Under the pieces are notes generated by a model. The model saw nothing but the letters and a program-made list of their open reading frames with translations, did no database searches and had not been told where the DNA came from. A stretch of DNA of 62,757 nucleotides from Eubacterium sp. (GTDB taxonomy: Bacteria; Bacillota; Clostridia; Lachnospirales; Lachnospiraceae). How positions within the stretch are numbered: position 1 is the stretch's first letter; each line of letters starts with the position of its first letter. The DNA lies in contig JAETSX010000019.1 in the NCBI GenBank assembly GCA_021769425.1, positions 1 to 62,757 on the forward strand. The letters are read 5' to 3'. Positions 1-62,757 of this stretch are shown piece after piece. A program made the position numbers and the translations under genes.

Positions 1-161
1 ATCTGCTGCCGCATTTTTTCAATTTCTTCCACTTCCCAGACTTCTCCTGCCGCCTTGTCGTGCAGCGCCCAGACCAGGCCGGTGACGCCTGGAATCTGTT
101 TGATCATCTCCTGGGTAATGCTGTCGTTTCCTTCGCCGTACCAGCGAAATGTCATCTGCAT
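1..161 (-). CDS. uxuA: Mannonate dehydratase, N-terminal part
   Basis: Only the first 53 codons lie in the window; the gene runs off the left edge. The start MQMTFRWYGEGND, followed by an IPGVTGLVWALHDK segment, is the characteristic N-terminus of UxuA. UxuA is the cytoplasmic Fe/Mn-dependent enzyme that dehydrates D-mannonate to 2-keto-3-deoxygluconate in glucuronate catabolism. The start at 161 has an AGGAGG site 5-10 bases upstream. It is read in the same direction as the GH3, HAD, GPH and GH2 genes to its right, which suggests the cluster feeds a hexuronate or hexuronide. The catalytic residues are not in view. Confidence 0.9.
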   Translation of the reverse strand, partial: MQMTFRWYGEGNDSITQEMIKQIPGVTGLVWALHDKAAGEVWEVEEIEKMRQQ

Positions 162-186
162 AATATTCCTCCTGACTGAAAAATTA

Positions 187-345
187 TAGTAAACTCTCAT
201 CATGCTTAGCCTAACGTCTGGCGGGCCGCATGACCATCCATGCTATGGAAGTCGAAGACTTTCATAGTAAACCCCCATCATGCTTAGCCTGTCGTGCGAC
301 GGGCCGCATGGCCATCCATGCTATGGAAGCCGGAGACTTTCATAG
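187..345. repeat. Two tandem 78-bp units with hairpins between GH3 gene and uxuA
   Basis: Two adjacent copies of a 78-bp unit (about 187-264 and 265-342) differ at only a few positions. Each ends in a hairpin of the form CTATGGAAG...CTTTCATAG (243-267 and 321-345). Each also contains a GC-rich core, GGGCCGCATG(A/G)CCATC. The same core, in the other orientation relative to transcription, recurs at 55561-55700. The units lie in the gap between the GH3 stop and the uxuA start and so would be transcribed if the cluster is one operon. Short frames reading through them are not taken as genes. Confidence 0.8.
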
Positions 346-394
346 CGAGCAAAAACCTATGGTTTGGTTCCGCAATATGAAGCGGTATATAAAT

Positions 395-2167
395 CTAAAT
401 CCGCGTATCAAACAGCCCGCAGAAAGAATCTACCGGATCTTTGCCTGTAAACGCTTCTTCTCCTGCCATCAGCTTGGCAACCAGGGCATCCAGGGTCACA
501 TCTTTGCTGTCATACGCATTGATATACGTCCGGGCCTGGGGAATATCCGCCAGCACAAAGGGATGCTGGACGCCGACAACCACCACCGGAAGTTCAAACA
601 CATACCAGGGAATCTCCCCGCCGCCCTTTGTCATGCCGAATGCAGGGCGCGCCACAGGCTGAAAGCCTCCCGGAATGTCCACCAGCGTCAGAATCAAATC
701 CTGATTTTCCCGAAATTCCTTAATGGGGGTTTTTCCGGCAAAATACAGATTGAGATCCGGTTTTTCTCCGGCCTGGATTTTCTTCTGCATCTGTTCCATA
801 GGACTTTCATAAATAAAAGCGTCAAATCCCTGGGCGCAGAGCTTGTCTTTCAGGGTTTCTGCCGGTGATTTTTTCGCTGCAAAAAGCGCTCCAAGGCCCG
901 GCGCAGACAGTCCCTTTATATACACAATCATAATCCGCTTGTACCGTTCCGGCGTAATGGGGAGTACGTCCTTGTCCTTATATTTTACCAGGGTAATGGA
1001 TTTATCGGAAATCTCTTTCTGCATCTCCTTGTGTTCCCGGCATCCCACAATCTCATGCACCTGCTCTCTGGGCGGCATCAGTTCTGTTTTCGCTTTTTTG
1101 TGGAGTCCCATATGGGCCTTCAGCGCCAGAATCCGGTGAAGGGCTTCATCTAACCGTTCCTCGGTGATCCTTCCGTCCAGATATCCCTGCTTCATGCTGG
1201 CAAAATCTTCTTCCATCTCATTAAAGAACAGGAACATGTCAACCCCTGCGGCAATAGCTGCCGGAAGCACGTCGCTGCGCTTCATGCGGCAGGTAAGCCC
1301 TACCATATGGGAAGCGTCGGTCAGAACCATTCCGTTAAATCCCAGCTTTTGCCTGAGCAATCCCTGAATCAGTTCCGGGGACAGGGTTGCAGGCATCATT
1401 TCATCATCTGTCAGCGCCGGATTAAAATGGCGGGCATAAGCCGGCTGCATAATGTGGCCTGCCATAATCGCCTCTAACCCATTGTCTATCAAAATCTGAT
1501 ACACCATCCCGTAGGTTTTGTCCCACTCTTCACAGCTCATGGAATTTACGCTGTTCGCCACATGCTGGTCTCTGAAATCCAGGCCGTCACCCGGAAAATG
1601 CTTGGCTGCGCAGCAAAATCCCGGATTGGCATGGGCGCCTTCCATATACGCCTTTGCCATCACCGCTACCCGCTCCGGGTCATTTCCGTATGTGCGCAGG
1701 CCGATTACCGGGTTTTCCCAATTATAAATAATGTCGCTGACCGGTGCAAAGGACAAATTACAGCCGATGGCTGCAGCTTCCTTATTGGACATATACCCAA
1801 GCTGATAGGCATAATCTGCATTTCCGGTGGCAGCGATTTTCGTCTGGCTTCCAATCGTGGTTCCATCGGTACAGGCTCCGTCTCCGCCGTTTTCGGTGTT
1901 GCAGGCAATGATCAGCGGAATTTTACTGTTTTCCTGTAAAATCCGGTTCTGCTCATAGATTTCATCTGCGGTTCCCGGATTGTAGCGAATGCCGCCGATG
2001 TGGTAATCTTTCACTGTCATTTTCAGATATTCTTCTGTTCGTGCAGAACCCATATTGAAAAATAACTGGCCGATTTTTTCATCCACTGTCATATTTGCGA
2101 TGGTATCCTCCACCCATTTGCAATCCTCATCTGACAGGTAAAACGGCTTCGCTTTCATATCTACCAT
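395..2167 (-). CDS. Glycoside hydrolase family 3, NagZ-like
   Basis: This 590-residue cytoplasmic-looking enzyme has no signal peptide. The N-terminal GH3 barrel shows KHFPGDG at residues 189-195, followed by RDQH (199-202), which matches the NagZ-type Asp/His acid-base dyad. The nucleophile Asp284 lies in VLTDASHM. Residues from about 370 onward resemble the GH3 C-terminal alpha/beta sandwich. The likely role is removal of beta-linked sugars, possibly N-acetylglucosamine, from imported oligosaccharides; the exact substrate cannot be read. The start at 2167 is supported by GGAGG 8 bases upstream. It lies in the same-strand cluster with a GPH symporter, a GH2 enzyme and uxuA, so intracellular cleavage of glycosides taken up by that symporter is a reasonable inference. 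Confidence 0.88.
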   Translation of the reverse strand: MVDMKAKPFYLSDEDCKWVEDTIANMTVDEKIGQLFFNMGSARTEEYLKMTVKDYHIGGIRYNPGTADEIYEQNRILQENSKIPLIIACNTENGGDGACTDGTTIGSQTKIAATGNADYAYQLGYMSNKEAAAIGCNLSFAPVSDIIYNWENPVIGLRTYGNDPERVAVMAKAYMEGAHANPGFCCAAKHFPGDGLDFRDQHVANSVNSMSCEEWDKTYGMVYQILIDNGLEAIMAGHIMQPAYARHFNPALTDDEMMPATLSPELIQGLLRQKLGFNGMVLTDASHMVGLTCRMKRSDVLPAAIAAGVDMFLFFNEMEEDFASMKQGYLDGRITEERLDEALHRILALKAHMGLHKKAKTELMPPREQVHEIVGCREHKEMQKEISDKSITLVKYKDKDVLPITPERYKRIMIVYIKGLSAPGLGALFAAKKSPAETLKDKLCAQGFDAFIYESPMEQMQKKIQAGEKPDLNLYFAGKTPIKEFRENQDLILTLVDIPGGFQPVARPAFGMTKGGGEIPWYVFELPVVVVGVQHPFVLADIPQARTYINAYDSKDVTLDALVAKLMAGEEAFTGKDPVDSFCGLFDTRI

Positions 2168-2194
2168 AATTCTTCCTCCTATCCTCTGAACACA

Positions 2195-2239
2195 GGTATG
2201 CCAGGGGCGTTTCCCCTCTTGTTCTGCCCCTGGGATGCC
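2195..2239. other. Intercistronic hairpin between HAD and GH3 genes
   Basis: ATGCCAGGGGC and GCCCCTGGGATGCC face each other across a 17-base loop, giving a strong GC-rich stem. No T-run follows on the minus strand, so a simple terminator is not supported. Transcript processing or stabilisation within the operon is possible. Confidence 0.5.
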
Positions 2240-2275
2240 AGCTATGCCCGATATTTCATCTTTCTAATCTCAGTT

Positions 2276-3124
2276 TTATTTTTCTCCGAGATTCACAAGG
2301 AACTGTCTTTCTTTTTTTGCCTGGTACTGCCCGCCGTAGGAGCCTTCCAGGAAATGCTTTAATCCAACTTCCCGGAATTCCTCCCAGCTTTCCGCTTCCC
2401 TGCGCACTAAAATGGGGTAAAAATACACGCCGTTCTTTTTTGCCGCTTCCAAGTCTCCCGGCGCATCCCCGCACATCAGCACATGTTCCGGCTGGTAGCC
2501 CCTCTTCATCAGTTCCCCGATGCAAAACTCCTTACTGCCGGAATCCTGGGCGAGGGCTACATCCGTATATTCCAAAAGCCCGTGAAGATCCCATTCCTCT
2601 AACACAGCGCCCGGGTTGGCGCTGGATACAACGGCAATGTCTGCGTTCCGCCAGGCTTGCTTTAAAGCTTCTCTTACACCTTCAAAGGGAAGCTTTTCCT
2701 CCTCCGGCAGCCGTTCCACTGCCCGGTTCACTGCGCGGCTCCAGGAAAGGGCCTTCCGAAGGCAGACGCTGTCTGCCCTCTTAATCTCATGTTCCAGCGC
2801 ATCATTCGACAACTCAGCGATTTCCTTCACCCATTGCTCCAGACGGCTGAAATCTTCAATTTCACAATATTTTTCTCTTATTTCTCCCAATGACTTTACC
2901 AGTCCTTTGAAACGGTTGATCCCCCGGGTCATGGTATAAAGATTGATTTCATTCCATCGGGCCAAAATTTCCCCCCGCCATTTTTCCAGACCCCATTCCG
3001 TTACCATACAGGGGCCGAAACAGCGGAAATGCTTAATGTCCATGGTGTTCATTGCGCAGCCGTCGCTGTCCACGCAGATTAGGAAATCATTCCGTTTCGT
3101 ATACGCTGCAAATTTATCTGCCAT
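2276..3124 (-). CDS. HAD-family hydrolase
   Basis: This 282-residue haloacid dehalogenase-like phosphatase has all four HAD motifs. These are the nucleophile motif DSDGC near residue 18, the motif II serine in VVSSANP, the motif III lysine in SGSKEF, and the acidic motif IV CGDAPGDLEAA. A long helical cap lies between motifs I and II. The start at 3124 (MADKFAAY) is chosen because AAAGGAG lies at the right distance. A longer frame starting at 3199 has no ribosome site and reads through a direct repeat of TTTTTGCAYATGCCGGA. It sits between the GPH symporter and the GH3 gene, so a sugar phosphate is a plausible substrate, but none can be named. Confidence 0.82.
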   Translation of the reverse strand: MADKFAAYTKRNDFLICVDSDGCAMNTMDIKHFRCFGPCMVTEWGLEKWRGEILARWNEINLYTMTRGINRFKGLVKSLGEIREKYCEIEDFSRLEQWVKEIAELSNDALEHEIKRADSVCLRKALSWSRAVNRAVERLPEEEKLPFEGVREALKQAWRNADIAVVSSANPGAVLEEWDLHGLLEYTDVALAQDSGSKEFCIGELMKRGYQPEHVLMCGDAPGDLEAAKKNGVYFYPILVRREAESWEEFREVGLKHFLEGSYGGQYQAKKERQFLVNLGEK

Positions 3125-3208
3125 GATTTTCTCCTTTTGCACATGCCGGAAATCTTCTGCAATTTCCTCTTTTTGCATATGCCGGACATTCACCGGCAAT
3201 GTTTCCCT

Positions 3209-4600
3209 TTATCCTTTATGTCTTCTGGCCAGTTCTGCCACATTCTCTTCCACGCGCTTTTTGTTCAGAGGATAGATAAACCACAGGCAAAGAGCAACCA
3301 GGATAAATCCAACAGTAGGAGCAATACAGGACAATTTAAAGATGCCCTCTGTTACATCCGGATCAAAAGCAGTTGCCTGGGTATAACCAATCATGGAAAG
3401 GAGCGCTCCTGTCAATCCAGAAGACAATGCCTGCCCAATTTTTCTTGCAAAAGAATATACTGCATAAATAGTGCCATCTTCCCGGATACCGTTTTTCACT
3501 TCAGAATCGTCAATAACATCCGTAATCATAGCCCAGATGATCATATTGAAAAATCCCAGCCCGATATATGCAACCGTGTAAAACGCCACATACACATAAG
3601 GATTTGCCGGATGGGCAATGAAACACACCAAGTATACCACTGCCGCAGCCAGGCAGGATACGGTGGAAAGCTCCTTTTTTCCGAATTTCGTGGAAAGCTT
3701 TACCGCCAACGGCGCACAAATCGCCAGCATCGCTATCGTTCCGGTCAAGGAAGAAAGTGACTGGGCCTCAGCGCTTCCATAGAAGTTGGGGAATACAAAC
3801 CCTGCCATTCCCTGCATAGTCAGCATAGCCAGAAGCAGTGCAATAGCTGCTGCAATAATTCCCAATAAGGAACGGTTGGTTACGAGGCTCTTGAATAATC
3901 TTGCAATATCCAGCTTCTGATTATTCGCTGGAACTTCCACACGCTCCCGCACCAGATTAAAACAAAACAGATAACAAATTATAGCCAATATGCCAAATAT
4001 ACCTGCAATCATGGTCATACGGGGACCGGAAAGCACAGTATTGCCATTGACGGTTTCATATGCAAACAACGGGGTTCCTACGCCAATCACCAGGCCTGCC
4101 AGTGTGCCCCCAATGGATCTCCAGGTAGACAACTGCGCCCGATCTTTGGGATCTGGGGAAATGGCAGACGCCATGGAACCGTAGGGAATGTTGATGGAAG
4201 TATAAAAAATGGATCCCCACAGTATGTAGGTAATAACCATCCAGAACACTTTGAACCCATATGCCATATTTGCAAATGCTGACTGATAAATCAAAAACGA
4301 AGCAATTGCCACCGGACCGCACATCCGCTTAATCCAGGGACGGAACTTCCCATCCTTGGTTGGTTTGGAACGGTCCACAATCTGCCCCATGGTAACATCT
4401 GTAAATGCATCTATAAAACGCGCCGCCATCATCAGCGTGCCTACAACTCCGGAACTGATGCCCATAACGTCTGTATAGAATTTCAGCATAAAACTGGAAG
4501 ATAGAATAAATGTGAAATCATTACCGAAATCACCGAACATATAACCGAGCTTGTCCTTTATGCCAAAGGGCTGAACCGAAGAATTAGAATCTGTTCCCAT
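3209..4600 (-). CDS. GPH-family sugar:cation symporter (MFS)
   Basis: This 463-residue protein with about twelve membrane segments is a glycoside-pentoside-hexuronide:cation symporter. Diagnostic features are the N-terminal FGIKDKLGYMFGDFGND, the loop following TDVTMGQIVDRSKPTKDGK, and the conserved central loop with DPKDRAQLSTWRSIGG. GPH carriers (MelB, GusB, XynB types) import mono- and oligosaccharides or glucuronides with Na+ or H+. The start at 4600 follows GGAGAAG. It lies directly downstream of the GH2 gene and upstream of the HAD and GH3 genes. Co-occurrence with uxuA makes a hexuronide substrate attractive, though the family also carries galactosides and xylosides. Confidence 0.9.
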   Translation of the reverse strand: MGTDSNSSVQPFGIKDKLGYMFGDFGNDFTFILSSSFMLKFYTDVMGISSGVVGTLMMAARFIDAFTDVTMGQIVDRSKPTKDGKFRPWIKRMCGPVAIASFLIYQSAFANMAYGFKVFWMVITYILWGSIFYTSINIPYGSMASAISPDPKDRAQLSTWRSIGGTLAGLVIGVGTPLFAYETVNGNTVLSGPRMTMIAGIFGILAIICYLFCFNLVRERVEVPANNQKLDIARLFKSLVTNRSLLGIIAAAIALLLAMLTMQGMAGFVFPNFYGSAEAQSLSSLTGTIAMLAICAPLAVKLSTKFGKKELSTVSCLAAAVVYLVCFIAHPANPYVYVAFYTVAYIGLGFFNMIIWAMITDVIDDSEVKNGIREDGTIYAVYSFARKIGQALSSGLTGALLSMIGYTQATAFDPDVTEGIFKLSCIAPTVGFILVALCLWFIYPLNKKRVEENVAELARRHKG

Positions 4601-4656
4601 AACTTCTCCTCTCTCATCTCTGCATTTTTATTTTTAGTTTTCACCGCTCCAGCACT

Positions 4657-4711
4657 GCGTTGTAAGCGCCGCTTTTAAAGGCAGACGCTTTCTTTTGAAT
4701 TCATACAACGC
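4657..4711. other. Nested hairpin between GH2 and symporter genes
   Basis: GCGTTGT (4657-4663) pairs with ACAACGC (4705-4711), enclosing AAGCG/CGCTT. It lies in the 144-bp gap between the GH2 stop and the GPH start and would form in the operon mRNA. It has no U-run. A role in differential expression of the two genes is inference. Confidence 0.4.
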
Positions 4712-4744
4712 TGTACCAGAGAGTATTTGTTATTTCTTCACAAA

Positions 4745-7012
4745 TTATTCCTTGTCAATCTGAATCAGCTGGGCATTCAGGCTTTCCACAAATCCTTCCG
4801 GCATCATAGAGCCTGCCATCTTGGTCATATCCTCCGGCTTCATAGCCTTCATCATATCCCACATGCCTATGCCCGGAGCCAAATCGAAATTCGTAGCCAG
4901 TTTGATGGCCTTAGAAGTAATCTCCATGGCTTTTTGGGACTTGGAAATCTCCTCCATAGTGCAGCGCACATTGTATTTGCCCTCCGGAAATTCCATAGGA
5001 GCCTTCAAATCCAGATCCCCCACCAGCTTAAACCAGTTTGCCACGCCTTCTGCCCGTTCATTTACTTCTGGAAGCACATAAATCTCCGGCTCTTTTTCCA
5101 CTTTTTCAATGGTCATGCTGTCTCTGCATTCTCCTGCCGCTGCAAGGATGGAATTGAAGCCGTCTTTTAAGGCAACGGTAAATACAAAGACTTTGTCTGC
5201 CGTCTTTACGCTTTCCAGCTCTCCGTTGATAAACAAAGAAACCGTGGGCTGGTTGGAGTACACCCGGATTTCCGTTGTTTCCCCTGCCCGCTGTGCATAC
5301 CGCCTGCCGCAAAGATGCACCATAGGCTCTTTGTTCCAATAAGCCTTGTAAATGTAATAGCTGTCTTTCTTCGTTTTCCTGTCCATGGTTACCAGGCCCT
5401 TGTTGTTCCTTCCGGCTACGCCGCCTTCATTTCTGGCTGCGCATCCAAAGTCAAACATATTCCACACATGGCTGGACCAAAGCCAGGGACGGTCAGCCAA
5501 CACCTTTGCCATATGCTCATGGTAGAGGGCCTGATACTCTTCGCTGTAATCCTTGCACGCCGGATTCGGTCCATGATAAGTGATAATTCCTTCGCAGCCG
5601 TATTCCGATACGCCGATGGAAATTTCCGGATGCTCTTTGTGGAAATTGTCAAACCATGGCCCGTTATCTTCCATTTTGCCGCCGTACCAGCCAAAATAAT
5701 GGTTATAGCTTTCCACATCTGTAATGCCGTGAATCGGACTGTCAATGGGCGTCATGGACACATGGGCAATAGTGGTAAGCCTGGTAGGATCCAATTTTTT
5801 GCACAGTGCATTCAGTTCCTTATGGTTTTCCACCAGTTTCTCTGAAATTCCGCCAATCAGAATCTCATTGGAAATGCCCCAGAAGCAAATGCTGGGATGA
5901 TTGTAATTCTGAAGCACCAGCTCTTTTAACTGGGTAATGCAATTCTGATGAGCTGCCGGATCTTCGTTCATCACGCTGATAAAGGGAATTTCCGCCCACA
6001 CCACAAATCCCAGCTCGTCACATGCGTCATAGAAATCCTGGGAATGCTGGTAGTGAGCCAGACGGATGGTGTTGGCCCCCAGCTCCTTGATGATTTTTGC
6101 ATCGTTGTAATGGTCCTCTCTTGTCAGGGCATTTCCTTTATAAAGCATATCCTGATGGCGGCTGACGCCTCTTAAGGGAGTCGGTATTCCGTTTAAAATA
6201 AATCCTTTGTCCGGATCACAGGAAAAGCTGCGGACGCCTGCCCGGACAGAGACTTCATCGTAAGCTTCATTCCGTCTCTGGAGGGTTGCTGTCACTGTAT
6301 ACAGATAAGGATTGTCGCAATCCCACAGAATGGCGTCCGGTACATAGACCTCCACTGCCGTGCTGTCTGCAGGGCGCACCGCATTGGCAACCTCCCTGCC
6401 GCCGGCGTCTTTGATGCTGTATAACACGGTAAAATTCTCATCTGCATGCACCGGCCAGGATTCCAGCTTGAATTTCGCTCCGCCGCAGTCACAGGGAACG
6501 GCCGTCACCATAAATCCGCTGCTGCCCCAGTGCTCCAAATCAAAGTGAGCCTCGGGCACGCTGATTAAGTTCACGCCTCGGTAAAGTCCGCCGTAAAAGG
6601 TAAAGTCCGCTGACTGGGGATAGACGCTGCTTTTATTCTCATTGCTGCATGCAATCGTCAGAAGGTTTTCCCCCTCTTCCTTACAGGCTTCAGTAATATC
6701 TGCCCGGAAAATCGAGTAACCGCCTTCGTGATAATATTCCCCCTTGCCGTTGACATAGACGGTAGCCTGCTGCCCTGCCGCCAGAATTTCAAGGAAAATG
6801 CGGCCTCCCTTTAATGGCTGCTTCGGCGTCTCAAAGGTTTTGGCATACCAGTAGCACCCTCTGTCATAGCTTCCGTTGCCGTCATGGCCGTCCACTGCAT
6901 TCCAGGTATGGGGCAGATCCACCTCCAGCCAGTCCTGAGGCATTGTTTCCGGCAGCCTTTCATTTTCCTTGGAAAATTTCCACTCCCTGTTCAGATTGAT
7001 TGTGTTTCTCAT
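4745..7012 (-). CDS. Glycoside hydrolase family 2 (beta-galactosidase / beta-glucuronidase type)
   Basis: This 755-residue enzyme lacks a signal peptide. It has the GH2 sugar-binding jelly roll (about 1-155), an immunoglobulin-like domain (to about 265) and the catalytic barrel (about 270-560). Acid/base Glu383 lies in ISNE and nucleophile Glu470 in GVSEYG. GRNNKG at 534-539 carries an N-x-K-like motif. This is compatible with glucuronidase but is also common in beta-galactosidases, so substrate is undecided; uxuA in the cluster favours a uronide. A further domain (about 565-640) is followed by a Met-rich C-terminal tail (about 650-755) that I do not recognise. The start follows AGGAGG. It is the first gene of the cluster and divergent from an AraC regulator. 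Confidence 0.9.
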   Translation of the reverse strand: MRNTINLNREWKFSKENERLPETMPQDWLEVDLPHTWNAVDGHDGNGSYDRGCYWYAKTFETPKQPLKGGRIFLEILAAGQQATVYVNGKGEYYHEGGYSIFRADITEACKEEGENLLTIACSNENKSSVYPQSADFTFYGGLYRGVNLISVPEAHFDLEHWGSSGFMVTAVPCDCGGAKFKLESWPVHADENFTVLYSIKDAGGREVANAVRPADSTAVEVYVPDAILWDCDNPYLYTVTATLQRRNEAYDEVSVRAGVRSFSCDPDKGFILNGIPTPLRGVSRHQDMLYKGNALTREDHYNDAKIIKELGANTIRLAHYQHSQDFYDACDELGFVVWAEIPFISVMNEDPAAHQNCITQLKELVLQNYNHPSICFWGISNEILIGGISEKLVENHKELNALCKKLDPTRLTTIAHVSMTPIDSPIHGITDVESYNHYFGWYGGKMEDNGPWFDNFHKEHPEISIGVSEYGCEGIITYHGPNPACKDYSEEYQALYHEHMAKVLADRPWLWSSHVWNMFDFGCAARNEGGVAGRNNKGLVTMDRKTKKDSYYIYKAYWNKEPMVHLCGRRYAQRAGETTEIRVYSNQPTVSLFINGELESVKTADKVFVFTVALKDGFNSILAAAGECRDSMTIEKVEKEPEIYVLPEVNERAEGVANWFKLVGDLDLKAPMEFPEGKYNVRCTMEEISKSQKAMEITSKAIKLATNFDLAPGIGMWDMMKAMKPEDMTKMAGSMMPEGFVESLNAQLIQIDKE

Positions 7013-7314
7013 GTCTTTTCCTCCTAACTTTTATTTTCTACAATATTTTTCCATATGGACTTGCTTTTATACGTCACTTTATACAATTTGCACTGTTTTT
7101 TCCTGTCATACTTTGTCAGTTATGTACAGGTACAATCCTACATATATTAGCATTTTTTGACGAGATACGATTTTTAGCATTTTTTGCATTATTTTTATTT
7201 TGCGTTGATTTCACCTGAAAAATGTGCAAAAATAAATAAAAAATTTCCTGGTACTGTCAGAGAAAAGAAAGGGGGAACTTATTCACATCAAATATTTTCA
7301 AACCACGCTCACAT
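7013..7314. promoter_or_regulatory. Divergent control region with 13-bp direct repeat
   Basis: This 302-bp AT-rich gap separates the GH2 gene from the AraC gene. TTAGCATTTTTTG occurs twice in the same orientation (7147-7159 and 7174-7186), 27 bp apart. That arrangement is typical of AraC-family half-sites, although 27 bp is longer than the usual 21. A weak minus-strand -10 (TATAAA, 7078-7083) is present without a good -35, as expected for an activator-dependent promoter. Nothing else is seen in the gap. Confidence 0.45.
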
Positions 7315-7332
7315 ATGACTCCGGCGGTTAAA
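7315..7332 (+). other. ATG-ACTCCGGCGGTTA motif, copy 1
   Basis: The 18-base sequence ATGACTCCGGCGGTTAAA starts here and is found unchanged at 41733-41750. Its 13-base core recurs at 58677-58689. Here it coincides with the first codons of the AraC reading frame. See findings. Confidence 0.5.
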
Positions 7333-8616
7333 TCCCACCATAAAAGAAAGAAGTTGAGACAAATAGAACAGATATTATCCTTTGTACAGGATTTACTAAA
7401 AAATAATACAATTCCCGTAAACTGCGTAACTCTGCCCTGCGAAGATTATTCCTGGCTGGACTTTGGACTGCGCGCTACGATTCTGGAAAACAATGACCAT
7501 GATTTTATTCAGATTTACCTGGAGCAGGTGAAACAAAATACCATTTATTACCTCAAGGACACCCTCCACTGCACTTATACAATCTTTTGCATTCCGGACA
7601 GCCGTGAACTGATGATCTGCGGCCCTGTGCTGTTTGAGGAAATGTCTCCTGCCCGCCTGAACGAAGTCTTCCGGAAAATGAAAATTCCGGAGAGCCAGCA
7701 GTCCGTCCTCCGGGGATTTTATCTGCGGCTGACTTCATTTCCCACACCGACAGTTTACAACAATATTTTTCTAACTCTTGGAAATTATATTTTTGGGGAA
7801 GGCAAATACGAAATTGTTTATAATGATTTTAACGATATGGACAGTTGGTATGAAACTTATGTCCATTACAGCAACATGGAAGATTCCCGGATGAATATCC
7901 GTATGATCGAAGAACGGTATGCCATTGAAGCGCAGATTTTAGATGCAGTGGCCAGCGGCAATGAATCCAAGGCCATGAATATTATTTCCAAGCTGAATGG
8001 GCGCAACCTGCCCTACCGGCTGTCCAGCAACCTTCGAGATCGCAAGGATTATGCCATCGCCTTTAACACGCTGCTGCGCAAAACCGTGGAACAGGCGGGC
8101 GTTCACCCCATTCACATTGATGCTCATTCCAACCAGAACGTCAAACTGATTGAGCAGGCTTCCACCAGAGAGCAGTGCAGCGCCATTCAACTGCAGCTTG
8201 TACGCAATTACTGCCGCATGGTGCGCAAATATACTCTGAAGGACTACTCCCTGCTGACCCAGAAAATCATGACTTATATCAGCGCCGACCTGACTTCCGA
8301 TTTAAGCCTGAACGCCATGGCAGAGCTTCTGAATGTAAACACCAGTTACCTTTCCACCCTGTTTAAGCGGGAAGTGGGAATTCCTCTCACCGATTATGTA
8401 AACCGTCAGCGGGTGGAACAGGCAAAAAAGCTTCTGACAGCTACGGAATTCCCCATTAAAATCATTGCGGAAAAATGCGGGATTCCGGATGTATATTATT
8501 TCAGCAGAATGTTCAAAAAGCGGACGGGATGCACACCCAGAGCTTACAGAGAACAGGCTGGCTGGGAACAGGGAATGGCGGCGCATCCCGGCACCCAGAA
8601 CGACTCCATATATTGA
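7315..8616 (+). CDS. AraC-family transcriptional regulator
   Basis: This 433-residue regulator has two helix-turn-helix units at the C-terminus: LSLNAMAELLNVNTSYLSTLF, then PIKIIAEKCGIPDVYYFSRMF, ending in TPRAYRE. The long N-terminal part (about 1-300) has no recognisable cupin. It resembles the ligand or partner domains of YesN-like AraC proteins that lack a receiver domain. It faces the glycoside cluster across a shared control region and is the obvious candidate activator of that cluster. The start is uncertain. ATG 7315 has no ribosome site, and its first codons are a repeated motif. TTG 7354, after a weak purine run, is an alternative. GGGGG near 7271 is too far away to help. Confidence 0.88.
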   Translation: MTPAVKSHHKRKKLRQIEQILSFVQDLLKNNTIPVNCVTLPCEDYSWLDFGLRATILENNDHDFIQIYLEQVKQNTIYYLKDTLHCTYTIFCIPDSRELMICGPVLFEEMSPARLNEVFRKMKIPESQQSVLRGFYLRLTSFPTPTVYNNIFLTLGNYIFGEGKYEIVYNDFNDMDSWYETYVHYSNMEDSRMNIRMIEERYAIEAQILDAVASGNESKAMNIISKLNGRNLPYRLSSNLRDRKDYAIAFNTLLRKTVEQAGVHPIHIDAHSNQNVKLIEQASTREQCSAIQLQLVRNYCRMVRKYTLKDYSLLTQKIMTYISADLTSDLSLNAMAELLNVNTSYLSTLFKREVGIPLTDYVNRQRVEQAKKLLTATEFPIKIIAEKCGIPDVYYFSRMFKKRTGCTPRAYREQAGWEQGMAAHPGTQNDSIY

Positions 8617-8667
8617 TCAAACCTGCTGAAAGCCATACCTGAAAATATTTCTGAATCCGAAAGAAAA

Positions 8668-8754
8668 GGGGCAGCCGGAAAATAAAATTTACCTGCAATA
8701 TATGCTGTGATTTTCCAGCATATATTGCAGGTAAATTCATTTCCTGACTGCCCC
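8668..8754. repeat. Convergent-junction inverted repeat, copy A
   Basis: This is a near-perfect palindrome of 87 bp. The arms start GGGGCAG and end CTGCCCC, with long inner arms around TTTACCTGCAATATATGCTG and its complement. It lies between the AraC gene on the plus strand and a minus-strand gene ending at 8769. It shares ends and the AAATTTAC...GTAAATTCATTTCC frame with copy B. A bidirectional terminator role is inferred. Confidence 0.8.
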
Positions 8755-8768
8755 ATCAAATGGCACAT

Positions 8769-9029
8769 TTATTTCTCCAGCGTTTTATTAATATTAAATG
8801 CGGGCCAGTAAACATGCTGACGCTTTATATTTGTATCCTGAGGCCCTCCCTTGTCCTGTACATATCCCACTGCCATCTTTTTCCTGGGATTGGGAAAATT
8901 CATCAGCTGTTCCATGATCTCTTTCTTCAGAAAACTCGATACTCCATAATAATGAGGATCTCTGGAAAAATCTTTTTTACCCCCTCTCGGACTCTTCGGT
9001 TGTTTCTTCAATAATCTCTGACAAATCAC
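8769..9029 (-). CDS. Small hypothetical protein downstream of mnmA
   Basis: This 86-residue frame begins with GTG overlapping the mnmA stop (GTGA) and runs up to palindrome copy A. The C-terminal half (NFPNPRKKMAVGYVQDKGG, then HVYWPAFNINKTLE) has a normal amino acid mix. It could also begin at the internal ATG of MEQLMNFP. I recognise no family and no membrane segment or signal. Position suggests translational coupling to mnmA. It may be a real short gene or the remnant of a longer one. Confidence 0.4.
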   Translation of the reverse strand: MICQRLLKKQPKSPRGGKKDFSRDPHYYGVSSFLKKEIMEQLMNFPNPRKKMAVGYVQDKGGPQDTNIKRQHVYWPAFNINKTLEK

Positions 9030-10105
9030 AATATCGTCCCGCCCCCAACTACAATATCTTCATTATAAAACACCACAGCCTGTCCGGGAGTAATAGCCCT
9101 TACCGGCTCCGGAAACCGGCACACTGCCCGATCCTCTTCAATTTTCTCTACCAGGCAGGCCGCTCCTTTGTGATTGTAGCGGATTTTGGCCGTAACCTCC
9201 ATCTCCCCCTCCAAATCCGGCACAGACATAAAGTTCAATTGATTACAATACAGAACATCCCCAAAAACCTCTTCATTGCTGCCAAGCACTACCTCGTTGG
9301 TTTCCGGACGGATTTCCGTCACGAACACCGGATATCCCATGGCGATGCCAAGGCCCTTGCGCTGGCCGATGGTATAATGGGTAATTCCTTTGTGCTGTCC
9401 TAAGATCTCCCCGGCGCTTGTCACAAAATTTCCCGGCAGAGGAGCTTCTCCACTCAGCTCCCGCTCAATAAAGCCTGCATAATCCCCGTCCGGAATAAAA
9501 CAGATTTCCTGGCTGTCCGGCTTATTGGCTGTCCGAAGGCCGATCTGTCCTGCCATAGCGCGAATCTCTTCCTTGGTATAATCCCCCACCGGCATCAACG
9601 TATGGGCAAGCTGATCCTGAGTCAGATTATACAGGGCGTATGTTTGATCCTTCGCTTCCGTGGCAGATTTCTGCAGCGTATATCTTCCATTGGGCAACTG
9701 ACGGACTCTGGCATAATGCCCGGTTGCAATATAATCCGCCCCTATTTCCATACTGCGCCTGAGCAAAGACTCCCATTTCACATAGCGGTTACAGGCAATG
9801 CAGGGATTGGGCGTACGGCCCTGTACATATTCCGCCGCAAAATATTCCATGACATTCTTCTTAAATTCTGATTTAAAATTCATCACATAGTAAGGAATGC
9901 CAAGCATTGCAGCCACGCGCCTGGCATCATCCACTGCCGACAGGCCGCAGCAGCCGCCCTGCTCTTCCTGTATCCTTTCTTCCTCATCCTGCCATATCTG
10001 CATGGTGACGCCGATGACCTCATATCCCTGCTCTTTTAACAGCCATGCCGCCACAGAGGAATCCACGCCGCCGGACATTCCCACCACTACTTTTTCTTTT
10101 TTCAT
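9026..10105 (-). CDS. mnmA: tRNA-specific 2-thiouridylase
   Basis: MnmA thiolates U34 of tRNA-Lys, -Glu and -Gln in the cytoplasm, using ATP and a persulfide sulfur supplied by a cysteine desulfurase. The 359-residue protein shows the PP-loop SGGVDSS (11-17) and PNPCIACNRYVKW, with a catalytic cysteine at 102 or 105. The second cysteine lies in DSQEICFIPDGDY, and YTIGQRKGL follows. The length is normal. The start at 10105 lies 9 bases after the iscU stop, and its ribosome site lies inside the GAGG-rich end of iscU. Co-transcription with iscS and iscU fits the sulfur-relay role. Confidence 0.96.
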   Translation of the reverse strand: MKKEKVVVGMSGGVDSSVAAWLLKEQGYEVIGVTMQIWQDEEERIQEEQGGCCGLSAVDDARRVAAMLGIPYYVMNFKSEFKKNVMEYFAAEYVQGRTPNPCIACNRYVKWESLLRRSMEIGADYIATGHYARVRQLPNGRYTLQKSATEAKDQTYALYNLTQDQLAHTLMPVGDYTKEEIRAMAGQIGLRTANKPDSQEICFIPDGDYAGFIERELSGEAPLPGNFVTSAGEILGQHKGITHYTIGQRKGLGIAMGYPVFVTEIRPETNEVVLGSNEEVFGDVLYCNQLNFMSVPDLEGEMEVTAKIRYNHKGAACLVEKIEEDRAVCRFPEPVRAITPGQAVVFYNEDIVVGGGTIL

Positions 10106-10113
10106 ATATGATT

Positions 10114-10551
10114 TTAATAATCCTCTTCTTCCTCTTCCTCACTGATGTCATTCTTGGGCTTCTCCAACCCCTCAATCTGAATTCCGTTTTTCTCTGCATA
10201 ATCCCAAAGAGCTGCATGAATGGCCTCTTCCGCCAGCAGGGAACAGTGCACTTTCACCGGCGGCAGTCCGTCCAGGGCCTCCATCACAGCTTTATTGGTT
10301 ACCTGCAGCGCTTCCTGTATGGTTTTTCCCTTTACCAGTTCTGTGGCCATGGAACTGGTAGCCACAGCCGCACCGCAGCCAAAAGTTTTAAATTTAACGT
10401 CCCGGATGATTCCGTTATCATCAATATCCAGAAAAATACGCATAATATCGCCGCATTTTGCATTCCCTACTGTGCCAACGCCGCTGGCATTCTCGATTTC
10501 TCCTACGTTTCTCGGATTCTTGAAATGATCCATCACTTTTTCACTATACAT
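10114..10551 (-). CDS. iscU: Fe-S cluster scaffold protein, IscU/NifU N-terminal type
   Basis: This 145-residue scaffold assembles Fe-S clusters on three conserved cysteines: NAKCGD, FGCGAA and VHCSLLAEEAI. The Asp after the first Cys is also conserved. The start at 10551 (MYSEKVMDHF) is chosen because GGAGGAAGAACA precedes it; a longer frame from 10581 lacks a site. The C-terminus carries a short acidic run of glutamates just before the stop, beyond the usual end of the fold, and this run also provides the mnmA ribosome site. It lies downstream of iscS and the Rrf2 regulator in one operon. Confidence 0.95.
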   Translation of the reverse strand: MYSEKVMDHFKNPRNVGEIENASGVGTVGNAKCGDIMRIFLDIDDNGIIRDVKFKTFGCGAAVATSSMATELVKGKTIQEALQVTNKAVMEALDGLPPVKVHCSLLAEEAIHAALWDYAEKNGIQIEGLEKPKNDISEEEEEEDY

Positions 10552-10616
10552 TGTTCTTCCTCCAGATTCTTTCCGTATCAAAATTTACGTCATTTTAGTC
10601 AGCTTCCGCAATACAG

Positions 10617-11807
10617 TCACTCCTGACGGCCATTCTTTTTCATATAGTCTTCATACAGCGGAGACATTTCCCGTAACTGTGTAACTATCTCTTTCACCGC
10701 ATCCACCGTGTAATCAATATCTTCTCTGTCAGTGTCTTCCCCCAGGGTAAGCCGCAGGGAACCATGGGCAATTTCATGAGGCAGCCCGATAGCCAGCAGC
10801 ACATGGGAAGGGTCCAGGGAACCGGAAGTGCAGGCAGATCCGGATGATCCGCAGATTCCTTTCATATCCAGCATAATCAGCAAGGATTCTCCCTCCACAA
10901 ACTGAAAGCAGATATTCACGTTATTGGGAAGGCGGTTGGTTCTGTGACCGTTGATCCTGCTGAATGGAATTTCCTTCAGCACCCGCTCCATCAGATAATC
11001 CCTCAATTCACGCTCTTTGGCTGTACGCGTTTCCATATTGGCCATGGCAAGTTCTACGGCCTTCCCAAATCCCACGATGCCAGGCACATTCTCCGTTCCC
11101 GCCCGGCGTTTCCGCTCCTGGGCGCCGCCATGGATAAAAGAACGGATTTTCACGCCCTTTCGGATATACAAAAATCCAACTCCCTTTGGCCCGTTTAACT
11201 TATGGCCGCTGCTGCTTAACATGTCAATATTCAGTTCGTCTACATTAATAGGAACCTGCCCGAATGCCTGTACTGCATCGGTATGGAATAAAATACCCTG
11301 TTCCTTTGCGATTTTCCCGATTTCTTCCACCGGCTCTATGGTTCCGATTTCATTATTGGCAAACATAATGGAAATCAGTATGGTGTCCGGCCGGATGGCT
11401 TTTTTCAATTCTTCTAACTTCACCACGCCGAATTCATCCACGTCCAGATAGGTAACCTCAAAGCCGCTCTGCTCTAACCACTGACAGGTATGCAGCACTG
11501 CATGATGCTCAATCTTGCTGGTAATAATGTGCTTTCCCTTACCCCTGTATGCTTCTGCCGCAGCTTTGATGGCCCAGTTATCCGACTCGCTTCCCCCTGC
11601 AGTAAAATAAATCTCATTTTCTTTGGCGCCGATGGCATTTGCAATAATTTCCCTTGCTTTGGAAACGGCTTCTTTGCTTTTTCCGCCAAACTCATATACA
11701 GTAGAAGCATTTCCATAAAATTCTGAAAAATACGGAAGCATAGCTTCCACTACTTCCGGCGCTGTTTTCGTTGTCGCTGCATTATCCAAATAAATCATTT
11801 TTCCCAT
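10617..11807 (-). CDS. iscS: Cysteine desulfurase, NifS/IscS type
   Basis: This PLP-dependent enzyme converts cysteine to alanine and passes sulfur as a persulfide. The 396-residue protein has HTDAVQAFGQ, the Schiff-base lysine in SSGHKLNGPKG, and the sulfur-carrying cysteine in the mobile loop GSSGSACTSGS. It serves iscU and, through the sulfur relay, MnmA. The start at 11807 follows AGAGGTG. It lies 3 bases after the Rrf2 stop, so the two genes are almost certainly co-transcribed. Confidence 0.96.
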   Translation of the reverse strand: MGKMIYLDNAATTKTAPEVVEAMLPYFSEFYGNASTVYEFGGKSKEAVSKAREIIANAIGAKENEIYFTAGGSESDNWAIKAAAEAYRGKGKHIITSKIEHHAVLHTCQWLEQSGFEVTYLDVDEFGVVKLEELKKAIRPDTILISIMFANNEIGTIEPVEEIGKIAKEQGILFHTDAVQAFGQVPINVDELNIDMLSSSGHKLNGPKGVGFLYIRKGVKIRSFIHGGAQERKRRAGTENVPGIVGFGKAVELAMANMETRTAKERELRDYLMERVLKEIPFSRINGHRTNRLPNNVNICFQFVEGESLLIMLDMKGICGSSGSACTSGSLDPSHVLLAIGLPHEIAHGSLRLTLGEDTDREDIDYTVDAVKEIVTQLREMSPLYEDYMKKNGRQE

Positions 11808-11810
11808 ATT

Positions 11811-12260
11811 TTACACCTCTGTCTTAGAATTCTCAGTCTGTCTCTTGCTTTCCTTCACCAATTCTCCAATATAAATGCTGTTCACCGTATCATTGATGCT
11901 GTCATTGATCCGTTTCCAGACAATTTTGCTGACACATTGGGAGGAACCGCTGCACGACGTTTTGCCGCTGCCGTCAATTCCCGCACATTCCACCGGAGTC
12001 AAATCCCCCTCTAAAGCCCGCAGCACATCTCCCACAGAAATCTCCTCCACCGGCTTTGCCACCTGGTAACCGCCGTTGATGCCCCGGACACTTTTTACAA
12101 GCCCTGCCTTTTTCAGCTTCGCCATCAACTGTTCCAGATAACTGACGGAAATCTCCTGACGCTGTGCAATGCTGTTTAAAGAAACCGGTTCTTCTTCTCC
12201 GCAGACTGCCAGATCAATAAAGGCCCTCAGCCCATATTTTCCCTTTGTAGATAATTTCAC
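11811..12260 (-). CDS. iscR: Rrf2-family Fe-S regulator, IscR-like
   Basis: This 149-residue winged-helix repressor starts at the GTG codon for VKLSTKGKYGLRAF, preceded by AGAGGTG. The N-terminal frame further upstream is non-coding leader. Three cysteines (ECAGIDG, TSCSGS, SQCVSK) occupy the IscR cluster-binding loop. The helix-turn-helix includes SLNSIAQRQEISVSYLEQLMAKL, split here only by normal loop residues. It is the first gene of the isc-mnmA operon. A palindrome lying just downstream of its own promoter implies autoregulation by Fe-S cluster status. Confidence 0.92.
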   Translation of the reverse strand: MKLSTKGKYGLRAFIDLAVCGEEEPVSLNSIAQRQEISVSYLEQLMAKLKKAGLVKSVRGINGGYQVAKPVEEISVGDVLRALEGDLTPVECAGIDGSGKTSCSGSSQCVSKIVWKRINDSINDTVNSIYIGELVKESKRQTENSKTEV

Positions 12261-12345
12261 CCTGTCACCTCTATTAGAAATGCTCTCATTTCTGCCTGGT
12301 ACCGACCGTGCACCACGCACAATCCCATTGCCGGCTGTCCTTCTC

Positions 12346-12376
12346 CTAAATCCCGAGTATTTTAGTCGGAATTTAG
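12346..12376. promoter_or_regulatory. Predicted Rrf2/IscR operator
   Basis: CTAAATCCCGA (12346-12356) faces TCGGAATTTAG (12366-12376) with a 9-base spacer. One mismatch occurs in eleven pairs. It lies 10 bp downstream of the iscR -10 box, so a bound dimer would block initiation. Confidence 0.7.
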
Positions 12377-12385
12377 TACAATCGC

Positions 12386-12414
12386 ATAGTACCATGATTT
12401 TATTCTGCTGTCAA
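12386..12414 (-). promoter_or_regulatory. Promoter of the isc-mnmA operon
   Basis: A consensus -35 TTGACA (12414-12409), 17-base spacer and -10 TACTAT (12391-12386) read on the minus strand. Transcription would begin just before the operator at 12346-12376, giving a leader of roughly 120 bases before the iscR GTG. Confidence 0.85.
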
Positions 12415-12490
12415 GTTTATTTTTTTATGTATTATGGTTCCTGTTTCCACATACATTGATAATAATCTTCAATGGAATCCTGGTGACTTT

Positions 12491-13837
12491 ATGAAATTAA
12501 ATTCTATGCGCAGCCATCCTCTGATTACAGGTACGCTGCTTTTGACACTGTCGGGGCTGTTCTCCCGTCTGATTGGCTTCTTCTTTAGAATATTCCTCTC
12601 TCAGCGAATTGGTGCAGAGGGGATGGGAATTTATCAGCTTACCTTTCCCATTCACGTGCTCACGATTTCCCTGACCTCCTCCGCCATTCAGACCGCTATT
12701 TCCCGGTTTGTGGCGCAGGCAGTCATTGCCGCTGACACCCCCGGCTCAAATTCCGCCAAAAAAAGCTCTTTCTGTAATGACAAATGCTACCTGACCGCCG
12801 GATTGACGCTGTCCTTAACTCTTTCCCTTTGCTGCATGGCTTTTCTGTACCGGTTTGCCGGCTGGATTGCCGTCAGCTTCCTGGAAGAGCCAAGATGCGC
12901 CCCCCTGCTTCAGATCCTGTCCTTCACAATCCCCTTCGGCGCCATCCATGCCTGCATCAACGGCTATTTCTATGGCCTGAAGAAAACTTTCGTTCCAGCC
13001 GCTTCGCAGCTCTTAGAACAGACGGCACGGGTTGCCAGCGTATGGCTTTTCTTTGAAATTTCCATGGAAAAGCACAATGCCATCTCCCTGAGCCTGGTCA
13101 CCTGGGGCATGGTAGTGGGAGAACTGGCTGCAACTCTGTTTTCCGTCAGTTTTCTGCGCCGGAAAAAAAACCAGGGCAGCCGTCTTCTGGCCATGAAGCA
13201 GATTTTTTTCATGTCCCTTCCCTTAAGCGCCAACCGGGTCCTGGTAAATATCTTACAAAGCATGGAAGCCGTTATGATTCCGGGACAGCTCAGGCAATAC
13301 GGCTACACAGGTTCCGAATCTTTAAGCGTATACGGCATTCTCACCGGCATGGCGCTGCCTATGGTGCTGTTTCCTTCGGTGCTCACCAATTCCGTATCCG
13401 TCATGCTGCTTCCGGCCATTGCAGAGGCCCAGGAAAAAAAAGAACACCGTTACATCCTGACCCTCATCAAAAGAACCTGCTTCTACAGTCTGTCTCTGGG
13501 CTTTGGATGCACGATGCTGTTTTTGTTTCTGGGCCGCTGGATGGGACAGTTTCTCTTCGGAAATGAACTTGCCGGCACATTTATTGTGACTCTGGGCTGG
13601 ATTTGTCCTTTCCTGTACCTGTCCACAACCCTGCACAGTATCTTAAACGGACTGGGGAAAACCACTTCCACCTTTTTCCTGAATGTGACAGGGCTTGGAA
13701 TCCGCATTGGCTTTGTCCTGTTTCTGATCCCCGCCGCCGGCATCAAAGGATACCTGTGGGGAATTCTGTTAAGCCAGGCGGTAATGGCCGCCGGCGCGCT
13801 GCTTTTGCTGCTGAAAAAGAATTCTTATAAAAATTAG
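12491..13837 (+). CDS. Polysaccharide/lipid flippase, SpoVB/MurJ-like
   Basis: This roughly 448-residue polytopic protein of the MOP/MATE flippase superfamily begins HPLITGTLLLTLSGLFSRL, then FRIFLSQRIGAEGMGIYQL. That is the signature of the SpoVB/YtgP/MurJ branch, whose members move lipid-linked saccharides across the membrane in envelope or spore-cortex synthesis. About 13-14 membrane segments are visible. The start at 12491 (MKLNSMRSH) is preferred over 12434 because the extra residues look non-coding, although the ribosome site (TGGTGA) is weak. Its 3' end overlaps the end of the convergent YtvI-type gene by four bases. Confidence 0.85.
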   Translation: MKLNSMRSHPLITGTLLLTLSGLFSRLIGFFFRIFLSQRIGAEGMGIYQLTFPIHVLTISLTSSAIQTAISRFVAQAVIAADTPGSNSAKKSSFCNDKCYLTAGLTLSLTLSLCCMAFLYRFAGWIAVSFLEEPRCAPLLQILSFTIPFGAIHACINGYFYGLKKTFVPAASQLLEQTARVASVWLFFEISMEKHNAISLSLVTWGMVVGELAATLFSVSFLRRKKNQGSRLLAMKQIFFMSLPLSANRVLVNILQSMEAVMIPGQLRQYGYTGSESLSVYGILTGMALPMVLFPSVLTNSVSVMLLPAIAEAQEKKEHRYILTLIKRTCFYSLSLGFGCTMLFLFLGRWMGQFLFGNELAGTFIVTLGWICPFLYLSTTLHSILNGLGKTTSTFFLNVTGLGIRIGFVLFLIPAAGIKGYLWGILLSQAVMAAGALLLLLKKNSYKN

Positions 13838-14955
13838 AACTTCCGGAACTCGTTAATGTCATTTACAAGCTCCCGGACACACCGAATCTGATTCTCAAAT
13901 ACACCGGCCTGATATAAATTGATTAAAATCATACCAATCGGCACCGCAATAATCATACCCACAATACTGCTGATTTTGTAACCGATATACATAAAAATCA
14001 GCGTTGCCAGAGGATTCATGCCAATGGTATCCCCTACTATTTTCGGCTGAATCACCTGGCGCACAATCTGGGTCACGGCATAGAGTATCATCAGGCCGAT
14101 GGCTATTTGATAATCACCGGACAATATTTTAATTGCCGCCCAGGGCCACAGTACGGTTCCTGTCCCAAAAAAGGGCAGCATATCCAGAAATGCAATTGCA
14201 AAAGCCACCAGCAGCACATAGTCCACCTTCAGAATAAAAAGCCCGATGACCAGCAGCGCATAAACAACGCCCATGATTTTAAACTGTGCTTTGAAATATC
14301 CTCCCACAACCCGTTTCAAATCATTAACCACGCCTGCCACCCGGTTCCAGACGCCGGAGGGCGCCGCTTTTTTCAGCTCCGCTAAAATTGCGTCCCGTTC
14401 CGCAGTGAAAAAATAAGCGGAAAGCAAGCTCATAATCATAGCAATCAGCGTTCCCGGCACATTTTTGACAAAATTCCCTGCGGCGTCAAAGGTGGGCTCT
14501 CCGATAGCCTGAACCAAACCCCCAAGATATCCCGTCAGCTCCGTACCCACTTCTTCCAGGTTTTTCTGGGTATCTTTGGGCAAACGCTGGTAAAACACTT
14601 CTAAATTCTCACCGATTTCCTCGAAATCTTCCTGAAGGTTTGCATACATCCTGGGAAGATTGGTGATTAAATGCCCCGCCTCTACCGCCAAACGGGAAAT
14701 TCCTAAATACCCCAGACCAATGACTGCCGCCAATACACCGATAATAATCATCATGGAGCCGTGCTTTCTGATAATTTTCACTCTTTTTTCCAAAAAGCGC
14801 ACCAAGGGGTTTGCAATCATGGAAATCACCCACCCAACCACAAAAGGCATAAAAAATATCAGCAGTTTCGGCAAAAGAAAACAAAAACATAAGATGGTGG
14901 CCAGGGCTACCATTAAGTTGACCAATATCTTCAAATATTTCGTAGACTGTTTCAT
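13834..14955 (-). CDS. AI-2E-family membrane protein, YtvI-like
   Basis: This 373-residue integral membrane protein belongs to the AI-2E transporter family (PF01594). There are two N-terminal hydrophobic helices, a long amphipathic region (about 105-200) and a C-terminal bundle with DYVLLVAFAIAFLDMLPFFGTG, a typical family motif. In spore formers this branch is called YtvI and is expressed during sporulation; the transported substrate is unsettled. The gene is convergent with the flippase and overlaps it by four bases, so there is no room for a terminator between them. Confidence 0.85.
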   Translation of the reverse strand: MKQSTKYLKILVNLMVALATILCFCFLLPKLLIFFMPFVVGWVISMIANPLVRFLEKRVKIIRKHGSMMIIIGVLAAVIGLGYLGISRLAVEAGHLITNLPRMYANLQEDFEEIGENLEVFYQRLPKDTQKNLEEVGTELTGYLGGLVQAIGEPTFDAAGNFVKNVPGTLIAMIMSLLSAYFFTAERDAILAELKKAAPSGVWNRVAGVVNDLKRVVGGYFKAQFKIMGVVYALLVIGLFILKVDYVLLVAFAIAFLDMLPFFGTGTVLWPWAAIKILSGDYQIAIGLMILYAVTQIVRQVIQPKIVGDTIGMNPLATLIFMYIGYKISSIVGMIIAVPIGMILINLYQAGVFENQIRCVRELVNDINEFRKF

Positions 14956-15020
14956 ACTGCCGCTCCTGTCTCCCGCCGCTCCCGCACTGCATCGCCAGCA
15001 GAAAGCCGGCAGGCGTTTTC

Positions 15021-15770
15021 CTATAATTCCTTACGCTCTACTCCATAAACAGCTTCTAATTCCTTTACTTTCGCATTATAAGCTTCCTGCTGCCTGCCCT
15101 GAATTAACTGCTGATGGATCTTCGCCTGCACCTCTTCAAAAGGCCGGACACTTGCTTCCTTCTTATCTTCCACCAGAATCAGATGGCATCCAAACTGAGT
15201 TTCCACAGGCCCGATGACTTTCCCGATTTCTCCCTCAAACGCTGCTTTTTCAAATTCCGGCGCCATCTGTCCTTTGGTAAAATACCCAAGGTCTCCTCCT
15301 TTGTCTTTGGAAGGGCAGGTGGAATATTTCCCGGCCGCTTCCTCGAATCCAAGGCCCTGCTCAATTTCTTTTGCCACCTGTTCTGCCTCTTCCTTCGTCT
15401 CAACCAGAATGTGTTTTGCACTGACCTGAGGCTTCTCTTGAAAAGCCGCCTGGTTCTCCTCATAATATTTCTTCTCTGCCTCTTCGCTGATTTTAATTCC
15501 TTCCACCACACTGGTAGCTGCCATATGACTTGCTAATTCCACCTTTAACTTCTTCACCATTTCCTCATATTCCTGAGATTTGGTAATCCCCTCTTCCACT
15601 GCCATCTTATGGAACAAATGGAAAGCAATCAACTGTTCCAATACCTGCTGCTTCGCCTGGGGGCTGGACATATAAATCTGCTGCTCCGGCGGATAATTGC
15701 TGATAAGATTGTTCAGCTCCTTCTCTGTAATCTCGTGTCCCGCTGCTATTGCCAAAATCTTTTCACTCAT
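15021..15770 (-). CDS. Peptidyl-prolyl isomerase, parvulin type
   Basis: This 249-residue protein has a SurA-like helical N-terminal region (about 1-110) and one parvulin domain (about 115-205). The parvulin domain shows VSAKHILVETKEEAEQVAKE, STCPSKDKGGDLGYFTKGQM and FGCHLILVEDKKE. Unlike PrsA, it has no signal peptide or lipobox, so a cytoplasmic foldase is likely. The start MSEKILAIAAGHEI fits the family. The neighbouring genes do not suggest a dedicated client. Confidence 0.88.
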   Translation of the reverse strand: MSEKILAIAAGHEITEKELNNLISNYPPEQQIYMSSPQAKQQVLEQLIAFHLFHKMAVEEGITKSQEYEEMVKKLKVELASHMAATSVVEGIKISEEAEKKYYEENQAAFQEKPQVSAKHILVETKEEAEQVAKEIEQGLGFEEAAGKYSTCPSKDKGGDLGYFTKGQMAPEFEKAAFEGEIGKVIGPVETQFGCHLILVEDKKEASVRPFEEVQAKIHQQLIQGRQQEAYNAKVKELEAVYGVERKEL

Positions 15771-15841
15771 GTTCTCTGCGCGGCTGCGCTTCCTTTCTAT
15801 ATAGTTAAACTTTTCCTTTGTGCGGCTGTGTGCATATTGTC

Positions 15842-15874
15842 ATACTTAGCGTCAGTTTTTTCGACGCTTAGTAT
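15842..15874. terminator. 12-bp-arm hairpin downstream of znuB
   Basis: ATACTTAGCGTC and GACGCTTAGTAT are perfect inverted arms around a T-rich 9-base loop. It lies between the znuB stop and the start of the parvulin gene and is the likely end of the znu transcript. No clean U-run follows on the minus strand. Confidence 0.5.
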
Positions 15875-15973
15875 AATACAGGGGATTGATCTGCCCGATG
15901 CTATTCTACCATAAGGAAATACGTTCGTAAAGACAGGATATGGATATTCAATGAAATACTGAAATAAAATCCT

Positions 15974-16786
15974 TTAAATGTTATGCTTCCTTCCCCACAC
16001 ATAAGTCACAAAATAAATCACTGAAGCCAATATCACAATGGCCGGACCCGTAGCCACATTCACATAATAGGAAACCACCAGCCCCAACACGCCGGAAAAT
16101 ACAGAAAACAAAATAGAAAAGAAATGATATTCCCGCATATTTTCAGAAATATTGCGGGCAGAAGCCGCCGGAAGAATCAACAGGGCATTGATAATCAGAA
16201 TCCCTACCCACTTGATGGACACCATCACAATCAGCGCCGTCAGCACAGCAAAAAGATTTTCCATCCAGGACGCAGAAATATGACGGCTTTTCGCCAGTGT
16301 GCGGTTCAGGCTTACAGCCAAAAGCTTATTGAATCCAAACAGCCAGAACACAAGTGTAACAACAAAAATAAAAACAAGATATACTATTTCCTGAGGTGTA
16401 ATGCTTAAAATATCCCCAACCAGAATACTGGAATACCTGCTGAAATTTCCGCCTTTGGACAGTATTGCCAGACCCAGGGCAATACTGAAAGAAGAGAACA
16501 CAGAGATCACCGTATCCGTGGAAGCCGCCACTCGGCTGCTGATCTGATTCAACAGCAGGGCAAACACAATGGCAAACACAACCATGGAAAGATTGGTATT
16601 TTCCACGCCAAACACAACGCCCACGGCGATGCCCGTCAATGCCGAATGGCCTAACGCATCAGAAAAAAACGCCATTTTCCGATTGACAATCATCGTACCC
16701 ATCAGTCCAAAAAGAGGCGTGATAATCAAAACTGCCATAAAAGCAAACCTCATAAAATCATACTGCAGCCAGGAAAACATTTTCAT
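15974..16786 (-). CDS. znuB: Zinc/manganese ABC transporter permease
   Basis: This 270-residue ABC-3 family permease has about eight membrane segments. Family features include FMRFAFMAVLIITPLFGLMGTMIVNRKMAFFSDALGHSALTGIA (interrupted here only for description) near the N-terminus and LILPAASARNIS near residue 205. It forms the membrane channel for the ZnuC ATPase and ZnuA binding protein encoded just upstream. A 164-bp gap with a large palindrome separates it from znuC, unusual for subunits of one transporter. Whether the metal is Zn2+ or Mn2+ cannot be settled from the permease. Confidence 0.92.
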   Translation of the reverse strand: MKMFSWLQYDFMRFAFMAVLIITPLFGLMGTMIVNRKMAFFSDALGHSALTGIAVGVVFGVENTNLSMVVFAIVFALLLNQISSRVAASTDTVISVFSSFSIALGLAILSKGGNFSRYSSILVGDILSITPQEIVYLVFIFVVTLVFWLFGFNKLLAVSLNRTLAKSRHISASWMENLFAVLTALIVMVSIKWVGILIINALLILPAASARNISENMREYHFFSILFSVFSGVLGLVVSYYVNVATGPAIVILASVIYFVTYVWGRKHNI

Positions 16787-16832
16787 TTCTTAATCTCACT
16801 CCTTTCTACCTGCAGCGCCAGAGCATAATCTT

Positions 16833-16919
16833 ATTTTTCTTCGATGGCATTGTTCAACAATCGGGTGCATAGCGGGCTATGTAACTGATTGTTGAACGAT
16901 GCAAGCGGAGAAAAAGACA
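16833..16919. repeat. Imperfect palindrome between znuC and znuB
   Basis: Arms of about 29 bp centre on GTTCAACAATC...GATTGTTGAAC, with an inner GCATAGCGGGCTATG stem. The right arm contains CGGAGAAAAAGACA. This 14-mer also occurs in the loop of the convergent-junction repeat at 44172-44186. It lies inside the znu operon and would fold in the mRNA. It may be an attenuator, a processing site or a mobile palindrome. Confidence 0.6.
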
Positions 16920-16950
16920 AGGAATATGGGAAGTTATTTTGAGACAGTTC

Positions 16951-17688
16951 CTAAGCCCCTGCCTGAAATACTTCGGCAAATTCCTGGCTTTGAAACACCT
17001 CTTTTACACTCCCCTGCCGCAGTACGGTTTTATCCAGAAGGATTACCTTATCCGCATACCGCCTGACATAGTCCAAATCATGGGAAATCAGGATGATCGC
17101 CAGATCGTAATTCTCCTTGAGCCTGTAAATGGTCTGATAGAACAGTTCCATGCCGTTTTGATCAATTCCTGAAACCGGTTCATCCAAGAGCAGCAAATTC
17201 GGAGAATCCAGTATCGCCATGGAAAGCAGCACCCTCTGCAGCTCTCCGCCGGACAAGTTGCAGACCTGCTGATTCAGCAAATAATCCGCTTCAAATATTT
17301 TCAGGCACTCCAGAATCTTCTCCGTCATCTTTCTGCTTTTTTTCAGAAAGACCGGCACATTGCTGTGATAGGAAGCAATCATATCATAGACACTGACGGG
17401 CGTCTGCTTCTCAATATTCATAGCCTGAGGGACATAGCCGATTTTCATCTTCTGAATTCGCCCATTTTCCCGATCTTTGAATTCAATTGTCCCGGTATGG
17501 GCTGTTTCCCCTAAAATTGCGCGAATCAACGTGGATTTTCCGGCCCCGTTCCGTCCAATCACTGCATTTAAACTGCCGCAGTGAATGTGCAGGTTGATAT
17601 CCTCTAAAATTACCTGCTGCCCCAGCGACACCCCCAGATGTTTTACCTTAATACAATGGAGTCCGCAGGGTTTCACTATTTTTCTCAT
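16951..17688 (-). CDS. znuC: Zinc/manganese ABC transporter ATPase
   Basis: This 245-residue ABC ATPase has Walker A GRNGAGKST (about 44-52), Q-loop GYVPQAMNIEKQ, signature LSGGELQRVLL, Walker B LLLLDEPVSGID and the H-loop ILISHD. That order and the short length match metal importers of the ZnuC/MntB group. It energises ZnuB using the ZnuA-bound metal. It lies 29 bases after znuA on the same strand. Confidence 0.93.
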   Translation of the reverse strand: MRKIVKPCGLHCIKVKHLGVSLGQQVILEDINLHIHCGSLNAVIGRNGAGKSTLIRAILGETAHTGTIEFKDRENGRIQKMKIGYVPQAMNIEKQTPVSVYDMIASYHSNVPVFLKKSRKMTEKILECLKIFEADYLLNQQVCNLSGGELQRVLLSMAILDSPNLLLLDEPVSGIDQNGMELFYQTIYRLKENYDLAIILISHDLDYVRRYADKVILLDKTVLRQGSVKEVFQSQEFAEVFQAGA

Positions 17689-17717
17689 TTTTCATCTCCT
17701 AATCTAAGACCTGCAAC

Positions 17718-18731
17718 TCAGTTTTCAGAACACGTTTGACGTTCCAGCGCCTGCTTCATCAAATCAATATTATTCTGCATGGCCTCCAAATAGCTGTCCG
17801 GATTATAATCTCCCCGCACCAGCGTATCCAGATAGCAGACCCGGCACCCCGTTTCCTGACTCACCGTCTCACCCATATCTTTCCCATATAATTCTTCCGC
17901 CAACACAAGGGATACCTGATTTTTTTCTATTTCTTCCATCAAATCTGCCACTTCCCCGGCGCTGACCTGCCGCTCTTCATCCAGATCCAGGCAATAGGCC
18001 GTATGCAGGCCGTATTGTTCCGCTGTATATTCATAAGCTTCATGGAAAATCACTACGCTGATCCCTTCTGCAATATCTGCCTTTACTGCCTCTATCTGTC
18101 TGGTCAACTCTTCTATTTGGGCACAATAACTTCTGGCATTTTCCTGATAAATTTCTCTATGCTCCGGATCTGCCTTACTGATAAAATCTGCAATATTCCT
18201 TACCATCTCCCCATAGATCCGGGTATCCATCCAGCCATGGGCGTTCTCTTCACCATGAACGTGAACCTCTTCCGGCTGATGAATATCCTCATCTGAATGA
18301 ATATCCTCTTCCAGATGAATCTCTTCCTCCAGATGCGTATTTTCTTCCATCAGGGCAATTCCATCTGTAACCTGACAGGTTGCAAGTTCAGGATATGCCT
18401 CACCCACCTCTGCCAGAAACCCTTCAATTCCGCCGCCGTTTACCAAAAATAAATCTGCCTTAGATAATAGAATCATATCCTGCGGAGTAAGCTGATAGTC
18501 ATGCATGCATCCCGTCTGAGGCTCACTGAGATTTTCCAGGACCACTCCCTCACAGTTTCCCACCACATTTTCCGCGGCAATGTAGACAGGATAAAAAGAG
18601 GTAACAATCCTGAGCTCCCCTCCGGCTTTGCCAGCCTCTTCAAAATTCAGATATGACTTAGTAAAAATACCGCTTGCCAAAGCAATGGCAAGCAGCATAC
18701 AACATACAAAACGATATTTATTTCTTTTCAC
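17718..18731 (-). CDS. znuA: Zinc/manganese-binding lipoprotein or anchored protein with His/Glu-rich loop
   Basis: This 337-residue solute-binding protein of the ZnuA/adhesin family (PF01297) has an N-terminal membrane segment (about 8-28) and no clear lipobox. Metal ligands are visible in CMHDYQ (His77), AHGWMD (His165) and IFHEAYEY. Between residues 129 and 165 there is a His/Glu/Asp-rich loop with repeated IH-x-EE units, a feature of zinc-specific members thought to trap Zn2+. The start is GTG at 18731 with GGGAGGAAAG upstream. It overlaps the end of engB by 14 bases in another frame, so translation is probably coupled. Confidence 0.92.
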   Translation of the reverse strand: MKRNKYRFVCCMLLAIALASGIFTKSYLNFEEAGKAGGELRIVTSFYPVYIAAENVVGNCEGVVLENLSEPQTGCMHDYQLTPQDMILLSKADLFLVNGGGIEGFLAEVGEAYPELATCQVTDGIALMEENTHLEEEIHLEEDIHSDEDIHQPEEVHVHGEENAHGWMDTRIYGEMVRNIADFISKADPEHREIYQENARSYCAQIEELTRQIEAVKADIAEGISVVIFHEAYEYTAEQYGLHTAYCLDLDEERQVSAGEVADLMEEIEKNQVSLVLAEELYGKDMGETVSQETGCRVCYLDTLVRGDYNPDSYLEAMQNNIDLMKQALERQTCSEN

Positions 18732-19572
18732 GCTTTCCTCCCGTTTTTGCAGATTTCTTTTTCTTTCCGGCTTTTGCCGCTTTCTTTTTCTTCAATAATT
18801 TCTTGGGAAGATCTTCGGCTTTTCTTCTAGGTTTCCTTGCCGGAGTTTCCGCAGCCTGTTCCGATATGCCCTTCGTTCCACTTGCAGAAACAAATTCACC
18901 GGCCTTCTGATGCCCTGTACTGGAAACAATGGCAGAATTCCCATTATTTTCCGATCGCTTTGACACATTTCCTGCATTCTCATCGAATAACCCCAACAGT
19001 TCATCCATATACTCCCAGATTTCCTCTTTTCCCTGTTTGGTCAGGGCAGAATAGGGAAACAGCGGCGTGCCGCTCTTTAAGTTCAGTCCTTCTCGAATCA
19101 TTCGGATATGATCCGGCAGTTTTCTGCGGCTGACTTTATCGGATTTGGTTGCAATAATAATCGGATCAAAACCCTGGTATACAATCCAGTCATACATCTG
19201 CCGATCGTTATCGGAGGGTTCATGGCGGATATCGATCAGTAAGAAAACTGCCTTTAACTGCCTGGAAGTATGCAGGTAATTCTCTATCATTCTCCCCCAT
19301 TTTTCTTTCTCCCTGAGGGTTATTTTGGCATAGCCGTATCCCGGCAGATCCACCAGATACATACAGTTGTTTATGTTATAATAATTGATGGTCTGTGTCT
19401 TGCCTGGCTGAGCGGAGGTTCGGGCCAGAGCCTTCCGGTTCATCAGACCGTTAATCAGAGAAGATTTCCCTACGTTGGATTTCCCGGCAAAGGCCACCTC
19501 CGGCTTGTCTGTATCCGGCAGCTCACTGGTAATTCCGCATACCGTCTCTAATTCCACTGATTTAATGACCAT
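18718..19572 (-). CDS. engB: Ribosome biogenesis GTPase EngB/YsxC with Lys-rich tail
   Basis: EngB is the essential small GTPase for 50S subunit assembly. Motifs are GKSNVGKS (30-37), DLPGYGYAK (75-83), TKSD (142-145) and SAL (175-177). The start at 19572 (MVIKSVEL) follows GGAGGG. Upstream in-frame codons belong to the palindrome at 19629-19720 and are not coding. The core ends near residue 196. It is followed by an 88-residue extension, first Ser/Asn/Gly-rich and then strongly basic with several runs of lysine, absent from typical 195-200-residue EngB. The tail could bind rRNA. It follows lon, as in many Firmicutes. Confidence 0.94.
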   Translation of the reverse strand: MVIKSVELETVCGITSELPDTDKPEVAFAGKSNVGKSSLINGLMNRKALARTSAQPGKTQTINYYNINNCMYLVDLPGYGYAKITLREKEKWGRMIENYLHTSRQLKAVFLLIDIRHEPSDNDRQMYDWIVYQGFDPIIIATKSDKVSRRKLPDHIRMIREGLNLKSGTPLFPYSALTKQGKEEIWEYMDELLGLFDENAGNVSKRSENNGNSAIVSSTGHQKAGEFVSASGTKGISEQAAETPARKPRRKAEDLPKKLLKKKKAAKAGKKKKSAKTGGKREKK

Positions 19573-19628
19573 TTCTTCCCTCCTGATTATCGTATTTATG
19601 TTTTCCTGCCAGACAGCATTCTTACTGT

Positions 19629-19720
19629 TATACCCGTGAGCGAAATCATTTGCCGACAGATCTTTCACAGCTTTGAGGAAAAAGCAAATGATTTGGCAAA
19701 TAAGTATGCTCATGAGTATA
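19629..19720. repeat. 92-bp palindromic element, copy 1 (lon-engB gap)
   Basis: The outer arms are TATACCCGTGAGC and GCTCATGAGTATA; the inner arms are AAATCATTTGC and GCAAATGATTT. It is highly similar to copies at 36132-36223 and 62430-62522. No protein is encoded. The size and symmetry suggest a MITE-like or REP-like element. Confidence 0.85.
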
Positions 19721-19745
19721 AATCAGCATTTTATTACTGTCTCTA

Positions 19746-22058
19746 TCATTTCACCAAAGCCACATCCAACACCTGTTCCATATTTTCCACAAACACGATC
19801 TCCAGCCCTCTCTTTATTTCCTGAGCGATCTCGCTGATATCCGGCTCGTTTTTCTTAGGCACGCAGATGGTCTTGATTCCGGCATTTTTGGCCGCAAGGG
19901 TTTTTTCTTTCAAACCGCCGATGGGAAGCACCCTGCCTCTCAGCGTAATCTCTCCCGTCATGGCCACATCTTTACGGACCTTCCGCCTGGTGATAGCGGA
20001 GAGCATGGCTGTGGCCATGGTAATTCCGGCAGAAGGCCCGTCCTTGGGCACCGCGCCTTCCGGAATGTGAATATGAATGTCCCATTCCTGGAAAAATTCT
20101 TTGTCAATTCCATACTGTTCGCTGACAGAACGGATATAACTGATTCCAGCCTTGGCAGATTCCTTCATCACATCTCCCAACTGGCCGGTAAGCTGGAACT
20201 CTCCTTTGCCCGGCATAATGTTTACCTCAATCTGCAGCGTATCTCCTCCTACACTGGTCCAGGCCAGTCCACGCACAATTCCGATTTCATCTGTTTCATT
20301 AATTAAGTCAAAATTGTACTTTTCTTTTCCCAGTAATTTTTCCAGGCTGTTTTCTGTTATTTTTACTGTCTTTTTATTTTTCTGGTATATCTCCCGGGCA
20401 GCTTTTCTGCAAATCTCACCAATTTTACGTTCCAGGTTGCGGACGCCGGCTTCTCTGGTATAACCGCGGATTAACTTCTCCAAAGCATTGTCACTGATAG
20501 ACAACTGTCCCTCCTGCAGGCCGTTTTTCTCCATCTGCTTAGCAATCAGGTGTTCCCTGGCAATATGGGCCTTTTCATTTTCCGTATAGCTGCTGACCTC
20601 AATAATCTCCATACGATCCAACAGAGGCCTTGGGATTGTCTGAAGGGAATTGGCTGTAGCGATAAACAGCACTTCAGACAAATCCAATGGCAATTCCACA
20701 TAGTGGTCCCGAAACTTGCTGTTCTGCTCACTGTCTAATACCTCCAGCAAAGCAGAGGCCGTATCCCCTTTATAGTCGCTGCTGATTTTATCTATTTCAT
20801 CCAAAAGCATCAGGGGATTGCGGACGCCGGCATTTTTCAGTCCATTGGCAATCCGGCCAGGCATAGCTCCCACATAAGTTTTCCGATGACCTCGGATTTC
20901 CGCTTCATCCCGGACGCCGCCCAAGCTGATTCTCACATATTTCTTATCCAAAGCCCGAGCCACAGATTTGGCGATACTGGTTTTGCCTGTGCCGGGCGGG
21001 CCCACCAGACAGATAATGGGGCTGTCGCCTTTTTTGGTGAGATTCCGCACTGCCAGAAATTCCAACATACGCTCTTTCACCTTTTCCATTCCATAATGGT
21101 CCTCGTCCAGAATCCGTTCTGCATCCTCCAAATTCCTGTTGTCCTTGGATGATTTGTTCCAGGGAAGTTCCAGAATGGTTTCAATATATCCGCGAATCAC
21201 CGCGCTTTCAGAGGAATTCAGAGAAACATTCTTAAAACGCTCAATCTCTTTCTCCAGCTTTTCCTTGACTTCCTCGTCTGCATCCAGTTTTTTGCATTCC
21301 TCCAAAAAGTGGTCTGCCTCAGATACGGTATTATCCTCTCCCAGCTCTTCCCGAATCAGCTTCATCTGTTCCCGCAGAATATATTCTTTTTGATTCTTAT
21401 CAACTTTTTCCTTTACCTTTGTCTGGAACTCTGTCTTGATCTGAATAATGTTAATCTCGTTCAGAAGGATAATCATCAAGGTTTCATACCGCTCCTGCAT
21501 AGTCTGCGCTTCCAGAATCTTCTGCTTATCTTCAAATCCCACCGAAAGATTGTTTCCAATATAATCCAGCAATTTCTCCAGATCCGCAATCTCCACCATC
21601 TGTCTTGCAAGCTCTTTTCCATGCTTGGGATTCATCAGGCAGTAACGGGTAAACGTCTCCTGAATTCCCCGGATCATAGCTGCCTGAATCTCCGCCGGAA
21701 GCATCTCTTCTTCCCGCTGCAGCGGCTCCACCTCTGCAATCAAATATTCTCCCCATTCCATTTCATTCAGACGGGCGCGGGTTTCTCCCTCTACCAGTAC
21801 CCGGACAACATTATTCTGTAATTTAATCACCTGCTTAATTACTGCAATAATGCCGATACCGTATAAATCCTCCAGTTCCGGGTCTTCTTTCTCAACATTT
21901 TTCTGGGTTACCAGAAAGACAGTCTGATCTTTCATCATCGCAGCTTCCACTGCACGGACAGATCTGCTTCTGCTCACGTCAAAATGTGCCACCATACCGG
22001 GGAGTATGGTCATTCCCCGTAGTGCCACTGCCGGAATATTTCTGTTCTCTTCCTTCAT
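19746..22058 (-). CDS. lon: ATP-dependent Lon protease
   Basis: This 770-residue cytoplasmic AAA+ serine protease removes damaged and regulatory proteins. It has the N-terminal LON substrate domain (about 8-200), a coiled-coil linker, Walker [10 protein letters not shown], Walker [10 protein letters not shown] and the C-terminal protease domain. The catalytic dyad is Ser676 in DGPSAGITM and Lys719 in GGLKEK. It lies 11 bases after clpX in the conserved tig-clpP-clpX-lon-engB order and probably shares that transcript. No CtsR or CIRCE site is visible. Confidence 0.97.
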
Positions 22059-22069
22059 TTTATCTCTCC

Positions 22070-23335
22070 TCAGGCAGACTTGCTTTCGCTGCCAAATGCA
22101 ATTTCCACTGCCCGTTCATTTTCTACAGCTGCCCTTGTAATATTGCAATGGGTAATTGACTCATCCGAAGGTACGCGATACATCAAATCCATCAGCACCT
22201 TCTCCACAATTGCCCGAAGGCCTCTGGCCCCTGTTTTCCGTTTTAAGGTTTTCTCAGCAATTGCTTCAATAGCATCCTCTTCAAAGGTAAGCAATACGCC
22301 GTCTAACTCAAATAGGGCCTCATACTGGCGGATCAGAGAATTTCTCGGCTCTTTTAAAATCCGCACCAAAGCATCTTTATCCAATGCATCCAGAGAAACC
22401 GTCACCGGAACACGTCCCACAAACTCCGGAATCAGTCCAAACTTCACAAAATCCTGGGGCAGCGCCTGTTTTAAAATCAATCCCTGATCTTTCTCTCTTT
22501 TATCTGCAATTTCCGCATTGAATCCCAGGGACTTCTGATCCATCCTGTTCTCCACAATCTTATCCAGCCCTTCAAAGGCTCCGCCGCAGATAAACAGAAT
22601 ATTCGTAGTGTCAATCTGCAGCAACTCCTGCTGGGGATGCTTTCTTCCTCCCTGAGGAGGAACACTGGCAACTGTTCCCTCCAGAATCTTCAAAAGGGCC
22701 TGCTGCACGCCTTCCCCGGATACATCTCTGGTAATGGAAGGGTTTTCCGACTTCCTGGTTATCTTATCAATTTCATCAATGTAAATAATCCCCCGCTGGG
22801 CGCGTTCAATATCATATTCCGCCGCCTGAATGATCTTCAGCAGTATATTTTCCACATCTTCTCCCACGTAACCCGCCTCCGTCAAAGCGGTTGCATCCGC
22901 AATGGCAAACGGCACATTCAAGATACGCGCAAGCGTCTGAGCCAGCAGTGTCTTCCCGCATCCGGTAGGCCCCAGCATCAGGATATTGCTCTTTTGCAGC
23001 TCCACACCCAGATTAGGCGGCGCCAAAATCCTTTTATAATGATTATATACGGCAACGGAAAGCACCTTTTTGGCCTCTTCCTGCCCAATAACATATTCAT
23101 CCAGGAATGCTTTTAACTCCACCGGCTTCAAAAGATTTATTTCTTCTATTTCTTCCTGCTGCTGCGGCGCCGGTTCCTCTTCTTCCAACAATTCCTCTTC
23201 AATAATCTCTGCACAGATATCCACGCATTCATCACAGATATATGCACCGTTGGGCCCTGCAATTAATTTGCGAACCTGTCCGTCTGTCTTCCCGCAAAAA
23301 GAACAACGGATTCTGTCATCCATTCTACCAGCCAT
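22070..23335 (-). CDS. clpX: ATP-dependent Clp protease ATP-binding subunit ClpX
   Basis: This 421-residue unfoldase feeds substrates to ClpP. The N-terminal zinc-binding domain shows CSFCGK and [10 protein letters not shown]. The AAA+ domain has Walker A GPTGCGKT, Walker [10 protein letters not shown] and the sensor region. RGLRAIVEK, typical of ClpX, lies near the C-terminus, and an IGF-type ClpP-docking loop is expected near residue 270. An acidic stretch with glutamines (about 50-65) links the two domains. It lies downstream of clpP across a 75-bp gap holding a strong hairpin. Confidence 0.97.
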
Positions 23336-23375
23336 TTCTTCACCCCATTATTCCAGTTATTTTTAACATTCACAC

Positions 23376-23406
23376 AGGGGACAGTGGCAAAAGCGCGCTG
23401 TCCCCT
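23376..23406. other. Hairpin between clpP and clpX
   Basis: AGGGGACAG and CTGTCCCCT are perfect 9-base arms around a 13-base loop, with no U-run. It may set the clpP:clpX ratio by partial termination or RNA processing. Confidence 0.5.
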
Positions 23407-23410
23407 CATT

Positions 23411-23995
23411 CTACTTTCTGTTTGTAATTACACCATCAATCAATCCGTATTCTTTTGCTTCCTCCGCAGACATATAGTTGTCCCGCTCGGTATCTGCAGC
23501 AATTACTTCATACGGCTTCCCTGTATTTTCAGATAAGATCGTATTCAATCTGTGTTTTGTTTTCTGAATATTGTCTGCAACAATCTGAATATCTGTCGCC
23601 TGGCCTTTCGCTCCGCCAGAGGGCTGATGAATCATAATCTCTGCATTAGGAAGGGCAAAACGTTTTCCTTTGGTTCCCCCTGCAAGCAAAAATGCTCCCA
23701 TGCTTGCAGCCAGTCCGATACAGATAGTTTCCACATCACACTTGATATAATTCATAGTGTCATAAATTGCAAGTCCGGCGGTTACCACTCCTCCCGGGGA
23801 ATTGATATACAAATGGATATCTTTTCCCGGATCTTCCGATTCCAGAAACAGAAGCTGCGCCACTACCAACCCTGCCGTCACTTCATTGACTTCTTCTCCC
23901 AAAAAAATAATCCTGTCTTTCAGCAGTCTGGAATAAATATCGTAAGACCGCTCGCCTCTGCTGGTTTGTTCTACGACATAAGGCACTAAACTCAT
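23411..23995 (-). CDS. clpP: ATP-dependent Clp protease proteolytic subunit
   Basis: This 194-residue serine protease forms the tetradecameric barrel that degrades substrates delivered by ClpX. The triad is Ser98 in GLAASMGAF, His123 in MIHQPSGG and Asp172. The start at 23995 ([19 protein letters not shown]) matches the normal ClpP N-terminus and follows AGGAGG. Eight in-frame codons further upstream are leader. It lies between tig and clpX. Confidence 0.97.
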
Positions 23996-24082
23996 TCTAA
24001 CTTCCTCCTTATTCTCCAAATCCCCGGATACAGAATATTTTCGGCTTAGACCGCCGCCTGAAAAATCCTGTCTCTGCTCTAT

Positions 24083-25375
24083 TTATTCTGCCTGTTCTTC
24101 TGCTTGCTCCACAATCAAATCTACAGCTTTTTGGACAGCCAGATCTTTCTTCATGGATTCCTTCTCACTCTCTCCCATGTACTCTTTCAGCTTATCCGCC
24201 TCCATGCCGTACATCTCTGCCATCTTCTCAATCTCTTCATTGACATCCTCTTCGGACACTTCAATATTCTCAGCTTCGGCAACTGCTTCTAGCGCCAGAC
24301 TGGACTGAATCTGCTTCAATGCATCCGGACGCATCTGCTCTGCAAGTTTCTCTTCTGTCATTCCGGTAAACTGCAGATACTGCTCAAAAGTTATACCCTG
24401 CTGTGCGATTCTGTTTGCAAAATTGTCAATCATGGAATCTACCTGGGTATCAACCATGGCATCCGGAATCTCCATCTGGGCATCTTCTATAATTTTCTGA
24501 ATTGCTTCTTCTTCTTTTGAGCGTTTTGCTTCATTCTCCTTGCGCTCCGTCAGTTTCTCCCGAAGGCTTTCCCGATACTCGGCAAGGGTATCGAATTCTG
24601 ACACATCCTGCGCAAATTCATCATCCAGTTCCGGAAGTTCCTTTGCCTTGATTTCATTGATCTTAACCTGGAACATTGCCGGCTTGCCTGCCAGTTCCGG
24701 CGCATGGTATTCTTCCGGGAAAGTAACATGGACTGTTACGTCATCCCCTGTATGTTTTCCAATCAGTTGCTCCTCAAAGGTATCAATAAAGGAATGGGAA
24801 CCAATTACCAGAGAATGGTTCTCTCCTTTTCCTCCTTCAAATGCTGCGCCGTCTGTATAGCCTTCATAATCAATCACTGCGGTGTCTCCTTCTTCTATTG
24901 CCCGATCCTCCACAGTAATCATTCTTGCATTGCTCTCTCTTTCCTTCTCTACCTCAGCAGTAACTTCCTCTTCTGTTACGGAAACATCTGTCTTCTTCAC
25001 GGCAACGCCCAGGTATTTTCCAAGGGTGACTTCCGGTTTCACTGCAACTTCCGCAGTGAAAATAAAATTCTTCCCTTTCTCTAATTGTTCCACGTCAATG
25101 GATGGACGGGAAACAATTTCCAAACCGGATTCTTCTGCAGCCTTCGGATATTCTTTGGAAAGAAGGTCATTCACAGCGTCATCATAAAAGATTTCCACGC
25201 CATACATTTTCTCAACCATATGTCTCGGCACCTTCCCTTTACGGAATCCCGGAAGGCTGATTCTGCCTTTCATCTTCATATATGCCGCCTGGATTGCTTT
25301 CTCCAGTTCTTCCGCCGGAACCTCTATGGTAAGTTTTGCCATATTCTTCTCCAAATTTTCTACCTGTACGCTCAT
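24083..25375 (-). CDS. tig: Trigger factor
   Basis: This 430-residue ribosome-associated chaperone and prolyl isomerase has the ribosome-binding domain with GFRKGKVPRHM (about 44-54). The FKBP-type domain follows (about 150-245, GDTAVIDYEGYTDG), then the helical C-terminal arms. It binds nascent chains at the exit tunnel. It is the first gene of the tig-clpP-clpX-lon-engB run. The start at 25375 is preceded by AAGGAGG. Confidence 0.96.
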   Translation of the reverse strand: MSVQVENLEKNMAKLTIEVPAEELEKAIQAAYMKMKGRISLPGFRKGKVPRHMVEKMYGVEIFYDDAVNDLLSKEYPKAAEESGLEIVSRPSIDVEQLEKGKNFIFTAEVAVKPEVTLGKYLGVAVKKTDVSVTEEEVTAEVEKERESNARMITVEDRAIEEGDTAVIDYEGYTDGAAFEGGKGENHSLVIGSHSFIDTFEEQLIGKHTGDDVTVHVTFPEEYHAPELAGKPAMFQVKINEIKAKELPELDDEFAQDVSEFDTLAEYRESLREKLTERKENEAKRSKEEEAIQKIIEDAQMEIPDAMVDTQVDSMIDNFANRIAQQGITFEQYLQFTGMTEEKLAEQMRPDALKQIQSSLALEAVAEAENIEVSEEDVNEEIEKMAEMYGMEADKLKEYMGESEKESMKKDLAVQKAVDLIVEQAEEQAE

Positions 25376-25461
25376 TCCTATTATTTCCTCCTTATATATA
25401 TGTGGTAATTCTTATATTCTATCATTAGGTTGCTGATATTTTCATTCACAATCATTTTGAG

Positions 25462-25467
25462 ATTATA
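25462..25467 (-). promoter_or_regulatory. Likely tig promoter -10 box
   Basis: A TATAAT hexamer on the minus strand, preceded by TGA to give an extended -10 (TGATATAAT), lies about 87 bases upstream of the tig start. The -35 is weak. Confidence 0.6.
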
Positions 25468-25581
25468 TCATACTTCTATAAAAAATACCAGAACTTTTTT
25501 CTTATTTCATTTTGTTTACGCATTTTGACCGTGAATAGTAACTAATGGCGGCAGCAAATTCCGGGATTCACATGCTATTTC

Positions 25582-25610
25582 TTGACATCAACACAAAATT
25601 GTAATATTGT
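25582..25610 (+). promoter_or_regulatory. Promoter of the hybrid kinase gene
   Basis: TTGACA (25582-25587), a 17-base spacer and TATTGT (25605-25610) read toward the kinase at 25805. The predicted leader of about 190 bases contains both 31-bp repeats at 25638-25732. Confidence 0.7.
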
Positions 25611-25637
25611 ATTTTTAGAATGAAATATTCTGCAGCG

Positions 25638-25732
25638 TTTGCCACATGCCCATACGGGCGAAGATCCGATGTATGACGGACTCGTCAAAATTATATTATT
25701 CTTTGCCATATGCCCATACGGGCAAAGATCCG
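25638..25732. repeat. Pair of 31-bp direct repeats in kinase leader
   Basis: The 31-bp repeats at 25638-25668 and 25702-25732 match at 29 positions and lie 64 bp apart. Each contains GCCCATACGGGC flanked by TTTGCC and (G/A)AAGATCCG. They sit between the promoter and the start codon of the 7TM kinase. Regulator binding or paired RNA hairpins are the likely functions. The rest of the 429-bp gap, apart from the two promoters, shows nothing recognisable. Confidence 0.7.
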
Positions 25733-25804
25733 GCCCTGCGTTGCAAAAATAAGTAATAAGCCCTCATACCGGCCCTGAAAGCCGCAAAGAGGCGGGAAGG
25801 CACT

Positions 25805-28681
25805 ATGGTAAATTCAGTTATTTTATTGGAATGTTTCGGCGTATGCCTGACTATGGTAGCGCTGCTCCTTCTTCTGAACGGGGACGGAGCCAGAGAGCAA
25901 AAGCTGCTGATCCTGATCCTGTGCGGTTCATTGGTACAAAATATCGGATATTTATTGGAACTGACTGCGCCAGGGCTGGAAGCCGCTGTAACAGCAGTCA
26001 CCGTGGAAAATCTAGGATCTGTTTATGTTCCTCTGTGCTACTGCTGGTTTCTTTATACTTACTGTTATATTGCTCCGCCGAAAATGCTATTGAACATTCT
26101 CGGCGCCATCAATTTCTTTGTTCTGCCTTCCGTCTTTTTTAACTGGAACGGCCTTTTCTATCAGGACGTCCAGTGGCTGGCAGATGCAGATGGATTTCAT
26201 TATATCAGCATTAGCTACGGCCCGCTGTATATATTTTTTATGTTCAGCCGTATTATCATTCCCTATACCCTATGCATTTACACATTGCTGAGCGCTATCC
26301 GCGGACGCTCCGATCAACAGGTAAACCGTCAGTATTGGACGATTCTTGGAATTTCCGCCCTTCCTGTTATTATGCTGATCGCCTATGTCTGCAAATTGGT
26401 GAAAGTATTCGATCTGACGCCGGTAACGCTTACCATCTCCATGTCCCTGGTAGTCATCGTGATTTGGAGCCGGCGGAATTATGATTTCCGCCATCTGGCA
26501 GCAGCAAAAGTCCTGGAAAGCCTGGGGGACGGAATCATCACATTGGATGACCATAATCGGCTGGTCAGCTATAACAAAGCCGCGGCAAATATCTTTACTC
26601 GCCTGCCCGCCCATAAGCTGGGGGAAAACATTCGGGTAGTGGAGGATTTCCGGGAAGAACTGCTCTATGAAGACATTCCCCAGAACTTTACCATTAACGA
26701 ACGGCATTATGAAAGCCACAGCAAGCATATCATAGATGAAAACGGAAAAAAACAGGGCTGCGTGATTTTAATTCTGGATATGACTGATACAAAAGCTTAT
26801 ATCAACGAAATCAAGCGTGTGCGCCGGCAGGCAGAAAAAGCAAGCATTGCAAAAAGCGAATTTCTTGCCAATATGTCCCATGAAATACGTACACCCATGA
26901 ACGCTATCATCGGCCTGAATGACATTATCATGGAAGAATGCGCAGATACCGAAATTTATGCCCATGCTAAGGATGTGCAATCTGCTGCGAAAAGCCTTCT
27001 GGCAATCATCAATGATATCCTTGATCTGTCCAAAGTAGAAGCAGGCAAAATGGAACTGATCTATGTGGACTACTACATAAAAGTCCTGGCAAACGAAATT
27101 ATAGGCATCATGGATATGGCAGCCTCCCAGCGGGGGATTATTCTCAAGTATGAATGCGATGAAACAATTCCATGCGGTTACTGCGGTGATGACGGCAGAA
27201 TCAAACAAATCCTGATTAATATTCTAAACAATGCAGTTAAGTTTACGCAAAAGGGTTATGTGCGTGCATATATCACCGGAAAGCCCGGAAAGAATGAGGA
27301 TGAGGAGCTGCTGATTTTCTATGTGGAAGATACCGGATGCGGCATTCGTGAAGAGGATCTTGAGAAAATTTTTGAAGACTTCCAGCAGGTGGATTCCAAA
27401 CGGAACCGAAGCGCGGAAGGCACCGGGCTGGGGCTTGCCATTGTAAAGCATCTGGTGGAACTGATGAACGGCTCTATTGAAGTGGAAAGCGTCTATGGGA
27501 AGGGAACCGCCGTAACCATCACTATCCCGCAGAAAATTACAGACAGGCGCCCTGTTTCACAACTGCAGGATCTTCCCCAGACAGAACAGAAAATCACAGA
27601 CACTTTCACTGCCCCTGGCGTGAAAGCGCTCATAGTTGATGATAATGCAATCAACCGCAAAGTAGCCAGAGGCTTTCTGAAAAATTACGCTTTTGATTTG
27701 ACCGAAGCAGACAGCGGGCCGGAAGCCATCAAACTGGTACATGACGTCCGATATGATATTATTTTTATGGATCACATGATGCCCGGCATGGACGGCATTG
27801 AAGCGGCGGAAATAATCCGCAGGGACTGCGGCGAAAACGGAACTGCCCCTGTAATAGTTGCGCTGACCGCCAATGCCATGGAAGGTATGCGGGAACACTT
27901 CCTGGAATGCGGTTTTCAGGATTTCATTTCCAAACCCCTTGACAGAAAAGAGCTGAACCAGCTGCTGCTTCGCTGGATTCCAGAGAAGTACAGGCATACA
28001 AAAGAAAAAATCGAGGAACCCATACCGCTTGATCCTGCTGCATTCCAGATTGACGGAATTGATATGAATGCAGCCATACAATATTATTCCGGTGATGAAG
28101 AAGGCTTCGCGGAACTGCTGGAGCTCTACTATATGGACGGCAAACGCAAAATCAGCCTTCTGCACGAGCTTATGGAATCAGATCTTTCACATTACCAGAT
28201 AGAAGTGCATGGACTAAAAAGCGCATCTGCCAATATCGGGGCTATGACTGTCTCAGATTTGGCCCGTGCACAGGAAAATGCCGCTGCACAAAGGAACCGG
28301 GAGTTTATCACCGAACAGTTTCCGCTGCTGTTAGCAGAGTATGAAACACTTCTGGCAAATATCGGGCAATTTCTGAATCAGCGCAGCCAGAAGCATAACA
28401 GGAAAGAAAAACTCCCTGCCCTGCCTATACAAGAATTAAAAGAACAGACAGCAGAAGCTTTGGAAGAACTGAAGCGCTTTCGCTCTCAGAAGTGTGCTGA
28501 GATGGTAGAAGCAACATTGCTTCATGAGATGCCAGAGAAAATTGCTGAACATTTTTTGCAGATACAGGAACAACTGAAATTATACGAGGATGACAATGCG
28601 GAAGAGCTGCTGGGCCAGCTTTTGGACATACTTGAAAAGGAGGAAAACGCAAATGAGTCTAACACTAGGCAGAAAGTCTAA
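25805..28681 (+). CDS. Hybrid sensor histidine kinase (7TM-PAS-HisKA-HATPase-REC-HPt)
   Basis: This 958-residue membrane sensor starts with seven hydrophobic segments of the histidine-kinase 7TM type (about 5-220) and a PAS-like domain (about 235-325). HisKA follows, with His359 in NMSHEIRTPMNAI. The HATPase shows NILNNAVKFT, DTGCGI and GTGLGLAIV. An internal receiver carries Asp656 in IIFMDHMMPGMDG, and the HPt domain carries His802 in EVHGLKSASANIGA. This is a complete His-Asp-His relay in one chain. The helical tail after the HPt (about 860-958) has no assigned role. The final phosphate acceptor is presumably the receiver encoded by the overlapping next gene. The signal is unknown. Confidence 0.93.
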   Translation: MVNSVILLECFGVCLTMVALLLLLNGDGAREQKLLILILCGSLVQNIGYLLELTAPGLEAAVTAVTVENLGSVYVPLCYCWFLYTYCYIAPPKMLLNILGAINFFVLPSVFFNWNGLFYQDVQWLADADGFHYISISYGPLYIFFMFSRIIIPYTLCIYTLLSAIRGRSDQQVNRQYWTILGISALPVIMLIAYVCKLVKVFDLTPVTLTISMSLVVIVIWSRRNYDFRHLAAAKVLESLGDGIITLDDHNRLVSYNKAAANIFTRLPAHKLGENIRVVEDFREELLYEDIPQNFTINERHYESHSKHIIDENGKKQGCVILILDMTDTKAYINEIKRVRRQAEKASIAKSEFLANMSHEIRTPMNAIIGLNDIIMEECADTEIYAHAKDVQSAAKSLLAIINDILDLSKVEAGKMELIYVDYYIKVLANEIIGIMDMAASQRGIILKYECDETIPCGYCGDDGRIKQILINILNNAVKFTQKGYVRAYITGKPGKNEDEELLIFYVEDTGCGIREEDLEKIFEDFQQVDSKRNRSAEGTGLGLAIVKHLVELMNGSIEVESVYGKGTAVTITIPQKITDRRPVSQLQDLPQTEQKITDTFTAPGVKALIVDDNAINRKVARGFLKNYAFDLTEADSGPEAIKLVHDVRYDIIFMDHMMPGMDGIEAAEIIRRDCGENGTAPVIVALTANAMEGMREHFLECGFQDFISKPLDRKELNQLLLRWIPEKYRHTKEKIEEPIPLDPAAFQIDGIDMNAAIQYYSGDEEGFAELLELYYMDGKRKISLLHELMESDLSHYQIEVHGLKSASANIGAMTVSDLARAQENAAAQRNREFITEQFPLLLAEYETLLANIGQFLNQRSQKHNRKEKLPALPIQELKEQTAEALEELKRFRSQKCAEMVEATLLHEMPEKIAEHFLQIQEQLKLYEDDNAEELLGQLLDILEKEENANESNTRQKV

Positions 28682-29114
28682 AAAATGCATTTTAGCGGTG
28701 GATGACACTGCAATTGTCCTGACAAGAATTGCAAATACCCTGAAGGATGAATATGAAGTGTTTACAGTCAATTCAGGCGTGCGGGCCCTGAAATTTCTGG
28801 AGCTGGAAAGGCCGGATTTGATTCTGCTGGACATCCAGATGTCTCCAAAAGATGGAATTGAAACTCTGAGAGAAATCCGCAGGATGAAGGATCGGGAAAA
28901 CATACCGGTGATTATGCTTACCGGCGTGGAAGATAAAGATTTTGTTCTGGCAAGCGCAAAGCTGGGAATCTGCGATTACATACTGAAACCTTTTTCTTCC
29001 GATGAACTGCTGAAAAGAATCCACTGGGCTTTTGATCATAAAGGCCCAAAACCCATTGCCGACCCGGATAAAACTCTATGGAAGAATATCATGAAGCAAA
29101 ATCTGTCCCGATAA
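28653..29114 (+). CDS. Stand-alone response regulator receiver
   Basis: This 153-residue single-domain receiver has acidic residues in AVDD, phosphoacceptor Asp60 in LILLDIQM, Thr in MLTGVED and Lys in YILKPF. The start at 28653 is set by AAGGAGG and lies inside the kinase gene, overlapping it by 29 bases. There is no DNA-binding or enzymatic output domain, only a short basic C-terminal tail (about 130-153). It probably works through protein partners or as a phosphate sink for the hybrid kinase. Confidence 0.93.
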   Translation: MSLTLGRKSKKCILAVDDTAIVLTRIANTLKDEYEVFTVNSGVRALKFLELERPDLILLDIQMSPKDGIETLREIRRMKDRENIPVIMLTGVEDKDFVLASAKLGICDYILKPFSSDELLKRIHWAFDHKGPKPIADPDKTLWKNIMKQNLSR

Positions 29115-29188
29115 CAATTGATAGAAACATAATTTTGACAACAGCTTCTTTCGATTACAGAATATCATTCCTGAAATTCAAATACAAA

Positions 29189-29286
29189 GGGGCTGCGGGG
29201 AAATGAAATTTACGGGCAATCCATGGTTGTGATGTTGGAAGAATCACAACCATGGATTGCCCGTAAATTCATTTCCCGACAGTCCC
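29189..29286. repeat. Convergent-junction inverted repeat, copy B
   Basis: This 98-bp palindrome has near-perfect arms of about 36 bp that meet at GTTGTGAT...ATCACAAC. The ends are GGGGCTGCGGGGAAATG and CATTTCCCGACAGTCCC. It fills the gap between the receiver gene on the plus strand and jetC on the minus strand. It is probably a bidirectional terminator. Confidence 0.85.
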
Positions 29287-29298
29287 TTCCCGGCTCCA

Positions 29299-32200
29299 TT
29301 AAAATACCAGTTCCTGCTGCACCACTTCAATCTGCGACACGCTCATTTCCTCCGGCTCGCTCCCCCGCATATGCTCCCCTTTCAGATACTGCAGGCCCTG
29401 GCGGATGCTTGCCGCCACCAGGTTCAGCACATAGATATTATCAAATCGGTTGTAAATGGACTCCCCGCCAAGCCCGGTCAGGCAGATTAACTGGGTATTG
29501 GTCTTCTTCGCCATATCCATCAAAGGCTTCAGCAGATGGGAAGCATTGGTCTGTGCAAAAGGATTGTCCATCAGAAGCACCTTGCCCTCATTTCTGTCTG
29601 CAAAGAGATCCGAATCATCTTTGCGCATAAAATACAGAAGGCTTGAAAGTATGACAAAAGCAGACAGAAAACCTTCCCCGCCGGAATTTCTGGCAACCTC
29701 TGCCCAGGTAATGGGGTATTCCCGCTGCTCCTCCACTTTGTACAGGCGGATCTGCACATTTCCGATTCCCACCACCGTATCATACAGGTTCCGTGTGGTC
29801 ATCTGAACGCCGAAATACTCCTGGGCATTCTCATTTTTTTCAAAAATTGCAATGCCCTTTTTGGTCAGCTCATCAATGAAATCCTCCAGCCTTAAATGGT
29901 AAAGGCTCTCATTTTCCTCCCAGGAGGGAAGCTGAATCTTCAACATTTTCACCGGACGCTCCCGGATGGCAATAGTGGAATTATGGTCAATTTTCCCAAG
30001 ATTCTGGTGGACTTCCTTAAGATATTCCTCTAAAAGCTCCACAATCTTATTCTTCTCTTTTTCCACCAGGGAAATGTCCACCTCCAGTTTCTCCATCAGA
30101 TTCTGATAAGACTGTATCGTGGTATCCAACTGCCTCTGCACCTGCCGCGCGTCTCCTGACAGTTCCAGCATGGCCTCTAAGGGCTTTCGGTAGAAATCCT
30201 CCTGAAACTGCTCCAAACGCACAACTGCATTTAACACATACACAAGCTGTTCCCTGGCTTCCCGCCGATCGCCCCGGTACTTATTGTAATCACGCAGTAA
30301 AATCCCTTTAAAATTCCGAAGACTCTGTGTGTCCATTGCTGCAAAATCTTCCTGCCACTCCACCTCTTCTTTCACCGGCAGCTCACTGTATTCCGCAAGG
30401 GCAGTCAGGTTCTCATTGTAGCTGCTTAAACGGATCTGCAGCGATTTCCCGATCTTTTCCAGTTCCCTGCGCTGATAATCCAATTGATTTTTGCAGGCTT
30501 CAAAATCCTCGCTGCGGATTTCCCCTTTGGGCAGAGGACTTTCCTTGCCGCATTCCTCTCTCATGCGCTTGATACGCTCCTGCATCTGCTGCGTCAGCAG
30601 AGCCGTCTGCTTATCTTCCTCATTCCAGAGATTCTCTTTTATTTTCAGTTTCTTCCTGCGATCCTCCAACTGGATTTCCTGATGAGTCTCTTCTCTGCGG
30701 CTGTAAACAATATCTGCCCACTGGTCTGCAGTTACACGATATTTTGCAGACAGGTGGTTCAATTCCTCACAGGCTTTCTGGTAACGTCTGCCGCTTCTTA
30801 ATTCCTGCTCTTCCAGGGACTGAATTTCTTTGGAGACAGCAGCGGTAACTGCCCGGTATCTGGCCTCTAATTCCGACACTTCCTTTGGCAGTCCCTTCCG
30901 GACTTCTTCTGAAAGCTCCTGGGGGTTGATTCCCTCATAGCTCTGATACAGCCCAAGCTGCTCCTGCTGCTTTTCCTGCTCCCGCTCCAAATCTGACTGC
31001 CGGTTGCGCAGGGTCTGCAGCTTGTCCTGAAGTTTTTCTTCTTTCAATCTGGATAATTTCTGGCTTTCGGCCAAATGCTGTTCTTCCTTCCGGCATTTCT
31101 CCCGCTGCCTGCGGTTTTCCTGATACTCTTCATAAGCTTTGCAGACTTCTGCAAAATCCCTTTTCTTCTGTTCCAGAATCCCTATCTGCTTCTCCATGCT
31201 TCGAACTTCCTGTTCCAGACCGGAAATTGTTTCCTGCAGGTTGGATAGTTCCTGGGAAGCCAATTGGATTTCCTGTTCCAGTTTCTTTATATTCTCCTCC
31301 AGCCCCTGAAGCCGCCTCTGGTTCTCCTGATAATTTTCCTTACGGACCTGCTGATTTTTCACCTGCTCTTTCCAGGCAAAATAATCTCCGTATTCTTTCC
31401 TGCGGATGGCTATCATTTCCTGTTTTTTCTCAATCTGGCGCTGTTTTTCTTCTGCAAGCTGCTGCAGTTTTTCCTCATCCAGAAGATTTTCGTTAAACAG
31501 CAGGTAGAACCGGACGCCGGGAAAGGCCAGCAGATTGCCGGCTTTTTCTTTCCCCTGCTGCTCCAGGCTTTTTCTTAACACAATGGGGATGGGAAATCCT
31601 GTGGGAATACTGCCGGCAAGCCTGGACAGCTTTTCCGCTTCTCCCTCTGACAAAATCAATGCATAGGGCAGGAAGGGATGGCTCCTTACCAGTTCCCGGT
31701 TCTTCTGTCTGGAATAACCGTTCTTTTTCAGCCACTCCATGCCATAGACAATGTGGATGCCGGCTTTTTCAAATTCCTGGGCAAGTTCCGGGGGAAGCTC
31801 CAGAACTTTTCCCTCGGTGAGCCGCTGATATTCTTTCTGCAGTTCATTTTCCTCTTTTTCCAGATTCCGGCGCAGGCTTTCAATCTCCAGAAGCTTCCGG
31901 TCTGCCGCCTGGAAAATCTTCTCTTCCTCAAATAGTGCGGATTCCTCCAGTTCCAAATATTTTAAAATATCTCTGCGCTTTGCCAGCTCTTTCTCATAGA
32001 GTTCCTGCTGCTTCTTTTGCTGGTCTTTTGCCGCAATGGCAAAAGCTTTCCCCTCATTCTGGCGGTACTGGCTGCGCTCTAAGCTGTTTTTTTTGCTTTT
32101 TGCCTGTTCCAGTTCCCGGTTTTTGGAGGTTTTGAGACGGACTTTTTCTTCGATGGATTTTCGGCAGACTTCTCCGAAGATTTCAAGGCTCCCTGGCTCA

Positions 32201-33720
32201 TATTCTCCCAGAATACTCCGAAGAAGCTGTTCCTGGTAACGGGCATTGAACTGCTCTTCTACCCTGTCGTAGCTTCCGATCCTGCTTTTTAACTCTCCGG
32301 CCCACAGTGCATTTTTCCGCAGGGATTCCTCCAATTCTTCCAATAATTTCTGCTCCTTTTGTATCTGTCCGGCTGTTTCCTGTCTCTGACTCTGATTCTC
32401 TTTCAGGCTGGCATTGACATTTTCCAGTGCAGACTTGTAATGGCAACAGAGCAGGAATCCAATCCCCTTTCGCTCCGGTTCCAGATCCCGATCCTTCTCT
32501 CTGGCCACCGCAAGCTGCTGGCAGGCCAATTCCCATTCAGCCTTTTCTTCATCCGCCATCTCCTGCTGTCTGGCGCAGAGAAACAGGTTCAGGATTGTTT
32601 GTATTTTCTCCGTTTCCCGCTCCAGGCCCTCTTTTTCCAGTTCAATCATATCCCGATTGCTTGCATGGAATTTCTTTTCTTCTTCCAGACGGTAATATTC
32701 TTCTGATAACTTCTCATAATTCAGCCGTTCCATCTCCTGACGCAGCTGCTCTGACTGCCGCTGGTTTTCCTGTTCTTTCCCGGCATATTCCTGATGCAGC
32801 GTTTCCAATTCCTGCCGGAAGCAGGCAATCCTGTTTTCCTGGAACTCCACTTTCTGCCCGTTTTCCTGGTAACTCCGGTTCCTCTCCCCAATTTGTTCTG
32901 CCTTCTCCTGAAACAGGCGGATATTGTCCCGCCGTTTGATTTTGGACTGGTTATCCTTGTACTGGCCCACATATTTTTCCAGGATGGACTGAAATTCTTT
33001 CATCCGGTTCCGCTCTTTGTTCAGCTTATTTTCCACCGCATCCAGAAACCATTTTTCCACCAGCCCCTTTTCATCCTTACAGTCTGCAAACAAATCAGAC
33101 AAGCCGGACTCTTTCAGATTCACCTTCTTAATAATGGTTTCCCATTCTTTATAGTTAATCTGATATTCTGCCAGCTTGTCAAAATACTGCCTGGACTGGG
33201 CGCTGTTGTTCATATCAAAGCAGAAAAAATGCACCGTCCGATCTCTTTTGTAGCCTTCAAACAACTGGCGGCAGGCGGCAAAATTTTTGAGAATTATTTC
33301 CCGTTTCCCCTTTTCCACCACAGGCAGGCGATGAATGTCCTGCAAGCAGGAGCCTTTGTATTCACTGATAAAATTCACAATATCCAGATTTTCCAGACTT
33401 CCCTCTTCACTGTCCTGGCTTTTGCGCACCATCATCCCTGTCATCACATATCCGGCTCCCTGATCCAGGGCCCATTCCACCAGGATAAAAGAAGGCTTAC
33501 CGGTGGTAAAATAGCTTTCAAAGGGACGGTCCTTGGCGTCACGGTAACGCTTGTGAACAAAGGGCGCCGTCATCATCTGCACCAGCACGGATTTCCCGCC
33601 GCCGTTTCTCAAAGACAGCAGCGTACTTTCTCCGTTAAAATAAAAGGTCTCGTCACTGATACGGATATTATTATTGTTATAATTGATGTTGATTAGTCGT
33701 ACCGCATTGATTTTACTCAT
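29299..33720 (-). CDS. jetC: Wadjet SMC-like ATPase JetC
   Basis: This 1473-residue MukB/SbcC-like SMC protein is the motor of the Wadjet anti-plasmid system, which extrudes loops on small circular DNA and marks it for cutting. Walker A is LRNGGGKS (37-44). A very long coiled coil with a central hinge follows. The C-terminal head has NSGGEGF and the Walker B segment LLMDNPFAQTNA, in which the usual Glu after Asp1385 is Asn1386. The start at 33720 (MSKINAVRLINI) follows GGAGG; upstream codons are not needed. It is the last gene of jetDABC and ends against palindrome copy B. Confidence 0.93.
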   Translation of the reverse strand: MSKINAVRLININYNNNNIRISDETFYFNGESTLLSLRNGGGKSVLVQMMTAPFVHKRYRDAKDRPFESYFTTGKPSFILVEWALDQGAGYVMTGMMVRKSQDSEEGSLENLDIVNFISEYKGSCLQDIHRLPVVEKGKREIILKNFAACRQLFEGYKRDRTVHFFCFDMNNSAQSRQYFDKLAEYQINYKEWETIIKKVNLKESGLSDLFADCKDEKGLVEKWFLDAVENKLNKERNRMKEFQSILEKYVGQYKDNQSKIKRRDNIRLFQEKAEQIGERNRSYQENGQKVEFQENRIACFRQELETLHQEYAGKEQENQRQSEQLRQEMERLNYEKLSEEYYRLEEEKKFHASNRDMIELEKEGLERETEKIQTILNLFLCARQQEMADEEKAEWELACQQLAVAREKDRDLEPERKGIGFLLCCHYKSALENVNASLKENQSQRQETAGQIQKEQKLLEELEESLRKNALWAGELKSRIGSYDRVEEQFNARYQEQLLRSILGEYEPGSLEIFGEVCRKSIEEKVRLKTSKNRELEQAKSKKNSLERSQYRQNEGKAFAIAAKDQQKKQQELYEKELAKRRDILKYLELEESALFEEEKIFQAADRKLLEIESLRRNLEKEENELQKEYQRLTEGKVLELPPELAQEFEKAGIHIVYGMEWLKKNGYSRQKNRELVRSHPFLPYALILSEGEAEKLSRLAGSIPTGFPIPIVLRKSLEQQGKEKAGNLLAFPGVRFYLLFNENLLDEEKLQQLAEEKQRQIEKKQEMIAIRRKEYGDYFAWKEQVKNQQVRKENYQENQRRLQGLEENIKKLEQEIQLASQELSNLQETISGLEQEVRSMEKQIGILEQKKRDFAEVCKAYEEYQENRRQREKCRKEEQHLAESQKLSRLKEEKLQDKLQTLRNRQSDLEREQEKQQEQLGLYQSYEGINPQELSEEVRKGLPKEVSELEARYRAVTAAVSKEIQSLEEQELRSGRRYQKACEELNHLSAKYRVTADQWADIVYSRREETHQEIQLEDRRKKLKIKENLWNEEDKQTALLTQQMQERIKRMREECGKESPLPKGEIRSEDFEACKNQLDYQRRELEKIGKSLQIRLSSYNENLTALAEYSELPVKEEVEWQEDFAAMDTQSLRNFKGILLRDYNKYRGDRREAREQLVYVLNAVVRLEQFQEDFYRKPLEAMLELSGDARQVQRQLDTTIQSYQNLMEKLEVDISLVEKEKNKIVELLEEYLKEVHQNLGKIDHNSTIAIRERPVKMLKIQLPSWEENESLYHLRLEDFIDELTKKGIAIFEKNENAQEYFGVQMTTRNLYDTVVGIGNVQIRLYKVEEQREYPITWAEVARNSGGEGFLSAFVILSSLLYFMRKDDSDLFADRNEGKVLLMDNPFAQTNASHLLKPLMDMAKKTNTQLICLTGLGGESIYNRFDNIYVLNLVAASIRQGLQYLKGEHMRGSEPEEMSVSQIEVVQQELVF

Positions 33721-33786
33721 GGTTTCCTCCATCCTGCAAGCCCTTTGGCATTCCACACCCGGTTCTGCCGGGCCGGGACAGGCAGT

Positions 33787-34500
33787 TTATTCCCTGTTTT
33801 CTCCCAACACTTTAAGGATTCTCTGGTAATTGTTCTGATTTAACAGGTTCCAGTCCATAAAGCTGTCTAACTTTCTTGTAGTCTTTATCATTTCGTCCTG
33901 TTCCACATATTCGATCAATCCCTGCTTCTGGAGAAACATCAGAATATGATATAAAAACCCTTCCTTGGTGGTTCTGGCCCGGGTGGATTTCTCATCGGAA
34001 CGAAGGGCTTCATAGGCTTCCATCATATTCGAAAATGCAATTCCTTTCTGCTCCTCCTCTTCCTCTGAAACATTCTGCACCCCTTCCTTCAGCCGCTGGG
34101 AAATGCAGTTCTGCAATTCGCCTGCCCGCATATACTCCCGGGATTTACTGCTGCTTCCCTGTCCGTCAAAAAATTCCACCAAAAGGGTCAGAATCACAAA
34201 CTGGGACAGATAATAATCCTTGTCCGTACCGTTGGATTTGCATAAAACCGCTTTAAGCTGGGGCTTGGAAAAACCCAGGAAATTATTTTCCTCCTTGGGA
34301 ATCAGGTAAATCACATTGCCGTAACGCTCTATGTTGCACATGGCAATCTCACCCTGGGACTTCACCAGGTTCTGCACCGCCTCCTGCTCTGCGTAGGCCC
34401 GGTACAGGGCTTGTTCTTCCTCTTCCTGCAATTCATGATGTTCCAGTAAATAATAGAAAATCTCCTGGCTCTGCCGAATCTCCTCACTTTCATATCCCAT
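33787..34500 (-). CDS. jetB: Wadjet protein JetB (MukE-like)
   Basis: This 237-residue acidic, helical protein fits the MukE-like winged-helix subunit (KITE) that binds the JetA kleisin. It shows no catalytic motif. Recognition rests on size and on position between jetA and jetC; from memory it resembles the DUF6063 type of JetB. The start at 34500 (MGYESEEIRQSQ) lies two bases after the jetA stop, with GGAGG inside the end of jetA. The two are thus translationally coupled, as expected for obligate partners. Confidence 0.82.
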   Translation of the reverse strand: MGYESEEIRQSQEIFYYLLEHHELQEEEEQALYRAYAEQEAVQNLVKSQGEIAMCNIERYGNVIYLIPKEENNFLGFSKPQLKAVLCKSNGTDKDYYLSQFVILTLLVEFFDGQGSSSKSREYMRAGELQNCISQRLKEGVQNVSEEEEEQKGIAFSNMMEAYEALRSDEKSTRARTTKEGFLYHILMFLQKQGLIEYVEQDEMIKTTRKLDSFMDWNLLNQNNYQRILKVLGENRE

Positions 34501-34502
34501 TT

Positions 34503-36116
34503 TTATTCCTCCTCTGTTACACGGATTTGCACATTGGAACACCGGATGGTTTTTTTCTCTCCGTTTTCATCCAATACATCCGAAAATACAACCACTTTCT
34601 CATCCTGGCTCCGATAGGTTTCAATTTTTACAATCCCCAGAAATTCCCTGCAGTTCTGGGTTAAATGCAAAAGTACCAGGTTCAGTTGAAATTCCCCGGA
34701 CTGCTCCTGAATATATTCGCTCTGTTCTTTCCGAAGGGCCGGGATATCGATCTCTTTATTCCGAATCAGTTCCACCATAATTTCCTTAAATATTTCCACA
34801 TTCGGAATCAGTGTCTTCAAATCTTCTTCCGAAGTCTGTTCTGCAATCTCTTCTAAAGAAATTTCTCCCTGTCTTATCACCTGCCGCAGAAGGCAGGCAA
34901 TGCTCTGCTCATATCGTCTTAATTTCTCCCGGCGGAGCATTTCCTGTTCCTGCTCCCATTTCCCTGAATCAAAATCCAGCATTTCCTCGGAATCCGTCTC
35001 CGCCTTTCCCCGCAAAGGCTTCTGTAACTGGAAGGCCCGGTTCAGATTATAAATCTTATCTACCTCCTGACAAAACAAAGGACGCAGAAAATATTCCAGA
35101 CGCTCCAAGGCTTTCGGCTGCTCCAACACCCTGTCATACAATTCCGTACGCATCGGAAATCTCTGGATAAAGGACATTTGCGACAAAGCCTCCAGTTCCT
35201 TTGTATATAAAGATTTCAGATCAAAGTGGCTGTTTAGAATCTTCTGGTGTTCATCAATTGTCCGGTTTAAGTACTGCTCAATTTCTCTTAAATGATTCAG
35301 CTTCTCTTCCTCTTTTTCCGTAAGTCTGCGCACATTGATGTCGGATTCCTCCAACTCTTTCGCCCTTGTCTTCACCAGTTCCCGGTAATTCTGGAATTTC
35401 TGCTTGGTATCGCTGATGGTTTCTAAGTTTTCATTTAAAATTTCCTGATAATCCTTTACCGAATAATTCAGCGCATTCCGGCGGATTTTTCCCATGGCCT
35501 CCTGAATTTTCTGAAGCTGAATACGCAGAAGGTTGAAGACATTCTTGATTTCATCCACCGCCTTGTCGTAGCTCTGTTTCTCAAGATGCATCTGAAAAAT
35601 CATTTCGTGGATGGTCAGCTTCATATTATTTTCAATTTCCAGTGTGGATAAAAGAAGATTATAACCGTCGTCGGTAAGATAATAAGAAGTGCGCTTCACA
35701 TCCTGCTGGCTGTACACAATCCGGTTGGCCACATAGCTGATATTGATCTGCTGGTAAGATTTCTGTTCAAAATTGAACCCGGAAAAATACATCACTTTTC
35801 CTTCGTTGGAAAGAATGACATTTACAATAAAATCCCCCAGTGCGCGGCATTCCTCAAATGTCATGTTTTTCTGAAAATACTGCATGTTGACATTGTCAAT
35901 ATAGGCGCCGATATCATCCATGGTACAGCGTTCTTCTTTCAAAGATTGTTCCATAATGTACAAAAGCACCGCGAAAATCATATTGAACTGCTCGTCCATG
36001 GTCTGAAATTCATATTTTTTCCAAGTGGCTTTCTGGATGCTGTTCTGAACCAGAACGGCATATAGGCCGACATTTTTCATCCGCCTGGGGAAATGCTTTA
36101 AAAATTCGTACTGCAT
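34503..36116 (-). CDS. jetA: Wadjet protein JetA (MukF-like kleisin)
   Basis: This 537-residue helical protein with coiled coil in the middle (about 195-330) matches the JetA kleisin, which bridges JetC heads and recruits JetB. From memory it fits the DUF5716 type. ATG 36116 (MQYEFLKHFPRRMKNVG) is chosen because ATAGAGGAGCGC precedes it. A longer frame starting at 36179 reads through the palindromic element at 36132-36223 and is judged spurious. It lies between jetD and jetB in one transcript. No transmembrane segment or signal is present. Confidence 0.86.
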   Translation of the reverse strand: MQYEFLKHFPRRMKNVGLYAVLVQNSIQKATWKKYEFQTMDEQFNMIFAVLLYIMEQSLKEERCTMDDIGAYIDNVNMQYFQKNMTFEECRALGDFIVNVILSNEGKVMYFSGFNFEQKSYQQINISYVANRIVYSQQDVKRTSYYLTDDGYNLLLSTLEIENNMKLTIHEMIFQMHLEKQSYDKAVDEIKNVFNLLRIQLQKIQEAMGKIRRNALNYSVKDYQEILNENLETISDTKQKFQNYRELVKTRAKELEESDINVRRLTEKEEEKLNHLREIEQYLNRTIDEHQKILNSHFDLKSLYTKELEALSQMSFIQRFPMRTELYDRVLEQPKALERLEYFLRPLFCQEVDKIYNLNRAFQLQKPLRGKAETDSEEMLDFDSGKWEQEQEMLRREKLRRYEQSIACLLRQVIRQGEISLEEIAEQTSEEDLKTLIPNVEIFKEIMVELIRNKEIDIPALRKEQSEYIQEQSGEFQLNLVLLHLTQNCREFLGIVKIETYRSQDEKVVVFSDVLDENGEKKTIRCSNVQIRVTEEE

Positions 36117-36131
36117 GTGCGCTCCTCTATC

Positions 36132-36223
36132 CATACTCACGAGCATACTTATTTGCCAAATCATTTGCTTTTTCCTCAAAGCTGTGAAAGATCTTGCGGC
36201 AAATGATTTCGCTCACGGGTATA
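36132..36223. repeat. 92-bp palindromic element, copy 2 (inside jetD end)
   Basis: This is the same palindrome as at 19629-19720, in the opposite orientation. The outer arms are ATACTCACGAGC and GCTCACGGGTATA. It begins in the jetD-jetA gap and extends into jetD, supplying its last 15 codons and stop. It also creates an out-of-place ATG upstream of jetA. Confidence 0.85.
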
Positions 36224-37204
36224 AAAATCCTGTATACTTAAAATTTCCTGGGGTATATACTTGCCCATCTCCAATATCTTTTTCATCCGAGCTGCGGTAT
36301 GTTCCGGAAAATATGCAAAAAAATCTCCCTTCAGATTCTGGTTCTGGCTCTCCCTGGCATTCGGCAAAGCGTCTGATCCTTTTGCTTTATCCAGCATTTT
36401 CTCATAAGCCGCAGTGAAGGGAACCGGCATCTCGTATGCCCTGCACTGTCTGGCAAGACTCTCATAAATCCCGATTCCCTCATAATCCAAATCACCGAAA
36501 TAGTAGATTTTATTCCCTTCTGCTTTCATATAAGGTTCTGCGGAAAGGGCAAAATCCTGAAAAGATTTCACAATCCGTTTTCCTCCTCCGTAAATCAGAG
36601 TTCCGAATTTCACACCCAGCACACAGAAATGTCCTTCCAACAGAAACCTGCGCATACTGAAAAAAGTGTCTTTATTTTCCAGAATCAGCATATTCTGGGG
36701 AATTTCTCTGGTATGGGAATAATAAGCAAACGGTTCCGCCGTCTCGTACAGGTTCAGAAAATCCAGTTCAATTTTGCACCGCTTTAAGATTTTCATGCCC
36801 TGTTCCCTGGTGAGGAATTTTTCACGGCTCCAGATTTCAAAGCTGCGCTCATTGCAGGATTCGGGCTGTTCCAACAGAAAACGGTTTTCCTTCAGATAAC
36901 GGTTTAGCATCAGCACCCACGGGCGGTCTTCCTGATACGCCTGCAGATGAGAAAGGTAATATTCTATGGAAATCAACGGCTCTAAACCATATTTCAGTTC
37001 TTCCTCCAATTCCTGATAGGAAGGCTCCTGTTCCTCTGTGATCCAGTAGGAAAGGGACAGCGCAGGCTTTTTCCCGTTGGTTCCGGCCTTTTTTACCGGT
37101 TTCAGCCTGCCCTGTTCCAGTAAGTTCAGGATACGGGCGTATTGCTGCTGGTAGGAATCATTGGGATGCGCTGATAAAAGTTCTTCCAGAGAAATCCTCT
37201 TCAT
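36176..37204 (-). CDS. jetD: Wadjet Toprim nuclease JetD
   Basis: This 342-residue nuclease subunit of Wadjet cleaves the DNA captured by the JetABC motor. The Toprim fold is shown by Glu176 in LILENKD and by D-x-D at 238-240 in YFGDLDYEG. The N-terminal region (about 1-165) matches the JetD winged-helix/arm part. The start at 37204 has only a weak site (AAAGAG). It follows a leader ORF of eight codons with a strong site. The last 15 residues (after IQDF) are encoded by the 92-bp palindrome, so the natural C-terminus has been replaced or extended. Here jetD is first in the operon, unlike the ABCD order of the type systems. Confidence 0.88.
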   Translation of the reverse strand: MKRISLEELLSAHPNDSYQQQYARILNLLEQGRLKPVKKAGTNGKKPALSLSYWITEEQEPSYQELEEELKYGLEPLISIEYYLSHLQAYQEDRPWVLMLNRYLKENRFLLEQPESCNERSFEIWSREKFLTREQGMKILKRCKIELDFLNLYETAEPFAYYSHTREIPQNMLILENKDTFFSMRRFLLEGHFCVLGVKFGTLIYGGGKRIVKSFQDFALSAEPYMKAEGNKIYYFGDLDYEGIGIYESLARQCRAYEMPVPFTAAYEKMLDKAKGSDALPNARESQNQNLKGDFFAYFPEHTAARMKKILEMGKYIPQEILSIQDFYTRERNHLPQDLSQL

Positions 37205-37243
37205 GGATAGCTCTTTGGCTGTATGGGCTGCGGACGGAAGCTG

Positions 37244-37270
37244 TTAAAGTTTTGCCGATACTGCGCCCAT
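37244..37270 (-). CDS. Leader ORF of eight codons upstream of jetD
   Basis: ATG at 37270 is preceded by AGGAAGGAGAGG at ideal spacing and reads MGAVSAKL before a TAA. It is the first start codon after the jet promoter (37302-37330) and has a much better ribosome site than jetD, 40 bases downstream. Translation may gate jetD expression. It has no run of one codon, so classical amino-acid attenuation is not indicated. The peptide itself is not claimed to be functional. Confidence 0.45.
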   Translation of the reverse strand: MGAVSAKL

Positions 37271-37301
37271 TACGGCCTCTCCTTCCTGTTCTGATGCATT
37301 C

Positions 37302-37330
37302 AGTATACTATCAAAGTGGGGAGATTTCAA
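37302..37330 (-). promoter_or_regulatory. Promoter of the jetDABC operon
   Basis: TTGAAA (37330-37325), 17-base spacer and TATACT (37307-37302) on the minus strand, about 100 bp before jetD. No operator palindrome overlaps it. Confidence 0.75.
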
Positions 37331-37390
37331 GGAGATATTGCCCTATGTTTTATATTTTTGGGACAGACAAAAATGCAGGATGGACAAATG

Positions 37391-38341
37391 CTACATTACA
37401 TTAATTCCCATTATGCGGCAGATGGCTGCTACAGCCGGGATGGCTGCCACTGACAGGAGAGTGGTCACTGCTACGCCCCGGGAGGCCAGTTCACTGTCGC
37501 AGTCATATTGCTTGGCCAGCATGGCAGTCATGCTTCCCACGGGGGTTGCCAGCACCACCAGGCAGACGCCCAGTAATATGGGATTATCCACAAATCGGGA
37601 AATGGCCCACATGCTGCCGATGGGAATCAGCAGCAGCTTCACTCCGGAAAATATCAGAAGCTGCACATCGGTCACCAGATCCCGGAATGACATCTGACCA
37701 AAGGAGGCTCCGATTACCATCATACTTAATGGAGCCGTTAAATCTGCAAACATGTCGAACACCTGGGTGATTACCTCCGGCAGGCGTATATTGCCGAAGT
37801 ACAGAATTAATGCCCCCAGGGCCGACAATACGCCTACATTTATGATCTTCTTTATGCTGTCCAGTAATTTCTTATTATTCTTTCCATTTCCCGCTGAATT
37901 CTGATCCAGGCACAAAATCCCGTAAGTGTAAATCAGCACATTGTAAATCAAAACAAACAGCGCCGCATACAAAAGCGATTCTTTTCCATACAGTGCGGAT
38001 AAAAGGGGGAAGCCCATAAATCCAATATTGGAAAATACGGTCATTACCCGGTACACTCCGTACTGGGACCTGTCCACACGAAGCAGCCCCGGAAGAATCG
38101 CTGCAAGGCCAATCAGGCATGCAAAGATAATAAGGGCTAACAGAACCGTAAGCGCCAGTTCCTCCGGCCGTATCCGGCTGTCCCCGGACACACTGGCCAA
38201 AATCATGGAGGGATTGGCAATATTAACCACAATCCAGGATATTTTTTTGCTGGCATCCTCATCCAGCGCCTCCTTTTTTTCCGCAAAAAAACCAGCCAGC
38301 ATAATCAAAAACAATACCAGCATCTGTTGTAAAACTACCAT
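37391..38341 (-). CDS. AEC-family (auxin efflux carrier-like) transporter
   Basis: This 316-residue protein of about ten membrane segments shows the AEC/PF03547 pattern. The N-terminal region reads LVLFLIMLAGFFAEKKEALD, then VNIANPSMILASV. A conserved repeat lies in the second half with VLATPVGSMTAMLAKQYDCDSELAS. Bacterial members carry malate, malonate or other organic anions, and the substrate here is unknown. It lies upstream of the jet promoter on the same strand and is not expected to be part of the defence operon. A 209-bp gap on its other side contains no convincing gene. Confidence 0.88.
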   Translation of the reverse strand: MVVLQQMLVLFLIMLAGFFAEKKEALDEDASKKISWIVVNIANPSMILASVSGDSRIRPEELALTVLLALIIFACLIGLAAILPGLLRVDRSQYGVYRVMTVFSNIGFMGFPLLSALYGKESLLYAALFVLIYNVLIYTYGILCLDQNSAGNGKNNKKLLDSIKKIINVGVLSALGALILYFGNIRLPEVITQVFDMFADLTAPLSMMVIGASFGQMSFRDLVTDVQLLIFSGVKLLLIPIGSMWAISRFVDNPILLGVCLVVLATPVGSMTAMLAKQYDCDSELASRGVAVTTLLSVAAIPAVAAICRIMGINVM

Positions 38342-38550
38342 GTCTTCCTCCTGTCATTCCCGTTCCAGCGGTGCATGAAAGCTGATATTCCAAACCGTTT
38401 GAAGCCTTCTTTTGAACATCTCATACTCCGGTTCCTATATCCTGCAGCGCCTATGGATATTCACCTGAGCCGTTACCTTTTCACCGTGCATAATTTCACA
38501 AATGCATGTTTCCATTCAGATGTCTCCCTTTGTTATAGATCTTCCCATAT

Positions 38551-40296
38551 TTACTTCCGTTTTCTCACATCCCGCATTCCAAATCCGCGCAGCTCCTGAT
38601 GGAATGCGCTCCGCCTGGAATATTTGCTCCGATATGCTTCCAGGGTCCTGTTTTTCGCGTCCGGCTCACCCCTGGATTCCTTCACTTCCCCCAGGGCCGC
38701 CGCAAAAGCCGCACATTCCCCGTAATAATTCCGGCGGTTATTCTCCATAATTCCGGCTACCCGCAGTTCCACCCATGTTTCCAGCTTACCGATGATTTCC
38801 GCTGCCTCTTCCTCCGGTATCTGCACATGCTGCCGCCATTTTAAGAACTGCTGCCAGAAAAACTGCTGCTCTTCCAAATCCGTACTTTTGCCGGTTCCCT
38901 TTAAGTAGCTCTCTTTATCAAACTGAATTGCACTCAGAACTCTTTTGCACATGCTGCTGCAGCCTGCCAAAAGGCTCTCTCCCTGATAAAAATACAAAAA
39001 CAGCAGAGCCATGCCTTCTTTCATAAAAGTAGATGACCAGCCCAATGCCTGTTTCACCCTCATTCCGCCCTCTATCATCTGTCGGAAATTTCCGTTGAAA
39101 AACAGCAGCGTAAAATACGTGTTGCGGCTATGATAAGGATCCTGCCTGCTGCCAGGCATATTGTCAGAAACAACGCCTGTAAAAATTCTTTCCGCCTCTT
39201 TCTGCCGTTTTTCATACTCCTGCGACTCCAATACCAGCCGGAGATAATTCACACCGCTGCGGACTGAGCGAAACGCCTCCAGCCAGCATCGTTCCGCTTC
39301 CTCCTGGTCTTGCAGTTCCAGGGCAAATTCCGCCGTAAAAAGAGCTGCCTGATTCCTCACCTGCCTGTCTGTTGCAATCCGTGCTACAGCCTCTTGGCCA
39401 ATCTCCAGCCCCTCTTTGGTTCGACTGTCTGCCTTACACCGTTCCAATGCCTGCAAGTACAGCTTTGGATGATTATCCACATACTTTCTCGCCGCTTCCA
39501 GCAGAATATCCGGGCCTTCTGCCAATGAAACCGCTTCCCTAAGAAGCCGTTCCGCCGTTTTGCCGGATGCATTTCCCAGGCGGCCGATCCATAATCCCAG
39601 AAATTCCTGAAAAAATTCCAGCTCTTTCGGGCTTTTCTGCATCACCAGTTCCAAGGTTGCTTTCTCACTGTCGGCATTCTCGAACATCCAGTAAAGCGCC
39701 TCCGGCCTCTCTTCCAAATCATTTCCCCAATAAGCCGATAAAAGCGCCTCCAGCACAAATTTCTCATAATCAAATGCGGCAATCTCCTGCTTCACCAGAT
39801 CTTTCAGGGAAAAATCTGTTCCGCCGTAATCCCCCTCCGCACAGATCACCATTGCCAGAAGGAAATCCGCCAGGTCATAGCATTCCTGATACATTTCTCT
39901 GTCTATGCATTCATGCACCAGCCTTATTCCTTCTTCGATATCTCCGCAGATATTTTCCGGATCTTCATAGAAAAATTCCTCCCCATTGTCGTACCAATCG
40001 TCATATTCTTCATTCAGCTCTTCCTGCAGCATCACTTCCTCATCATTGATTTGCTCTAACCGCTCCATGTTCTTTTTAATGGCAGCCTTCAGCTGTTCTC
40101 TGTCAAATGTATCCATCCTGCTGTCTTCTTCCCAGCCCACATTTCGATCCGAAAAAGAAATGAAACGTTCCAGAAACGCTTCCCTCTTGCACTCCGGAAC
40201 GCTGCGCGCGCAGTCATGCAGGAATGCCGCCAGATTCTCCGGCGGCATGCTCTCTATGATTTTATCTGTCCTTCTAATAAACTCTGTATAATTCAT
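38551..40296 (-). CDS. Unknown 581-residue helical protein
   Basis: I do not recognise this protein. The start at 40296 (MNYTEFIRRTDKIIESM) follows GGGAAGGA; a longer frame to 40389 runs through hairpin DNA. The chain is soluble, acidic and almost entirely helical, with repeated Ala/Leu/Glu pairs of helices from about 170 to 500. This suggests TPR- or HEAT-like repeats. A strongly acidic patch, rich in Asp, Glu and Tyr, lies at about 95-120. There are no catalytic motifs, signal peptide or membrane segments. Neighbours (AEC transporter, MBL hydrolase) do not suggest a role. It could be a protein-interaction scaffold. Confidence 0.75.
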   Translation of the reverse strand: MNYTEFIRRTDKIIESMPPENLAAFLHDCARSVPECKREAFLERFISFSDRNVGWEEDSRMDTFDREQLKAAIKKNMERLEQINDEEVMLQEELNEEYDDWYDNGEEFFYEDPENICGDIEEGIRLVHECIDREMYQECYDLADFLLAMVICAEGDYGGTDFSLKDLVKQEIAAFDYEKFVLEALLSAYWGNDLEERPEALYWMFENADSEKATLELVMQKSPKELEFFQEFLGLWIGRLGNASGKTAERLLREAVSLAEGPDILLEAARKYVDNHPKLYLQALERCKADSRTKEGLEIGQEAVARIATDRQVRNQAALFTAEFALELQDQEEAERCWLEAFRSVRSGVNYLRLVLESQEYEKRQKEAERIFTGVVSDNMPGSRQDPYHSRNTYFTLLFFNGNFRQMIEGGMRVKQALGWSSTFMKEGMALLFLYFYQGESLLAGCSSMCKRVLSAIQFDKESYLKGTGKSTDLEEQQFFWQQFLKWRQHVQIPEEEAAEIIGKLETWVELRVAGIMENNRRNYYGECAAFAAALGEVKESRGEPDAKNRTLEAYRSKYSRRSAFHQELRGFGMRDVRKRK

Positions 40297-40315
40297 TCTC
40301 TGTCCTTCCCAAGGG

Positions 40316-40374
40316 CTGCAAAGAACTTTCCCCCGCATGATGGGGGTTCTATGAACTGCCAAGAACCTTTGCAG
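40316..40374. repeat. Nested hairpin upstream of the 581-residue protein gene
   Basis: CTGCAAAG pairs with CTTTGCAG, enclosing CCCCC-GCATGAT-GGGGG. The segment GCATGATGGGGGTT, then CTATGAA, also occurs (minus strand) in the 78-bp units at 187-345, with a 2-base difference. It lies 20 bases upstream of the start codon and would fold in the leader. Confidence 0.55.
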
Positions 40375-40502
40375 TCCCTTTATCCTCAATTCTTTACCTA
40401 CCGCAATTCAATTTCCAAATAAACTGCCGCTATGTCCACAGTTTACCACAAAAGGCCCTGTTCGTAAAGAATATCATTTGCCTCATTCGCACAAAAGGAC
40501 GA

Positions 40503-40528
40503 GGGCTTTGCAGTAAGCGCAAAGTCCC
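40503..40528. terminator. Hairpin after the MBL gene
   Basis: GGGCTTTGC and GCAAAGTCCC form a stem 4 bases past the MBL stop. A close copy (GGACTTTGC...GCAAAGTCC) lies at 52034-52058. No strong U-run follows, so termination is tentative. Confidence 0.5.
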
Positions 40529-40531
40529 AGA

Positions 40532-41530
40532 CTAAACTGCAACGTAAAAATTACGCACCTCTCCCTCCGCTTCTTTCTGCTTTCTTACCACCTTCCCTTT
40601 TCCCATAAGATACTCCAGATGAGACAGCGTTTCTCCTACTGCAAACCATTTCTGTTTCTCCGGCGCCTGCTCCCAGTCCTTTCCGCGCAAAGACCAGGTT
40701 AGCCCGGCTGCAATCTCATAAGCCCCTCCCGGCCGCTTTCTGAGAATCTCCAGAATTTCCTCAAGACGCTTCCTGTGATGCTGCTTGATTTCCCCCGTCC
40801 GCTGCTGCAAGGTCTTATACGAAAGATTTCGGTGAGCCGGAAATGCATATTCCACTTCATACTCCAGAATCCTGTCCAGATTTTTCAGATAATGCCCCAG
40901 CGGATCTTCCATCTCAGGCCAGTTTGTGATATTGGGGGTAATATCAAACAGCACATGATCCGAGGTGAACATAATTTTTTCCTTTTCCAGGTAACAGCAC
41001 ATCAGGCCCGGCGTATGTCCAGGCATCTCAAGGGCGGTTACTTTCACTTCCCCTACCTGAATCTCATCTCCGTCCTGAAGCTCTGTCACCGCAAATTCCT
41101 GATTGGGCATATAAACCCTGGCCGGGTTCTTGTTGTCCGCCTCGTAATATTTTTCCGGCGGATATCCTTCTGCCAGATACATCGTTTCCCGCACCCCTCG
41201 GATTGCTCCCGACATCAGCTTCTGAAGATACCGGTGTTCTGTTTGTCCCATATAAATCCGGGTATCCGGATAGTCAAAATACTGAGCCAGACCTGCATGA
41301 TCGGAATGCAGATGTGTGACAAAAAGCTTCGTATGCTTCAGAGAGATCCCAAGCTCCGCCATCCCCTCCATCAATGTACGAAGACACTCCTCGTTGCGGA
41401 AGCCTGTGTCAATTACCAGACTTTCCGCTCCGTCTTGAATTACATAACAATTTAAATTCTTCAAAGGATTCCCCGTCAAAGGGATATCGATCCGGTAAAT
41501 GTCCGGATGATGAAATACCTGTTCTGCCAT
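40532..41530 (-). CDS. MBL-fold metallo-hydrolase
   Basis: This 332-residue metallo-beta-lactamase fold protein has the metal-binding motif HLHSDH (73-78). Further ligands are in EMPGHTPGLM and SDHVLFDITPNITNW, and a late His is in FPAHRNL. The C-terminal 80 residues form a helical winged-like tail seen in hydrolases related to the glyoxalase II/LACTB2 group. Substrate is unknown. It is divergent from the Cof phosphatase gene across 253 bp. Confidence 0.88.
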   Translation of the reverse strand: MAEQVFHHPDIYRIDIPLTGNPLKNLNCYVIQDGAESLVIDTGFRNEECLRTLMEGMAELGISLKHTKLFVTHLHSDHAGLAQYFDYPDTRIYMGQTEHRYLQKLMSGAIRGVRETMYLAEGYPPEKYYEADNKNPARVYMPNQEFAVTELQDGDEIQVGEVKVTALEMPGHTPGLMCCYLEKEKIMFTSDHVLFDITPNITNWPEMEDPLGHYLKNLDRILEYEVEYAFPAHRNLSYKTLQQRTGEIKQHHRKRLEEILEILRKRPGGAYEIAAGLTWSLRGKDWEQAPEKQKWFAVGETLSHLEYLMGKGKVVRKQKEAEGEVRNFYVAV

Positions 41531-41637
41531 ATGATCATCCTTTCCAAAATACTGTGATTATTCTACCACAAAATATTATGAAATGCTACGGCTGTTTTCT
41601 TGTCACAGCGCAGCTATTATAACAGTTCGGCTTTAAA

Positions 41638-41666
41638 TTGACTCGAATGCACGGATATGTTATGGT
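41638..41666 (+). promoter_or_regulatory. Promoter of the Cof/AraC/GlcG-like gene group
   Basis: TTGACT (41638-41643), a 17-base spacer and TATGGT (41661-41666) read toward the Cof gene at 41784. The leader contains the repeated ACTCCGGCGGTTA motif. Confidence 0.65.
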
Positions 41667-41732
41667 AAACAACAGAACCAATGATATATTTGACCGCAGG
41701 GTTTTGGAAAATCAATGATTGCATCAGCATCT

Positions 41733-41750
41733 ATGACTCCGGCGGTTAAA
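41733..41750 (+). other. ATG-ACTCCGGCGGTTA motif, copy 2
   Basis: The same 18 bases as at 7315-7332. Here they open a frame of eight residues, MTPAVKHQ, that ends 33 bases before the Cof start. No ribosome site precedes the ATG. Confidence 0.5.
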
Positions 41751-41783
41751 CATCAATGAATTTTACGCAAAAGGAGAAGAACC

Positions 41784-42563
41784 ATGATTCAATACATCGC
41801 AAGCGATCTGGACGGAACACTGCTTCCTGACGGCGGACAGAACATAAACCCTGAAATCTTTGACTTGATTCTGAGACTGAAGGAACAGGGAATCCGTTTT
41901 ATTGCCGCAAGCGGAAGGCAGTATCAAAGTATGCGCCTTCTGTTCGAACCCGTCAAAGATGAAATTTCATATATTACAGAAAACGGCTCCCTCTGCATCC
42001 ATCAGGGGCAGGTGATTTCCCGGGGCCTGATCGAACGGGAACTGGGCCTTAACATTATAGAGGCCGGACAGGAATACGGAAACTGCCACATTCTGCTTTC
42101 CTGCGAATCCCGTCACTACACCAATTCGAAGGATGCCCGCTTCCTCCACCACATGCGAGACGTAATTCACAATGACATTGCAGTGGTAGAGGATCTGCGC
42201 CAGATCAAAGAACCTTTCTTAAAGCTTGCCATCTGTGATTTCAGCGGCACTGATAAGCTGTTCCCTTTCTTAAAGGAACGCTTTGCCCAGAGAATCCGGG
42301 TGGTTACTGCCGGAAGCGTGTGGGTGGATTTTCTTGCCCCGGACGCTGACAAGGGGAAAACTCTTGCCGTTCTGTTAAAGCATCTGAATATTCCGCCGGA
42401 AAACGGCATTGCTTTCGGAGATCAATACAATGACGTTGATATGCTTCGGTTTGCAGGCGCCGGCTATGCCATGAAAACTGCCGCGCCGGGAGTGGCGGAG
42501 TATGCAGATTTTGTGACGGAATCCGTCATTGATGTGATAAAAGAAGTTCTGCGGACCCAGTAA
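41784..42563 (+). CDS. Cof-type HAD-IIB phosphatase
   Basis: This 259-residue phosphatase has the nucleophile motif SDLDGTLL (Asp8, Asp10), motif II AASGRQ, a conserved cap domain, and motif IV GIAFGDQYNDVDML. Cof/YidA-like enzymes dephosphorylate sugar phosphates or flavin precursors with broad specificity. The start follows AAAGGAGAAGAACC. The next gene, an AraC regulator, begins 33 bases downstream on the same strand. Confidence 0.9.
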   Translation: MIQYIASDLDGTLLPDGGQNINPEIFDLILRLKEQGIRFIAASGRQYQSMRLLFEPVKDEISYITENGSLCIHQGQVISRGLIERELGLNIIEAGQEYGNCHILLSCESRHYTNSKDARFLHHMRDVIHNDIAVVEDLRQIKEPFLKLAICDFSGTDKLFPFLKERFAQRIRVVTAGSVWVDFLAPDADKGKTLAVLLKHLNIPPENGIAFGDQYNDVDMLRFAGAGYAMKTAAPGVAEYADFVTESVIDVIKEVLRTQ

Positions 42564-42595
42564 TTTTCTCTGATTTTAATTTATGCGGTGAATAA

Positions 42596-43540
42596 ATGGA
42601 AACAATAATTCAAACTCTGCGAAATGAAATACGAAAACTTCCTCTTGCAAATGGCTGCAATCAAACAGACATTTCATGTAAAACGGTTTACCGTTTTACA
42701 GACGAAAAAATCCAAATGCCGTCAACCTCAAATCCATATTTGTATCTCGTGCTTGATGGAATGCTCAGGCTTCACACGCCGTCGGGAATCATGGACTATA
42801 TGGCAGGGCAGTATTCGGTATCAAAAATAGATACTCCTTTCATGGGAACAGTTCTAAACTTTTCAGAACAACAGGATTTTTTGGCCCTTGCCGCCGAATT
42901 TACCGTAAATGATGTTATAACAACCCTTTTAGATTTAGATAACGATTTGACAGAAACGATTATAAAGGAACAACTGGAAAGCCAGAAGATGGCAATGTCA
43001 GATGAAGCGGTGATAGAATCCGTTTACAAATTATTTTCCGGAACACATCGGGCGATTCCATCAGAATTCATACGGAAAAATATTTTTCGGGAAATTATTT
43101 ATTATATCCTTTGCGGTTCCTGCGGCAAACAATTTATCCAAAGCATTGTGAATATCAGGCAGGCAGACGAAATATACGAAGCAAACAGTTGGATAAAAGA
43201 AAATTTCCGAAATTCTTTTACCGTAGAAAAACTGGCAGAACAGAGAAATATGAGCGTATCTTTATTCCATCAAAAGTTTAAGAGCGCCGTAGGAATGGGC
43301 CCGCTGCAGTGCCAAAAGCGGCTGCGCCTTACGGAAGCCAGACGGCTGATGTTGGATGTCAATAAGAATGTGACAGAAGCATCCCTAGAGGTTGGATATG
43401 AAAGCGTATCACAATTTATCAGGGATTACCGCAAGATGTTCGGTTCTGCCCCCAAAGAGGATATTTTGAATATCCAAAAACATTTAAAAAGTCCCCCTTT
43501 GGAGATACCGCAAGACCATTGGCCAACAAAGAAGAAATGA
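42596..43540 (+). CDS. AraC-family regulator with AraC_N domain
   Basis: This 314-residue regulator has an N-terminal cupin-like AraC_N domain (about 20-190, with YLYLVLDGMLRLHTPSG). The C-terminal double helix-turn-helix reads FTVEKLAEQRNMSVSLFHQKF, then NVTEASLEVGYESVSQFIRDY, ending FGSAPKEDI. Members of this subgroup often control nearby oxidoreductase or small-molecule genes. The GlcG/HbpS-like gene 114 bp downstream is the likeliest partner. The start at 42596 lacks a strong ribosome site and may depend on the Cof gene upstream. Confidence 0.88.
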   Translation: METIIQTLRNEIRKLPLANGCNQTDISCKTVYRFTDEKIQMPSTSNPYLYLVLDGMLRLHTPSGIMDYMAGQYSVSKIDTPFMGTVLNFSEQQDFLALAAEFTVNDVITTLLDLDNDLTETIIKEQLESQKMAMSDEAVIESVYKLFSGTHRAIPSEFIRKNIFREIIYYILCGSCGKQFIQSIVNIRQADEIYEANSWIKENFRNSFTVEKLAEQRNMSVSLFHQKFKSAVGMGPLQCQKRLRLTEARRLMLDVNKNVTEASLEVGYESVSQFIRDYRKMFGSAPKEDILNIQKHLKSPPLEIPQDHWPTKKK

Positions 43541-43653
43541 GCAATTTTTTTGGAGAAACAGGCAAGCATGAGATGACGCAGGCTGATATACTATGGGTGA
43601 TACGGAGAAAACATATTTTCGTACCAAATTTTAATAGTATGGAGGTCATTCAA

Positions 43654-44064
43654 ATGATTTTAACTGATGAAACATGTGATAAGTTGTGTGCCGCAGCAAG
43701 GGAAAAAAGCAGGGAAATCGGCATAGACATCAGCTTTGCAATAAGCGATGAAAACGGCTTGCCGAGAGTGTACCGCAGATATGGAGAAGCATTGGCGCTT
43801 AGCATTACGCTTGTGCCTGGGAAAGCATACACAGCCGCTGTTACACAGTGCACGACAAAGGATGTTGCTTCTGCCGCCGCAGAGGGGGCTCCCTTAATGG
43901 CAATTCAGACAAACGATCCGCGGATCACCCTTGTTGCAGGCGGTTATCCTTTATTTGCCAATGGGAAAATTGCAGGCGGAATCGGCATCGGAGGGGGAAC
44001 AGAAGAACAGGATTGTGAAATAGCTGAATATGTGGTATCAACATTTGAAAATTTAACCTGCTGA
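43654..44064 (+). CDS. GlcG/HbpS-family protein (DUF336)
   Basis: This 136-residue protein of the heme-binding/GlcG family shows FAISDENGLPRVYRR, LVPGKAYTAAV and GGYPLFANGKIAGGIGIGGG, then EQDCEIAEYV. This is the usual core in full length. Some members bind heme or cobalamin and others occur as small subunits with glycolate or diol enzymes; the role here cannot be read. ATG 43654 is chosen because GGAGGT stands 7 bases before it. The longer frame from 43519 has no site. It probably forms a unit with the AraC regulator just upstream. Confidence 0.87.
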   Translation: MILTDETCDKLCAAAREKSREIGIDISFAISDENGLPRVYRRYGEALALSITLVPGKAYTAAVTQCTTKDVASAAAEGAPLMAIQTNDPRITLVAGGYPLFANGKIAGGIGIGGGTEEQDCEIAEYVVSTFENLTC

Positions 44065-44087
44065 TTGGGAGGAACCAGGAGGATTGC

Positions 44088-44117
44088 GGAAAACATCTCA
44101 TTTTTGAGGTGCTTTCC
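44088..44117 (+). terminator. Hairpin after the GlcG/HbpS-like gene
   Basis: GGAAAACATCTCA and TGAGGTGCTTTCC form a 13-base stem with wobble pairs around a TTTT loop, 24 bases past the stop. There is no U-run. It precedes the larger palindrome at 44134-44224. The rest of the 366-bp gap is that palindrome and a 22-bp tandem repeat. Confidence 0.55.
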
Positions 44118-44133
44118 CGATGCGCATTATATC

Positions 44134-44224
44134 AGTAAGGAACTGTTAAGAAATTACTTGTGAATAACGCTTTCGGAGAAAAAGACATGCAATATCACAA
44201 GCTATTTCTTAACAGTTCCTTACT
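44134..44224. repeat. Convergent-junction inverted repeat, copy C
   Basis: Perfect 21-bp outer arms (AGTAAGGAACTGTTAAGAAAT and its complement) enclose CTTGTGA/TCACAAG. The total is 91 bp. The loop contains CGGAGAAAAAGACA, also found in the znuC-znuB palindrome. It lies between convergent genes ending at 44064 and 44431. Confidence 0.85.
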
Positions 44225-44340
44225 ATCTGTCGGAAATTATAATCAACATGGGAACCAATGCCTTATTCGGACAGGAATTTTCACCATATTGCCTCACAGG
44301 CATTTGGGAGTTCCCCAAATGCCGTCTGTCCAATCATCCC

Positions 44341-44426
44341 AGCCTTACCGGCAAATCATCTAAGCCTTACCGGCAAATCATCTAAGCCTTACCGGCAAAT
44401 CATCTAAGCCTTACCGGCAAATCATC
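44341..44426. repeat. 22-bp tandem repeat, about four copies
   Basis: A unit starting AGCCTTACCGGCAAATC repeats head to tail with a period of 22 bp and no mismatches until the last, truncated copy. It ends 5 bases before the stop of the NSS symporter gene, so it lies at the very start of that gene's 3' untranslated region. Perfect identity suggests recent slippage. Confidence 0.9.
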
Positions 44427-44430
44427 CCCT

Positions 44431-45837
44431 TTAAATAATTGTCAGAAGCCCAATAGACTTCAGCAGCAGAATCACCAGAAGCGCCGGCGCAATAAAACGC
44501 ACCATAACAATATAGAGCTGCTTTCTGCCGAATCTGCACCCAGTCTTTTCCACTTCGTCTATAATCGTCTTAGGCGTTACCACCCATCCAATCAGGATAC
44601 ACGTTCCGATTGCCACCAGAGGCATCAGACAGTTATTGCTGATGTAATCCATGATATCCAATACCTGGGCATGGGCCCCATTGGGCAGCGCTATGTCAAA
44701 ATACAGCTTGTTATAGCCAAAGCATACCAGTACGCCTCCTGCCAGCGCAATCACTGTTTCCAGGATTGTGGCCCTGGTCCTGGACATATGGAACTGATCC
44801 ATAAAACTGGACACAACCGCTTCCATCACCGATACTGCGCTTGTCAGAGCAGCAAATAATACCATGGCAAAAAACAGCGCGCCAATCAGATTGCCAATTC
44901 TGCCCATAGAGGAAAATACTTTGGGCAGAGACACAAACATCAGACTGGGGCCGGAAGCCTCCATCCCCTCTCTTCCCATAAACGTGTACACTGCAGGGAT
45001 AATCATAACGCCCGCCAAAAATGCTACTGCAGTGTCAAAGATTTCAATCTGGTTGATAGATTTTACCAGATTGGCATCATCCTTCACATAAGAGCCATAG
45101 GCAATCATAATTCCCATAGCCACGCTGAGGCTGAAAAACAATTGGCCCATGGCATCTAAGAGAACCGTGAAAAACCCCTTTACCGTCAGCCCTTTAAAAC
45201 TTGGAATCACATAAATCCAGAATCCTTCCAATCCGGTTCTGGTAACTCCTGATTCATCCGTAGCATGGATGGTCAGGGAAAAAGCGGCAATTCCAACCAC
45301 CATCAGAAGCAGCAGCGGCATCAGAACTTTTGAAAAAGACTCAATTCCATGGTTCACGCCCCGGAATATAATCACTGCCACAACCAGCAAAAACACCACC
45401 ATAAATGCCAGCGGCTCTACAGTCCCTGTAATATATCCCGTAAAATATCCGTCTGCCGCCGCACTGCTGCCCTGACCAGTGACATAGGCCAGCAGGTACT
45501 TCACCACCCAGCCGCCGATGACACTGTAATAAGGCATGATAATCACTGGCACCAGGCAGGCCAGTATGCCCAGAAATCCCCACTTTTCCTTCAGCTTACC
45601 ATAAGCCGTCAGGGGGCTCTGTTTTGTTTTTCTGCCTATGGCAATTTCTGTGGTAAGCAGCGTAAATCCAAAAGTCAGAGCCAATATCAGGTAAATAACC
45701 AGAAACAGCCCTCCTCCGTCTTTTGCCGCCAGATACGGAAAACGCCAAATGTTTCCCAATCCTACCGCACTTCCTGCTGCCGCAAGCACAAAACCAATTG
45801 AGCCTGAAAATGAATGTCTGTTTTTTTCTTTTTCCAT
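44431..45837 (-). CDS. Sodium-dependent transporter, NSS family
   Basis: This 468-residue secondary transporter of the neurotransmitter:sodium symporter family has about 12 membrane segments. TM1 shows the Na+ site motif GSAVGLGNIWRFPYL (about 21-35), and GVNHGIESFSKVLMP appears mid-chain. Bacterial NSS proteins (LeuT, MhsT, TnaT types) import amino acids with Na+. The specificity is not evident. The start at 45837 follows GGAGGAG, and a hairpin at 45848-45911 lies directly upstream of that site. The gene ends beside the 22-bp tandem repeat. Confidence 0.92.
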   Translation of the reverse strand: MEKEKNRHSFSGSIGFVLAAAGSAVGLGNIWRFPYLAAKDGGGLFLVIYLILALTFGFTLLTTEIAIGRKTKQSPLTAYGKLKEKWGFLGILACLVPVIIMPYYSVIGGWVVKYLLAYVTGQGSSAAADGYFTGYITGTVEPLAFMVVFLLVVAVIIFRGVNHGIESFSKVLMPLLLLMVVGIAAFSLTIHATDESGVTRTGLEGFWIYVIPSFKGLTVKGFFTVLLDAMGQLFFSLSVAMGIMIAYGSYVKDDANLVKSINQIEIFDTAVAFLAGVMIIPAVYTFMGREGMEASGPSLMFVSLPKVFSSMGRIGNLIGALFFAMVLFAALTSAVSVMEAVVSSFMDQFHMSRTRATILETVIALAGGVLVCFGYNKLYFDIALPNGAHAQVLDIMDYISNNCLMPLVAIGTCILIGWVVTPKTIIDEVEKTGCRFGRKQLYIVMVRFIAPALLVILLLKSIGLLTII

Positions 45838-45847
45838 ATTCTCCTCC

Positions 45848-45911
45848 GCGGAACTAAGAAACTGTTAAAAATAACTGATACCATTTACTTGCATTTCTGT
45901 TATTTTTCCGC
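45848..45911. promoter_or_regulatory. Hairpin abutting the NSS symporter ribosome site
   Basis: GCGG and AAAAATAAC (left) pair with GTTATTTTT and CCGC (right). The element lies immediately 5' of the GGAGGAG site. Its ends resemble the convergent-junction family (CTGCGGAAAAATAAC on the minus strand), so it may be a degenerate copy. No known riboswitch is recognised. Confidence 0.4.
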
Positions 45912-46060
45912 AGCTCTAATCCCTCTCCCTTCCTGCTGTAATTTCAATAAACTGTTCCCATTATACTATAGGTCGGCTATATTTCAAACCTTTTCTTGAA
46001 AATTTTATAAGAAAATCGCAACCTATGATATGATACCGTTCAAGTCTCAAAACGTTTTTT

Positions 46061-47092
46061 CTAATACAAAAATTCCCTGACATTTTCTTCCGTCACTTTC
46101 TGATAGGGCAGATAAATATATTTTTCATTCTCAAATGCCATTTCATCCATTCCCCTTCCGGTAACCGCTGCAACCGCCAGATTCCCAATGGCCTGCGCCT
46201 GCCCTTCCTTGTCATTGTAGACAGTGGCGGCCACCTTACCTTCAATGACCGCCTCCAATCCGGCTTCCGTTCCGTCAATACCGAAAAACACAGGCAGCGC
46301 CGCCTCCGTATAATTCAGCTTCTTATAGGCGTCAATGGCTCCTAATGCCATGGCGTCATTATTGGCCAGCACCATTTCAATCTGATTGGGATATTGGCTG
46401 AGAAGCTGCTGCATCCGATTCTGCGCCTGAGCCCGATCCCAGTTTGCAATCCCGGAGCCTAATTTTTCCAGAGCAACCCCCTTGCTTTTCAGGGTATCCA
46501 CAGCGCTTTCTGTCCGAATAATGGCATCCTGGTGCCCCGGCTCTCCTTCCAGCACCACATACTGAATTTTTCCGTCCCGGTTTCGATCTGTCTGAGCATC
46601 CCCGGCAACTGCATCCGCAGCCAATTCTCCCTGCATCTCTCCGGACTGCTGGGCTTTCGCCCCTACATAATAGAGTTTTTCCCACTGCATCATATCTTCC
46701 GCCACCGGCTCCCGGTTAAAAAAAATAATGGGCACATCATTATCTCTGGCAAGATCAATAATCTCCGAGGGGTCAGCCCGATCCACCAGATTTACGCAGA
46801 GAACGTTGCAATTCATATCAATCAGCTCCCGAACCTGATCATCCTGCGTACGCTGGGAGCCTGCCGCATCCCTTACCATTACGGTAATCTCAATGCCGCT
46901 GTCCTCCAGCTCCTCAAATTGCTGCTTCAAACAGGAAACCAGTTCCCCCAGGAAAACATCACTCTGATTGTAACAGGCCACCCCCACCTGAATTTTCTCC
47001 GGAACCTCCGACTGCTGTCTGCCGCAGCCGCAAAAAAGCAGAACAAGCATACAGAATGAAATTGCTGCTGTAAAACATCCTTTTATTTTCAT
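46061..47092 (-). CDS. Galactose/glucose-binding lipoprotein, canonical MglB order
   Basis: This 343-residue lipoprotein (lipobox ending at Cys21 or Cys23) has the ordinary MglB layout. The first strand is KIQVGVACYNQSDVF (Asp45, Phe47), followed by FFNREP (Asn126), EGEPGHQD (His187, Asp189, Arg193), Trp218, LANNDAM, GID (Asp273) and VYND (Asn293). The Ca2+ loop DRNRDGKIQ is present. The start at 47092 (MKIKGCF) follows GAGAAG; upstream in-frame codons are tandem-repeat DNA. It is the last gene of the RR-kinase-binding protein operon and has no own ABC genes. It may supply MglAC or act as a sugar sensor. Confidence 0.9.
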   Translation of the reverse strand: MKIKGCFTAAISFCMLVLLFCGCGRQQSEVPEKIQVGVACYNQSDVFLGELVSCLKQQFEELEDSGIEITVMVRDAAGSQRTQDDQVRELIDMNCNVLCVNLVDRADPSEIIDLARDNDVPIIFFNREPVAEDMMQWEKLYYVGAKAQQSGEMQGELAADAVAGDAQTDRNRDGKIQYVVLEGEPGHQDAIIRTESAVDTLKSKGVALEKLGSGIANWDRAQAQNRMQQLLSQYPNQIEMVLANNDAMALGAIDAYKKLNYTEAALPVFFGIDGTEAGLEAVIEGKVAATVYNDKEGQAQAIGNLAVAAVTGRGMDEMAFENEKYIYLPYQKVTEENVREFLY

Positions 47093-47139
47093 AACACTTC
47101 TCCATTCCAACGCCTTTTTCCGGCGCTCTAACCATGAGG

Positions 47140-47397
47140 CATCCATTTACAGAATTTTACCGGCAGCGCTAATCCCCCAGCATCCATCCTCAGAACTTTA
47201 CGGTTGCGCTATTCCCTCAGCATCCATCCTCAGAACTTTACGGATGCGCTATTCCCACGGCATCCATCCTCAGAACTTTACGGGTGCGCTATTCCCTCAG
47301 CATCCATCCTCAGAACTTTACGGGTGCGTTATTCCCTCAGCATCCATCCTCAGAACTTTACGGGTGCGCTATTCCCACGGCATCCATCCGCGAAGTT
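47140..47397. repeat. 40-bp tandem repeat, about six copies
   Basis: Units starting GCATCCATCCTCAGAACTTT repeat with an exact 40-bp period from about 47180 to 47379. A diverged unit precedes them (47140-47179) and a partial one follows that runs into the stop region of the next gene (47398). It fills the 305-bp gap between two binding-protein genes. Five units are nearly identical. There are no spacers, so this is not CRISPR. Nothing else is seen in the gap. Confidence 0.92.
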
Positions 47398-48372
47398 TTA
47401 CTGGCTCATCGTAAACAGAAGTTCCTGATTTTTTTCCGAAAACAAATTTTCCCTGCGCAGCACAGTGCAGGGGACAGTTTGGCTCTGCACAGAGTAAAAA
47501 AAATGTTCCAGTTTCTCCGCCAGCTCCAGCAGACTCTTATATCCCATATGAAACCCATCGGGCACAACCAGGCACTGCACCGCATCTGTATCCAGATAAT
47601 AGGCAGCCTCTGTGGAATTCCCAATGCCGTATACCAACGCGCCGTGCAGATCATTCGCAGCGGAAGCTTTTCCGGCAGCTACCAGGCTTCTGTCATCCAG
47701 CGCAGCCACAACATCCACTTTTGAAAGAGATTTCAGAGAATTCTCCCCTTCTTCTGAAAAAGAACCGGAAACAGACCAACGCACCCTGGCCCCTTCGCTC
47801 TCCAACGCCTCCCGCAGCCCCCGCTCCCGGCTGTCTGAAGCCGCAGAATCCCTATCCTCAGAAAGAATTCCAAAGTTTTTCCCCGTTATGTTCCCGCCGT
47901 AATCTTTGCACACTTCCTCTGCCAGCGACTTTCCGGCCGCATAATTATCCGGCCCCGTCACCGGAAGGGGGGACTTTTCTTCTTCCCGAGCCGCCGCACA
48001 CAAAGCCAGCATAACGGGAGTTTTTTTCTCCATTCTCTTTAACATCTCTTCTGTTTCCTGTCCCGGGACAGGCTGCACAATCACGGCATCCGCCCCGTTG
48101 CCAATTTCCAATTCCATCAGATCCTTTTCCTCTTCCAGGGTCAGAATATTTCCTGTGCTGACAATAGACAGTTCAATGTTCTGATCCTCTGCCGCCATCT
48201 TAAGGCCGTATTTAAAAGAAGCCCACTGGCTGCTGTCGGAATTCTGAATAATCACAGCCACCTTATAACGGCTTTCTCCGTTTTTCTCCCAAAATACGCG
48301 GACCACCAGCACAATCAGCAGCGCTGCCAATACAGATTCTACCAGAATAAAAATTTTCCTGTTATTTTTCAT
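47398..48372 (-). CDS. Membrane-anchored periplasmic-binding-type sensor protein
   Basis: This 324-residue protein has one N-terminal membrane helix (about 7-28) and no lipobox, followed by a sugar-type periplasmic binding fold. The fold begins KVAVIIQNSDSSQW and continues through ADAVIVQPVPG, VTGPDNYAAGKSLAEEV and VVAALDDRSLVAAG. Compared with MglB the ligand residues are poorly conserved. It overlaps the end of the histidine kinase gene by 11 bases. The arrangement matches three-component systems such as XylFII-LytS, in which an anchored binding protein presents the sugar signal to the kinase. The ligand is unknown, but the nearby mgl operon suggests galactose or glucose. Confidence 0.85.
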   Translation of the reverse strand: MKNNRKIFILVESVLAALLIVLVVRVFWEKNGESRYKVAVIIQNSDSSQWASFKYGLKMAAEDQNIELSIVSTGNILTLEEEKDLMELEIGNGADAVIVQPVPGQETEEMLKRMEKKTPVMLALCAAAREEEKSPLPVTGPDNYAAGKSLAEEVCKDYGGNITGKNFGILSEDRDSAASDSRERGLREALESEGARVRWSVSGSFSEEGENSLKSLSKVDVVAALDDRSLVAAGKASAANDLHGALVYGIGNSTEAAYYLDTDAVQCLVVPDGFHMGYKSLLELAEKLEHFFYSVQSQTVPCTVLRRENLFSEKNQELLFTMSQ

Positions 48373-50212
48373 TGCTCAATTCCTCTCTGCTCAACAGATG
48401 TCCCCTTTCCAGAATTTTCCTGTTTTCTTCTGTAAAGGCCACTGCCGGGATACGGATGGAAACTTCTGTTCCCTCATCCAATTCACTGACCACTTTAAGT
48501 CCATATTCTTTTCCAAATAATATCTGAATGCGTTTGTTGACATTGACAAGGCCAACCCCTGACCCATGCCCCTGTTTTCTGCCGCTGTCTGTCAACAGCA
48601 GCTCCGCGGCCTCCCTGGTCATCCCCATACCGTTGTCTGAAACTGACAGAACCACCATTTGGTCTGTAAGCGTTCCAGTCACCCGAATCTCACCGGTTTC
48701 TTCCATACCGTCCATCCCATAATTGATGGCATTTTCCAAAATGGGCTGCAAAATCAGCTTCACCGTACAGCAGAAATTAATGGCAGGATCTATATCAAAC
48801 TCTACCGAAAACGCATTTTTATAGCGGATTTTCTGGATATTCATATAGCTTTTCGCATGCTGCAGTTCATCTTTTACCGTGATAATTGTACGCCCTTTAG
48901 AAAGGCTGATGCGAAACAGCCTGGCCAGCTCCGATATCATAAAGGATGCCTCTTCATTCCGCTCATCTTCCACCATCCAGATAATGGAATCCAGGGTATT
49001 ATAGAGAAAATGAGGATTAATCTGACTCTGCAGGGCATCCAGTTCACTTTTTCTGCGCTCATTCTGTTCTAAGACAATCTCTTTCATCAACTTGTCTATC
49101 TGCTCATAGGAAGTCTGAATAGAATATCCCAGATGCCTGATTTCCTGGGAACCTCCGATATATATTTCCGGCGTTTCCCCCGCCTCATACTCCACCACTG
49201 AAGCATTCAGCTTTAAGATAGGGCTGGAAATCCTTACCGACACCACCCGGTTGACAAACACCAGCATCATTGCCATAAATAGCATAAAAATTCCAAAAAA
49301 ATGGCGAATATTAAACATTCCATTAGTAAAAGCAGAATACGGAATCACCCCCACCAGCTTCCATCCCGTATAGCTGATGGTATTGACAATCACTTTCCGG
49401 TGTTCCCCTTCAAAATATTCATCGTACACGCCGTCTTTGCAGGAGGCTGCATACCTGCTGTTTTCGCTGCCAATGCCATTACTGATCTGAACCTGGCGGG
49501 TATGGTAAATAATCTGCCCGCTGCTGTCACACAGATAAAAATACTGTCCGTTGCCGGCTCCATTTATCTGCTTCATCATACGCTCAATTCCCGAATAATC
49601 CATGTCCACCAAAAGCACACCCGACCGGGGAACTCCTTGATCGGTCAGTTCCACCACCCGGCTCAGAGAAATCACCCAATAATACCTAAGCGCCCCATCG
49701 TCAAACAAATTCTGGATATGGGGCGTGGAAAAATGCATATTTTCCACTTCCTCCAGGGCGTTTTCATACCATCCCTGTCTGGTGATATTGGGATCTTCTT
49801 TCTGCAGCACCACAGGCTCCGCGGCCATCAGGCTGCCATATTCATTGTATACGGCAATGCTGCGCAGATTCTCTCGGTTGGCCGCATACAGCAGATTCAT
49901 CCCCTGCTGGATCTCCTGATTTTCTCTGGAAAAATCCTTTTCCTTGATCACATTGTAATAAATGGAATCCGATACCCTCCGCATGCTGACCAGGTAATCC
50001 TCCAGATTTTCCCCTGCCTGCCCAATCAGTTTCTGAGTGCCGGAAATAAGTTCCTGCCGGGCCGAAGCGGTAAAACTGAGATACATCACAATCCCTAAAA
50101 TCAGCAAAACAGAAAAAGATATCACAGAAAACACAATCATAATCGTAGACTGGATTCCCCGCAGTTCCGGTTTTTTCAAGAATTTGAAATGTTTATCCCT
50201 CACGCTTTGCAT
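48362..50212 (-). CDS. Sensor histidine kinase, YesM/LytS type
   Basis: This 616-residue kinase has two membrane helices (about 22-45 and 290-315) flanking a large extracytoplasmic dCache-like region, then HAMP. The His_kinase domain carries His401 in SQINPHFLYNTLDS, and the HATPase has LQPILENAINYG and GSGVGLVNVNKR. The start is near 50212 (MQSVRDKH) with GGAG upstream, inside the end of the response-regulator gene; GTG 50203 is an alternative. It phosphorylates the YesN-type regulator encoded immediately upstream and is followed by the anchored binding protein. Confidence 0.92.
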   Translation of the reverse strand: MQSVRDKHFKFLKKPELRGIQSTIMIVFSVISFSVLLILGIVMYLSFTASARQELISGTQKLIGQAGENLEDYLVSMRRVSDSIYYNVIKEKDFSRENQEIQQGMNLLYAANRENLRSIAVYNEYGSLMAAEPVVLQKEDPNITRQGWYENALEEVENMHFSTPHIQNLFDDGALRYYWVISLSRVVELTDQGVPRSGVLLVDMDYSGIERMMKQINGAGNGQYFYLCDSSGQIIYHTRQVQISNGIGSENSRYAASCKDGVYDEYFEGEHRKVIVNTISYTGWKLVGVIPYSAFTNGMFNIRHFFGIFMLFMAMMLVFVNRVVSVRISSPILKLNASVVEYEAGETPEIYIGGSQEIRHLGYSIQTSYEQIDKLMKEIVLEQNERRKSELDALQSQINPHFLYNTLDSIIWMVEDERNEEASFMISELARLFRISLSKGRTIITVKDELQHAKSYMNIQKIRYKNAFSVEFDIDPAINFCCTVKLILQPILENAINYGMDGMEETGEIRVTGTLTDQMVVLSVSDNGMGMTREAAELLLTDSGRKQGHGSGVGLVNVNKRIQILFGKEYGLKVVSELDEGTEVSIRIPAVAFTEENRKILERGHLLSREELSNEK

Positions 50213-51797
50213 GCTCCGTTCTGTATTTTGAAGGTGAGGCTCCAAACCGCTTTTTAAACACATAGCTGAAATAATTCGGATCGGAGTAACCCACCTGACT
50301 GGCGATCATATAGCTTTTCTCACTGGTTTCAATCAAAAGGCGGGCTGCACGGTCCAACCGGTAATCTGTCAGATACCCGATAAATGAATTGCCTGTCTCT
50401 CTTTTGAATACCGTAGAAAAATAGGAATTGGATACCCCCAGAGACGCGCAGACATCATCCAGAGAAAGATTTGCGTCCGCAAAATGATTCTGTACATACT
50501 CCATTGCTCCGGTTACCAGAGATTCCGTAGAACTGCTCCGCACACGGATTAACTGTTCCCGGAAAGAAAAACTCACCTCCAGCAGCCAGTTTTTCAATGC
50601 GTCCGGGTCCATATCCAGCAGGCTGCTGTACAGCCTTCCCATATCCTCAGTATCCTCTCCCATTGCAATACCATTATTGGCAGAAAACCGCAGCAGCATG
50701 CTCAGCAGCTCCATCCGTTCCATATAATGCTGCTGCAGAGGTTTTTCCGTAAATGAAGTATGCAGAAAATACCGGTTCACCGCATCTGCAATCTCTTGCT
50801 CAGAACCTACCCGTATCATCCGAAACAAATCTGACAGCTCCTCCTCGCTGGAAACAACAGACCGATCCATCTTCTGAGGAACAATTTCCTTAATATTGAT
50901 GGCCCTGGATGCACCATAAACCGCCCGGTAGGATACTGCTTCTCTTGCGCTGCTGTAAGACCTTGGCAGTTCCAGAATATTTTCGCATATCTGGCCGATC
51001 CCAATTGTGACAACTGCCCCCAGCATCCGCTTGGCATACCTGCAGAACCGGTCGCACTCATCTGTCAGCTCCCAGACCTCATTTTCACTTCCAAGCTGCA
51101 GAATAAGCACAGTATTTCCAAGATACGCAAAGCTTTTGGCCTGCCACCTCTTCCCCAGCCGCTCCTTTGCATGTTCCCGGACAGAAGCAGCCAACAGCAG
51201 CGGATCAATCGTTCCCGCTTCCTGACTGGAAGAAATATGAATGACCAGACAGCAGAAAAACGGCCCCGAAAATGAGAGCTGACAATCTGAAAGATACCTG
51301 GAAATCTCATCCTCATGAACTCTTCCCTCAATCAGGCCCGAATAAAAATCCGCCCGCAAAAGCGGAAGCGACTCCAGATAATACTTCTGCAATGTTTCCA
51401 CATTGCGCTTTTCATTGATTTCCTGATCCAGTTTTATTTTTAACTGGGAAAAGATGGCTTTCAGCTCCGCAGAGCTTACCGGCTTTAAAATATATTCCTC
51501 CACTTCCAGATGAATGGCTTCTTTTGCATATTCAAACTCGTCAAATCCTGTAAACAGCAGAATCTTTGTGGCAGGGAATTCTGTTTTCACCCGGTTGGAC
51601 AGTTCCATGCCGTCCATATAAGGCATCTTGATATCTGTTACCAGCACATCCGGCTGATATTCCTCCACCAATTCCAACGCTTTCACACCGTTGCCAGCAG
51701 ATCCAATTACGAAAAAACCCAACTCTTCCCAATTAATTTTGCGCATAATAACCTGTATCACTTCTTCTTCATCGTCCACTAAAAGTACGGTATACAT
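50193..51797 (-). CDS. Response regulator with AraC output, YesN type
   Basis: This 534-residue regulator has a receiver domain with Asp8-Asp9, phosphoacceptor Asp55 in VLVTDIKMPYMDG and Lys in YILKPVSS. The long middle region (about 130-420) has no known fold. The C-terminal AraC DNA-binding domain shows LSLDDVCASLGVSNSYFSTVF, then MIASQVGYSDPNYFSYVF. The start at 51797 (MYTVLLVDDE) lies 8 bases after GGGGGAAG. It is the first gene of the sensing operon, directly downstream of mglC, and probably controls mglBAC or the genes with it. Confidence 0.93.
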   Translation of the reverse strand: MYTVLLVDDEEEVIQVIMRKINWEELGFFVIGSAGNGVKALELVEEYQPDVLVTDIKMPYMDGMELSNRVKTEFPATKILLFTGFDEFEYAKEAIHLEVEEYILKPVSSAELKAIFSQLKIKLDQEINEKRNVETLQKYYLESLPLLRADFYSGLIEGRVHEDEISRYLSDCQLSFSGPFFCCLVIHISSSQEAGTIDPLLLAASVREHAKERLGKRWQAKSFAYLGNTVLILQLGSENEVWELTDECDRFCRYAKRMLGAVVTIGIGQICENILELPRSYSSAREAVSYRAVYGASRAINIKEIVPQKMDRSVVSSEEELSDLFRMIRVGSEQEIADAVNRYFLHTSFTEKPLQQHYMERMELLSMLLRFSANNGIAMGEDTEDMGRLYSSLLDMDPDALKNWLLEVSFSFREQLIRVRSSSTESLVTGAMEYVQNHFADANLSLDDVCASLGVSNSYFSTVFKRETGNSFIGYLTDYRLDRAARLLIETSEKSYMIASQVGYSDPNYFSYVFKKRFGASPSKYRTEHAKREG

Positions 51798-51850
51798 ATC
51801 TTTATCTTCCCCCAAATCCGGTGTTATTATCTGAAACGAATATTTACCTA

Positions 51851-51879
51851 ATTATAACAAATAGGGAAAAAAAAGTAAA
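51851..51879 (-). promoter_or_regulatory. Promoter of the RR-kinase-binding protein operon
   Basis: TTTACT (51879-51874), 17-base spacer and TATAAT (51856-51851), with TG one base before the -10. It lies 54 bases upstream of the response-regulator start. Confidence 0.65.
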
Positions 51880-51962
51880 TGTCGCTGTTTTTTTGCTCAA
51901 TGCCTGAAAGAGTAGCCGCAGGGAATCAGCTGTGACAGTTCAGCCTTCGGCTTCACTGTTAT

Positions 51963-52058
51963 GGAATCTGCCCATTCCACATCGCCTGCAGCGAGGGGCA
52001 GATTCCCTTCTGGCCGAATTTACGCGTTCTTACGGACTTTGCAGCCGGCGCAAAGTCC
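51963..52058. repeat. Hairpins in the mglC-yesN gap
   Basis: GGAATCTGCCC (51963-51973) faces GGGCAGATTCC (51996-52006). GGACTTTGC (52034-52042) faces GCAAAGTCC (52050-52058), and the latter resembles the hairpin at 40503-40528. Both lie upstream of the sensing-operon promoter, so they belong to the distal mglC 3' region. Confidence 0.6.
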
Positions 52059-52082
52059 TAGTATGATTCACTCTAATTAACC

Positions 52083-52198
52083 TTATGTTTCGCTTGTCTA
52101 AATTTCCATCTGCCGCGTTGTCATCAGTCAACGTAGCCACCGCTACGTCTCCTTCTTCCGCCTTGCATATGAAGAAGGAATGGCCAGAGAAACATAAA
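52083..52198. repeat. Multi-hairpin palindromic element
   Basis: TTATGTTTC and GAAACATAA close an outer stem over 116 bp. Inside lie CGTTG/CAACG, ACGTAGC-CACC-GCTACGT (overlapping the former) and TCCTTCTTC/GAAGAAGGA (52150-52179). The result is a branched structure with two mutually exclusive inner hairpins. Short frames on both strands through it are not taken as genes. Confidence 0.65.
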
Positions 52199-52247
52199 AG
52201 TCCATTAACCCCGCTTATCCCTTTCAAATATCTTCCAAGACAACAAA

Positions 52248-52273
52248 AGAGCCGGCACAATGTCCGGCCCTCT
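52248..52273 (-). terminator. Terminator of mglBAC
   Basis: On the minus strand, AGAGGGCCGG and CCGGCTCT pair across a short loop and are followed by TTTTGTTGT. It lies 15 bases past the mglC stop. Confidence 0.8.
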
Positions 52274-52287
52274 CATTCCATATCAAA

Positions 52288-53934
52288 TTATTTTTTCTGT
52301 ACATATTTCAGACAGTCAAGAGTTACCGCTGAAATAATGATAATTCCTTCAAATACAAACTGCAGGTTTGTGTCAATACCAAGAATAGTAAGAGAATAGG
52401 TAAGCGCGGTAAAAATCAACACACCGACTACTACTCCTGAAATTTTACCAATACCGCCGGTAAAGGAAACGCCGCCCACTACGCAGGCTGCAATAGCGTC
52501 CATATCCCAGCCCTGCCCATAAGCTGCAGAACCGGAACCAACCATTCTTGCGCATTCCAGCCAGGAACCGAAACCGTACAGAACGCCTGCCAGCATAAAT
52601 GCTCCCATGGTTACTTTGAATACGGAAATACCGGAAACAGAAGCAGCCTCCGGGTTGCCGCCCACTGCATACAGGTTCTTGCCGAATGTAGTCTTATTCC
52701 AGATAAACCAGATAATTGCAATTGCTGCAACCGCCCAGAGAATAATAGTTGGGAAACCATTTACTTTTGGAATAATCATATTTGGAATCGCTGGTTCAAT
52801 AGCTCCGAACGATACTCCCTTGGTGGCATATGTAATGATACCGAAGATCATCAGCATGTTAGCCATAGTTGAAATAAAGGGGTGCATCTTGAATTTTGCG
52901 GTAAAGAAACCAGCCAATGAGGTAAAACAAGTACATAAGAAAATACATACCACCAACGCAAATATAATCCGTACAGGAATCGGAAGCCCTGTAAAGTCAA
53001 AAATATGTCCAAATACTCCGCCGGTATTAATTCCCTGGTGCATAATAATGGTAGCCGTGGTCATACCCATACCAACCATACGTCCGATAGAAAGGTCTGT
53101 ACCGGTAAGCAGAATCAATCCCGCAACTCCAAGGGCAAGGAACATTCGGGGTGAAGCCTGCTGAAGAATATTCAGCACATTGTTATAGGTAAGCAGCGGC
53201 GTATTCTTTACAATAGGCGTAATAATACACAATGCCACAAAAATCAATACAATAACGATATACAAACCATTCTGTAAAAAGAAAGATCTGCGGTTAAAGG
53301 TATACTTGTAATTTTCCCACTTCTGTGCCCTTGCTTCCATAAATGTAAACTTGGACATACGCAGCATATCAATCAAATGGTATTTGTGGGCAAAAGCTGC
53401 ATGCTTCTTATCTTTGATCTCCTGAAGATCTTTTTCCAGTTCCATCTTAGCCGCAAACAGCCTGTTTTTGTGCACATACTTTTCGTCCTTGATTTCATTG
53501 TGGTCAGAAAGTTTTGCCAGAGCTTCTTTATGCTCCTTTTCCAGACGTTCCACTTCTTTGGAGTATTTCTCCTTTGCAAGCGCTTTCTCTCGCTCGCAGC
53601 TTTCTTTCACCGGCTGGAAATAGTCCTTATCAAAGTTCGCTTTCAGAAATTCTTCCGCCTGCCCGATTAATGCTGCAATCTTCTCTTTATTTTTAGTCTC
53701 CACCGCCCTGGCCTGTTCCAGTTCCGTCTGGTATTTGGCAATTTTGGCGTCTTTCTCCTCTCTTGTATAAATGCGGTCTCTCTTTACGCTGTCAATCTCA
53801 TTCTGGATAGAGATAACTTTATTTGTGCCGTCTGCCCGCAAGCTGTCAATTTCTTTCTGAATTGCACCGACACGATCATCAATTGGCTTACGCAGCTTCA
53901 TTTCCTGCTCAGCCGTAAGAATTTTATTATCCAT
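52288..53934 (-). CDS. mglC: Galactose ABC transporter permease with coiled-coil extension
   Basis: This 548-residue protein ends in a normal sugar permease of the RbsC/MglC family (about 218-548) with LALGVAGLILLTGTDLSIGRMVG, AVGGNPEAASVSGI and CVVGGVSFTGGIG. Residues 1-217 are an extra cytoplasmic, highly charged, mostly coiled-coil region absent from the roughly 336-residue E. coli MglC. It has heptad-like stretches at about 20-90 and 110-180. The start at 53934 follows a GGAGG site. It lies 15 bases after mglA and ends before a good terminator. The extension may contact MglA or a regulator. Confidence 0.93.
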   Translation of the reverse strand: MDNKILTAEQEMKLRKPIDDRVGAIQKEIDSLRADGTNKVISIQNEIDSVKRDRIYTREEKDAKIAKYQTELEQARAVETKNKEKIAALIGQAEEFLKANFDKDYFQPVKESCEREKALAKEKYSKEVERLEKEHKEALAKLSDHNEIKDEKYVHKNRLFAAKMELEKDLQEIKDKKHAAFAHKYHLIDMLRMSKFTFMEARAQKWENYKYTFNRRSFFLQNGLYIVIVLIFVALCIITPIVKNTPLLTYNNVLNILQQASPRMFLALGVAGLILLTGTDLSIGRMVGMGMTTATIIMHQGINTGGVFGHIFDFTGLPIPVRIIFALVVCIFLCTCFTSLAGFFTAKFKMHPFISTMANMLMIFGIITYATKGVSFGAIEPAIPNMIIPKVNGFPTIILWAVAAIAIIWFIWNKTTFGKNLYAVGGNPEAASVSGISVFKVTMGAFMLAGVLYGFGSWLECARMVGSGSAAYGQGWDMDAIAACVVGGVSFTGGIGKISGVVVGVLIFTALTYSLTILGIDTNLQFVFEGIIIISAVTLDCLKYVQKK

Positions 53935-53949
53935 ATTTATTTTGCCTCC

Positions 53950-55458
53950 CTACAGGTATTTGGCGCTGAGCCTTAAGAGTTCTTCCTGATTTGTCTCTTT
54001 CGTATTGACAATCCCGGAAAGATGTCCGTTGGACATTACGCCGATCCGGTTGGTAATTCCCAGGATTTCCGGCATCTCAGAGGAAACCACAAGTATGGTC
54101 TTGCCCTGCTTTGCCATATTGATAATCAGTTCGTAAATCTCATATTTTGCGCCTACATCAATTCCTCTCGTGGGTTCGTCCATCATAAAAATCTGCGGGC
54201 CGCGCTCTAACCATTTTCCAAAAATAACCTTTTGCTGGTTACCGCCGGAAAGGTTCGCAATCATGTCTTCCGGACCCATGCATTTTGTATGCATCACCTT
54301 AATCTCATTTGCGGTCGCCTTGGTCATCTTCTGCTGATCCAGAGCAATGCCGGATTTGTACTCAGGCAGATTTGCAATGGTGGTATTGAAAATCAGATTG
54401 CCTTTTAAAAACAGCCCGTTGGCCTTGCGCTCCTCTGTAATCAGCGCAAATCCATGTTCCATGGCTTCTAACGCACTGTTAAAGTTCATCAGGCGATTCT
54501 TAAAATACACACGCCCTGCGGCTCTGGTACGGATTCCGAAAATAGTTTCCAGAAGCTCTGTTCTCCCGGCTCCTACCAGGCCGTACAACCCAAAAATCTC
54601 TCCTTCTCTCACATCAAAGGTGATATCCTGCAGATGAGGTTCATATTTAGTGGACAGATTCTGAATGGACAGAATCACATCTCCCGGCTTATTGTCCACC
54701 GGCGGGAACCGATTTTCCAGAGAACGTCCAACCATGGCTGCAATCAGCTCATTCATATCTGTGTCTTTTGCGTCTTTAGTCATAACCAGGTTACCGTCAC
54801 GTAGCACTGATATTTCATCACAAATCTCAAAAATCTCATCCATTTTATGGGAAATATAAATCAAGGAAATTCCCTGGGATTTCAACATCCGCATCATTTC
54901 AAACAGCTTATCCACTTCCTGCACCGTCAGGGAAGAGGTAGGCTCATCTAATACAATTACTTTTGAATTATAAGAAATTGCCTTTGCAATCTCACACATC
55001 TGTCTCTGCGATACTGACATATTCCGCATGGGCTGGGTAAGGTTCACCGTCATTCCCAGCTTCCGGAACAACTCTGAGGCTTCTTTTTTCATTCTGCCTT
55101 CATCCACAATCCCCATGGAATTCACGGGATAGCGGCCAAGGAACAGATTGTCAATGACATTTCTTTCCAGACACTGGTTTAATTCCTGATGCACCATTGC
55201 AATTCCATTTTCCAGCGCATCCTTCGGACCGGAAAAACTTACTTCCTTGCCGTCAAGAAAAATATTTCCCTCATCCTTCTGGTAAGTCCCGAACAGGCAT
55301 TTCATCATCGTTGACTTTCCCGCGCCGTTCTCACCCATCAGTCCCATTACCGTGCCGCGCTTAATATCAAGATTAATATGATCCAGCACACGGTTCCGGC
55401 CAAAAGACTTGCTCATGCCCCGTATCGATAAGACGGTATTATCTTTCTTATCTGCCAT
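53950..55458 (-). CDS. mglA: Galactose ABC transporter ATPase (two nucleotide-binding domains)
   Basis: This 502-residue tandem ABC ATPase of the MglA/RbsA family drives sugar import through MglC. Domain 1 has GENGAGKST (about 41-49), MSVSQRQMCEIAKA and VIVLDEPTSSL. Domain 2 has the degenerate Walker A GLVGAGRTE, signature LSGGNQQKVIFGKWL and IFMMDEPTRGID. The degenerate second site is normal for the family. It lies between mglB (263-bp gap holding repeats and a terminator-like hairpin) and mglC (15-bp gap). Confidence 0.95.
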   Translation of the reverse strand: MADKKDNTVLSIRGMSKSFGRNRVLDHINLDIKRGTVMGLMGENGAGKSTMMKCLFGTYQKDEGNIFLDGKEVSFSGPKDALENGIAMVHQELNQCLERNVIDNLFLGRYPVNSMGIVDEGRMKKEASELFRKLGMTVNLTQPMRNMSVSQRQMCEIAKAISYNSKVIVLDEPTSSLTVQEVDKLFEMMRMLKSQGISLIYISHKMDEIFEICDEISVLRDGNLVMTKDAKDTDMNELIAAMVGRSLENRFPPVDNKPGDVILSIQNLSTKYEPHLQDITFDVREGEIFGLYGLVGAGRTELLETIFGIRTRAAGRVYFKNRLMNFNSALEAMEHGFALITEERKANGLFLKGNLIFNTTIANLPEYKSGIALDQQKMTKATANEIKVMHTKCMGPEDMIANLSGGNQQKVIFGKWLERGPQIFMMDEPTRGIDVGAKYEIYELIINMAKQGKTILVVSSEMPEILGITNRIGVMSNGHLSGIVNTKETNQEELLRLSAKYL

Positions 55459-55500
55459 TTTGTTACTCCTGTATGTGTAATTGATAGTTACGGAAATAAT

Positions 55501-55536
55501 AAAAAGCTGCCAGAAAGAAAATTCCTTCCTGGCAGC
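55501..55536 (-). terminator. Terminator-like hairpin between mglB and mglA
   Basis: GCTGCCAG and CTGGCAGC arms enclose 15 bases and are followed on the minus strand by TTTTTATTATT. It would reduce read-through from mglB into mglA and mglC. This would fit the excess of binding protein over transporter that ABC systems need. Confidence 0.8.
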
Positions 55537-55560
55537 CCGCTTTCACAGCTGAAAACCTAC

Positions 55561-55700
55561 TGCTGTATTGAGAAAACTAAAGCTCTCGCAATACAGATGG
55601 CCATGCGGCCCGCCAGACAGCTGGCTGCACAATATAGGGCTGCTGTATTGAGAAAATTAAAACTCTCGCAATACAGATGGCCGTGCGGCCCGCCAGACAG
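55561..55700. repeat. Duplicated 60-bp hairpin unit between mglB and mglA
   Basis: Two 60-bp copies (55561-55620 and 55641-55700) match at 57 positions, with an 80-bp period. Each has CTGTATTG...CAATACAG arms enclosing AGA/TCT, followed by GGCC(A/G)TGCGGCCCGCCAG. That core recurs in inverse sense at 187-345. The units begin 21 bases past the mglB stop and would cap the mglB mRNA 3' end. Confidence 0.85.
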
Positions 55701-55721
55701 CAAGTCACGCAATGCGGCTGC

Positions 55722-57056
55722 TTACTGACTAAGCAAAGATGTATAGGAAGCTGCGTTATCTGTCTTCACCATGTTGATTGCAAATGCATCATACTGGCCT
55801 GGATTTCCAAGACGGTTTGTAATATTGGACTCTGTCTGTCCGTCACCGCCGATATACTCAACTTCAAGATTCAGAACATCATCGTAATTCTGAAGCAGCG
55901 GCTGATAAGTAGAGCTTAAGAAGTTGTCGGAAGCATTATAGATATTCAGCCATACTTTCTTGGTTGCATGGGAGCCTTCGTCAAGCTGTTTGGATACAGG
56001 CTCATAGATCTTTGTAGAATCTGTGAAATCCTGATAATTGTCAGCTGTAACTGCTACGTTCAATGCATAATAGGAACGCTCTTCTTCTCTGTAAACATAT
56101 ACATCATCGGTCAGAACATTGCCTGCTTCGTCTGCAGTTCCGATTCCTGTGTCAATGTCAACGCCGTCTAACGCATTGCGGAGCACTCTTAAGGTCAGAT
56201 ATGCCTGTACGTCTGCATGCTGGCTGATAGTTCCGCCATATCCTTCTGCGATTGCTGCAACTGCATCGCTGTTTGCATCGTAACCGAAAGTAGGAACTTT
56301 ATTATCTTTGGACCATGCATTAAACATGGACATTCCCATACCGTCATTATTGGAAACTACAACGTCAATGTTGTCTCCGAAAGAAGAAGACCATGTTCCG
56401 ATTGCATTGCCTGCTGTAGCTGCATCCCAAGTAGCTCCTGCGGAGTTCTTCATTTCCTGAGAAGCAAGTTCGCGTACGACATATTTCTTGCCGCCGACTT
56501 CAATCTCGCCGTCCTGTACCATAGTCGCTGTTCCGTCTGTATTGGTGCCTGCAGGAGTGCTGTCGATATTGCCGTCTTTGTCCACGCCGGTTCCAAGAGC
56601 CTTGCGAACGCCTCTGGTACGTGCGATGGAATCATTATGTCCGATATCGCCGATTGCCAGAACATAACCGATGGTGCCGTCGCCGTTGCGGTCAATCTCA
56701 TCAATGTGAGCTTCGATATATTCTTTTACCATGGTTCCCTGAAGTTCTGCACCCTGGTTAGCATCAAATCCTACATAATATGTATTGGCATTAAAGTTCA
56801 AAGCTGCTGTATCCAGTTCACCGGTTGAGCTGTTGGAAGGCTGACGGTTGAACCATACCAACGGTTTATCTTTATTTGCCACATCTCCTGTGGAGCCAGC
56901 ATCTTCGCCGGCATCTGCGTCTGCTGCAGGCTCTTGGGTTTCCTCTTTCTTGTCTGTGTTATCTGCCGGAGCATTTCCGCCTCCGCTGTTGCCGCATGCT
57001 GTAAGGGAAAGCCCAAGGGCTAACGCCAAAGTTACAGAAACAAATTTCTTCTTCAT
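55722..57056 (-). CDS. mglB: Galactose/glucose-binding lipoprotein, circularly permuted MglB
   Basis: This 444-residue lipoprotein (lipobox LTAC, Cys21) has an acidic linker (about 22-62). The mature fold then starts at KPLVWFNRQPS, which in ordinary MglB lies about 90 residues in. The usual order follows: DRNGDGTIG Ca2+ loop (122-130), GHND (His140, Asp142, Arg146), Trp210, SNNDGM (235-240) and YD (Asp260). The usual C-terminal strand (ALNVAVTADNYQDF) ends near 344. After a linker, residues 367-444 (KVWLNIYNASDNFLSS to AFAINMVKTDNAA) match the normal N-terminus, including Asp377 and Phe379. It is the high-abundance binding subunit for MglAC. Confidence 0.92.
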   Translation of the reverse strand: MKKKFVSVTLALALGLSLTACGNSGGGNAPADNTDKKEETQEPAADADAGEDAGSTGDVANKDKPLVWFNRQPSNSSTGELDTAALNFNANTYYVGFDANQGAELQGTMVKEYIEAHIDEIDRNGDGTIGYVLAIGDIGHNDSIARTRGVRKALGTGVDKDGNIDSTPAGTNTDGTATMVQDGEIEVGGKKYVVRELASQEMKNSAGATWDAATAGNAIGTWSSSFGDNIDVVVSNNDGMGMSMFNAWSKDNKVPTFGYDANSDAVAAIAEGYGGTISQHADVQAYLTLRVLRNALDGVDIDTGIGTADEAGNVLTDDVYVYREEERSYYALNVAVTADNYQDFTDSTKIYEPVSKQLDEGSHATKKVWLNIYNASDNFLSSTYQPLLQNYDDVLNLEVEYIGGDGQTESNITNRLGNPGQYDAFAINMVKTDNAASYTSLLSQ

Positions 57057-57180
57057 AATGAATATCTCCTTTCCTCCTGCGCTGTTCGCACTTTGTTGAT
57101 GCTGACAGTATAAAACATCTTTTCAGGAGAAAACATAGAATATTTTTCACTTAACATTAAAATTTCTATTATATTTTTTC

Positions 57181-57192
57181 GTTAATATTAAC
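57181..57192. promoter_or_regulatory. 12-bp palindrome just downstream of mglB promoter
   Basis: GTTAATATTAAC is a perfect palindrome located about 13 bp after the -10 box, near the expected transcription start. It is a candidate operator. No CcpA-type site was found beside the promoter. Confidence 0.45.
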
Positions 57193-57204
57193 AATATTTG
57201 TCAA

Positions 57205-57233
57205 ATTATAAAAAATTTTTACTACAATGGCAA
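57205..57233 (-). promoter_or_regulatory. Promoter of mglBAC
   Basis: TTGCCA (57233-57228), 17-base spacer and consensus TATAAT (57210-57205) on the minus strand. The leader to the mglB start is about 140 bases and AT-rich. Between it and capA is a hairpin around AAATTAATTT without U-run. Confidence 0.8.
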
Positions 57234-57301
57234 CAAATAGCAGGGGGAGGAGCCGAATCCGCGGAAATTAATTTTACCGCTGTCGGCAAAGAAGGAAGAG
57301 A

Positions 57302-58555
57302 TTAAGGAGATTTTGCAATGCTCCCATCCGCCTCAATGTTCACTCCAAAGGAAATCTCCTCCAGAAACCGGTACAGCTCTGCCGCCTGCTCCCCTGTCAT
57401 TTCCCGGGTCCTGGCTCCGGATGCAAAAGCCGGAATCACCTGCAAAGAGGTCTGACTGTCCGGCGCAACATGAACCTTAAGCAGCACGGTAGAGCCAATC
57501 TCCTGATTAAACATATAATTTCCAAGGCTGTACACAATGGGTTTTCCATTGTAATATTCCATGCCCTGCAGCACATGGGGATGGGCCCCAATCACCAAAT
57601 CCGCTCCGGCGTCTATGTACTCTTTTGCCAGCTGCCTCTGGTATTCCTGGGGCATATTCTCCCGTTCGATTCCCCAGTGGACATATACGGTCAGAAAATC
57701 ACACGCTTCTTTCGTCTGCCGGATTGCCTGGCAAAGCAGGCTGCTGTCATAAGTGCAGAGCATTCCCGGCTGCCGGTATTCGATATTCCATTCCGGCACG
57801 GGAATCACTCTGGACGCTGCCAGAAATCCAAACTTCCTCTGACCCTTCTGCACAAAATACGGCTCCCCGGCCCGCGCCTGATCCGCCCCGGCTCCCACAT
57901 AGACGATACCTGCATCATCCAGCGTCTTAAAAGTATCCGTCAATGCATCCGGCCCGTAATCCAGCGCATGATTATTGGCAAGAGACACTGCGTCAATTCC
58001 CATATCCTGTAATATTTTTACATAAGAAGGATTCACCCGGAAGGTAAACTGCTTATCTTCTGCCTGCGTCCCCCGCTCTGAAAAAGGAAACTCCTCATTG
58101 GCCATCACAACGTCTCCCTGCTGCATTTCCGACAGCAAATGGTCTGACAGCACGCCGCTGATCCCTTCCCTGTCATACTGCTCCAGTACATATGGGCTGA
58201 GATAAATATCCCCGGCAAATATCAGAAAAGCTTCTTCCGCTGCTGTACCTTCTGGCTGCCCGTCCTGCTCTTTTTGCTGGACTGACTGTCCCGGCTGGCC
58301 CCCCTGCCCTTTTTGCCCCACTGACTGTCCCGGCTGCCCGCTCTGCCCTTTTTGCTCCACTGACTGTCCCGGCTGCCCGCTCTGCCCTTTTTGCTCCACT
58401 GACTGCCGGCTCTGCTCTTCCTGCCAGGCGGACTGTTCTGCCTGCCGGTTCTTCTGATCTGTTTGCCCGGACTGATGCACCCACAGAGCCAGGCATATTC
58501 CAAGAGCCGTCAGCGCTGCCAGGGATACCGCAGCAGCCCGGATACTTCTCCTCAT
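57302..58555 (-). CDS. CapA-family protein with Gln-rich repeat linker
   Basis: This 417-residue protein has an N-terminal membrane anchor (about 7-27) and an extracytoplasmic CapA/PgsA domain (PF09587, about 110-390). Motifs are IFAGDIYLS, VMANEEFPFS, VSLANNHALDYG, VHWGIERE, GAHPHVLQG and YSLGNYMF. This metallophosphatase-like fold is linked to poly-gamma-glutamate capsule synthesis in some bacteria, but no capBC genes are nearby, so the activity is unknown. Between anchor and domain is a Gln/Gly/Ser linker with about three 13-residue repeats of the form QSVEQKGQSGQPG, encoded by 39-bp DNA repeats (about 58279-58400). The start at 58555 follows AAGGAG. It is divergent from the next gene across a palindromic promoter. 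Confidence 0.88.
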   Translation of the reverse strand: MRRSIRAAAVSLAALTALGICLALWVHQSGQTDQKNRQAEQSAWQEEQSRQSVEQKGQSGQPGQSVEQKGQSGQPGQSVGQKGQGGQPGQSVQQKEQDGQPEGTAAEEAFLIFAGDIYLSPYVLEQYDREGISGVLSDHLLSEMQQGDVVMANEEFPFSERGTQAEDKQFTFRVNPSYVKILQDMGIDAVSLANNHALDYGPDALTDTFKTLDDAGIVYVGAGADQARAGEPYFVQKGQRKFGFLAASRVIPVPEWNIEYRQPGMLCTYDSSLLCQAIRQTKEACDFLTVYVHWGIERENMPQEYQRQLAKEYIDAGADLVIGAHPHVLQGMEYYNGKPIVYSLGNYMFNQEIGSTVLLKVHVAPDSQTSLQVIPAFASGARTREMTGEQAAELYRFLEEISFGVNIEADGSIAKSP

Positions 58556-58590
58556 CAAACCACTCCTTAAAATAAACTTTATTCAGAAAT

Positions 58591-58628
58591 ATTGTACCAT
58601 TGATTTTTGCACTGATCAATGGTACAAT
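58591..58628. promoter_or_regulatory. Perfect palindrome forming two overlapping divergent promoters
   Basis: ATTGTACCATTGAT (58591-58604) and ATCAATGGTACAAT (58615-58628) are perfect 14-bp arms. Plus strand: TTGATT (58600-58605), 17 bases, TACAAT (58623-58628). Minus strand: TTGATC (58619-58614), 17 bases, TACAAT (58596-58591). One dyad thus serves the gene at 58735 and capA. Confidence 0.75.
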
Positions 58629-58676
58629 AATTTTTGACGCTGCAAGACCAGGACAGGCAAAACAGCCATGGATCTT

Positions 58677-58689
58677 ACTCCGGCGGTTA
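58677..58689 (+). other. ACTCCGGCGGTTA motif, copy 3
   Basis: The 13-base core shared with 7318-7330 and 41736-41748. Here too an in-frame ATG (58668) precedes it, giving M-D-L-T-P-A-V. It lies in the leader between the palindromic promoter and the start at 58735. Confidence 0.5.
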
Positions 58690-58734
58690 CGTTCTGGCGG
58701 CGAACACCATTTTCGAACAAAAGGAGGATTTTTC

Positions 58735-59184
58735 ATGGCAACATGGCAGATTGTATTGATTGTAATTACCGTTCTCTTGTTGGCAGCAACCATTGCGCTT
58801 TACATAATGGGCAAAAAATCACAGAAGAAAAAAGAAGAACAGGACGCACAGATTGCTGCCGCTTCGCAGACCATATCAATGCTGGTGATTGATAAAAAAA
58901 AGATGAAACTAAAAGACGCCGGGCTCCCTCCGGCAGTGTTAGAACAGACCCCCAAAATGCTGCGTGGCTCCAAAATGCCCATTGTGAAAGCAAAAGTCGG
59001 ACCGAAAATCATGACATTCATCTGTGAAGGGGAAATCTTCGACCGCATCCCCACCAAAAAGGAAGTGAAGGCTGTCGTCAGCGGCCTCTATATTACTTCT
59101 GTCAAAGGCCTCCGGGGTCCCATCGAACCGGCTGCAAAGAAAAAGAAATTCTTAGACCGGTTCAAGAAGGAAGCCCAGAAATAA
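58735..59184 (+). CDS. Small membrane-anchored protein of unknown function
   Basis: This 149-residue protein starts at 58735 after AAAAGGAGG. A single membrane helix (about 4-25) is followed by a basic patch KKSQKKKEEQ. A compact soluble domain of about 110 residues contains VIDKKKMKLKDAGLPP, GPKIMTFICEGEIFDRIPTKKEV and a basic tail. I do not recognise a family name. The even spacing of charged and hydrophobic residues and the strong ribosome site support a real gene. The domain should face the cytoplasm by the positive-inside rule. It is divergent from capA through one palindromic promoter, so the two may respond to the same signal. Confidence 0.8.
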   Translation: MATWQIVLIVITVLLLAATIALYIMGKKSQKKKEEQDAQIAAASQTISMLVIDKKKMKLKDAGLPPAVLEQTPKMLRGSKMPIVKAKVGPKIMTFICEGEIFDRIPTKKEVKAVVSGLYITSVKGLRGPIEPAAKKKKFLDRFKKEAQK

Positions 59185-59209
59185 ATTCAATCCGGATAAA
59201 CGGAATCAA

Positions 59210-59303
59210 AAGGAACTGCCGGAAAATGACTGACTATCCACAATATATTTTTCAGCATCACAGCCATATATTGTGTGTAACTTTCATTTTCCGGCAGTTC
59301 CTT
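59210..59303. repeat. Convergent-junction inverted repeat, copy D
   Basis: Perfect 19-bp outer arms (AAGGAACTGCCGGAAAATG and its complement) enclose ACAATATAT/ATATATTGT. The total is 94 bp. It sits between the small membrane protein gene and the convergent galU gene. Confidence 0.85.
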
Positions 59304-59389
59304 ATTATTTGATCATTCTCTTAGATCCCAGCCATTGACATTGTGAATTCCGTTTTTATTTCCTCTAAGCCCGCAACTTTCCGTCAACT

Positions 59390-60280
59390 TCAATCATACT
59401 GAAGCATTTCTTCCATATTATCCTGAAGCCGCTGCAGGTAATCTTTCATTTCTTCCCTTAACTCATCGGTTCTTAAGGCAAACTCAATATTGGCCTGGAT
59501 AAAGCCCGCCTTTGTCCCCACATCATAGCGGCGCCCTAAAAAATCATAGGCGTACATGGCCTGCTCCTTCGCCAGCCGTTTCAAAGCGTCCGTAAGCTGA
59601 ATCTCACCGCCCCGGCCTGCATCCTGGGTCTCCAGGAAACGGAAAATCTCCGGCGTAATAATATACCGTCCCAGGACAGCCACATTGGACGGCGCCTCTT
59701 CCAAAGAAGGCTTCTCCACCATATCCGTAACCTTGTAGACACGGTCATCCACCTGTTTTCCGGCGATGATTCCGTATTTATCCACCACATCCCGGGCAAC
59801 GGTCTGCACGCCTAAAATGGAGGTCTGATATTCCCGGAAAACATCCAGCATCTGTCCCAGACAGGGTTGTTTTGCCACTACCACATCATCGCCTAACAGT
59901 ACGGCAAAAGGTTCATTTCCAATAAAATGCCGTGCCGCAAGAATGGCATGTCCCAATCCTCTGGGTTCTTTTTGCCGGATATAATGGATATTTGCCATCT
60001 CAGAGATTTCTTTCACCATATCCAGCATTTCTATCTTGGCTCCCCGCTCCAATTCCAGTTCCAGTTCAATAGAACGATCAAAATGATCCTCAATGGAACG
60101 CTTGTTGCGGCCGGTTACAATAATAATGTCCTGTATGCCGGCTGCCACCGCCTCTTCGATAATATACTGAATGGTAGGTTTGTCCACAATGGGAAGCATT
60201 TCTTTCGGCTGCGCCTTGGTTGCCGGCAAAAATCTGGTTCCCAGTCCGGCTGCCGGTATAATCGCTTTTTTCACTTTCAT
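59390..60280 (-). CDS. galU: UTP-glucose-1-phosphate uridylyltransferase
   Basis: This 296-residue enzyme makes UDP-glucose from UTP and glucose-1-phosphate for envelope glycans and the Leloir pathway. The nucleotide-binding motif AAGLGTRFLPATKAQPKEM (11-29) and the sugar-site motifs VDKPTIQYIIEEA, EPRGLGHAI and LLGDDVV are present. VEKP and GRYIITPEIF follow. Full normal length. It may link to the mgl locus by providing UDP-glucose for galactose metabolism, but no galK, galT or galE is in the window. Confidence 0.95.
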   Translation of the reverse strand: MKVKKAIIPAAGLGTRFLPATKAQPKEMLPIVDKPTIQYIIEEAVAAGIQDIIIVTGRNKRSIEDHFDRSIELELELERGAKIEMLDMVKEISEMANIHYIRQKEPRGLGHAILAARHFIGNEPFAVLLGDDVVVAKQPCLGQMLDVFREYQTSILGVQTVARDVVDKYGIIAGKQVDDRVYKVTDMVEKPSLEEAPSNVAVLGRYIITPEIFRFLETQDAGRGGEIQLTDALKRLAKEQAMYAYDFLGRRYDVGTKAGFIQANIEFALRTDELREEMKDYLQRLQDNMEEMLQYD

Positions 60281-60333
60281 ATGCTTTCTCCTTGTATGGG
60301 TTCTTGTTCCTTCTTATGCCGCTGCCGGCTTAG

Positions 60334-60786
60334 TCAGGAAAGCGTAAAATTCCCCGCCTCTTTAGATTTAATGTTCATGGTAATGGAACAATCTGCCAGA
60401 TGCTCATAATTCACTTCCAGATTGTATTTTACTTTCACATCAATATTATCCTCTGTTTCCGCAATATCCACGCTCTTTGCGTCAATTCCAATTAAAAGGC
60501 TTCCAAAAGGCGTATTATAATAGGAAACGTTTTTCCTGTTCTTTTCAAATATCATGTGGACGTTGGAAACGCCTTTCTTGGTAATATCAAGGGATTCATC
60601 TGTAAGTTTGATGATATTTCTGGTATTCCCATCAAATCCTTCCATGACTTCATCGTACATAATATAATGTTTGCCGTTTTTCTTATAGTAGTCGCCGGCT
60701 GTGATCACTTCCACCGGCTCAACATCTTCTTCATCTCTGGCCGCAAACTGCAGACCGCTGATTGATAACAGTACATCTTTTGTCAT
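60334..60786 (-). CDS. DUF1934 family protein (YwiB-like)
   Basis: This 150-residue protein of the calycin-like DUF1934 family shows VLLSISGLQFA, a central HYIMYDEVMEGFDGNTRNIIKLTD, and LLIGIDAKSV followed by VKYNLEVNYEHLADCSITMNI. The predicted fold is a small beta barrel, cytoplasmic, with no catalytic residues known. In Firmicutes it often lies beside cell-wall or argS genes. Here it is 3 bases after murI and probably co-transcribed with it. Confidence 0.85.
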   Translation of the reverse strand: MTKDVLLSISGLQFAARDEEDVEPVEVITAGDYYKKNGKHYIMYDEVMEGFDGNTRNIIKLTDESLDITKKGVSNVHMIFEKNRKNVSYYNTPFGSLLIGIDAKSVDIAETEDNIDVKVKYNLEVNYEHLADCSITMNIKSKEAGNFTLS

Positions 60787-60789
60787 AGG

Positions 60790-61620
60790 TTACTCCTCAA
60801 TATGTATTAATTGTGCTTCTTTGATTTCACAGGGCAGAATGGAATTGGCAAAATTTTTGAATTTTTCCGCCGCATCGCTGACATAAAACTGATACTCGGC
60901 AAAGAATTCCTGCTTTCCGTCATTAGCTATCTGATGCTCTTTCAACAGACGTTTCAGGCCCTGGGCCGTCTCATAGGCAGGGTTCACCAGATTCACCTCT
61001 TCCCCCATTATGTCCCGGATGGTAGACCTCAGCAGGGGATAATGAGTGCATCCCAGAATCAGCGTGTCGATATTTGATTCCTGAAAAGACGCCAGATAGC
61101 GTCTTGCCACTTCGATCGTCACAGAATCCTTCAGCCAGCCTTCCTCCACCAGAGGCACAAACAGGGGACATGCCCTTCCCAGAACCACCGCGCCCGGATT
61201 ATGCCTGTGGATCATCTCCGTATAAATCTGGCTGCCTACCGTCCCTTCCGTTCCGATAATGCCTATTCTGCCATTCCTGGTAGTTTCCGCAGCCACTTTC
61301 GCCCCCGGCTTCACCACTCCGATAATGGGCATCTTCATCTCCGGCCTGATTTCCTCCAATGCGAAGGCGCTTGCCGTATTGCAGGCCACCACAATTGCTT
61401 TTACCCCCATTGATTCCAGAAAATGAATAATCTGCCTGGAATAACGGACAATCGTTTCTTTCGATTTGCTCCCATAGGGAACCCGGGCTGTGTCTCCAAA
61501 ATAAATGATATTTTCCTGGGGAAGCTGACGCATGATTTCTCTTGCCACAGTCAGTCCTCCCACGCCGGAGTCAAACACCCCCACAGGAGCATATTTCTTT
61601 TCTTCAAAGGATTCTTTCAT
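60790..61620 (-). CDS. murI: Glutamate racemase
   Basis: This 276-residue enzyme makes D-glutamate for peptidoglycan. The catalytic cysteines are in VVACNTASAFA and LILGCTHYPLL. IGVFDSGVGGLTV-type sequence (VGVFDSGVGGLTVAREI) and YFGDTARVPYG are also present. ATG 61620 (MKESFEEKKYAP) is chosen because GGGAG precedes it and the protein then has family length. A longer frame to 61761 adds residues without homology to the racemase fold. Confidence 0.95.
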   Translation of the reverse strand: MKESFEEKKYAPVGVFDSGVGGLTVAREIMRQLPQENIIYFGDTARVPYGSKSKETIVRYSRQIIHFLESMGVKAIVVACNTASAFALEEIRPEMKMPIIGVVKPGAKVAAETTRNGRIGIIGTEGTVGSQIYTEMIHRHNPGAVVLGRACPLFVPLVEEGWLKDSVTIEVARRYLASFQESNIDTLILGCTHYPLLRSTIRDIMGEEVNLVNPAYETAQGLKRLLKEHQIANDGKQEFFAEYQFYVSDAAEKFKNFANSILPCEIKEAQLIHIEE

Positions 61621-61762
61621 CTTGATTATCTCCCTAAACAGGTCATACACATGTATATTACCTGTTTTACGCTGAAAATGCAAGAGGAGGAGAAAATTTT
61701 CAAATTTTTCCCGGATTTCCTGTGCATTGAAATAACCGACATGTTGGAACAAGCACAGCACA

Positions 61763-62383
61763 TCAATCCAGCAGCTTTTCCTTCATCCAGTCCAGCAGCG
61801 CAAACTTCACTTCATAATTCTTATTTTCCATCAAGCTCTGGTACTCTTCCTTCGTTAATGCCCGTTCCAAGGATTTTTCCGCTTCTTCCTCCACCACCTC
61901 ATACACACTGTTGTAAAAACAAAGGTTGGGATACATGACGCACCACCAGTTATGGCCCTTTCCCTCCCCAATTACAACCTCAAGGGCCTCATAGTTTCCG
62001 GCCGGGAAGGTGTAGTTTCCATACGTTTTCCGGGGAAACTCCACAACGGCAAGATCCGCTTTTACAGAATATTCAAACCCCTCCGCAGCAATTACCCGCT
62101 CTGCCTGAGCTTCAATTTCCGTAAGGCTGTCTCTGATGATCCGGCGGCTCTGTTCAATATCGCTGACTCCGGTCAGCAAAGTCTGCATGCGGGTTCCTAT
62201 GGCATCTCTTACTTTTAATTTCAGTTCCTGATCCAGTTTCTCATCACTGTTTGCGCGGATATGGAAACGGATGATTTTTCCTGCGATTTCCTCTGTCATT
62301 GCATGGCTTTTATATTGACGGCATCCTACTAAGACAATTGCAAGAACTGCCAGGATGATTCCCGTATGTATTGTTTTCTTCAT
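61763..62383 (-). CDS. spoIIR: Stage II sporulation protein R
   Basis: SpoIIR is the secreted forespore signal that triggers SpoIIGA processing of pro-sigma E in the mother cell. The 206-residue protein has an N-terminal membrane/signal segment (about 5-21, ending VLVGC). The family core reads IIRFHIRANSDEKLDQELKLK, split only by normal residues, then VRDAI, FPRKTYGNYTFPAGNYEALEV and GKGHNWWCVMYPNLCF. This is good evidence that the organism forms endospores. It lies 142 bases upstream of murI on the same strand, with a palindromic element just before its start. Confidence 0.93.
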   Translation of the reverse strand: MKKTIHTGIILAVLAIVLVGCRQYKSHAMTEEIAGKIIRFHIRANSDEKLDQELKLKVRDAIGTRMQTLLTGVSDIEQSRRIIRDSLTEIEAQAERVIAAEGFEYSVKADLAVVEFPRKTYGNYTFPAGNYEALEVVIGEGKGHNWWCVMYPNLCFYNSVYEVVEEEAEKSLERALTKEEYQSLMENKNYEVKFALLDWMKEKLLD

Positions 62384-62429
62384 AATTCTTCCCTTTCTGA
62401 ATTTTCCCCTTAGGGATTTTTCTGCCGGC

Positions 62430-62522
62430 TAAACCCGTGAGCGAAATCATTTGCCAGAAGATTGTTCATAGCTTTGAGAAAAAAAGCAAATGATTTGGCA
62501 AATAAGCATGCTCATGAGTATA
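62430..62522. repeat. 93-bp palindromic element, copy 3
   Basis: The same element as at 19629-19720 and in the same orientation, upstream of spoIIR. Outer arms TAAACCCGTGAGC and GCTCATGAGTATA, inner AAATCATTTGC and GCAAATGATTT. The rest of the 374-bp right-hand gap is AT-rich, with one doubtful short frame at 62609. Confidence 0.85.
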
Positions 62523-62608
62523 AAAAGAGTATTGCCGGAAATTTCCATTTTATTCAATTTGGGAAAAATCATTTTGCTGTATTGTAAAACAGAGGAGGAT
62601 GGAATATA

Positions 62609-62713
62609 ATGACAGTGTTATTTCTGCTTGTGCAGAAAATAATTAATCCTGAATTATTCACGGTACAACAGCATCAACCGCTGAGCCCCGGACAGTTACT
62701 GTATTTTAATTGA
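62609..62713 (+). CDS. Possible 34-residue peptide
   Basis: ATG at 62609 follows GAGGAGG by about 10 bases and reads MTVLFLLVQKIINPELF, continuing to VQQHQPLSPGQLLYFN before TGA. The N-terminal half is hydrophobic. There is no known family and no neighbour in the window to support it. It may be a leader peptide of a gene beyond the right edge or chance. Confidence 0.2.
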   Translation: MTVLFLLVQKIINPELFTVQQHQPLSPGQLLYFN

Positions 62714-62757
62714 ATATTGTCTTTCACTTATTTGGTGAATAGAAAAAGACCTCTATC

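Follow-up and report, generated by a model that had tools for sequence, protein, structure and literature searches.

The analysed window is a stretch of 62,757 nucleotides from Eubacterium sp. (Lachnospiraceae; contig JAETSX010000019.1), which carries on its minus strand a gene for a circularly permuted MglB-type lipoprotein, directly followed by mglA and mglC and then by a block of two-component and further binding-protein genes (Table 1).

Table 1. Features of the permuted mglB locus, positions being those of the window
Feature	Position	Strand	Basis
mglB, circularly permuted MglB-type probable glucose/galactose-binding lipoprotein, 444 aa	55722..57056	-	ORF, phmmer, Pfam, profile and predicted-structure comparison
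Moved C-terminal segment, residues 367-444 and stop, counterpart of canonical MglB N-terminal part	55722..55958	-	PF18610, profile comparison, HMM
Intergenic hairpins between mglB and mglA	55500..55701	-	Repeat and folding analysis
MglA-type ATPase, 502 aa, probable partner	53950..55458	-	Best NCBIfam match MglA, 661 bits, below cut-off 828
MglC-type permease, 548 aa	52288..53934	-	Residues 216-548 match MglC model, 277.9 bits, below cut-off 386
MglC arm, residues 1-213, charged, predicted helical N-terminal extension	53296..53934	-	No Pfam match; HMM, model
Response regulator, receiver and AraC-type HTH	50193..51815	-	Profile matches
Sensor histidine kinase, dCache_1, His_kinase and HATPase_c	48362..50263	-	Pfam
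Second Peripla_BP_4 protein, N-terminal hydrophobic segment	47398..48372	-	Weak TorT match, far below cut-off
Canonical-order MglB-like lipoprotein, probable sensor-side binding protein	46061..47092	-	All ten E. coli MglB contacts conserved

The permuted MglB contains a lipobox, read from the sequence as LTAC with Cys21, then a low-complexity tether at residues ~22-60 and a folded domain at ~61-444. A sequence-only reading of this DNA had let the mature chain start at the strand KPLVWFN; however, the predicted mature start is Cys21 and the tether reaches about residue 60, so that KPLVWFN opens the folded domain. In Pfam the protein is matched by Peripla_BP_4 at residues 90-298 and by Peripla_BP_7 (PF18610), an existing model for the moved segment, at 365-435 with 141.9 bits against a cut-off of 36.8, and the canonical MglB equivalog of NCBIfam (NF011924), whose cut-off is 420 bits, reaches 93 bits over two stretches. 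The protein shares with E. coli MglB the fold family, nine of ten sugar contacts and a largely kept EF-type calcium loop, but differs in a chain rotated by ~80 residues, in being a lipoprotein, and in scoring far below the NCBIfam MglB cut-off. The structure model is of low confidence at residues 1-57, 205-216, 261-271, and 431-434, and its five versions range in pLDDT from 52 to 72.

The circular order was apparent in several comparisons. By phmmer against PDB sequences the E. coli and Salmonella MglB chains match the permuted protein in two separate stretches, and Tp0684 of Treponema pallidum matches it in one stretch, 61-442, with E = 1.5e-89. Profile-profile comparison with a canonical set of 23 MglB rows (E. 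coli and 22 transport-side rows, two of which repeat one gene and some of which come from overlapping loci) placed residues 62-346 on residues 106-331 of the E. coli MglB precursor and residues 360-441 on residues 20-102, so that the rotated order covers the canonical chain except about three residues at the break, while a connector of about 13 residues joins the two rotated parts. With an E. coli signal peptide which we take to be 23 residues long, these placements are the mature positions 83-308 and 1-79. The earlier proposal that the C-terminal 78 residues are equivalent to the N-terminus of E. coli MglB is borne out by this placement. In sequential structure comparison E. coli MglB matches the model partially, and the strand order of the model was judged via its end-to-end match with Tp0684. 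Sequence, profile, and predicted-structure comparison together back the sequence-only reading of a circularly permuted MglB with lobe 1 built from both chain ends and a relocated lipid anchor.

The permutation itself is already published. The order was read correctly at first, but the accompanying statement that no description was known does not hold: in 2016 the structure of Tp0684 (TpMglB-2; PDB 5JX2, 6BGC, and 6BGD) was solved and recognised as that of a circularly permuted MglB (PMC4990184). The passages of that paper considered here propose a "Type Ic / Cluster Bc" subclass with Tp0684 as its founding member and report the same topology in further treponemes and in numerous Gram-positive bacteria, often gut commensals; because of this report, the window protein is almost certainly an uncharacterised member of a described class. 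Its MglB segments indeed lie in circular order with lobe 1 formed from both ends. The class is also defined by an extra connector and a fourth lobe-to-lobe crossover between the old C- and N-terminus, and the alignment of the window protein with 5JX2 continues, at the level of sequence, through the connector region. Tp0684 and the window protein have the same circular order end to end with 40-43% identity, are both tethered lipoproteins, and both carry Gln at the position of N256 in E. coli MglB. For Tp0684, too, a transporter partner is given, the permease gene tp0686, in a passage that deals with how homologues of this gene are distributed. The two proteins differ at the D14 position, which is Asp in the window protein and Asn in Tp0684 (same passages), in extra residues around 160-180 of the window protein, and in the gene neighbourhood, since only the window protein adjoins a canonical MglB-like protein and a two-component system.

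The origin of the moved segment was left wider in the 2016 passages (PMC4990184), where the C-terminus of Tp0684 was stated to be only 13% identical to the N-terminus of E. coli MglB, and descent of this segment from a different gene, with the likeness demanded by the fold, was allowed. In the window protein the identity, at 24%, is modest as well and speaks for the graft. Over 76 columns in register, however, the profile-profile match of the moved segment with the canonical N-terminus reaches P 3.6e-6 (2.6e-5 with the sensor-side canonical set), which argues against such a graft, as do the conserved counterparts of the D14 and F16 contacts and the alignment across nearly the whole canonical chain. 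An HMM of the moved segment was searched against 3,960 ORF entries, duplicates included, which come from mgl-type loci and therefore sample the remaining binding-protein families only thinly. At E up to 10 it returned 223 rows, of which 121 were the permuted proteins that served as HMM source, 97 canonical MglB-like, 1 of the second-binding-protein type, and 4 unlabelled; within this set canonical MglB N-termini rank above other non-permuted ORFs, the best non-permuted match having E 3.7e-6, and all of the best 40 non-permuted rows are canonical MglB-like, 39 of them matched in the N-terminal part and 1 as a weak second domain.

A single-copy canonical profile gave the circular order in 6/6 chosen permuted proteins, with the profile start (positions 2-5 onward) placed last and the E-value of this last piece between 2.3e-5 and 0.005. 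Doubling the canonical profile did not raise the full-sequence score in these proteins: the window protein scored 124.2 bits with the doubled and 124.1 with the single profile, and 50 scrambled controls had a mean of 120.8 and a maximum of 124.5, a result that could also fit the graft. Among the six chosen targets, the window protein and L168 showed no domain reaching the moved segment, in L164, L097, and L165 the last domain crosses the join, and in the protein of Treponema saccharophilum one domain runs through it (profile 70-390), with 155.8 bits doubled versus 158.1 single. Because the best non-permuted matches of the moved segment are canonical MglB N-termini, these comparisons make a true permutation of mglB much more likely than a graft, whose probability we consider to be very small; this evidence is new here. 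In the proposed course of events an ancestral mglB would have been rotated, probably via duplication and trimming of the ends, making the old N-terminal part of lobe 1 the present C-terminus; the lipid anchor and tether would then be attached at a former mid-lobe loop, and the connector would join the old C-terminus to the old N-terminus.

As a marker of Type Ic / Cluster Bc we chose PF18610; the 2016 passages considered here (PMC4990184) name no such marker. Of 397 genomes in a sample of the window's family 45 contained it, as did 2 of 398 in a phylum-wide sample, each time counting the window genome, and 0 of 14 control genomes. A contig scan gave 498 pattern matches; 421 of them were relatives, and the top 80 of these were retained as named loci. 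Outside the phylum, replicon pTS2 of T. saccharophilum carries a permuted MglB with 45% identity across residues 59-442. An assembly or annotation artefact as the source of the permuted order has practically no probability, given this recurrence in family genomes and named loci, the uninterrupted reading frames of all 46 listed PF18610 matches of the family sample, and the crystal structures of a relative with the same order, Tp0684. One genome has a second permuted MglB (L165, 3561-4874), which adjoins ORFs named by reading as sugar-kinase-like and aldo/keto-reductase-like.

The ten sugar contacts of E. coli MglB (Table 2 in PMC4990184) correspond to D377, F379, N70, H140, D142, R146, W210, N237, D260, and Q279 of the permuted protein. 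Nine of the ten are identical, while N256 is replaced by Gln (Q279) as in Tp0684, and each position is invariant in 122/122 permuted rows, window included, although these rows include overlapping loci of one genome and are not all independent. Nine of these correspondences had already been given by the first reading and stand in all these rows, and N237 for N211 is added here as the tenth. The calcium loop, read from the sequence as DRNGDGTIG, carries Gly in place of Q142, a replacement also described for Tp0684.

Given the conserved contacts, the gene order, and the glucose binding measured for Tp0684, the permuted MglB would take up D-glucose or D-galactose between its two lobes, close on it, and pass the sugar to MglA-MglC, and glucose/galactose captured for this importer is, judging from the sequence, the most likely ligand. 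Alternatively, the protein may bind another sugar or mainly serve signalling or chemotaxis: Tp0684 is discussed as a chemoreceptor in the 2016 passages (PMC4990184), the N256 position is Gln, and no mglA or mglC was found around the second permuted copy of L165 in the 16 kb examined. This role is nevertheless improbable, considering the nine unchanged MglB contacts and the importer genes directly behind permuted mglB; moreover, according to the same passages, Tp0684 binds D-glucose despite the same Gln.

The region between mglB and mglA contains two 62-nt hairpin-forming direct repeats (55560-55621 and 55640-55701), 80 bases apart. Related DNA occurs in the same genome with 50 matches listed, the region itself included, several of them paired about 78-80 bases apart, and by sequence the repeats resemble a REP-type family. 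Just upstream of mglA, at about 55500-55537 on the minus strand, a strong hairpin is followed by a U run, which is possibly a partial terminator keeping the binding protein in excess over the importer.

Less expected than the permutation is the permease extension that accompanies it, which is also new here. Residues 1-213 of the window MglC have no Pfam match up to E 0.1, and they are modelled as long helices with pLDDT about 79-94 over residues 11-190, in a whole-protein model with a poor membrane part and a pTM of 0.36. In a narrow search of open papers no description of this arm was found. A survey of MglA-like proteins gave 134 rows: 107 with permuted MglB, 24 with canonical MglB, and 3 without MglB; the loci overlap in part (e.g., L140/L152, L142/L172, and L002/L168), so that the rows here and in the profile, HMM, and contact-site sets are not all independent. 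Among the 107 permuted rows 77 have an MglC of at least 500 aa, 3 a short MglC, and 27 none because the DNA piece or contig ended. Thus a long MglC is present in 77/80 permuted operons with MglC in reach, and the 3 short ones are either cut by contig ends (L068 and L074) or split into two frames (L055). From the 24 canonical rows, whose loci were hand-picked from a larger list, 22 have an MglC and 2 lack it where the piece ended; all 22 are at most 410 aa long, 20 of these under 400, and the arm HMM finds no arm on any of them (best shown E 63). In two of these canonical operons, L145 and L146, the MglC of 409-410 aa has a different, hydrophobic N-terminal addition of ~74 residues.

In the family sample the arm search (residues 1-213) matched 45 of 397 genomes, and these are the same 45 as for PF18610, window genome included, with matches partial or in pieces in three of them (G398, G640, and G600). 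Seven first-look candidates were scored per genome and the two genome lists were compared by eye; absence of the arm elsewhere holds only within that limit. T. saccharophilum has both permuted MglB and a related arm, its MglC of 562 aa sharing 50 of 205 aligned arm residues, and the arm HMM reaches E 6.4e-12 on it, the best of 200 shuffled versions of that segment giving 2.9. In a quick MglA tree without bootstrap, which included 27 permuted operons (26 chosen from the 77 and T. saccharophilum on a long branch), the permuted-operon MglA proteins form one side of a branch with SH-aLRT 100, so that one origin may explain the co-occurrence. By sequence, permuted MglB and the MglC arm may go back to a single old association that two phyla have retained, rather than to many separate events. 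Because the same genomes of the sampled family carry both, and a Treponema as well, we tentatively propose, with clearly less than even confidence, that permuted MglB and a helical cytoplasmic MglC arm belong together as components of a single altered importer subtype, in which the arm might regulate or stabilise MglA or link another cytoplasmic partner, and the moved anchor might alter the docking of the tethered binding protein.

Downstream of mglC a response regulator, which is presumably YesN-like, a histidine kinase, a second binding protein, and a canonical MglB-like gene are encoded. The last one, running from 46061 to 47146 from its first Met or to 47092 from the second, is the canonical-order homologue noticed in the sequence-only reading; it is real and also lies on the minus strand. 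Among the 80 named loci (best 80 of 421), 21 with less than 9.3 kb downstream were set aside and 59 were counted, 47 of which keep the order permuted mglB, mglA, mglC, response regulator, histidine kinase, second binding protein, and canonical MglB-like gene; the other 12 have mglA and mglC without the full block, and in at least one of them (L039) the fetched piece ends inside the block. In the 97 canonical MglB-like rows, where the window protein is counted twice, N91, D154, R158, N211, and D236 are invariant, and N256 is Asn in 76.

Known sugar importers have comparable neighbours. XylFII-LytS acts on xylose. This pair (5XSJ) and the CuaD-CuaS-CuaR three-component system, which acts on cellobiose (PMC10384115, in the passages considered here), likewise have a second binding protein encoded next to the kinase and regulator that serve a sugar importer. 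The block at 46061-51815, too, encodes a binding protein, kinase, and regulator together beside an importer, and by this analogy it is probably a sugar sensor; it differs from the two known systems in that its sensor-side protein is MglB-like, the transport-side protein is permuted, and the sensing is inferred only. The canonical MglB-like lipoprotein, second binding protein, kinase, and regulator would most likely detect the imported sugar and regulate the operon. Segment order, the match with Tp0684, contacts, gene order, and distribution were observed directly, and we regard as highly probable the explanation in which a Tp0684-class permuted lipoprotein would feed MglA-MglC under the control of this sensor block, the ligand, its affinity, transport, and regulation being the conjectural parts.

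That permuted and canonical forms often stand side by side in one conserved gene block is likewise new here, and within it the permuted form probably serves transport and the canonical form sensing. Further attention is best given to the permease arm and to the canonical sensor-type protein paired with the permuted one, and the gut commensals are a place to ask what, if anything, the rotated topology serves, a question raised in the 2016 passages (PMC4990184). Similar sensor blocks also occur beside operons with canonical transport MglB, while none was found in the piece read of T. saccharophilum. In a tree of 42 kinases (permuted loci partly chosen, L105 left out), the permuted and canonical labels need at least 5 changes, 3 of them forced by well-supported branches, which suggests, at the level of sequence, that permuted and canonical importers have been swapped repeatedly next to related sensor blocks. 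A different arrangement was seen in L162, L101, and L105, where the permuted operon is preceded by a kinase gene and a canonical MglB-like gene.
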